Positions 1 to 33,967 of a stretch of DNA of 33,967 bases are shown here, one piece after another; the first letter of the stretch is position 1, and each line of letters begins with the position of its first letter. The DNA lies in assembly GCA_902785885.1 (NCBI GenBank), contig CADAAS010000042.1:1-33967 (forward strand), read 5' to 3'. The position numbers and the translations under genes are program-made. The DNA comes from Pseudoselenomonas ruminantium. Its GTDB lineage: Bacteria; Bacillota; Negativicutes; Selenomonadales; Selenomonadaceae. The notes under the pieces were generated by a model that saw nothing but the letters and a program-made list of their open reading frames with translations, was not told the origin of the DNA and made no database searches.

Positions 1-180
1 GGGTATGTATATTGTGTCGACTTGTATGCCGTCGAGGCATCCATCGTCGGTGGTGACGGGCGGCACGGTGTTCTGTAGACGCAGGAGGCGGAGGGGCTGG
101 TTGTAGAAGGCGTCCATTTCAATGGTGTCGATGGGCGCGGTGAACGAGACCTTGCCGAGCCTGCCGCGATAGTCGCCGAT
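1..180 (-). other. Foreign-looking open segment at the window edge, possible chimeric join
   Basis: Read on the minus strand, this segment is open throughout and gives a protein-like translation with strongly GC-rich third positions, unlike the neighbouring genes. On the plus strand the M16-peptidase frame meets a TAG at 76-78, and residues encoded by 79-180 do not look like that family. The minus frame stays open to an ATG at 295-297, but 181-297 is better explained as the codon-aligned shadow of the peptidase. I do not recognise the translated product. It may be part of an unrelated gene joined here by rearrangement or by assembly. Confidence 0.4.
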
Positions 181-1002
181 GAAGGCGGCCTGCCGTTCTA
201 TCCCTTTATCAAGGGCCTGCTGGCTGATTTCCCGGCGAACCTGCCTGCGATTAGTGCTAAACTCAGCGAACTGGCGAAGAAAATCTTTAATCAGCATAAT
301 CTGATTGTCAGTGTCACGGATAGCGCTAAGTTCTATGAAGAATTTGCCGGCGAGTTTGGCAAGTTCCAGGAAAAGTTGGGCAAGGAAATCTATCCTGCAC
401 AGGAATACCATTGGGATTTACAGGCCCGCAATGAAGGTCTGACTTCTTCCAGCCGGGTGCAGTATGTGGGCAAGGGTGCCAACTTCCTGAAGCTGGGCTA
501 TGGATTCACGGGTACCATGCACGTTTTGGAAACCATTCTGCGCTATGACTACTTCTGGACGAAAATCCGCGTGCAAGGCGGCGCCTATGGCGCATTCACC
601 AGCTTTAACCGCAACGGCATGATGTACTTTGGCTCCTATCGTGACCCCAATCTTACGGAAACCTTGGATGTGTTCGATGGGACGGCGGATTATCTGGCGG
701 GCTTTGACGCATCGGAGCGCGAGATGGACAAGTACATCATCGGCACGATGAGCAATATTGACACGCCGCTGACGCCGCAGATGAAGGGCAGTGCAGCTGC
801 TACCTGCTGGCTGCGGGGAATTACATTGGAGGACCGTCAGCAGGCAAGGGATGAAATTCTCGATACCCGTCAGGCTGATGTGCAGAAACTGGCGCCGCTT
901 GTCAAGGCCTGCATGGAGGAGAATGTGCTCTGCGTGTTCGGGGGACAGGAGAAGATTAACGAGCATAAAGAGGTGTTTGGGGAGATTCATCCGGCACTTT
1001 AA
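181..1002 (+). CDS. M16C-family zinc metalloprotease (PreP/insulinase-like), C-terminal part only
   Basis: This is the C-terminal ~273 residues of an M16C peptidase, the family of presequence protease and its bacterial relatives, which degrade peptides in a closed chamber made of four related domains. The plus frame is open from 79, but recognisable family sequence begins near 181 with a GLPFYPFIKGL stretch. Typical C-terminal features follow: a LIVSVT strand, the GAYGAF segment at about 596 that belongs to the substrate-binding C-terminal half, and a closing region of the FGGQEKIN type. The HxxEH zinc site lies in the missing N-terminal half, so catalysis cannot be judged. The gene is truncated: upstream of about 180 the reading is not the expected protein. 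No gene follows for about 410 bases. Confidence 0.75.
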   Translation, partial: EGGLPFYPFIKGLLADFPANLPAISAKLSELAKKIFNQHNLIVSVTDSAKFYEEFAGEFGKFQEKLGKEIYPAQEYHWDLQARNEGLTSSSRVQYVGKGANFLKLGYGFTGTMHVLETILRYDYFWTKIRVQGGAYGAFTSFNRNGMMYFGSYRDPNLTETLDVFDGTADYLAGFDASEREMDKYIIGTMSNIDTPLTPQMKGSAAATCWLRGITLEDRQQARDEILDTRQADVQKLAPLVKACMEENVLCVFGGQEKINEHKEVFGEIHPAL

Positions 1003-1024
1003 GTTTACATCTGCATGACAAGAC

Positions 1025-1103
1025 GCCCGCCGGCTGATAATACTTTTCCTCTGCTTAGACAGGCCTGTCAAACGCAACGGAAAAGCATTATCAGTCGGTG
1101 GGC
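1025..1103. repeat. Palindromic repeat element, copy 1
   Basis: Two 25-nt arms (1025-1049 and 1079-1103) are complementary except at three positions, two of which would be G-U pairs in RNA read from the plus strand. They enclose a 29-nt core (1050-1078) containing CTTAGACAGGCCTGTCAAAC. Within the core GACAGGCCTGTC is a perfect 12-bp palindrome. The same core recurs at 1175-1203 and 20846-20875 with different arms. No T tract follows, so this is not a standard intrinsic terminator. Confidence 0.8.
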
Positions 1104-1147
1104 TGTTTTCGCAGCATTAATTTCTGTATCGTGGCAGATAAGAAGAT

Positions 1148-1234
1148 GTGCTAAGGCGCAGATAATTTTTTTTCTATGTTTAGACAGGCTTGCCAAACGC
1201 TACGAAAAATATTATCTGCTCCCGCGCTTAGTAC
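1148..1234. repeat. Palindromic repeat element, copy 2
   Basis: The arms 1148-1174 and 1204-1234 are complementary with a small bulge. They enclose a core (1175-1203) containing TTTAGACAGGCTTGCCAAAC, which differs from copy 1 at only a few bases. The element starts 44 nt after copy 1 in the same orientation. The arms are AT-rich near the core (an 8-T run in the left arm) and differ from those of copies 1 and 3, yet pairing is kept. Confidence 0.78.
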
Positions 1235-1326
1235 ATGATGATTGAGATATTTGATTATTGCAGCATGGAAGTTATGTAGGCGTATAGCCTCTGATAATGA
1301 GCTAGAAGAATTTACGTAGATTCGTA

Positions 1327-1355
1327 TTGAAAAATAAATGTTTAAATGGTAGGAT
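1327..1355 (+). promoter_or_regulatory. Probable sigma-70-type promoter for the L,D-transpeptidase gene
   Basis: TTGAAA (1327-1332) and TAGGAT (1350-1355) are separated by 17 bases. Transcription would start near 1362, giving a leader of about 50 nt before the start codon at 1414. Assigned by consensus only. Confidence 0.45.
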
Positions 1356-1413
1356 ATAGAAGTGACTTGTCATGGTGACGGGTTAAAATTTACTAGAGAG
1401 AAGAGATTTAGGT

Positions 1414-2685
1414 ATGCTCAAGAATATTTGTGCTGGTTTGATGGGGGCTGCTTTGCTTACGGGAGGCCTGGCTGCTTATGCGGGGGCAGAGCCTGCGCAT
1501 GTGCCGACTTTGGCAGATATGTCGGTACAGGTGAAGGAACCGACTGTACAGGAACAGCGGCTTGCCCAGGAAACGGGCAAGGCTGTAGCTTCTGTGCCGG
1601 CAGCACCTGTGGAGGAAACTCAGCCAGCAGCGGCAACGACAGCAGCTGCTGAGGTGAAGAGAGCGGAACCTGCAGCTGCCGAGCCGGAGAAGAAATCCTT
1701 GGAGAAGAAGATTTCCATTAATTTGGCAGCGCGTTCCTTGGCCCTGTTTGAAGGAACGGAAAAGATTCGCCTGTATCCCATTGGTCCTGGTACGCCGTAT
1801 ACGCCGACTCCGGTGGGGTATTACAAGATTCAGTCCAAGGATGTAAATCCGTCCTGGACCAGCCCGTCTACGGGCAGGACAATTCCCTCTGGTCCGGACT
1901 GTCCGTTGGGGTATCGCTGGATGCAGATTCAGGGCAATTATGGCATTCATGGCACCAATAATCCGGATTCCATTGGCCATTATGTGTCCAATGGTTGTAT
2001 CCGCATGTATGAAAAAGATGTAGAAGCACTGTTTGATTTGGTAAAAATTGGTACGCCGGTAGAAATTACTTACAATCGCGTTGTGGTAGAGAAGCTGGCA
2101 GACAATACAATTGTTTACTATATCTATCCGGATGGTTACGGTTGGCAGAATCTGTCAGTAGAGGATGTCAACAAGTGGTTGGCTGGTTATGGCGTGTCTA
2201 ATTTCGTCAGCAATGAGGAAATTGAAAAGAAAATTAGTGCCTCTGATGGTGAACCCACTTATGTGGCCAAGATTTATCCGCTCTATGTCAATGGCGAGAA
2301 GATGAAAAACAAGGCCGTGGAACAGAATGGGGTAATCTATCTGCCGGCAATCGATTTGGCTGATGCTGTCCATGTGGATTTAGGCTGGAATGACAAGACG
2401 CAGAAACTCATCAGCACGTTGGGAACCGCTGATGGTGTGGACAAGAAGGATGTCCTTTACTGCAAGCTGGCTGATGCCAAGACCTTGTTTAAGCTGGATG
2501 GTGCTGTGGACAAGAACAACTTTGTCATGAAGTTTGTGCCGGACGAGAAAAAGTCCAATCTGGACAGCAGGGAGGAAAAAATTGATGCCACGCAGAAAAT
2601 TGACCATAAGGTTGTAGGTGTGGCACAGGAAGTTGGACAGGTGAAAGCCGAAAAAGCCAGCGATGAGGATAAGACGAAGAAATAA
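1414..2685 (+). CDS. Secreted L,D-transpeptidase (YkuD domain) with C-terminal stalk-type domain
   Basis: Predicted to form 3-3 peptidoglycan cross-links or attach proteins to peptidoglycan outside the membrane. Residues 1-25 form a signal peptide (positive start, hydrophobic core, AYAGA end). Residues 26-95 are an Ala/Pro/Glu-rich linker. The YkuD domain spans about 98-220 and carries the catalytic signature, with His179 in IHGTNNP and Cys195 in SNGCIRM. The region at about 280-370 resembles the copper-amine-oxidase N-terminal-like domain found as a cell-wall stalk in Firmicutes exported proteins. The Lys/Glu-rich tail is probably disordered. At 423 residues it is longer than minimal YkuD enzymes because of the linker and extra domain. 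polA begins 34 bases downstream with no terminator between them, so cotranscription is likely. Confidence 0.85.
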   Translation: MLKNICAGLMGAALLTGGLAAYAGAEPAHVPTLADMSVQVKEPTVQEQRLAQETGKAVASVPAAPVEETQPAAATTAAAEVKRAEPAAAEPEKKSLEKKISINLAARSLALFEGTEKIRLYPIGPGTPYTPTPVGYYKIQSKDVNPSWTSPSTGRTIPSGPDCPLGYRWMQIQGNYGIHGTNNPDSIGHYVSNGCIRMYEKDVEALFDLVKIGTPVEITYNRVVVEKLADNTIVYYIYPDGYGWQNLSVEDVNKWLAGYGVSNFVSNEEIEKKISASDGEPTYVAKIYPLYVNGEKMKNKAVEQNGVIYLPAIDLADAVHVDLGWNDKTQKLISTLGTADGVDKKDVLYCKLADAKTLFKLDGAVDKNNFVMKFVPDEKKSNLDSREEKIDATQKIDHKVVGVAQEVGQVKAEKASDEDKTKK

Positions 2686-2719
2686 GATTATATAAAGAAC
2701 AACATAGGGAGGAATTCGC

Positions 2720-5323
2720 TTGAGCCAGCGTTTTGTAATTTTGGATGGCAGCAGCTTGATGTATCGTGCCTTTTACGCTCTGCCACCGCTGACGGATTCC
2801 CAAGGTCGGCCGACCAATGCGATTTTTGGTTTTTCCAATATGCTCACGAAGCTGCTTACGGAATTACAGCCGGATAAACTGGTTATTGCCTTTGACAAGG
2901 GCAAAACCACTTTTCGTACGGAACGGTATGCCGATTACAAGGGAACCCGGGACAAAACACCGGAAGAGCTCCTCGCCCAAATTCCGCTGCTGCATGAATT
3001 TGCAGCAGCTTTTGGTATCTCATTTATCGAAAAGGAACGCTATGAGGCCGATGACATTATCGGGACTTTGGCGACAAAGGCGGCTGGAGCAGGTCACGAA
3101 GTTATGGTGGTCACGGGGGACCGTGATGCCTTGCAGCTGGTGCGACCAAATCTGAAGGTGTTACTGACCAAGAAGGGCATTTCGGAATTAAAGGAATATG
3201 ATGAAGCGGCTTTTGTTGAGGAATATGGTTTTCCACCAATTAAGCTTATCGACTTGAAGGGCCTCATGGGGGATACCTCGGATAATATCCCCGGTGTGCC
3301 GGGCGTCGGGCCAAAGACAGCCAGCAAACTGCTGCTTGAATATGGCTCGCTGGAGGAAGTGTTAAATCATGTCGAGGATATCTCCGGCAAGAAACTCAAG
3401 GAACGCCTGGCTGAAAACAGGGAGCAGGCCGTTCTCTCGAAGGAACTGGCGACCATCGAATGTCAGGTACCGGATATGGAACTGGATTGGCCGAGCTACA
3501 GTATCACGCCCGACCATCAGCGGATGCAGGCATTCTGCGACAGCCATGAGCTTAAAGCGGTCTGGAAAAACTTCGCAAAGATTTACGGCGAGGGTGAAAT
3601 TCTGCTGGATTTTTCTGCGCCTGTGGCTGTGGAAGTTGACCTGTCGTATGATATTTGGGATAAAGCTGCTGTAGAAAAAGAACTGAAAGAGGCAGAAAGT
3701 ATCGCCGTCAGCGGCGTATTTTCGGGCAAGGCACCGTTTGCCAAGCTTACGGGCGCAGCGGTCTGCGTGCTCCCCACTAAAAAGCTGGGCTTTATTGCCG
3801 ATAGCGAAGGCCTGTCGGTATTGCGGAAATCCATGTCCGAAAAGCCTGCTGTGGTAAAGGGGTTAAAGGCTTATTATCAGGCAGGTGTGGCTGCAGCAGA
3901 CAGCTTCTTTGATATGGAACTGGTCGCTTATCTGTTAGCGCCTGAGGCCAGCAAGTATGAACTGGACAGATTGGTGCAGGAATATCTGCCCAGTCTGCAA
4001 AAGCCGGAAGGTTTGACTAGTGAACAGGCAGAAAATGTCTGGGAGGCTTATGCCTTGGCCAGCCTGCAGCCCGTATTAGCGGCTAAGCTTGCCGAATTAA
4101 GGCTGGAAAAACTCTATGCCGATATTGAGCTGCCTTTGGTGGAGGTGCTGGCGACCATGGAGCAGAACGGCATTTATATCAATCGTGAGGAGCTGGACAA
4201 GAAGGGGGCAGAGCTTGAAGCCCGCTTAAAGGCACTGCAGGAAGATATCTATGTGCTGGCGGGAACGGAGTTTAACATCAATTCGCCCAAGCAGTTGGGG
4301 GAAGTCCTCTTTGAACGCCTGGAACTGCCGCCGGTGAAGAAGACCAAGACTGGTTATTCCACCAATGCGGAGGTGCTCGAAACCCTGCGGGACAAGCATC
4401 CTGTGGTGGAGCAGGTGCTGCAGTACCGCACGTTGAGCAAATTAAAATCCACATATATTGATGGCATGCGGGATTTGATTGGTGCGGAAGGCCGCATTTA
4501 TACCAGCTTCAATCAGACCGTGACGGCTACGGGCAGGTTATCCAGCTCGGACCCGAACCTGCAGAATATCCCCGTGCGTACGGAAGAAGGCAGAACCATC
4601 CGTGCACTTTTTGAGCCGGGTGAGGGCTATGACTGCTTGCTGTCGGCGGATTATTCCCAGATTGAACTGCGCATTTTGGCGCATGTGTCGCAGGATGAAT
4701 TGTTCATGGATGCCTTTAAGAAAGAGCAGGACATTCATGCCCGTACGGCTTCCGAGGTATTTGGCGTGCCCTTGGAACAGGTCAGCGGCGAACTTCGCCG
4801 CCATGCCAAGGCGGTTAACTTCGGCATTGTCTATGGTATCAGTGACTTTGGCCTGGCAAAAGACCTCCATATTGCCCGCAAGGATGCCAAAAGCTATATT
4901 GACAATTATTTTGCCCGCTATACGGGGGTAAAAAGGTTTATTGATGATACGGTGGAACAGGCGCATAAGGATGGCTTTGTCAAGACCATCTTCGACCGGC
5001 GCCGTGAACTGCCTGCAATCAACAGCCGTAACTTCATGCAGCGTTCACTGGCGGAACGCATGGCGATGAACACGCCCATTCAGGGCGCGGCAGCCGATAT
5101 CATCAAGCTGGCCATGATTGCGGTGTATCACAAATTGCAGGCAGCCGGTGTCAAGAGCCGTATTCTCGTGCAGGTACACGATGAACTGGTACTCGAAGTA
5201 GTGGACAGCGAGCGTGAGCAGGTGGAGACCATCCTCAGGGAAACCATGGAAAACGTTGTGAAACTCTCCGTGCCGCTGCTTATTGATATGCACGCAGGGA
5301 AGAACTGGGCGGAGGCGAAGTAA
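2720..5323 (+). CDS. polA: DNA polymerase I, proofreading domain apparently inactive
   Basis: Repair and Okazaki-fragment polymerase, 867 residues. The start is TTG at 2720, preceded by AGGGAGG at 2706-2712. The N-terminal 5'-3' exonuclease (about 1-290) has the acidic clusters (YEADDIIGTLA, VTGDRDALQLV, GDTSDNIPGVPG). The middle 3'-5' exonuclease fold (about 300-460) is present but degenerate: the E. coli D355/E357 position reads IAVSGVF (328-334) and the D501 position is Ser448, while an Asp remains at 398. Pol motif A contains Asp644 (DYSQIELR), motif B is RRHAKAVNFGIVYG, and motif C is VQVHDELV with Asp821 and Glu822. Loss of exonuclease residues is also known in Bacillus-type Pol I. mutM starts two bases after the stop codon. 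Confidence 0.96.
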   Translation: MSQRFVILDGSSLMYRAFYALPPLTDSQGRPTNAIFGFSNMLTKLLTELQPDKLVIAFDKGKTTFRTERYADYKGTRDKTPEELLAQIPLLHEFAAAFGISFIEKERYEADDIIGTLATKAAGAGHEVMVVTGDRDALQLVRPNLKVLLTKKGISELKEYDEAAFVEEYGFPPIKLIDLKGLMGDTSDNIPGVPGVGPKTASKLLLEYGSLEEVLNHVEDISGKKLKERLAENREQAVLSKELATIECQVPDMELDWPSYSITPDHQRMQAFCDSHELKAVWKNFAKIYGEGEILLDFSAPVAVEVDLSYDIWDKAAVEKELKEAESIAVSGVFSGKAPFAKLTGAAVCVLPTKKLGFIADSEGLSVLRKSMSEKPAVVKGLKAYYQAGVAAADSFFDMELVAYLLAPEASKYELDRLVQEYLPSLQKPEGLTSEQAENVWEAYALASLQPVLAAKLAELRLEKLYADIELPLVEVLATMEQNGIYINREELDKKGAELEARLKALQEDIYVLAGTEFNINSPKQLGEVLFERLELPPVKKTKTGYSTNAEVLETLRDKHPVVEQVLQYRTLSKLKSTYIDGMRDLIGAEGRIYTSFNQTVTATGRLSSSDPNLQNIPVRTEEGRTIRALFEPGEGYDCLLSADYSQIELRILAHVSQDELFMDAFKKEQDIHARTASEVFGVPLEQVSGELRRHAKAVNFGIVYGISDFGLAKDLHIARKDAKSYIDNYFARYTGVKRFIDDTVEQAHKDGFVKTIFDRRRELPAINSRNFMQRSLAERMAMNTPIQGAAADIIKLAMIAVYHKLQAAGVKSRILVQVHDELVLEVVDSEREQVETILRETMENVVKLSVPLLIDMHAGKNWAEAK

Positions 5324-5324
5324 A

Positions 5325-6155
5325 ATGCCGGAAATGCCAGAAGTAGAAATCATCCGCTGCTATTTGGATACGCAGGTGGCGGGGAAAACAATCATGAACT
5401 TGGATATCCGTCTGCCCCGCATGATTAAGTGGCCTGATGTGGAAGGTTTCCGTGCATTGGTTACGGGCAGAACCATCAAGGGCATGAACCGCCGGGGCAA
5501 GTATCTGCTCATGGAGCTGGATAATGACAGCAAGGTGGTCTTTCATCTGCGCATGACAGGGCGGCTCGTCTATGAACCTACGGGCGAGACAAGCGACCAT
5601 CATGCGCGGGTGATATTCCATTTGCAGGATGGCGCTAGCCTCGTCTATGGCGATACCCGCACCTTGGGGACGATTCATGGCCTTAAGCCACAGGAGTTGG
5701 GCATGTTAAAAGGTCTGGCTGAAATGGGGCCGGAACCACTGTCGGCAGAATTTACGGCAGAATATCTCTATAAGACTGCTAATCAGCGGAAAGTGGCGAT
5801 AAAGTCCTTCCTGCTCAATCAGAAATACATTGGCGGCATTGGGAATATCTATGCAGATGAAGCGTTGTTTTTGGCGGGGATTCACCCCCTGCGCCCGGCT
5901 AATTCCTTGACGCAGGCAGAATGTGGCAAATTATGGGAAAGTGTCAATAAGGTAATTGCCGATGGGATTGCCGATGGCGGCACGACCTTCCGTGATTATC
6001 AAAATGGTGAAGGCGGCAAGGGCAGCCATCAGGAACATCTCTATGTCTACGGGCGCAAGGGCGAGCAGTGCCGCAATTGCGGTGCGGTCATTGAGCGCAT
6101 AGCCGTGGGCGGGCGTGGCACGCATTTTTGCCCGAATTGTCAGGAGGGTGAATGA
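5325..6155 (+). CDS. mutM: Formamidopyrimidine-DNA glycosylase
   Basis: Base-excision repair enzyme that removes 8-oxoguanine and formamidopyrimidines and cleaves the abasic strand. 276 residues. The start at 5325 is chosen because it gives MPEMPEVE, matching the family's obligatory Pro2-Glu3 N-terminus (Pro2 is the Schiff-base nucleophile). GGAGG lies at 5311-5315, inside the end of polA. The conserved lysine region RRGKYLL is at about 54-60. A C-terminal zinc finger is visible as CRNCG and CPNCQ, with the DNA-binding loop arginine between them (GGRGTHF). It is packed between polA and coaE, a common grouping in Firmicutes-type genomes. Confidence 0.96.
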   Translation: MPEMPEVEIIRCYLDTQVAGKTIMNLDIRLPRMIKWPDVEGFRALVTGRTIKGMNRRGKYLLMELDNDSKVVFHLRMTGRLVYEPTGETSDHHARVIFHLQDGASLVYGDTRTLGTIHGLKPQELGMLKGLAEMGPEPLSAEFTAEYLYKTANQRKVAIKSFLLNQKYIGGIGNIYADEALFLAGIHPLRPANSLTQAECGKLWESVNKVIADGIADGGTTFRDYQNGEGGKGSHQEHLYVYGRKGEQCRNCGAVIERIAVGGRGTHFCPNCQEGE

Positions 6156-6763
6156 TGGCGCGGATTATTGGCCTCACCGGAGGCATTGCCAGCGGCAAGA
6201 GCACCATGGCCAAATTCTTTCGGGAAAAGGGCGCGGCGGTCTTAAATGTGGATGCCATCGCCCATCATCTGTCCAAGCCAAAACGCGTGCTCTATAAGAT
6301 TTATGTGCAGCATTTTGGTGAAGGGATACTGCAACCGGATGGCACGCTTGACCGTCGGGCGATTGGCCGCAAGGTCTTTGCCGATGAAGCCGAGCGGCAG
6401 TGGCTTAATGACCATACCCATCCTATTTTGGCGCATGTTATGCATCAGCAGATAGAATGCATGCAGAAGAAAAATTTTCCGCTGATTATCCTCGATGTGC
6501 CATTGCTCTTTGAAGCCGGATGGGATAAAATGACAGAGGAGAGTTGTTTGATATTTGTCGATGAGGCTACCCAGCTTGCGCGCCTGATGCGGCGCAATGG
6601 CTATACGGAAGAGGAGGCCCGGGGGCGCATTGCCGCCCAGATGCCGCTTGGTGAGAAGAAAAAGCGGGCAGATACCTTTATTGATAATAGTGGAAGCCTG
6701 GAGGAAAGTTTCCAGCAGGCAGAAAAACTTTGGAAGGAGTGGACCCATGCAGGGATTTCGTGA
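6155..6763 (+). CDS. coaE: Dephospho-CoA kinase
   Basis: Last step of coenzyme A synthesis: phosphorylates the 3'-hydroxyl of dephospho-CoA using ATP. The P-loop GLTGGIASGKST is at the N-terminus, the LDVPLLFEAGWD segment (about 112-123) is characteristic of the family, and the RMRRNGYT-type LID region follows. About 202 residues, as usual. Two in-frame ATGs exist: 6152, which overlaps the mutM stop as ATGA, and 6155. GGAGGG at 6143-6148 is better spaced for 6155. Either way the gene is translationally coupled to mutM. Confidence 0.95.
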   Translation: MARIIGLTGGIASGKSTMAKFFREKGAAVLNVDAIAHHLSKPKRVLYKIYVQHFGEGILQPDGTLDRRAIGRKVFADEAERQWLNDHTHPILAHVMHQQIECMQKKNFPLIILDVPLLFEAGWDKMTEESCLIFVDEATQLARLMRRNGYTEEEARGRIAAQMPLGEKKKRADTFIDNSGSLEESFQQAEKLWKEWTHAGIS

Positions 6764-7358
6764 CAGGGTCCAGCAGAATCGGCGTATTCAGCGACGCATG
6801 GCAACCTGCTTTTGCGTTGCTTTATTTATTTTGCTTGTAAGTCTCAGTGCGTTTTTTGTACTGCAATTTGAGCCGGTACAGCGGAAGTATTTTTATGTGT
6901 ACCCTTATCATGATACGGTGATGAAATATGCGGAAATCTATCATGTGGACAGCAATCTCACCGCTGCCGTGATTAAAAGTGAAAGCAAGTTTAAGCACAC
7001 AGCCCTGTCCCATCGGGGCGCAGTGGGCTTAATGCAGCTGATGCCCGACACGGCAGAGTGGATTGCCGGACAGATTGGCGATAAGAGCTACAGTCTGGAT
7101 AATCTCCATGAGCCGGATCGGAATATTCGCTATGGAACCTGGTATCTGGCAGAATTGCAGCGTGAATTTAAGGGTAATGATGTGTTGGCCTTGGCGGCCT
7201 ATAATGCAGGTCGGGGCAATGTAAAGAGCTGGATGAAGGAAAAGGATTGGAGCTATTCCTTTCATGATATTGATGCGATTCCGTTTAAGGAAACGCGGGA
7301 ATATGTAAGGCAGGTCATTGGCGACCGCAAGAAGTACCGGGAGCTTTATCCTGAGTAA
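6747..7358 (+). CDS. Membrane-anchored lytic transglycosylase (SLT domain)
   Basis: Peptidoglycan lytic transglycosylase of the Slt70-like family (LysM-less, short form), 203 residues. The open frame extends upstream, but ATG 6747 is chosen: AAGGAG at 6734-6739 gives good spacing, and the protein then begins with a short basic cytoplasmic segment followed by one membrane helix (about 20-40). The SLT domain covers about 55-200. Catalytic Glu79 sits in KSESKFKHTALS, followed by GAVGLMQLMP (91-100) and the LALAAYNAGRGNV motif. The start overlaps the end of coaE by 17 bases, so expression is probably coupled to the polA-mutM-coaE group. Confidence 0.9.
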   Translation: MQGFRDRVQQNRRIQRRMATCFCVALFILLVSLSAFFVLQFEPVQRKYFYVYPYHDTVMKYAEIYHVDSNLTAAVIKSESKFKHTALSHRGAVGLMQLMPDTAEWIAGQIGDKSYSLDNLHEPDRNIRYGTWYLAELQREFKGNDVLALAAYNAGRGNVKSWMKEKDWSYSFHDIDAIPFKETREYVRQVIGDRKKYRELYPE

Positions 7359-7373
7359 AAAGAAAGGCAGTTT

Positions 7374-10300
7374 ATGCAGAAGTACCGTATTGTTCCGCAA
7401 CAAGAGAATATGTTTTGGCAGTTGGTGCAGGGGATGACTTTGGATGATGAGGATAAGACGCTGTTAAAGAATGCTGTAATTCGTCATGTGGAAGTCAGCG
7501 TCAAAGAGAGCCTTTGGGAAATTGCTTTGACCAGTCAAACGCTTATTCCTGATGCGCTTTTGCAGCGGGCGGCGGAGCAGATTAAGGGCAAGTGTAATCT
7601 GCAAAGGGTTATCTTCTATCAGGATATCATTGATATTGAAGACGGTATCAGCAAGGTCTGGCCGCAGCTCGTGACGGTGGTGGCGGAAGACAATCCGACC
7701 GTATTTCAGCTGTTGAAGCGCTCGAAGTACGTGGTGGACGGCAGCAAGCTCACGATTAAAGTTCCCGGTGAGCTCGGCGGTGAAATCATGCGGGCCCATG
7801 GGGTAATGCAGATGATGAGCCATACCATCAAGGATATGCTGGGCTACCGCTGTCCAGTAATCTGTGAGGCCAGTGATGAAGTCTTGCAGAATCTTTCTGT
7901 GGATGACAGCTTCAATACACCGGAATATCAGGCGGCTTTGCGTAAGGAACGCATTGCAGAAACAACGCGCAGTGAACATCAGGCTGCGCCTGCACCAGCA
8001 GCAAAACCGGCCAAAGCAGAGACCAAGCCCAAGGCGGCACCTGCCCCCAAACGGGAAGATTTTTCTCGTCCTGTGGTGGTACAAAGTGCGGGCAATACCA
8101 TCTTTGGCCGCAATATTATGGGCGAACGCCAGCTGATTGCCGATTTGGATGGGGAAACCAAGAGCGTTATTCTGGAAGGCTTTATCGGCGAAGGTGCCGG
8201 TTCCGGTCTCAAGACCATCGAATTCAAGACCGGTACCAAGATGCTGGCGTTCTGCCTGTCGGATGAATCGGACGGCATTGCCTGCAAGAAGTTCTTTAAG
8301 CCCGGCAAGGGTCGCAATGGGCAGGAAGAGGACTTCGACGAAATCATGGGCAAGCTCAAGGAGGGCATGGCTGTCCGCATCAGGGGTTCCGTGCGCTTTG
8401 ATACCTATATGAATGAGTATGTGGTCTTTGTGGATTCTTTAGCCAAGAAGGAACTCAAGAAGCGCGAGGATAATGCCGAGGTCAAGCGCGTGGAGCTGCA
8501 TGCCCATACGACCATGAGCGATATGGATGCCGTGGTGTCCGTAAAAGACCTTATCAAGACCGCTGACAGCTGGGGCTGGCCGGCCATTGCCATCACCGAC
8601 CACGGTGTGGTGCAGGCTTACCCGGATGCGGCCAAGACTGCAGAGAAACTCAATATCAAGGTTATCTATGGCATGGAAGGATACCTTACGGGAGAGGATT
8701 ACCAGCAGAAGCGTGCTAACCATATTATTTTCCTGGCGAAGAACCCCAACGGCTTGCGCAATCTCTATCAGATGGTGTCGCTATCCCATGTAAAATATTT
8801 CTATAAAAATCGACCGCGTTTGCCCAAGAATATCATTGAGGAATATCGGGACGGCATCATCATCGGCTCGGCATGTGAAGCGGGCGAGCTTATCCGGGCA
8901 ATTGTGGAAGGGCAGAGTGAGGAACAGCTCATCGAGATTGCGTCCTTCTATGACTATCTGGAAATCCAGCCCATCCACAACAATGACTTTTTGAAGCGGG
9001 AAGAAAAATTCCCCAACATCAACACGGATGAAGACTTAATCAACATCAATCTCAAGGTAGCTGAGCTGGCGAAAAAGCTGGGCAAAATGCTCGTGGCTAC
9101 CTGTGACGTGCATTTTCTCAATCCGGAAGACAGCATTTACCGGGCAATTATCATGAAGGGCAAAGGGTTTAAGGATGCTGATTTCCAACCGCCTCTTTAC
9201 CTGCGCACGACCGAGGAAATGTTGGCTGAATTTTCCTATCTGGGCGAGGAAGCAGCCTATGAAGCAGTGGTAACCAATCCCCGAAAGATAAACGACATGA
9301 TTGAGAAGTTCAAGCCTATTCCGGACGATTTGTATTCGCCGATGATTCCGGGGGCGGACGAGGAAATTGAATCCATGTCTTACAACCGCGCAAAATCCAT
9401 GTATGGCGAAAACCTGCCGGAAATCGTGGAAGCGCGTCTGCAGCAGGAATTAAAGCCCATTATCGGCCACGGTTTCTCGGTGCTCTATTTGATTGCCCAG
9501 CGCCTCGTGAAAAAATCCAATGACGACGGCTATCTGGTTGGTTCTCGTGGGTCCGTAGGTTCGTCCTTTATCGCCACCATGACGGGGATTACCGAGGTTA
9601 ATCCGCTGCCACCGCATTGGCGCTGCCCGCATTGCCAGTACAGCAAGTTCATCACGGATGGTTCCTACGGCTGTGGCTATGACCTGCCGGATATGGAATG
9701 CCCGGTCTGTGGCACGCCGCTCATCAAGGACGGCCACGATATCCCGTTCGCCGTATTCCTGGGCTTTGACGGGGACAAGGTTCCCGATATCGATTTGAAC
9801 TTCTCCGGTACCTATCAGCCAGTGGCGCATAAGTACACGGAAATCCTCTTTGGCAAGGACAACGTATACCGCGCTGGTTCCATTCAGACCGTAGCGGATA
9901 AGACGGCCTTTGGCTATGTGAAAAAATACTTTGAGGAAAAGGGGATAAAGAAACATATCTCCTATATCGACAGGCTGGCCCATGGCTGTATGGGCGTGAA
10001 ATCCACGACCGGGCAGCATCCTGCCGGCATCATGGTTGTGCCCCGCGATATGGACGTACATTTCTTTACGCCCATTCAGCACCCGGCCAACGATATGAAC
10101 TGCGGCACGATTACCACCCATTTCGATTACCATTCCATCAGCAGCCGTCTGGTTAAGCTCGATATTCTGGGCCACGATGACCCGACGGTAATCAAGATGC
10201 TGGAGGATTTGACCTGCCGTGACCCGAAGACCATTCCCTTTGATGATGTGGCCACCATGTCGCTGTTTAACTGCACAGATGCCTTGGGGCTCACGCCCGA

Positions 10301-11213
10301 GGAACTGGGGGCAACTTCGGGAACCTTCGGCATTCCGGAGTTCCGTACGCCGTTTACCCGGCAGATGATAGACGACACCAATCCGGACGTGTTCTCGGAC
10401 CTGGTGCGTATTTCCGGTTTCTCCCATGGTACGGATGTGTGGTTGGGCAACGCTCAGGACCTTATCCGCAGCGGGCAGTGTACCATCAAGAACGCCATTT
10501 CGGCCCGTGACGATATCATGATGTATTTGATTCATCACGGCATTGACCCGTTGCTGTCCTTTAAGACCATGGAAAAGGTGCGCAAGGGCAAGGGCATTGA
10601 CCCGGATGTTGTCAAAAAACTGCAGGACGGCGATATTCCCCAGTGGTATATTGACTCCTGCCAGAAAATCAAATACCTGTTCCCGCGTGCCCATGCAACG
10701 GCTTACGTTATGATGGCCTACCGCATCGCCTTCTGTAAGGTGCATTATCCGCTGGCTTACTATGCGGCGTATTTCTCCATCCGCGCCGACGAATTTGATG
10801 CCAACGTCATTGCCAAGGGGCAGGAATATGTGGGGCAGCAGATTCACGAACTCGAAGCAATTTCCAAGGAGAAGAAATTGGATGCCAAGCAGAATGCAAC
10901 GCTGATTGTACTGCAGCTGGCGTGGGAAATGTACCTGCGCGGCTACGACTGCGAGAATGTGGATATCTATACCTCCGATGCAGAAAAATTCATCATCCAC
11001 GAAAAATCCCTGCTGCCGCCATTGGCAAGCTTGGGCGGCATGGGAACAAAAGCATCGCAAAGCATTGTCGAGGCCCGCAAGGATGGCATTTTCACCAGTA
11101 TCGAAGATTTGCGCCGCCGCACAGGTATTTCCAAAACCAATATCGAAATCCTGCGTGAACACGGCTGCCTAGATGGCATGGGCGAATCTGACCAGATTGC
11201 TCTTTTTGGCTAG
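7374..11213 (+). CDS. polC: DNA polymerase III alpha subunit, PolC type, lacking the embedded exonuclease domain
   Basis: Replicative polymerase of low-GC Gram-positive lineages and Negativicutes, 1279 residues. Order: N-terminal domain (1-~200), an Ala/Pro/Lys-rich linker, OB-fold (about 255-350), PHP domain, polymerase core, C-terminal (HhH)2-like region. PHP metal ligands look intact: His376 and His378, Asp383, His410, Glu435, and Asp578/His580. Catalytic aspartates 805 and 807 lie in VPDIDLNF. The zinc ribbon CPHC...CPVC precedes them. The Bacillus-type protein is about 1437 residues and carries a DnaQ-like exonuclease inserted in PHP after the GMEA motif. Here GMEGYL (433-438) passes almost directly to the ANHIIFLAKNPNGL segment, so that insert and its DxE motif are absent. 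A terminator follows at 11239. Confidence 0.96.
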   Translation: MQKYRIVPQQENMFWQLVQGMTLDDEDKTLLKNAVIRHVEVSVKESLWEIALTSQTLIPDALLQRAAEQIKGKCNLQRVIFYQDIIDIEDGISKVWPQLVTVVAEDNPTVFQLLKRSKYVVDGSKLTIKVPGELGGEIMRAHGVMQMMSHTIKDMLGYRCPVICEASDEVLQNLSVDDSFNTPEYQAALRKERIAETTRSEHQAAPAPAAKPAKAETKPKAAPAPKREDFSRPVVVQSAGNTIFGRNIMGERQLIADLDGETKSVILEGFIGEGAGSGLKTIEFKTGTKMLAFCLSDESDGIACKKFFKPGKGRNGQEEDFDEIMGKLKEGMAVRIRGSVRFDTYMNEYVVFVDSLAKKELKKREDNAEVKRVELHAHTTMSDMDAVVSVKDLIKTADSWGWPAIAITDHGVVQAYPDAAKTAEKLNIKVIYGMEGYLTGEDYQQKRANHIIFLAKNPNGLRNLYQMVSLSHVKYFYKNRPRLPKNIIEEYRDGIIIGSACEAGELIRAIVEGQSEEQLIEIASFYDYLEIQPIHNNDFLKREEKFPNINTDEDLININLKVAELAKKLGKMLVATCDVHFLNPEDSIYRAIIMKGKGFKDADFQPPLYLRTTEEMLAEFSYLGEEAAYEAVVTNPRKINDMIEKFKPIPDDLYSPMIPGADEEIESMSYNRAKSMYGENLPEIVEARLQQELKPIIGHGFSVLYLIAQRLVKKSNDDGYLVGSRGSVGSSFIATMTGITEVNPLPPHWRCPHCQYSKFITDGSYGCGYDLPDMECPVCGTPLIKDGHDIPFAVFLGFDGDKVPDIDLNFSGTYQPVAHKYTEILFGKDNVYRAGSIQTVADKTAFGYVKKYFEEKGIKKHISYIDRLAHGCMGVKSTTGQHPAGIMVVPRDMDVHFFTPIQHPANDMNCGTITTHFDYHSISSRLVKLDILGHDDPTVIKMLEDLTCRDPKTIPFDDVATMSLFNCTDALGLTPEELGATSGTFGIPEFRTPFTRQMIDDTNPDVFSDLVRISGFSHGTDVWLGNAQDLIRSGQCTIKNAISARDDIMMYLIHHGIDPLLSFKTMEKVRKGKGIDPDVVKKLQDGDIPQWYIDSCQKIKYLFPRAHATAYVMMAYRIAFCKVHYPLAYYAAYFSIRADEFDANVIAKGQEYVGQQIHELEAISKEKKLDAKQNATLIVLQLAWEMYLRGYDCENVDIYTSDAEKFIIHEKSLLPPLASLGGMGTKASQSIVEARKDGIFTSIEDLRRRTGISKTNIEILREHGCLDGMGESDQIALFG

Positions 11214-11238
11214 TTCATGTAATAGATTCTAAGGTTAT

Positions 11239-11282
11239 AAACCCGGTAAAACTTATTGTATGAAAAGTTTTACCGGGTTTTT
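11239..11282 (+). terminator. Intrinsic terminator after polC
   Basis: A perfect 16-bp inverted repeat (11239-11254 with 11265-11280, AAACCCGGTAAAACTT and its complement) is followed by a run of T. It ends the ldt/polA-polC transcription group and, being symmetric with A-rich left flank, could act in both directions. Confidence 0.85.
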
Positions 11283-11345
11283 GTTATATGCAAATCTTTA
11301 ATATAAAACCAAGAAAGATTTAACCATTTATTAAGATTATAGTGA

Positions 11346-11351
11346 TATAAT
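11346..11351 (+). promoter_or_regulatory. Possible -10 box for the YgiB-like gene
   Basis: TATAAT occurs here, after the polC terminator and before the next gene. I see no good -35 at the ideal distance (TTAACC at 11320-11325 would need a 20-base spacer), so the call is tentative. Confidence 0.3.
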
Positions 11352-11402
11352 CGTTTGGTATTTGAGTGATATGTTTCATGGCAGCACCTTGCAACATTTG
11401 GG

Positions 11403-11430
11403 CAACATGCCGCAGTGCTGCGGCCCGTTG
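11403..11430 (+). promoter_or_regulatory. Hairpin in the leader of the YgiB-like gene
   Basis: GCCGCAG-TG-CTGCGGC (11409-11424) is a perfect hairpin extended by CAAC/GTTG (11403-11406 with 11427-11430). There is no T tract. CAGCAC at 11382-11387 could instead pair with GTGCTG at 11415-11420, so two mutually exclusive folds are possible. Function unknown. Confidence 0.4.
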
Positions 11431-11479
11431 GGATTGTGCATTATTACATCATATAATTATTAATGAGGAGTTGGGTCTT

Positions 11480-12052
11480 TTGTTAAGCAGCAAGACAACC
11501 AAGGTCTTGGCGGTTTTTACGGCGGTAGCGACTACGGCGGCTTTTGCGTCCTGGCTGGCAGAGGATGCGGATAGCCTTGCCGAGCAGGATGAAGGAACGC
11601 AGACGTTGGTGGATGATGAAGGTCGGGAGTATACACTGACACAGAATGAAGATGGTTCAGAAACCGCGACCTATGAGGATGGCCGTTCTGTAACCATCAA
11701 ACGGGAAGAGGATGGCAGTTTGCGTTTTTTACATGGCTCTGAGGGAATGATTGCCGGACTGGCTGCCGGGTATTATATGTTTCACGGGCTGAGCGGCGGC
11801 GCGGGCGGACGCTATAGCGTAGTTCAGGGACGCTTTATCCCCAATGGACCGGTAGTTCCCATGAAGGAAAAAGAAGATCCAAGGAATACAGGTTATCGCA
11901 GCGGCAGCAGTTTCAGCAGTTCCTCACGGGGCAGTGCGATTAAGGTCAGAACATCGTCTGGCAGCAAGGGCAGCAGTTCGGCAAAATCATCCAGCAGTTC
12001 CGGGGCGAAAAGTGGTTTTGGTTCTGCCGGCGCGAGAAGCTCGGCATCTTAA
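11480..12052 (+). CDS. Secreted or anchored protein resembling YgiB (DUF1190-like), low-complexity C-terminus
   Basis: 190 residues if it starts at TTG 11480, which has GAGGAG at 11465-11470; an ATG further upstream at 11366 would add an implausible N-terminus. Residues ~5-25 are hydrophobic and may be a signal peptide or anchor. An acidic region with repeated DEDG-like strands (about 35-85) is followed by GMIAGLAAGYYMFHGLSGG, which recalls the glycine-rich membrane-proximal segment of YgiB. The last ~50 residues are mostly Ser/Gly/Ala/Lys. The weak likeness to YgiB gains support from its neighbour, the remains of a YgiC-type ATP-grasp gene, because ygiB and ygiC are a known pair. The molecular role of YgiB is not established. 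Confidence 0.45.
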   Translation: MLSSKTTKVLAVFTAVATTAAFASWLAEDADSLAEQDEGTQTLVDDEGREYTLTQNEDGSETATYEDGRSVTIKREEDGSLRFLHGSEGMIAGLAAGYYMFHGLSGGAGGRYSVVQGRFIPNGPVVPMKEKEDPRNTGYRSGSSFSSSSRGSAIKVRTSSGSKGSSSAKSSSSSGAKSGFGSAGARSSAS

Positions 12053-12076
12053 AAAAATGATGGACAGGTGAAGGCA

Positions 12077-12639
12077 ATGTGTGCAGATTGGCGTGATTTG
12101 TTAAATCGGGAGATATTCCCCTTTGTGGAATATGAAGGTTATGCGGATAAATATCCAACGAAAACCCTGCATCTGGCTGAATGAGATTTTTCTGGCTTCG
12201 GAGCCGGGGGTGAGCATTAGCACAGGGCGTTTCCATCGCCGCCATCCATTTCTTTTTTCCTGTTTCCATGATTATCAGGAGGATTGTGCTACGACCAAAT
12301 TCCTGATGAAGGCCATGAAGAAAAACACATTGACCACGGAGGCGGATGACGCCATAACCTTTGTGTCGTTCTATGATTTGGCCGTGTTGCGTGATGGTTC
12401 CATCCTGCTGCCGGACGGGCGTACGGCTAATGCCATCTATCGTTTGCATCCCCTGGAAATCCTGATTGAGGAAAGGACGCCAGAGGGGGAAACGTTGGGC
12501 AAGGATTTCGGGGTATAAGACACTCAGCTGTTTTATGCTGGGAAAGAATCCCAGTGCGCTCTATGCTCGGTTCTCACCGGATCAGATTGCGGGGACGGAG
12601 GCATATTGGCTCCCGTTGGGGATAAAAAACGATAGATGA
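12077..12639 (+). pseudogene. Remnant of a YgiC/glutathionylspermidine-synthase-like ATP-grasp gene
   Basis: Three fragments in three reading frames together resemble one protein. An N-terminal piece starts at ATG 12077 (after AGGTGAAGG) and stops at 12184. A second frame, from about 12220 to 12518, carries FHDYQEDCATTKFL and then AIYRLHPLEILIEER, both typical of this family. A third frame, about 12520-12639, gives ALYARFSPDQ and AYWLPLGI, matching the usual C-terminal end. Intact members are near 380-400 residues; only about 185 codons remain, so the ATP-grasp core between the LHPLE region and the C-terminus has been deleted. Members ligate peptides to amines or are uncharacterised. The gene cannot make an active enzyme. 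The following gene begins five bases after the remnant. Confidence 0.7.
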
Positions 12640-12643
12640 GGGG

Positions 12644-13207
12644 ATGATTATCATACGCTTTTTTTTATTAGCGGTTGCTCTTATAGGAAGTATGTGGATT
12701 TTGAATGATTATGGTGTTTTTCAGAGGCTGGATGAATGCTTTTGGGAAAAAAGCAGGTTTATCGCTGCTGAAGACCAGGCGTTACAAATCGAGCTGCCAG
12801 TGGAAATGCATTATCTGGCTGATTCTGATGAAGGATATATCGTAAGCCAGGCAGAAGGGGATCATATATTTGTTGATTTACATATTGAGAATCTGTATTT
12901 GCCAGAAGACAGAAAAAAATATATGCAGGAAGAACCGCATAAACGGATTTATAAAATAATCGATAAGTATAAAGTACAGAATGTTGAACTGACAAGTCAG
13001 AAAAGTGAACTGGTTAATCATATTCCTCTGAGAAGGTTCCATTTTATTGGTCAGCTGGATGGCTATGATGTTGAAGTTGAGGTTGCGGCATTATCGAGAA
13101 GAAATTCTGGTTGGTTTTTTACCTTCCTCTATGATACCGGAGACATGGAAGCTGAACATCAGGTACAAAAAGCGATTGAAAGCCTGAAATATGTTAAAAC
13201 GTCATAA
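12644..13207 (+). CDS. Hypothetical membrane-anchored protein
   Basis: 187 residues, not recognised. Residues 3-21 form a hydrophobic helix (signal anchor or signal peptide without a clear cleavage site). The remainder is a soluble mixed alpha/beta region rich in charged residues, presumably outside the membrane. GAGGGG directly abuts the ATG at 12644, unusually close for a ribosome site, so an alternative start codon just inside (ATT/ATC/ATA at 12647-12655) or inefficient initiation is possible. The codon usage is more AT-rich than in the neighbours. It follows the ygiC remnant and ends before a terminator at 13246. Confidence 0.6.
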   Translation: MIIIRFFLLAVALIGSMWILNDYGVFQRLDECFWEKSRFIAAEDQALQIELPVEMHYLADSDEGYIVSQAEGDHIFVDLHIENLYLPEDRKKYMQEEPHKRIYKIIDKYKVQNVELTSQKSELVNHIPLRRFHFIGQLDGYDVEVEVAALSRRNSGWFFTFLYDTGDMEAEHQVQKAIESLKYVKTS

Positions 13208-13245
13208 TACAAATAATGGGGGCTGTTTTCTTCTGCCTCTTGTGC

Positions 13246-13273
13246 AAGCGGGAGAGAAAGGCCCCGCTTTTTT
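13246..13273 (+). terminator. Intrinsic terminator
   Basis: AAGCGGG (13246-13252) pairs with CCCGCTT (13263-13269), and the right arm runs into six T residues. It separates the hypothetical gene from glmM. Confidence 0.65.
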
Positions 13274-13373
13274 ATTGCTTGTGGCGTGGATTTTCTGAAA
13301 AAAATATGATAAGATAATCAATATGTGTAAATAAAGGTGGCAAATGCCGCTATTATAGGGGGATTTTTTGATT

Positions 13374-14716
13374 ATGGCAAGATTATTTGGTACAGATGGT
13401 GTACGCGGTGAGGCTAATGTGAACCTGACGCCGGAACTGGCTTATCGCCTGGGTCGTGCGGCTACGATTTACTTTGGTCGCGACAGCGAGGAACAGCCGC
13501 TGATTCTTATCGGTCGTGACACGCGCCTGTCCGGTGAAATGTTTGAGGCAGCCCTGACGGCTGGTATCTGCTCTGCCGGTGGCCGTGCTATGCTGGCTGG
13601 TGTTATTCCGACCCCGGCTATCGCATATCTGGCTCGCCGTCATAAGGCTAAGGCTGGTATCGTGATTTCCGCATCCCACAATCCGTTCCATGACAACGGG
13701 ATTAAGTTCTTCGGCGGCGACGGCTACAAACTGCCGGATGCGGTGGAAGATGAACTCGAAGAAATCGTGCATCAGCTCGAAAATGACGATAATCTGGCTC
13801 GTCCGACGGGTGAGAAAATCGGTCATATCGAGTATCGTACGGATTTGCTCAACCAGTATATTGAATTCGTTATCAGCACCTGCTCCGAGCGTTTCGATGG
13901 CATGAAAGTCGTGCTCGATTGCTCCAATGGTGCAGCTTATGAAGTAATGCCTAAGGTCCTGCGTGAACTGGGCGCCAAGGTCAAGGTTATCCATGCTCTG
14001 CCCAATGGTGTAAACATCAACGACAACTGCGGCTCCACGCATATGGAATCCCTGCAGAAAGCTGTTGTGGAAAACAATGCTGACTTCGGTATCGCGCATG
14101 ATGGTGATGCTGACCGCTGCCTCTGCGTGGATGAAAAGGGACAGATTATCGATGGCGATCATATCCTCGTAATGTGTGCACAGGATATGATTAAGAAGGG
14201 CACTCTGCCGCATAAGACGGTTGTTTCCACGGTTATGGCCAACATCGGCTTCCATAAGGCGATTAAAGAAGCTGGTGGTCGCGTACGCAGGTTGGTGACC
14301 GTTATGTACTCGAAAACATGCTCAAGAGCGGCTACAAAATCGGCGGCGAGCAGTCCGGTCATATCATCTTCACGGATTACAGCACCACTGGTGACGGCCC
14401 CATCACGGCTCTGCAGGTTCTGTCTTCCCTGAAGCGCAGTGGCCGCAAGGCTTCGGAACTCACGGCACTTATGACGACCTATCCGCAGCTGCTGGTCAAT
14501 GTGCGCGTAGCTACGAAGGAAGGCTGGGAGAAGAACGAAGCCATTTCCGCGGCTATTGCCAAGGGTGAAGCCGAACTGGGCAATGATGGTCGCATTCTCG
14601 TGCGTCCGTCCGGTACGGAGCCCCTTATCCGTGTAATGGCAGAAGGCCCGGACCAGGCACAGCTCGACCGAATCTGCAACGAAATTGCTGATGTGGTCAA
14701 AAAAGAGCAGGGCTGA
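13374..14716 (+). pseudogene. glmM: Phosphoglucosamine mutase, interrupted by a frameshift in this sequence
   Basis: GlmM converts glucosamine-6-phosphate to glucosamine-1-phosphate for peptidoglycan precursors and is normally essential. ATG 13374 gives MARLFGTDGVRG, the standard N-terminus; a TTG at 13368 is better spaced from the AGGGGGA site (13357-13363) and is an alternative. Phosphoserine site Ser101 (SASHNP) and the metal loop DGDAD (243-247) lie in the first frame. At 14283-14291 the frame breaks: the expected ...TQVGDRYVLENM continues only in the frame starting at 14285, through GGEQSGH and the phosphate-binding RPSGTEP to the stop at 14716. The first frame would run on to 14432 with meaningless sequence. 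A repaired protein would be near 448 residues. Because both halves are well conserved, a very recent mutation or a sequencing/assembly error is likely. Confidence 0.9.
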
Positions 14717-14717
14717 T

Positions 14718-15494
14718 ATGAAAAAAGCCATTTTATTTGCCAGCTTTGGTGTGATTAATGAGCAGGCACGCAAGAACTGCATTGATGCTGCTGCAAAGCA
14801 GATAGAGGCGGCCTTTCCGGAGTTTACGCTCCGGCAGGCCTATACCTCGGTGTTTATTCGCAAAAAACTCACGGAGCAGGGAGTCTATATGGATTCTCTG
14901 TCGGAAGCCTTGGATGGCTTGTTGGCGGATGGTTTTACGGAAGTCATCATTCAGCCGGGATATCTTACTGCAGGTGAGGAATACGAGAAGAAAGTTCTGC
15001 AGGTTATAGAACCTTATCGGCAGAAGTTTGACCGTCTGCTGATTTCTCGTCCCTTGATGGAGTGTCCTGCTGATGGAGCCGATATGCTGGCTGTTCTGCA
15101 GGAAATTTTTCCGCTGGAAGCTGGCGAGGATTTGGTGCTTGTGGGCCATGGTTCTCCGCATCAGCATAATCCGGCTTATGAAAATCTGCAGGTAGATGCC
15201 GATAAGGCTGGTTTCCCGGCCCACATCGGTGTAATTGAGCCGACAGATACGCCGGATTTTGCGGCGGTGTTGGCAAGATTGCAGGCAAAGGGCGCGAAAG
15301 ATATTCTGCTGGCGCCTTTGCTTCTATCTGGCGGGGCTCATGTCAATGAGGATATTGCAGGCGCAGAAGCGGAATCTTGGTTAAGCCGTCTGCAGGCGGC
15401 AGGTTTTTCCGTGCGGGTTAGCCTGAAAGGTTTGGGTGAATATCCGGCATTTCAGAAGTTATACGTCAAGCGTTTGCAGGAATGGGATTTTTAA
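14718..15494 (+). CDS. cbiK: Anaerobic sirohydrochlorin cobaltochelatase
   Basis: Inserts Co2+ into sirohydrochlorin in the early-cobalt (anaerobic) cobalamin route. ATP-independent class II chelatase, cytoplasmic, 258 residues. His144 in LVGHGSPHQHN and His208 in GGAHVNEDIAG match the metal-binding histidines of Salmonella CbiK (145 and 207). There is no export signal, unlike the periplasmic CbiK of Desulfovibrio. The start at 14718 is one base after the glmM stop, so the two are probably translated from one message, although their functions are unrelated. Other cobalamin genes are not in the window. B12 would serve methylmalonyl-CoA mutase in propionate formation, an inference that fits the decarboxylase subunits downstream. 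Confidence 0.9.
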   Translation: MKKAILFASFGVINEQARKNCIDAAAKQIEAAFPEFTLRQAYTSVFIRKKLTEQGVYMDSLSEALDGLLADGFTEVIIQPGYLTAGEEYEKKVLQVIEPYRQKFDRLLISRPLMECPADGADMLAVLQEIFPLEAGEDLVLVGHGSPHQHNPAYENLQVDADKAGFPAHIGVIEPTDTPDFAAVLARLQAKGAKDILLAPLLLSGGAHVNEDIAGAEAESWLSRLQAAGFSVRVSLKGLGEYPAFQKLYVKRLQEWDF

Positions 15495-15544
15495 GGCGGC
15501 GCTTGCATAACTTTCAGCTATAAGCAGTATTCATATAAAGGGTA

Positions 15545-15573
15545 TTTCTATTTTTATAAATCTGAGTTATAAT
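15545..15573 (+). promoter_or_regulatory. Possible distal promoter upstream of the decarboxylase genes
   Basis: TTTCTA (15545-15550), 17-base spacer, TATAAT (15568-15573). The -35 is weak. Confidence 0.35.
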
Positions 15574-15640
15574 AACTTAGTGTACTACTTGGCTCATAAT
15601 ATGGCGTAAGCAATCATTAAATGTAGACGAGACAGTACAC

Positions 15641-15684
15641 TGGTATAATTAAATTTAGGCAGGATTAGGTAAGGGATGCCTAAA
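15641..15684 (+). promoter_or_regulatory. Extended -10 promoter and inverted repeat before the decarboxylase genes
   Basis: TGGTATAAT (15641-15649) is an extended -10 element; no good -35 is seen. Transcription would start near 15656. TTTAGGCA (15654-15661) and TGCCTAAA (15677-15684) form a perfect 8-bp inverted repeat with a 15-base loop right at that start. It could be an operator or a 5'-terminal RNA hairpin. Confidence 0.5.
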
Positions 15685-15703
15685 AAATGAATGAGGTGAG
15701 TAT

Positions 15704-16054
15704 ATGTCACATCCAGTAACAACCAATCCGTTGATTATTATGTTAATCAACATGACCGTTGTGTTCTTGGTGCTAATCGCCTTAGGTGTGGTCATTAATT
15801 TGATTCATTATATTGACCCCACGAAGCCGAAAGCTGCGCCCGAAGAAGCGGCACCGGTTAAGCCGGAACCCGTGTCAGAGCCAGAGCCTGCAGCATCTGT
15901 ACCTGTGGAAGAGGGGATTTCTCCTGAGGTGGTTGCCGTTATTGCTGCGGCGGTCGCCAGCATGGGCTGTGCGGGTACGGTGAAAGCCATTCGTCCAATC
16001 GAACGCAACAACTGGAAAAATTCCGGCCGTAACGCAATTCAGAGCCGGGGTTAA
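15704..16054 (+). CDS. Sodium-translocating decarboxylase small membrane subunit (OadG/MmdD-like)
   Basis: Small gamma/delta subunit that holds the carboxyltransferase and biotin subunits to the membrane pump. 116 residues. One membrane helix at about 10-33 (LIIMLINMTVVFLVLIALGVV) is followed by an Ala/Pro/Glu-rich linker (about 43-75), a short helix (PEVVAVIAAAVASMG), and a basic tail with NNWKNSGR, as seen in this family. AATGAGGTGAG precedes the start. The beta subunit lies 21 bases downstream. The sequence cannot decide between oxaloacetate, methylmalonyl-CoA and glutaconyl-CoA decarboxylase. Methylmalonyl-CoA would fit a propionate-forming Negativicute. Confidence 0.78.
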   Translation: MSHPVTTNPLIIMLINMTVVFLVLIALGVVINLIHYIDPTKPKAAPEEAAPVKPEPVSEPEPAASVPVEEGISPEVVAVIAAAVASMGCAGTVKAIRPIERNNWKNSGRNAIQSRG

Positions 16055-16075
16055 AGCAGGGAAGGAGGAATTATC

Positions 16076-17206
16076 ATGGAATTATTACAAGCATTTGCCG
16101 TTTCCCTGCAGGCCGTTTGGTTAGACAGTGGTTTTTCTGCGTTCACCATGGGCAATGGCATTATGATTCTCGTTGGTCTGGTGCTTCTTTACATGGCTAT
16201 TGTCAAGGAATTTGAGCCGTTGCTCTTAGGTCCGATTGCTTTTGGCTGTATCCTGGCCAACTTTCCGCGTACGGGATTTTTAGAAGAACCGGGACTTATG
16301 CAGGCTATCCATTATGGTATTGCCAATGAAATCTTCCCGCCGCTGATTTTTTTGGGGATAGGTGCGATGACGGACTTTGGCCCGCTGCTGGCGCGTCCGG
16401 TGACCCTGCTTTTGGGAGCAGCTGCCCCGATTGGCGTGTTCGTGGCGTTGGTTGGCGCTATGCTCCTGGGCTTTAATGTGCAGGAAGCTGGTGCTATCGG
16501 CATCATCGGTGGTGCTGACGGTCCGACGGCTATCTATCTGTCCATTCAGATGGCCCCGCATCTTTTGGGAGCTATCGCCGTAGCAGCGTACTCCTACATG
16601 TCGCTGGTGCCGCTGATTCAGCCGCCGATTATGAAGCTGTTGACCACGCAGAAAGAGCGTGAAGTGGCGATGGAACAGCTCCGTCCAGTGACGAAGTTCG
16701 AGCGTGTCTGCTTCCCAATTGTTGCGGCTATCATCATCAGCCTGCTCCTGCCGCCGATTGCGGCTCTGCTGGGCTGCCTGATGCTGGGCAACTTGTTCCG
16801 TGAATCCGGTGTTATGGACCGTCTTTCCGATACGGCGCAGAATTCCCTGTGCAATATCGTGACGATTTTCCTGGCAACCGGTACGGGCATGACCATGAAT
16901 GCAGACGACTTCCTGCAGCCGGCAACGCTGCTCATCATCGGTCTTGGTCTCGTGGCCTTTATGTCCGGTACGGCTGGTGGTGTGCTCTTTGGCAAGCTTA
17001 TGTGCCGCCTGTCCGGTTGGAAGATCAATCCGCTGATTGGTTCGGCTGGTGTTTTCGCTGTGCCGATGGCTGCACGTGTAAGCCAGATGGTGGGCATGAA
17101 GGCTAAACCGGGCAACTATCTGCTGATGCATGCGATGGGTCCGAATGTGGCTGGTGTAATCGGTACAGCAGTAGCTGCTGGTACGATGCTGGCTATGCTC
17201 AAGTAA
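16076..17206 (+). CDS. Sodium-translocating decarboxylase beta subunit (OadB/MmdB/GcdB family)
   Basis: Integral membrane subunit that decarboxylates carboxybiotin and exports Na+. 376 residues, the usual length, with about nine or more membrane segments. The signature [15 protein letters not shown] (about 141-155) contains the conserved Asp needed for Na+/proton transfer. [13 protein letters not shown] and [14 protein letters not shown] belong to the other conserved re-entrant region. AAGGAGG lies just upstream of ATG 16076. The alpha (carboxyltransferase) and biotin-carrier subunits are not adjacent, so the substrate is undetermined. Expression is probably joint with the small subunit upstream. 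The terminator-like hairpin at 17299 may end the message. Confidence 0.9.
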
Positions 17207-17233
17207 AGTATACATAAAAATACATAGAAAAGG

Positions 17234-17278
17234 TCTTTACAAGAGTTCCTGGTTATGATAATATCTTTCTTGTAAAGA
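17234..17278 (+). promoter_or_regulatory. Probable glutamine synthetase promoter flanked by two TCTTnnnAAGA sites
   Basis: TTTACA (17236-17241), a 17-base spacer and TAATAT (17259-17264) form a plausible promoter with a start near 17271. TCTTTACAAGA (17234-17244) and TCTTGTAAAGA (17268-17278) are exact reverse complements of each other, and each is itself a TCTT-N3-AAGA palindrome. One covers the -35, the other the transcription start, 34 bp apart. This arrangement suggests a dimeric repressor; the regulator is unknown and the site does not match the GlnR box. Confidence 0.5.
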
Positions 17279-17298
17279 AAAATAGCTTTTGGCAATGG

Positions 17299-17347
17299 AG
17301 CCATGCAGACATAATTCCCCATTTGGGGTGTGTTTGCATGGCTTTTT
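17299..17347 (+). terminator. Terminator-type hairpin in the leader of glutamine synthetase
   Basis: AGCCATGCAGACA (17299-17311) pairs with TGTTTGCATGGCT (17331-17343) with one G-U pair. An inner CCCC/GGGG helix caps it, and a T run follows. Only 31 bases separate it from the GTG start at 17379, too few for a promoter. Any transcript reaching the gene must therefore pass this hairpin, which suggests attenuation. It may also end the decarboxylase message. Confidence 0.7.
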
Positions 17348-17378
17348 CGTATTGATATCATTGAAAGGGTGGTTTTAC

Positions 17379-19265
17379 GTGGAAAATTTACTGTATGTGA
17401 TTCCGGCGAATTCGAAAAAAGAGGATATTATTGAGCAGCTTAAAGCGCATCCGGAAATTAAATTCGTATCCCTCGTGGGTGTGGATATGGCCGGCAACGA
17501 TACGGACGAAAAGATTCCCGTAGGTATTTTCCTGAAAGATATGGATGATTTCTATGCTGGTACTGCTGTGCAGACCGATGGTTCTTCCGTTGTGCTGACG
17601 GGTATTGCCACCCTGAATAACGCCAAGGTCGATATGCCCATTGACCCAACCGTTAACTGGTTCGTTGATTACAATATGGAATTCTACGATGAAGAAACGG
17701 GCAAGCCGGTAGGTACCCTGCGTATTCCGTCCTTCCTTGTACATGAAGGCAAGCGCGTTGACTCTCGTGCAGTGCTGGCAGACACGCTGAACTATGTGAA
17801 AGAAGAACTGCTCGCTACGTTCAAGAAACACCCCAAGATTTCCGGCCTTGAAAGCATTGATGGCAATGATGTGGTCGACATTCAGTTCACCTCGGCTACG
17901 GAATTGGAATTCTGGGTTAAGACCCCGCTCGAAGAAGCTGCGATTGAAGAAATGTCTGCCTCCCAGGTTATGCAGGAGCAGTATTGGGAACGTACGCATG
18001 GTGCTGTGCGCACGGCGATGGAAAACTGCCTGCTTGAACTCGATAAATATGGCTTCAAGGTGGAAATGGGCCATAAGGAAGTTGGCGGCCTCAAGGCGCA
18101 GATTGACGGCAGCGGCAATATGACCCATGTTTGTGAACAGCTGGAAATCGACTGGAAGTTTGCCGATGCCCTGCAGGCTGCTGACAACGAAATCTTCGTG
18201 CGTACGGTTGTTAAAGAAACCTTCCGTTCCATTGGTCTCGAAGTAAGCTTCAAGGCTAAACCGATGATTGGCCTGGCTGGCAACGGTGAACACACCCATA
18301 TCGGCATGGCTGCTGTCACCAGCGATGGCAAGACGCACAACCTCTTTACGGCAGATGACCAGTATAAGGACTTCATGAGCGCTGTGGGCTATGGTGCACT
18401 GATGGGCATGCTCAAGAACTACGAAGCCATCAATCCGTTTGTATCGGCTACGAATGACTCCCTGAACCGTCTGAAACCCGGTTTTGAAGCTCCGGTATGT
18501 ATCGTTACGTCCCTGGGCCACCGTCCGGACCAGCCGTCCCGTAACCGTACGATTCTGGCCGGCCTGATTCGCGATTTGGGCAATCCGTATGCTACGCGTT
18601 TCGAGCTGCGTGCCTGCAATCCGTACACCAATACGTATCTGGTTGTGGCAGCGATCTACTCTGCCTGCCTGGACGGTATCAAGATGGCCGTTAACCATAC
18701 TACGGCAGAACTGCTGACGGAACTCTCCAAGGAAGCAGGCGAAGAAGGCTTCTATCTGGAAAAAGACCGCGCTTACCGCAGTGAAAATGATGTCTTTGAA
18801 GACTATACGGATGAAGAACGCGACCGTCTGTTCGGTGCTCCTCCCGCAACGGTTTGGGAAAATATGCAGAACTTTGATAACTACGCTGATAAGAAAGCTG
18901 TTATCACGGCTGGCGGCGCCCTCAACGACACGATTATCAATGCTTTCCGTGCTGGTGCGCTCTTGCGCTGGAAGACGGAGCTGATTGCCCGTATCATTCC
19001 GGAAAACCGCGATATTGTCCGCGCAGCCAAGGAAATCAAGTCGGATTTCGTAACGGATTTGGATTCCTACAACTGGAATAAAATCAACGGCATTCGTGCT
19101 TACCTGGCTAAGGACAGCATTGATGAAAAATCGCTGTTCACCCTGCTGATCAACGCCCTGAATGAAGGCGACTATGCAGCAGCTTCCGGCCTGCAGGTAG
19201 AGATGTACGACAAGGTTGAAGAACTGAAAGCCCTCTACGACAGCTACGTTAAAAACATGATTTGA
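17379..19265 (+). CDS. glnA: Glutamine synthetase, long form with C-terminal extension
   Basis: Makes glutamine from glutamate, ammonia and ATP. 628 residues from GTG 17379, chosen because AAAGGGTGG (17364-17372) is well spaced and the upstream frame crosses the terminator hairpin. The N-terminal beta-grasp domain ends near 110-125. Catalytic-domain motifs: SATELEFWV with Glu175 and Glu177, GHKEVGG (231-237), GNGEHTHIG (301-309), a NSLNRL-type loop (NDSLNRLKPGFEAP) and an RFELRACN strand. The last ~150-180 residues form a helical extension absent from ordinary ~450-residue GSI. The GSIII motif set is not seen. This long form occurs in Clostridia and Negativicutes by general knowledge. Regulation appears to act at a leader hairpin and a paired operator upstream. 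Confidence 0.9.
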   Translation: MENLLYVIPANSKKEDIIEQLKAHPEIKFVSLVGVDMAGNDTDEKIPVGIFLKDMDDFYAGTAVQTDGSSVVLTGIATLNNAKVDMPIDPTVNWFVDYNMEFYDEETGKPVGTLRIPSFLVHEGKRVDSRAVLADTLNYVKEELLATFKKHPKISGLESIDGNDVVDIQFTSATELEFWVKTPLEEAAIEEMSASQVMQEQYWERTHGAVRTAMENCLLELDKYGFKVEMGHKEVGGLKAQIDGSGNMTHVCEQLEIDWKFADALQAADNEIFVRTVVKETFRSIGLEVSFKAKPMIGLAGNGEHTHIGMAAVTSDGKTHNLFTADDQYKDFMSAVGYGALMGMLKNYEAINPFVSATNDSLNRLKPGFEAPVCIVTSLGHRPDQPSRNRTILAGLIRDLGNPYATRFELRACNPYTNTYLVVAAIYSACLDGIKMAVNHTTAELLTELSKEAGEEGFYLEKDRAYRSENDVFEDYTDEERDRLFGAPPATVWENMQNFDNYADKKAVITAGGALNDTIINAFRAGALLRWKTELIARIIPENRDIVRAAKEIKSDFVTDLDSYNWNKINGIRAYLAKDSIDEKSLFTLLINALNEGDYAAASGLQVEMYDKVEELKALYDSYVKNMI

Positions 19266-19273
19266 TGAAATAG

Positions 19274-19310
19274 AAAATCCCCGGCAGTGATTTCACTGCC
19301 GGGGATTTTT
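19274..19310. terminator. Bidirectional terminator between glutamine synthetase and a convergent small gene
   Basis: AAATCCCCGGCAGTGA and its complement form a nearly perfect hairpin with a T run on the plus side and a matching A run on the left, so it can serve both converging transcripts. Confidence 0.85.
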
Positions 19311-19319
19311 GGGTTTCGC

Positions 19320-19526
19320 TTATTTTTTCAGCGCTTCTTTGAGAATAGCCGTCAAGGCTTTCTGGGAAATGCGCATCATGTCACCGAGGAGGGCGTTGTA
19401 AAGGTCGCCGCCATCGCAGACACCGCGTCCGTTTTCCGTGATGAAGAACTTCTTGGGATGTTCTTCTGCCTGATAAGCCTCGTTGAGTTTATCCTGGACA
19501 AGTTTCTCGATTTCCTGATCTGTCAT
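19320..19526 (-). CDS. Small hypothetical protein
   Basis: 68 residues starting MTDQEIEKLV. The ATG at 19526 is preferred over a GTG three codons upstream because the AAAGAGG site is then about 8 bases away. The protein is acidic in its N-terminal half (helical, EIEKLVQDKLNEAYQ) and ends in a basic amphipathic helix (ALTAILKEALKK). A central FFITENGRGVCDGGD segment contains the only Cys. No domain is recognised. It converges on the glutamine synthetase gene and shares its terminator. Confidence 0.65.
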   Translation of the reverse strand: MTDQEIEKLVQDKLNEAYQAEEHPKKFFITENGRGVCDGGDLYNALLGDMMRISQKALTAILKEALKK

Positions 19527-19758
19527 CGAATACACCTCTTTCCATATTTATCACATAAGATATAATACTACACTTGGAGCATTTTTTCCTCTTTTTTTGC
19601 TGAAGAAAATAAAAAATATTTATTGATAGCAGGATTTCAGCCTATTTTCAGCGAATTTTTACGGAAAATTAATGGTAGTCTAAAGCAACTATAAGAATGC
19701 CGGTGTATATTATAAGCATGGTAAGGATAGTTAATCACTGGAATGGAGGGTGTTTATT

Positions 19759-20472
19759 ATGCGTAAGAAAATGTTAGCAGGTATTGTAGCAGGTGTACTC
19801 ATGGCAGGTGCAGGCTTTGGTATGTTGAGTGGTCAGGCGCAGGCAGCTGAGGCAGCTGCGCAGAATGGCCGGCCAGATAAGCCGCCTGTAATGCGTGGGC
19901 ATCAGGGCGGCGAACGCCACATGAAAAGGATGAATCCGGATGAAGCGGCCAAGCGTCTGAACAAGACCTTTGGGGTCAGTGAGGCGGAAGTAAAGGCTGC
20001 TTTTAAGGAAAAACGCGATTTTCGTGATATCGGTCAGGCGGCTATGTTGGCTAAAGTCAGCGGAAAGTCCTTTAGCGATGTGCTGGCAATGAAGACGAAG
20101 GACAAGCGTTGGCCGGAAATCAGCAAGGAACTGGGCGTTAAGCCTGAGCAGATTCGTGCGCAGATGAATGAACTGAGTGCAGAGCGCATTGCACAGCGTG
20201 GCAATATTGACAAAGAGCAGGCACTGTCCTTGTTAAATAAGGGCTATCGCGCAATGGATGTCAGTGTGGCCGCTAAGCTGGCTAAACTCAGCAACAAGGA
20301 TATTCAGACCGTTCTGGATATGAAGAAAATCAATAACCGCTGGGGCGATGTAGCTGAGCAGTTAGGTGTAGATCGGTCGGCGCTGCGTCCGAATATGGGC
20401 AAAGGGCAGTTCCCAGGACATGGTCCGCAGGGCGGCCCGCCGGATGGTGGAGAGATGCCGGAAGAAAAATAA
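19759..20472 (+). CDS. Secreted protein with two copies of a helical repeat, unknown function
   Basis: 237 residues from ATG 19759, with GGAGGG at 19745-19750. Residues 1-31 are a clear signal peptide ending SGQAQA|AEA. A His/Pro/Arg/Gly-rich linker follows. Two related ~60-residue units are visible: about 61-130 (LNKTF...FRDIGQAAMLAKVSGKSF...VLAMKTKDKRWPEISKELGV) and about 150-210 (LNKGYRAMDVSVAAKLAKLSNKD...VLDMKKINNRWGDVAEQLGV). Shared features are AAxLAKxSxK, VLxMK, a basic residue before W, and a final helix ending in LGV. The tail is Gly/Pro-rich. The domain is not identified. It probably acts outside the cytoplasmic membrane. Confidence 0.75.
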   Translation: MRKKMLAGIVAGVLMAGAGFGMLSGQAQAAEAAAQNGRPDKPPVMRGHQGGERHMKRMNPDEAAKRLNKTFGVSEAEVKAAFKEKRDFRDIGQAAMLAKVSGKSFSDVLAMKTKDKRWPEISKELGVKPEQIRAQMNELSAERIAQRGNIDKEQALSLLNKGYRAMDVSVAAKLAKLSNKDIQTVLDMKKINNRWGDVAEQLGVDRSALRPNMGKGQFPGHGPQGGPPDGGEMPEEK

Positions 20473-20538
20473 TAAAGGATTTTCTTGCCCGCAGGGCGAA
20501 TATCTCCTTATAAGCATCTTGCAGAAGGGGAGACCACT

Positions 20539-20805
20539 ATGATTATTACCGATAACGAAACAGTAAATGCCGCTGAAGATTTGATTCGCCGCCATAAGGA
20601 AAAACGCCCAGAAAAGCCGCGTACCGTACAGGCAATCTCCGCCCGTTACTATCAGGCCATCGGCCAGTATCAGCAGTTGATGCGGGCTGAGGTAGACAAT
20701 CGGGAGCAGCGGGTCATGCTTTATTCGGAGATTAAGACTCTGGGGTGGTGTATGGGCCGGGAAGAAGCAAAAATCGTCAAGGAAATCAATGCACCGGTGA
20801 AATAG
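20539..20805 (+). CDS. Small hypothetical protein
   Basis: 88 residues from ATG 20539, chosen for the AAGGGGA at 20525-20531; the open frame upstream lacks a site. Very rich in Glu, Arg and Lys and probably all helical (NAAEDLIRRHKEKRPEK, then AISARYYQAIGQYQQLM). No signal, no membrane helix and no known motif. It lies 66 bases after the secreted repeat protein and may share its message. A palindromic repeat element follows its stop. Confidence 0.6.
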   Translation: MIITDNETVNAAEDLIRRHKEKRPEKPRTVQAISARYYQAIGQYQQLMRAEVDNREQRVMLYSEIKTLGWCMGREEAKIVKEINAPVK

Positions 20806-20814
20806 TGCTATAAG

Positions 20815-20904
20815 TAAGCCGCCCGCCCCGCGGGGGATATCTTTCTTGCGCTTAGACAGGCTTGTCAAACGCTACAGAAAGACATCCCCCGCGGGGCGGG
20901 CTTA
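20815..20904. repeat. Palindromic repeat element, copy 3
   Basis: Long arms (20815-20845 and 20876-20904) pair with one short bulge. They flank a core (20846-20875) with GCTTAGACAGGCTTGTCAAA, nearly identical to copies 1 and 2 near 1050 and 1175. The outer arms are very GC-rich and each contains the palindrome CCCCGCGGGG, unlike the other copies. It lies between two convergent genes and may act as a transcript boundary, although no T tract is present on either strand. Confidence 0.8.
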
Positions 20905-20954
20905 TTGTTTTATGCATATATATGCTTATAACCTTATTGCTTTATGGCTTTAGA

Positions 20955-22253
20955 TTAGAGATTCTTTTCGGTTAAGACCATGTCCAGGGCGTTCAGTACG
21001 TCGTTGACGTTTTCTTCCGTAATCACCAAAGGTGGCTGGAAGGCCATGACGTTGCGGTCTACGCCGTTCTTGCCGATGATAAAGCCGCGGTCTTTGAGGA
21101 CTTCGAGTACATCATCAAGGATTTCCGGTGCGGGGGTGCCATCGGCATGGATGAATTCTGTGCCATCCATAAGGCCAAGGCCGCGCACATCGCCGATAAC
21201 GGGATGTTTCTTTTGGAGCTCACGCAGGCCATTTCTAAGCTGCTCACCGCGTGTTTGGGCATTTTCCATAAGCTTGTGTTCTTCGATATAGTCGAGAACC
21301 GCCATAGCAGTGGTGGAGGATACCGGGTTGCCGCCGAGCGTCGAAGCACCGGGGCGGGTGTAGGTATCGGCAATCTTGGCCGTGGAGATAAAGGCAGAAA
21401 TCGGGGCGCCGTTGCCCAAGGCTTTGGCCATGCACATGATATCGGGCACCACATCATAGTTTTCGATGGCAAACATCTTGCCGCTGCGGGCAAAGCCCGT
21501 CTGCACTTCGTCGATAATCAGCAGGGTATTGTACTGGTCAAGGATTTCCTTGACACGTTTGAAGTAGCCCTTGGGTGGCACTACGCAGCCGGCATTGCCC
21601 TGAATGGTTTCAGCGATAAAGGCGCCGGGCTGGCCGGAGGTGGAGGATTTAATTAAATCCTCAATGGCATTGGCGCAGGCGTAATCGCATTCCGGGAACT
21701 TCTTGTTCATGGGGCAGCGGTAGCAGTTCGGGTTGGGGGCAAAGTGAATGCCGCCAACGGGATTGGGGTCGGTGCGCCACATGGTCAGCCCCGTTACGCT
21801 CATGCCCAGCTTTGTACGGCCATGCAGGCCGTGGCGCAGGGCGATGATTTCGCTGTTGCCCGTGTAGACAGAAGCCAGCAGGAAGGCACCTTCCGTGGCT
21901 TCGGAACCCGTGGAGCAGAAGAAGGACTTCTGCAGGTCACCGGGCGTAACCTCAGCGAGCTTTTCGGCGAGGTTCACAAAGTTTTCCGTGAGATAGATGT
22001 TGCAGACATGCTGGAGTTCGTCTATCTGGGCTTTCATTTTTTCGAGAATTTCCGGATTGCAGTGGCCACAGTTCATAACGGACACGCCGGCGTACATATC
22101 CAGATATTTTTTGCCCGTGCTGTCCCAAAGGTACTGCATGGAACCTTTGACCATTTGGGCAGGTTCCTTGTAGAAATGACCTAAGCAGGGCATGATGTAT
22201 TTTTTCTTTTTTTCGATAATGGCCTCAGGGCCGATAAATTTTTTGCTTTCCAT
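20955..22253 (-). CDS. Class III pyridoxal-phosphate aminotransferase
   Basis: Fold-type I omega-aminotransferase (the group of 4-aminobutyrate, alanine-glyoxylate 2 and ornithine-type enzymes), 432 residues, cytoplasmic. PLP phosphate loop STGSEA at 114-119, Asp248 in LIIDEVQTG stacking on the cofactor nitrogen, and Schiff-base Lys277 in MAKALGNGAP. A four-cysteine cluster (Cys177, 180, 189, 193) sits in a loop and may bind metal; similar clusters occur in relatives. The substrate cannot be told from sequence. The gene starts 25 bases after the U32 gene, so it is probably second in that operon. GGGGGA precedes the ATG. Confidence 0.88.
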   Translation of the reverse strand: MESKKFIGPEAIIEKKKKYIMPCLGHFYKEPAQMVKGSMQYLWDSTGKKYLDMYAGVSVMNCGHCNPEILEKMKAQIDELQHVCNIYLTENFVNLAEKLAEVTPGDLQKSFFCSTGSEATEGAFLLASVYTGNSEIIALRHGLHGRTKLGMSVTGLTMWRTDPNPVGGIHFAPNPNCYRCPMNKKFPECDYACANAIEDLIKSSTSGQPGAFIAETIQGNAGCVVPPKGYFKRVKEILDQYNTLLIIDEVQTGFARSGKMFAIENYDVVPDIMCMAKALGNGAPISAFISTAKIADTYTRPGASTLGGNPVSSTTAMAVLDYIEEHKLMENAQTRGEQLRNGLRELQKKHPVIGDVRGLGLMDGTEFIHADGTPAPEILDDVLEVLKDRGFIIGKNGVDRNVMAFQPPLVITEENVNDVLNALDMVLTEKNL

Positions 22254-22278
22254 AACTTCCCCCTAAAATATGAACAGA

Positions 22279-24228
22279 TTAGATGGAGTTGCGGCTCCGG
22301 CGGAAACGGTAGGTACCAAGACCTAGTTCGCGCGGGCCTTTTTTGAGCGTTTCGAGGTCGTCTGCGTGGAAGGCCTCTTTGCCTGCTGTGAGGTTGTCCA
22401 AAGCCGTACGGTAAATGCGGGTGACCATGCCGGCAAATTCAGGCGCGTAATCCTGCGCTTCAATGCGGTAAGCGCCCAAGCCGTTAAACTTCGAGAGGTA
22501 CGGATAGAGGCAGAGGTCCTTGGCAAAGTAGATATGGTTGCGACCGAACTGGTCAATGCGCAGGGAATGCTTTTCGCCGGCCTTGTCGAGCAGGGCATAG
22601 CGGCGGTCGAGCACTTCGGGATTGTTGAGCTCGTTGAAGAACGGCAGGCTCATGCCCGGAATATTGTGGTCGCAAATCATGGACTCATAGGAGCCGTGAA
22701 CCACAACTTCAATGGGCAGTTCGGAGTTTTCGACGATTTCGCGCAGCTGCTCGAAGGAGAGCTCGTAGGAAGCCGTGCCCATGGTCAGGCCATTTTCCTT
22801 AAGGAACTTGGCGGCCAGAGGGTTAAAGAGGTTGAAGGACACATCAGCCTGCACCGGCAAATCCGTCAGGCGCTTAGCCAGCTTCAACGAGCCAAGGTTG
22901 CTGACCATGATGCCGTCTGCCTTGAGTTCACGTTGTCTCAAGGCGGTGAAGAACTGTTCCAGTTCGCCGCATTCCCGGCGCATGGTTGTGCGCGGCGTGT
23001 TGATGATGATTTTGGCGCGGCCCTTGTTGTAGGCGATAACTTCGGCAAAATCTTTGAGGCTCCAGGGCTTGTTGGGGCGGAAGGTCTCGCCGCCGACATA
23101 GACGATATCGGCACCGTTGTCAATAACAGCGCAGGCTGCACCAACGGTGTTTATGCGGACACTTAATGTACGGTGGCCAGGATTTGACTTGTCAATATCG
23201 CGTTCCTGTTTCAGGATTTCGTCCTGGAAACCTGCTTCCTTCACCGCATCGCTGAAGAAGCGCGGTTCACGCGTGCCGTCAAAGCCGATATCCTTTTTAT
23301 CCGGGGAACCGAAGGCAAAGGTGGTCGTAAAGTCGCGGGCACGGTTCTCATAGAGGCTTTTCCAGCCTTCTTCATCCGGCTGCCAGCCCGTCGGGTCAGC
23401 GATATAGGCGTCAATGGCCTTGCGGTAGGTGCTGACAATGCGGCGGATAAAGGGAGCGGGGCGCATACGGCCTTCGATTTTGAAGGAGAACACGCCGGCC
23501 TGAATGAGCTGGGGGATATGGCGATACATGCACATATCCTTGAGCGCCAGCTTGTAAGCACCGTCGCTGTCCTTGTCGAGCACTTCACCCGTCTTTTCAT
23601 CAATCAGCTGATAGGCCCAACGGCAGGGTTTCAGGCAACGGCCACGGTTGCCGCTCTGGCCAAAGACCACGCCGGAGTGAATGCACTGGCCGCTTTCGCT
23701 GATGCACATATCGCCGTGCATGAAGTATTCCACTTCAATGCCTGTGCGCTCACGGAACAGGGAGAGCTCGGAGAGCGTCATCTCACGGCCCACAACGACA
23801 CGGGTAATGCCGTATTCCTTGAGCTTTTCAATAGCGTGCTCGTTATGGGTATTCATCATAACGGAGGTGTGCACCGGAATCTTGATGCCCATTTCGTGAA
23901 TGAGTTCGAGGACAGCAAAGTCCTGCACCAAGATGGCGTCCGGGCGGATTTCATTAAGGTAGGTGAGGTATTCACGCAGCGCGGGGATTTCCTCGTCGCT
24001 AATCAGGTTGTTGAGGGTGATGTAGAGCTTCACGCCATGCTCATGGGTGTAGGCAATGGCCTTTTTGAGCATTTCATCATCAAAGTTGAAATCACCTTCG
24101 TGCATGCGCATATTAAAATGCTTGCCTCCGAGGTAGCAAGCATCAGCACCAGCTTCCACACCAGCCACCAGGGCATCCCAGGTACCGGCAGGTGCCAGCA
24201 GTTCTACGGATTTACGATTTAATAACAT
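22279..24228 (-). CDS. U32-family protein, long form with two barrels (tRNA/rRNA hydroxylation-type)
   Basis: 649 residues. The N-terminal U32 barrel (about 8-310) starts LLAPAG and has the family cysteines: Cys175, Cys182, Cys198 and Cys202, with a further Cys233, positioned to hold an iron-sulfur cluster. HGDMC and ESGQC are typical. A second barrel-like region (about 355-600) follows, as in the long U32 proteins. The family is named peptidase or collagenase, but its best-studied members (TrhP, RlhA) hydroxylate RNA using prephenate, so an RNA-modification role is more likely; which RNA is unknown. First gene of a two-gene minus-strand operon with its own good promoter. Confidence 0.88.
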   Translation of the reverse strand: MLLNRKSVELLAPAGTWDALVAGVEAGADACYLGGKHFNMRMHEGDFNFDDEMLKKAIAYTHEHGVKLYITLNNLISDEEIPALREYLTYLNEIRPDAILVQDFAVLELIHEMGIKIPVHTSVMMNTHNEHAIEKLKEYGITRVVVGREMTLSELSLFRERTGIEVEYFMHGDMCISESGQCIHSGVVFGQSGNRGRCLKPCRWAYQLIDEKTGEVLDKDSDGAYKLALKDMCMYRHIPQLIQAGVFSFKIEGRMRPAPFIRRIVSTYRKAIDAYIADPTGWQPDEEGWKSLYENRARDFTTTFAFGSPDKKDIGFDGTREPRFFSDAVKEAGFQDEILKQERDIDKSNPGHRTLSVRINTVGAACAVIDNGADIVYVGGETFRPNKPWSLKDFAEVIAYNKGRAKIIINTPRTTMRRECGELEQFFTALRQRELKADGIMVSNLGSLKLAKRLTDLPVQADVSFNLFNPLAAKFLKENGLTMGTASYELSFEQLREIVENSELPIEVVVHGSYESMICDHNIPGMSLPFFNELNNPEVLDRRYALLDKAGEKHSLRIDQFGRNHIYFAKDLCLYPYLSKFNGLGAYRIEAQDYAPEFAGMVTRIYRTALDNLTAGKEAFHADDLETLKKGPRELGLGTYRFRRSRNSI

Positions 24229-24282
24229 CTAAAAACAAACTCCTTTTGGATATGATTTTCTCTTGTATAGTCCCAATTTATA

Positions 24283-24311
24283 AGTATAACAGAGATTGCA
24301 AGAGCTATCAA
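24283..24311 (-). promoter_or_regulatory. Promoter of the U32-aminotransferase operon
   Basis: On the minus strand TTGATA (24311-24306), a 17-base spacer and TATACT (24288-24283). The -35 lies within six bases of the padR stop codon. Confidence 0.7.
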
Positions 24312-24316
24312 TAAAT

Positions 24317-24899
24317 TCATTGCAGGGGTAAATGCTTTAATTCCTGACGCAGCCAGTCAAGCCGCTGTTTTTCCCGCAGGATGGCCTGCTGAAGTATGCA
24401 GCGGTGGCCAAAATGATTTTGCTGGGCTTCTTCATCGGCAAAGAGTAGCTGCCAGCGGGCTTGGAGGTATTGATATTTTTCCTCATGGCGGGCGATTTCC
24501 TCTTGAAAGAGCTGGCGTGTCAATGGGTCAGCAGCCGAATCCAACAGGTAAAGTTTCATGGTAAAGTCGTCCCGGGTTGGCACAGGCTGGCTTAGTGGTT
24601 CATGCATCCAGGCGGACAGCAGTTGCTGTCCGCTTTTTGTAATCTGATAGAATTTTTTTTCGAGCTTTTTGCCGACAGAATTTTTTTTCGAGCTTTTTGC
24701 CGACAAGTTCTGTGCGGGAACTGATCAGGCCATCATCTTCCATATGGCGTAATTCTGGATAAATCTGGCTGTGGTTGGAATACCAAAAATCGCCTAATTC
24801 TTCTTCAAAGAGTTTTTTGATGTCGTAACCAGCAAGCTCCCTGTGTGCCAGCAGCCCCAGGATAATATATTTCAGTACATTTTTTTGTGCCATATTCAT
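24317..24899 (-). pseudogene. padR: PadR-family repressor broken by a 28-bp tandem duplication
   Basis: PadR-type winged-helix repressors silence phenolic acid decarboxylase genes until hydroxycinnamic acids appear. The N-terminal frame (from ATG 24899; 24893 is an alternative start giving MAQKNVLKY) has the family pattern YIILGLLAHRELAGYDIKK and WYSNHSQIYPELRHMEDDGL. At the wing it reaches an exact 28-bp tandem repeat (24649-24704). Because 28 is not a multiple of 3, the frame shifts and ends at 24600. The C-terminal helical dimerisation part continues in the other frame to 24317. Removing one repeat copy restores a normal protein of about 184 residues (VGKKLEKKFYQITKSGQQLL). The protein as given would lack its dimerisation domain. 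Confidence 0.88.
24649..24704. repeat. Exact 28-bp tandem duplication inside padR
   Basis: Units 24649-24676 and 24677-24704 are identical. Each holds an 8-T run (A8 in the padR message) and a 5-T run. The duplicate adds one base modulo three. The lack of divergence points to a recent event or an unstable site. Confidence 0.95.
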
Positions 24900-24923
24900 C
24901 ACATCTCCTTTTTATCTTGCCTT

Positions 24924-24952
24924 AGTATAGCATAGATGAATAAATTTGACAT
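24924..24952 (-). promoter_or_regulatory. Probable padR promoter
   Basis: On the minus strand ATGTCA (24952-24947), a 17-base spacer and TATACT (24929-24924). Its -35 overlaps the first two bases of the upstream PadR operator, which suggests autoregulation. Confidence 0.5.
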
Positions 24953-24966
24953 GTATTTTATTACAT
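24951..24966. promoter_or_regulatory. PadR operator 1 (ATGT-N8-ACAT)
   Basis: ATGTATTTTATTACAT matches the dyad recognised by PadR/LmrR-type regulators. It sits between the divergent promoters, abutting the padR -35 and ending four bases before the padC -35. Confidence 0.7.
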
Positions 24967-24970
24967 GATA

Positions 24971-24999
24971 TTGACATGGAGCTGAAAAAGCGTTATGAT
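24971..24999 (+). promoter_or_regulatory. padC promoter
   Basis: Consensus -35 TTGACA (24971-24976), an ideal 17-base spacer and -10 TATGAT (24994-24999). A strong promoter by consensus; transcription would start near 25006. Confidence 0.8.
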
Positions 25000-25015
25000 A
25001 CATTATGTCAAGAAT

Positions 25016-25031
25016 ATGTAAATACATACAT
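25016..25031. promoter_or_regulatory. PadR operator 2 (ATGT-N8-ACAT)
   Basis: ATGTAAATACATACAT has the same dyad with an 8-base spacer. It lies just downstream of the expected padC start site, where a bound repressor would block initiation or early elongation. With operator 1 it brackets the promoter. Confidence 0.68.
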
Positions 25032-25052
25032 GATTTAAGGAGGAACTTAAAG

Positions 25053-25583
25053 ATGAAATTTAAGGAACTGGATGATTTTTTAGGAACGCATTTTATTTAT
25101 ACTTATGATAATGGTTGGGAATACGAATGGTATGCCAAGAATGATCATACGGTGGATTACCGCATTCATGGCGGCATGGTTGCTGGTCGTTGGGTGAAGG
25201 ACCAGGAAGCCAATATCGTCAAGCTCACGGACGGCGTATTCAAGGTAACCTGGACGGAACCGACGGGCACGGATGTGGCTTTGGATTTTATGCCCAATGA
25301 AAACATCATGCATGGTGTGATTTTCTTTCCGAAATGGGTGCAGGATCATCCGTCCATTACGGTCTGCTTCCAGAATGAGCACATTGACCTGATGGAAGAG
25401 TCCCGCGAAAAGTACGAAACCTATCCGAAATATCTGGTGCCGGAATTTGCCAAGATTACCTATATGGGCAAGGCAGGTCAGAATAACGAAGACGTTATTG
25501 CCGAAGCACCTTATGTCGGCATGACGGATGAAATTCGTGCTGGCAAATATTTTGATGCAAATTATAAGCGTTTGAAAAAATAA
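25053..25583 (+). CDS. padC: Phenolic acid decarboxylase
   Basis: Converts p-coumaric, ferulic and caffeic acids to the 4-vinyl phenols plus CO2 without a cofactor; a detoxification enzyme. 176 residues, the usual length, cytoplasmic lipocalin-like barrel. Catalytic residues known from Bacillus (Tyr11, Tyr13, Arg41, Glu64) are matched with a constant offset by Tyr16, Tyr18, Arg46 and Glu69 ([28 protein letters not shown]). The start at 25053 has AAGGAGG at 25037-25043. It is divergent from padR with two operators between, and 18 bases upstream of a secreted esterase that probably shares the message. Confidence 0.95.
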
Positions 25584-25601
25584 AAGCAGGAGGTCATAGC
25601 G

Positions 25602-26702
25602 ATGAAAGCAGGTAAATTGCGGAAACTCTCTCTAGCGGCGTTATTGTCACTGGCTTTGGCTGTGCCCATGACTGGTGGCAGCTGCGCAGCTGCCGAAAAT
25701 CTGGTCAATATGCAGCCAACCTACCGTGATGTCGTAGTGGCCAATGTGCAAAATGACAATGGTGCGCCGCGCCAGCTGCGCATGAATGTATTTGTGCCGC
25801 CGAAAGTGAAAGCTGAAAAAGTTCCTGTACTGGTGTTCGTGCATGGCGGCGGTTGGGCACGAGGCTCCTATGAGGGGGACGATGCTAAGCAAAGTGCATC
25901 CAGTGCGGTGAACAATGGTAACAATGCCTTGATGGACAAGGACAATAAATCATCGTATAAGATTTTCAAGGATGTATTAAATCATGGGATTGCCTTTGTG
26001 TCTGTGGATTACCGGCTGAACAGCGAAGCGGCCTTCCCTGCGCAGATTTATGATGTAAAGGCGGCCGTGCGTTTTGTACGCGCTCATGCCGATAAGTATG
26101 GGCTGGATGCTGAGCGGATTGCCATAGCGGGCACATCTGCCGGAGCGCACTTGGCTGCAGAACTTGCTGTGACCAGCGGCAATAAGGCACTCGAAGGCGA
26201 TGAAGGCGGCAACCTTGGTTATAGCAGCAGAGTAAAAGCCTGTGTTGATTATTATGGCCCCACCAATCTTTTGACCATGGCACCGGAAATGAGTACCAAA
26301 CTGCAAGACCCTGCTCAGGCGGCAGAAACCCATGATTCTGTCCGTGCAAATGAGTCCATTCTCTTGGGCTTTGTGGGAGAAGGTCAGGGCGTAGGTACCT
26401 TGCGCAAGCTTGACGAGGCACAGGATAAAACTTCACCATATTGGAAAATGGTGGAAAAGGCTAAACTGGCCAGCCCCGTTTATCAGGTGACGAAAGATGC
26501 GCCGCCGTTCTTCATTGCCCATGGCGGTCATGATTCGCTTGTGCCCATTCAGCAAAGCATCAGCCTGCAAAAGGCTTTGACCGATGCTGGTGTGGAAAAT
26601 ATCTTTATGTGTAACTCAGAAGCCGAACATGGCTATGTGGGCGAAGATACCAACAAGGCCATGATGCGCTGGCTGTGCCATCAGCTGGGCGTAAAATATT
26701 AA
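25602..26702 (+). CDS. Secreted alpha/beta-hydrolase esterase, possibly a hydroxycinnamoyl esterase
   Basis: Carboxylesterase of the hormone-sensitive-lipase/BD-FAE-like type, 366 residues. Residues 1-30 are a signal peptide; GGSC at 25-28 is a poor lipobox, so cleavage after CAA is more likely. Oxyanion motif HGGGW at 81-85, nucleophile Ser179 in AGTSAGAH, acid Asp311 (GGHDSLVP) and His343 (EHGY). AGGAGG precedes the start. Placement directly behind padC suggests it frees ferulic or coumaric acid from plant-wall or phenolic esters outside the cell, supplying the decarboxylase. That substrate is an inference from context; the fold alone would allow many acyl esters. Confidence 0.82.
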   Translation: MKAGKLRKLSLAALLSLALAVPMTGGSCAAAENLVNMQPTYRDVVVANVQNDNGAPRQLRMNVFVPPKVKAEKVPVLVFVHGGGWARGSYEGDDAKQSASSAVNNGNNALMDKDNKSSYKIFKDVLNHGIAFVSVDYRLNSEAAFPAQIYDVKAAVRFVRAHADKYGLDAERIAIAGTSAGAHLAAELAVTSGNKALEGDEGGNLGYSSRVKACVDYYGPTNLLTMAPEMSTKLQDPAQAAETHDSVRANESILLGFVGEGQGVGTLRKLDEAQDKTSPYWKMVEKAKLASPVYQVTKDAPPFFIAHGGHDSLVPIQQSISLQKALTDAGVENIFMCNSEAEHGYVGEDTNKAMMRWLCHQLGVKY

Positions 26703-26713
26703 GTATTTGCGCA

Positions 26714-26742
26714 TTGCATTCCTGCGGTCTTTATGCTACAAT
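26714..26742 (+). promoter_or_regulatory. Promoter of the pheST T-box transcript
   Basis: TTGCAT (26714-26719), a 17-base spacer, TACAAT (26737-26742). The start near 26749 coincides with the beginning of the T-box leader. Confidence 0.72.
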
Positions 26743-26749
26743 CTTATGT

Positions 26750-26973
26750 ATTGTGGCGATGAACAAGAAGAGTAAACTTCGCAGGCATTTTTAGAGAGTC
26801 TCCGTTGCTGGGAAGGAGATAATGCCGGAGGTTGAACGTTCGCTTGGGAGTCTTTCGGAGGAAATGCCGAACGTATGACTGCGTTAAAGTTATCGAGTGA
26901 AAAATCAGGGTGGTACCGCGAAATTCAGCCTTCGCCCCTCGTGCACATATTGTGCAGGGGCGAGGGCTTTTAT
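26750..26973 (+). ncRNA. T-box riboswitch leader of pheS
   Basis: tRNA-sensing leader that lets transcription continue when tRNA-Phe is uncharged. The T-box sequence AGGGTGGTACCGCG is at 26907-26920; its TGGT would pair with an ACCA tRNA end, as expected for a tRNA with discriminator A. Stem I begins near 26757 with an AAGAGTAA segment typical of the AGUA bulge. A TTC at 26839-26841 on the 3' side of stem I is a candidate Phe specifier codon, not verified by folding. The terminator is GCCTTCGCCCCTCGTGCAC pairing with GTGCAGGGGCGAGGGC and a T run (26928-26973). The alternative antiterminator would use the T-box and the terminator's 5' arm. Confidence 0.92.
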
Positions 26974-27005
26974 AATTTGCTTTTCATAAGGCAGGAGGTA
27001 AATAA

Positions 27006-28031
<1,026 letters not shown>

Positions 28032-28047
28032 TTAGGGAGGTTTACAT

Positions 28048-30477
28048 ATGCAGGTTTCCATTAAATGGTTAAACGATTATATAAAGTTCAACGAAACGGC
28101 TGAAGAACTGGCCGACAAATACACGATGTCCGGCGTTCCCGTGGAAAATGTTATCCGCGCGGACGAAGGCCTCGACAAAGTGGTAACGGGCCGTATCGAA
28201 AAGCTCGAAGCCCATCCGGATTCCGACCATCTGCAGATTTGCCAGATGAATGTGGGCGAGCCGGAACTCATTCAGATTATCACGGGTGCCCAGAATGTGG
28301 CCGAAGGCCAGGTGGTGCCGGTAGCTATGGTCGGTGCACATCTGCCCAACGGCCTCCATATCAAGAAGGGTAAGCTGCGCGGTCTGCCGTCCAATGGTAT
28401 GCTGTGCTCCGCAGAAGAACTCAAGATGGACCTCACCAAGCTGACGGAAGAAGAAAAGAACGGCATCTACATTCTGCCTGCTGATACGCCGGTCGGTGTG
28501 CCCGCTAAAGATGTACTGGGGCTTGATGATGTCGTGCTCGAATTTGAATTGACGGCTAACCGTGCCGACTGCTTCAGCGTTGTCGGACTCGTGCGTGAAG
28601 CTGCTGTACTCACGGGCAATGAGCCGTACTATCCGGAAATCTCCGTTAAGGAAGATGACGAAGCCAAAGCTGCCGATATGATTAAAATTGGCATTGAAAG
28701 CGACCTCTGCGACCGTTTTGCCGCCCGTGTGATTAAGAATGTCAAGGTTGGTCCCTCTCCGGAATGGATGCAGCAGCGTCTCGAAGGTGCTGGTATCCGT
28801 GCCATCAACAACGTGGTCGATGTGACGAACTTTGTCATGGTGGAACTGGGCCAGCCCATGCACGCCTATGACTATGATGAAATCGCCGGCCACAGCCTGA
28901 CGGCCCGTCTGGCTAAAGAGGGCGAAAACCTCCATACGCTCGATGACAGCTCCCGCATTGCCAAGGGCACGGAACTCGTCATTGCCGACAGCGAAAAACC
29001 GGCTGGTCTTGCTGGTGTAATGGGCGGTCTTGAATCTGAAGTAACGGAAAAGACCACGACCATCGTGCTTGAAGCGGCCTCCTTCAACGGGGCCAGCATC
29101 CGCCGTACTTCCCGTGCTTGCGGCTTGCATTCCGAGGCTTCGGGACGTTTTGAACGCGGCGTGGATGTGACGGCTATTCCCCGCGCTCTTGACCGTGCCT
29201 GCCAGCTTCTGCAGGAAATGGGTGCCTGCACGGTAACGCAGGGCATGGTGGATGTATATCCGAAACAGAAAGAGCAGACGGAAATCCATTATACGGCCGA
29301 GCAGATTAATGCCCGTCTGGGTACGCAGCTCAGTGCCAGCAAGATGATGGAAATCCTCACGAGTCTTGGCTTTGCCGTACAGACGGAAGGCGAAGGCTTT
29401 GTGGCCAAGGTTCCCACATGGCGCAATGACTGCATCTGCATGGAAGACCTCTCCGAGGAAGTTTCCCGTATCTATGGCTTTGACAATATTGCCCCGACCC
29501 TGCCTTGGGGGGCTGTGATGCAAGGCAAGCAGAGCCCGCGTCAGGATTTCATCGACAAGATTAAGGAAATTCTTGTGGGCTTGGGGATGACCGAGGAACT
29601 GTCCTTCAGCTTCACGAATACCGACTTGCTGGACAAGATGCTGGTGCCGGCTGACAGCGAACTGCGCAAGGCTGTGCCCATCATGAACCCGCTGACGGAT
29701 GACTATCCGCTCGTGCGTACGAGCCTTCTGACTTCCATCATGGAAAATGCTGTACGCAACTTCTCGCGCAAGAATATGGATCTGCGTCTCTTTGATGTAG
29801 CGCCTGTATTCTTCCCGAAACAGCTGCCGGTAACGGAACAGCCGGAGGAAGTCGTAAAACTCGTTGGTTTGATGACGGGCCGCCGCAATACGGTAGGCTG
29901 GAATCAGACGAATGATATGATTGACTTCTACGATATGAAGGGCTTGGTGGAAGAACTGCTCGCCAGCCTCTCCATCTCCAAGTACACCGTAGAAGCCGGT
30001 GAACACTTCGCCCTGCATCCGGGCAAGACCGCACTCTTTAAGAAGGGCCGCGAAGTCATTGCCACCCTGGGCGAACTGCATCCGCAGGCCGCAGAAAACT
30101 TCGGCATCAAGCAGAAGGTTTATCTCTTCGAAATGGATGTGGAAGTGCTCATGAAGTACACGGCTAAGAATTTCCATTTCGACAGCCTGCCCAAATTCCC
30201 GGCAACTTCCCGCGATTTGGCCATTGTGGTGGACAAGGACGCAGAAGCTGGCAAGATTGAGCAGGTCATCATGAAGAACGGCGGCAAACACTTCAAGTCC
30301 GTAACGCTCTTTGATGTGTACACTGGTGAACATGTAGCTGAGGGCAAGAAGAGCCTTGCCTTCAACCTCCAGTTCCAGTCCAAGGACAAGACCCTTACGG
30401 ACGAAGAAGCAGATACGGCGTTCAACAACATTCTGAAGGCTGTAGAAAAGCAGTTCGGTGCTGAGCTGCGGGCTTAA
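28048..30477 (+). CDS. pheT: Phenylalanyl-tRNA synthetase beta subunit
   Basis: Non-catalytic large subunit with tRNA-binding and editing functions, 809 residues, full length. An EMAP/OB tRNA-binding domain occupies about 40-150 (GRIEKLEAHPDSDHLQICQMNVG). The B3/B4 editing region is at about 210-370 (NNVVDVTNFVMVELGQPMHAYD). The B5 domain is near 400-475, followed by the inactive class II-like core and the C-terminal anticodon-binding ferredoxin-fold domain (FPATSRDLAIVVDKD onwards). AGGGAGG precedes the start. It shares the T-box-controlled transcript with pheS, and zapA begins nine bases downstream. Confidence 0.97.
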   Translation: MQVSIKWLNDYIKFNETAEELADKYTMSGVPVENVIRADEGLDKVVTGRIEKLEAHPDSDHLQICQMNVGEPELIQIITGAQNVAEGQVVPVAMVGAHLPNGLHIKKGKLRGLPSNGMLCSAEELKMDLTKLTEEEKNGIYILPADTPVGVPAKDVLGLDDVVLEFELTANRADCFSVVGLVREAAVLTGNEPYYPEISVKEDDEAKAADMIKIGIESDLCDRFAARVIKNVKVGPSPEWMQQRLEGAGIRAINNVVDVTNFVMVELGQPMHAYDYDEIAGHSLTARLAKEGENLHTLDDSSRIAKGTELVIADSEKPAGLAGVMGGLESEVTEKTTTIVLEAASFNGASIRRTSRACGLHSEASGRFERGVDVTAIPRALDRACQLLQEMGACTVTQGMVDVYPKQKEQTEIHYTAEQINARLGTQLSASKMMEILTSLGFAVQTEGEGFVAKVPTWRNDCICMEDLSEEVSRIYGFDNIAPTLPWGAVMQGKQSPRQDFIDKIKEILVGLGMTEELSFSFTNTDLLDKMLVPADSELRKAVPIMNPLTDDYPLVRTSLLTSIMENAVRNFSRKNMDLRLFDVAPVFFPKQLPVTEQPEEVVKLVGLMTGRRNTVGWNQTNDMIDFYDMKGLVEELLASLSISKYTVEAGEHFALHPGKTALFKKGREVIATLGELHPQAAENFGIKQKVYLFEMDVEVLMKYTAKNFHFDSLPKFPATSRDLAIVVDKDAEAGKIEQVIMKNGGKHFKSVTLFDVYTGEHVAEGKKSLAFNLQFQSKDKTLTDEEADTAFNNILKAVEKQFGAELRA

Positions 30478-30486
30478 GGTGATAGC

Positions 30487-30750
30487 ATGGCAGAAGAAAA
30501 AAATAATCAGCCGTCGGAACGGGTGGTCGTAGAGATTTACGGCAACAGTTATCCGCTGAAAACCGATAATCCGCAGGCATTGAAGAAGCTGGCGGCTGCT
30601 GTGGATAAAAAGATGAAAGCGATGTCCCGGTCCGTACGCAGCTTTGATGACCGCAAAATTGCTGTATTAACCGCCCTGCAGATTGCAGAGGAATATTATC
30701 AGCTCAAGAAAGATTATGATGAACTGGTAGATCTTCTCGATGAAAAATAA
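30487..30750 (+). CDS. zapA: Cell division protein ZapA
   Basis: 87 residues. ZapA binds FtsZ and promotes Z-ring bundling at midcell. The N-terminal globular part has the RVVVEIYGNSYPLKTDNP strand pattern, followed by the long C-terminal coiled-coil helix (IAVLTALQIAEEYYQLKKDYDEL) used for dimers and tetramers. AGGTGAT precedes the ATG. It sits right after pheT, as in many Firmicutes-type genomes, and is likely read from the pheST message. Confidence 0.88.
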   Translation: MAEEKNNQPSERVVVEIYGNSYPLKTDNPQALKKLAAAVDKKMKAMSRSVRSFDDRKIAVLTALQIAEEYYQLKKDYDELVDLLDEK

Positions 30751-30785
30751 CAAAATATAGCAGGAATTTTTCTCTTGCTCACGAA

Positions 30786-30791
30786 TATAAT
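30786..30791 (+). promoter_or_regulatory. Possible -10 box for the chemoreceptor gene
   Basis: TATAAT overlaps the start of the terminator hairpin at 30787. No convincing -35 is seen 17 bases upstream, so support is modest. Confidence 0.35.
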
Positions 30792-30838
30792 CCGTAAAGT
30801 AAAGATAAAAGGCATTACTTTACGGGTTATATTTTTTT
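30787..30838 (+). terminator. Terminator-type hairpin between zapA and the chemoreceptor gene
   Basis: ATAATCCGTAAAGTAA (30787-30802) pairs with TTACTTTACGGGTTAT (30815-30830) with one T-G pair, followed by a T run. It ends only about 18 bases before the receptor start codon, with the AAGGAG ribosome site directly after the T run. Confidence 0.75.
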
Positions 30839-30855
30839 TAAGGAGTGAGTAAAAC

Positions 30856-32574
30856 ATGGGATTTATTAAAAATCTGCGGGTAGCCTATAAAATGCTGATA
30901 TTGGCAGCTTTTGCTGTAATCGGCATGCTGATTATTGGTTATCAGGGGTATTCGACAGCGAAAAAAGCTCAGGTAGACATGGATGATAATTCCAGCTCGG
31001 TGAAATCCATCGGCTATCTGAGCGATATGCGCTATGGCACACGCTATGCCCAGGGCATGATGATTATCATGACTACGGTAAAGGATGACCCACAGCGCAT
31101 GCAGAATTTAGACAAGAAATTCCAGGAAGGCCTGAAATTCGTTGAAGATGGGATTAAGCAGTATGAAGCTGTTCCTGGGAAAACCGATGCGGCTAAGCAG
31201 GAATTAGAAGCGTATAAAGCTATCTGGACAAATTTGCAGAAAAACATGACCGAGGTTGTAAAACTTTGTCAGGCAGGCAAGCAGGAAGAAGGTATGGCGC
31301 TTTATAACCGCGAAGGTTCCAAATTGCTGGATCAGATGCGGCCGCATATCAATAAGATGACGGAATTGGAAAATAGTCATGCCGAAGAACTCAATAAGCA
31401 AAACGATGAAGATACGGAAACGGCTATTCGCAATATGATTATTCAGATCCTTGTAGGGTTAATTATTATGGTTGCCGTAGCGATGTGGATTACCCGCGAA
31501 GTCGTTAATCCTGTTCAGGCGATGATGCGTTCGTTGGAACGTCTGCGTGGTGGTGACTTCAGCGATCATGCCCGTACGATTATGCGCGGTGATGAATTCG
31601 GTGAAATGGCAGACAAATTGGCCGAGGTTCGCATGACGCTGAACAAACTCATGCGCAGTTCCAGTACGACTGCCGAACAACTGGCGGCATCCTCGGAAGA
31701 ACTTACGGCCAGCTCCCATCAGTCGGCACAGGCGTCGGAACAGGTGGCACAGTCCGTTACCAATGCTGCTGGTGCGGTAGCTGAACAGCAGGTGGATGTT
31801 AATGATGCGATGGAGTCCATTGAAAACGCCGTACAGGCCATTGAACGCCTAAGCAGGACAGCCAATCGGGTATCCGAGCATGCGAACACCAGCAATAAGG
31901 CAGCTGTAGAAGGCAATGAGGCCGTTAAACAGGCCGTTAACCAGATTAACAGCGTAGCGCAGATTGTCAACAGCTCTGCGGAAACCGTAGATAAATTGGG
32001 GCAGAGTTCACAGGAAATCGGCCAGATTGTCGAGACGATTTCGTCCATTGCGGAGCAGACCAACCTTCTGGCACTTAACGCAGCAATCGAAGCTGCTCGC
32101 GCCGGTGAACATGGTCGCGGCTTTGCCGTAGTTGCCGATGAAGTGCGTAAACTGGCGGAAGCATCGCAGGAAGCTGCCAAGCAGATTACCGGTCTTATCA
32201 GCGGGATTCAGTCGGAAACCGCAGCAGCCGTTTCCTCCATGCAAAAGGGCAGTGCTGCTGTTAAAGAAGGTACGGCATCCGTTGAACAGCTTCGCGATAC
32301 CTTTAAGAGCATTTATGATGCTGCTTTGGGCGTAGCCAATCAGGCAGAGGAAATGACCAAGGAACTGCGGGTGGTTGAACAGGATACCCAGAATATCAAG
32401 GAAAAATCCGGGGAGATTTTGCAAAAAGGCGGTATGGTAGCTTCGGAAATGGAAAGTGTATCCGCTGCTTCCGAAGAACAGTCCGCATCTGCTTCGGAAA
32501 TTGCCGATGCTAGCTCGTCCCTGGCTAATTTGGCGCAGAATCTGCAGAACTCCCTGCAGAAGTTTAAGTTCTAA
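30856..32574 (+). CDS. Methyl-accepting chemotaxis protein
   Basis: Transmembrane chemoreceptor signalling to CheA/CheW, 572 residues. TM1 at about 11-31, an external four-helix-bundle-type ligand domain (about 32-193), TM2 at about 194-216, HAMP (about 217-270), and a cytoplasmic coiled coil. The hairpin tip [19 protein letters not shown] starts at Glu400 and is followed by [16 protein letters not shown]. Heptads of Gln/Glu-Ala flank it as possible methylation sites. There is no C-terminal CheR/CheB tether pentapeptide. The ligand is unknown. AAGGAG precedes ATG 30856. The gene is preceded by a terminator-like hairpin and followed by another terminator. Confidence 0.93.
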
Positions 32575-32591
32575 AATTGAATTTGTATGCT

Positions 32592-32625
32592 AAAAAGAGT
32601 GGGAACCGCAGTTTCCACTCTTTTA
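32592..32625. terminator. Bidirectional terminator between the chemoreceptor gene and dapL
   Basis: AAAAGAGTGGGAA and TTTCCACTCTTTT form a hairpin flanked by A and T runs, suited to both convergent transcripts. Confidence 0.8.
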
Positions 32626-32636
32626 TCGTGCTTAAA

Positions 32637-33872
32637 TCAGATATGTAATTGGTTCTTGATGCGTTCCACGGCGCGTACGGTGTTTTCACGGTTGCCGAAG
32701 GCGGTGAGGCGGAAATAGCCTTCGCCACAGGGACCGAAACCAGCGCCTGGAGTGCCCACGATATGGACTTCAGTCAGGAGTTTGTCGAAGAAATCCCAGG
32801 AGGGCATGTTGTCCGGCGTTTTGAGCCAGATATAAGGCGCGTTGACACCGCCATAAGCCTTTATGCCGGCAGCCTGCAGGCCTTCGCGGATGATGCGGGC
32901 ATTTTCCATGTAATAGGCAATGGTTTCTTTGACCTGTTTCTGGCCTTCTTCCGTGTAGATGGCAGCAGCTCCCCGCTGAACGATGTAAGCAGTGCCGTTG
33001 AATTTGGTGGTGTGGCGGCGGCTCCAAAGCTTGTTGAATTCCACCAGGCTACCATCTGCAGCGTGGCCTTTAACGGTTTTGGGAATAATGGTATAACCAC
33101 AGCGCGTGCCCGTGAAGCCGGCGGTCTTGGAGAAGGAACGGAACTCAATAGCAACGTCTTTTGCCCCCTCGATTTCATAAATGGAGCGAGGAACATCATC
33201 TTCTGTGATATAGGCGGCATAAGCTGCGTCAAAGAGAATTACCGCTTCATTTTCGCGGGCATAATCCACCCATTTTTTCAGTTCTGTGCGGGAAAGGGTG
33301 GTTCCGGTAGGATTGTTGGGGCAGCAGAGGTAAATCATATCCACGCGTTCTTTGGGCAGTGCCGGGGCAAAATCGTTGCTGGCATCACAGGGCAGATAGG
33401 TAACGCCGGCAAAATGACCATCCTCGTTCAAGGTGCCTGTGCGGCCTGCCATAACATTGGTATCCAAATATACCGGATACACCGGGTCGGTGATGGCTAC
33501 TTTATTATCCGTGCCAAAGATTTCCTGAATGTTGCCGCAGTCGCTCTTGGAGCCATCACTGATGAAGATTTCATCGCTTTCTATTTCAATGCCACGAGCC
33601 TTGTAATTGTGCTCGATAATGGCATCGGTGAGGAAGCTGTAACCCTGTTCCGGGCCATAGCCGCGGAAGGTATCGGCATTTGCCAGTTCATCTACAGCCT
33701 TATGCATAGCCTCAATGCAGGCGGGGGGCAAGGGCTGGGTAACATCGCCAATGCCCAGGCGGATGATATCTGCTTCGGGATTAGTTTCCTTAAAGGCTGC
33801 CACTCGGCGGGCGATTTCCGCAAAGAGATAACTGCCGGGGAGCTTTAGGTAATTGTCATTGATTGTAGCCAT
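32637..33872 (-). CDS. dapL: LL-diaminopimelate aminotransferase
   Basis: Converts tetrahydrodipicolinate directly to LL-diaminopimelate using glutamate, bypassing the succinylase or acetylase steps of lysine and cell-wall precursor synthesis. 411 residues from ATG 33872, chosen because GGAGG is six bases upstream; an earlier start would add nine residues and has no site. Class I/II PLP fold: [11 protein letters not shown] and GYGPEQGY near the N-terminus, CCPNNPTGT (183-191), FDAAYAAYI (214-222), and Schiff-base Lys249 in [16 protein letters not shown]. The length matches the Chlamydia/plant/Methanothermobacter family. It has its own promoter just upstream. Confidence 0.94.
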
Positions 33873-33915
33873 ATAAACCTCCAATAGAATTGTTCTCAAT
33901 ATAACTTTTGGGTAT

Positions 33916-33943
33916 ATTATACCATGTTTCTATAACAAATCAA
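33916..33943 (-). promoter_or_regulatory. dapL promoter
   Basis: On the minus strand TTGATT (33943-33938), a 16-base spacer and TATAAT (33921-33916) preceded by TGG, an extended -10. A good consensus promoter. Confidence 0.72.
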
Positions 33944-33967
33944 TAGGAAAATGCAAGAAAAAGATGA

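Follow-up and report, generated by a model that had tools for sequence, protein, structure and literature searches.

The window analysed here is a stretch of 33,967 nucleotides, contig C42 of a metagenome-type assembly (G000) that comprises 266 contigs and is 86% complete; the genomes nearest to it are those of Selenomonas ruminantium, together with assemblies from the rumen. It carries the repressor gene padR on the minus strand and, divergent from it, a decarboxylase gene, padC, and an esterase gene. As assembled, the padR frame (24600-24899) runs from a conserved ATG at 24899 to a TGA at 24602-24600 and encodes 99 aa, with a frameshift after residue 74 (KLEKKF), and it matches only positions 1-60 of the 75 in the PF03551 profile. 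The remainder of the gene, which covers the last part of the winged helix and the PF10400 domain, lies out of frame at 24317-24648 on the same strand and is 91-95% identical in nucleotides to the sister genomes. A TATACT element (24924-24929, minus strand), read from the sequence and its alignment and kept in the sister genomes, is the -10 element of the probable padR promoter.

On the plus strand, the padC promoter (24971-24999) consists of TTGACA (24971-24976), a 17-bp spacer and TATGAT (24994-24999), and is flanked by two intact PadR-type operators, ATGT-ATTTTATT-ACAT at 24951-24966 and ATGT-AAATACAT-ACAT at 25016-25031. Downstream are an intact padC for a phenolic acid decarboxylase of 176 aa (25053-25583, plus strand; PF05870, E 8e-75) and an intact gene of the BD-FAE family, feruloyl/acetylxylan esterase-like, of 366 aa (25602-26702, plus strand; PF20434, E 4e-55). 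The ATGT-N8-ACAT pattern is the published PadR operator (PMC4517056, PMC10295242), and its placement on both sides of the padC promoter, with padR divergent, is that expected of a PadR system. Both operators are present at 12 of the 13 padC loci of the genus, the exception, G010, having a single mismatch in the second operator, and the operator-promoter composite occurs a single time in the window genome, at this locus. In known systems of this kind PadR represses padC, and p-coumaric or ferulic acid releases PadR. A literature search found no report of phenolic-acid decarboxylation in Selenomonas ruminantium.

A perfect tandem duplication truncates PadR

The padR frame is interrupted by a 28-bp unit, AGAATTTTTTTTCGAGCTTTTTGCCGAC, present head to tail in exactly two copies, the first at 24649-24676 and the second at 24677-24704 in plus-strand order, with zero mismatches; Tandem Repeats Finder returns a period of 28 with 100% match over 24649-24705, a 57-bp array. 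The window contains no other perfect tandem duplication whose unit measures 15-200 bp, and none turned up when 359 kb of related loci were scanned, which argues that its presence in padR is not a matter of chance. Microhomology was considered as its source and rejected: just one base is ambiguous at the ends, so no pre-existing repeat explains the event. Each copy also contains an A8 tract on the padR strand (24653-24660 and 24681-24688), and a -1 slip in either restores the frame and gives a PadR of 193 aa, that is, with nine extra residues.

The extra copy disrupts the open reading frame, and the one-copy form is intact. Read with one copy, padR encodes 184 aa that align end to end with the sister PadR proteins at 95-98% identity and carry the two Pfam domains of a PadR repressor (PF03551, 59.5 bits; PF10400, 42.9 bits), while the assembled allele retains only a truncated PF03551 match of 43.6 bits. 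A profile comparison aligns the one-copy protein with PDB 5X11 over positions 7-178 of the profile and makes it an orthologue of this PadR family regulator, which we take to be Bacillus PadR; this orthology to a solved structure allows the break to be placed within the protein. The frameshift falls in the wing, between LVGKKLEKKF and YQIT, where the conserved sequence is G-KLEKK-Y. Beyond this point the last part of the winged helix is lost, as is the C-terminal domain with the dimerisation and ligand-pocket region; residues 107-145 of Bacillus PadR have been reported to overlap the ligand pocket (PMC10443031). The first-pass annotation of this DNA had claimed a perfect 28-bp repeat, an A8 tract in each copy through which a slip adds nine residues, recovery of a full PadR on removal of one copy, and disruption of the wing with loss of the dimerisation part, and each of these claims agrees with the exact match, the computed 193-aa product, the alignment of the 184-aa orthologue and the Pfam and 5X11 comparisons.

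The 99-aa product would retain the first helices, and since it would lack the second strand of the wing and the part for dimerisation and ligand binding, it is presumably unable to repress, in which case padC and the esterase gene would be expressed without inducer. One route by which repression could be partly kept is slippage of RNA polymerase or the ribosome at the A8 tracts, which could supply some 193-aa PadR with a longer wing loop. Bypass of an 8A repeat giving functional protein has been documented and measured in another gene (PMC3812077), which makes partial PadR activity possible, and here a -1 shift in either tract suffices; the nine added residues would nevertheless sit in the DNA-contacting wing, and we regard a leaky allele of this kind as unlikely. 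Rescue by a second padR copy was likewise considered and rejected, as the only PF03551 match in the 86%-complete window genome is the disrupted gene itself and no second PF03551 gene was found there, though one may lie in the unassembled part. With both operators intact and padR the only PF03551 gene found in the 86%-complete genome, derepression of padC and the esterase gene is to be expected. The first-pass annotation had proposed the same outcome, and by analogy with the known system padC-esterase expression is likely to be constitutive.

The rest of padR bears no sign of decay. Its dN/dS is 0.01-0.065 in every comparison, indicating strong purifying selection, and all 12 differences private to the window padR are synonymous; decay has thus not yet followed the lesion, which is probably young. 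An old pseudogene was rejected as an explanation, given that the gene has neither a private non-synonymous change nor a further lesion. The age of the lesion is only loosely limited by these data, because much of the private divergence arrived with an import.

The duplication lies in the edge interval of a probably imported tract

In five sister genomes padR directly adjoins pheS with nothing between them, and padC and the esterase gene are found elsewhere (loci L036-L045). Across 24705-26760 of the window, padC and the esterase gene stand between padR and pheS, an arrangement seen in the window genome only. Homology to the padC-esterase segment of the sisters begins at the first operator (24951-24966). 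Within padR, codons 1-60 are 86-89% identical to the sisters, which are 90-97% identical to one another, whereas codons 73 onward are 91-95% identical, the same as between sisters; 11 of the 12 private coding changes are found between 24732 and the 5' end of the gene, and the remaining one is at 24593. The divergence is local, and both flanks are mostly more than 90% identical to at least one sister. From this mosaic padR start and the normal identity on both flanks, we infer that a local tract of about 2 kb, which starts inside padR and ends shortly after the esterase gene, most likely came by import from a relative that is not among the sampled genomes. By sister comparison it covers 24732-26702 and includes the padR start, the operators, padC and the esterase gene; its left edge falls in the 139-bp interval 24593-24732, which contains the duplication, and its right edge at about 26703-26760. 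The donor most likely had the common padR-padC-esterase gene order, as in G005, G014 and other genera. An older padC relic persists in the window genome at the sisters' padC position, split over contigs C93 (L034:8958-9148) and C38 (L035:1-208), having lost its 5' end, about 144 bases of its interior and the esterase gene.

The position of the duplication inside the left edge interval suggests a shared origin of the two, although this is not significant alone, as a random duplication in padR would hit the interval about one time in five. The duplication could then be a scar left when recombination introduced the padR start and the padC-esterase tract, an account in keeping with the shift in identity between codons 1-60 and codons 73 onward, with an edge interval that surrounds the duplication and with the local extent of the tract. 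On the other hand, no join is marked by any difference between the two copies, which are identical, and in-register homology was available, which makes an out-of-register join unnecessary. We give this account a small chance.

The same data bear on whether the two-copy sequence exists in any cell, or whether the contig fuses two strains. The assembly is of metagenome type in 266 contigs, and the mosaic structure of padR falls at this very place, where about 111 bp (counted with one copy) lack private differences. Against an artefact, contigs C93 and C38 overlap by exactly 99 bp, which suggests assembly with k=99, which is long enough to cover the 57-bp array; the error that graph assemblers make is to collapse repeats, not to add copies; and both flanks are similarly identical to the sisters. 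An artefact appears quite unlikely. A whole-contig chimera of two species was separately rejected, the flanks having similar identities to the sisters and the divergent part being local.

Comparison with relatives and the question of a switch

The genus is represented by 21 further genomes; padR is intact in 15 of them, each time with one copy of the unit. In the wider family and order, padR is also one-copy, mostly intact and usually beside padC, and neither a second 28-mer copy nor any other length variant at the site occurs in any relative examined. The comparison that the first-pass annotation had suggested thus gave, for the relatives, the outcome it had named as speaking against its claim: none of those examined has more than a single copy. 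Nor is the A8 tract conserved, being A7 or interrupted in several relatives. Intact padC is present in the window genome and in 12 others, and padR is intact in all 12 of those, so that among the genomes seen a broken padR with an intact padC occurs only in the window genome.

These observations weigh on the proposal of the first-pass annotation that the repeat is a reversible on/off switch. Under that proposal padR would be a contingency locus, in which frequent expansion and contraction, under selection, alternate repressed and constitutive phenolic-acid degradation. A perfect repeat able to contract precisely, a padR with no other lesion and the real precedent of capsule duplications in pneumococcus (Waite 2001, 2003, as cited in a passage of PMC4022640) would all fit such a locus. 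The comparison points the other way: the tract is neither conserved nor length-variable in relatives, the A8 tracts vary, and no second genome of the genus combines an intact padC with a broken padR. Moreover, the one-copy state contains no repeat, the end homology being only one base, and offers nothing that would make duplication, the forward step, frequent. The claim of a switch is consequently not supported, and we consider a contingency locus improbable; a conserved switch was rejected, since the second copy is absent from every relative examined. Still less probable is a population-level variant of the idea, in which the duplicated repressor serves as a bet and part of the rumen population expresses padC and the feruloyl-type esterase constitutively on lignocellulose-derived phenolics.

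Taken together, the findings make it reasonably probable that PadR, the repressor of phenolic-acid breakdown, lost its function through a spontaneous tandem duplication of 28 bp that arose recently. Precise contraction could in principle revert the allele, and such reversion is physically possible, but every perfect tandem duplication is reversible in this sense, and the comparison with relatives offers nothing in favour of an evolved switch. The lesion looks like a young, ordinary loss-of-function allele that is capable of reverting.

This allele can be set beside three known systems. (i) In Streptococcus pneumoniae, spontaneous tandem duplications inactivate capsule genes (the type 3 capsule locus, cap8E and tts; Waite 2001, 2003), and the expected reversion at a nine-base insertion is at most about 1e-5, both according to a passage of PMC4022640. 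Here as there, a short tandem duplication inactivates an open reading frame and precise loss of a copy restores the gene. For the capsule both states and reversion have been observed, and the gene affected is structural, whereas for padR one assembled allele is known; because padR encodes a repressor, its loss, unlike that of a capsule gene, should switch genes on. (ii) The PadR-padC stress response of Bacillus subtilis and Lactobacillus plantarum shares with this locus the divergent padR and padC, the ATGT-N8-ACAT sites and a PadR orthologous to 5X11, but here padR is disrupted and a BD-FAE-type esterase gene follows padC. (iii) At phase-variable simple-sequence repeat loci (reviewed in PMC11868660), as at padR, a change in repeat number could switch the reading frame; in contrast to them, padR has two long copies in one genome, with neither a conserved tract nor evidence of a high rate.

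Retention and decay of padR in the genus

Should the allele be real and widespread in its population, it would be a naturally occurring variant, in a major rumen genus, that degrades phenolic acids constitutively, and an example of genes being turned on by a tandem duplication within a repressor. Should it be rare or transient, the assembly has captured an ordinary knockout. Perhaps more useful is the wider pattern, that the genus keeps padR intact wherever padC is kept and that padR is otherwise seen to decay only in genomes that have lost padC. Three other genomes have broken padR genes, G001 (L138), G019 (L139) and G021 (L052); all three are relics without the N-terminal part, that of G021 being frameshifted in addition, and none is accompanied by padC. 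These three lesions are irreversible, and decay of the repressor seems to follow loss of its target padC in the genus. Two further genomes, G008 and G017, retain an intact padR without padC.

Loss of padC itself seems to have been repeated within the genus. In G018 a short 5' piece of padC (L049:7749-7859) lies beside padR and the esterase gene, and S. ruminantium HD4 (G007) carries the C-terminal fragment of a second padC (C17:13633-13848).
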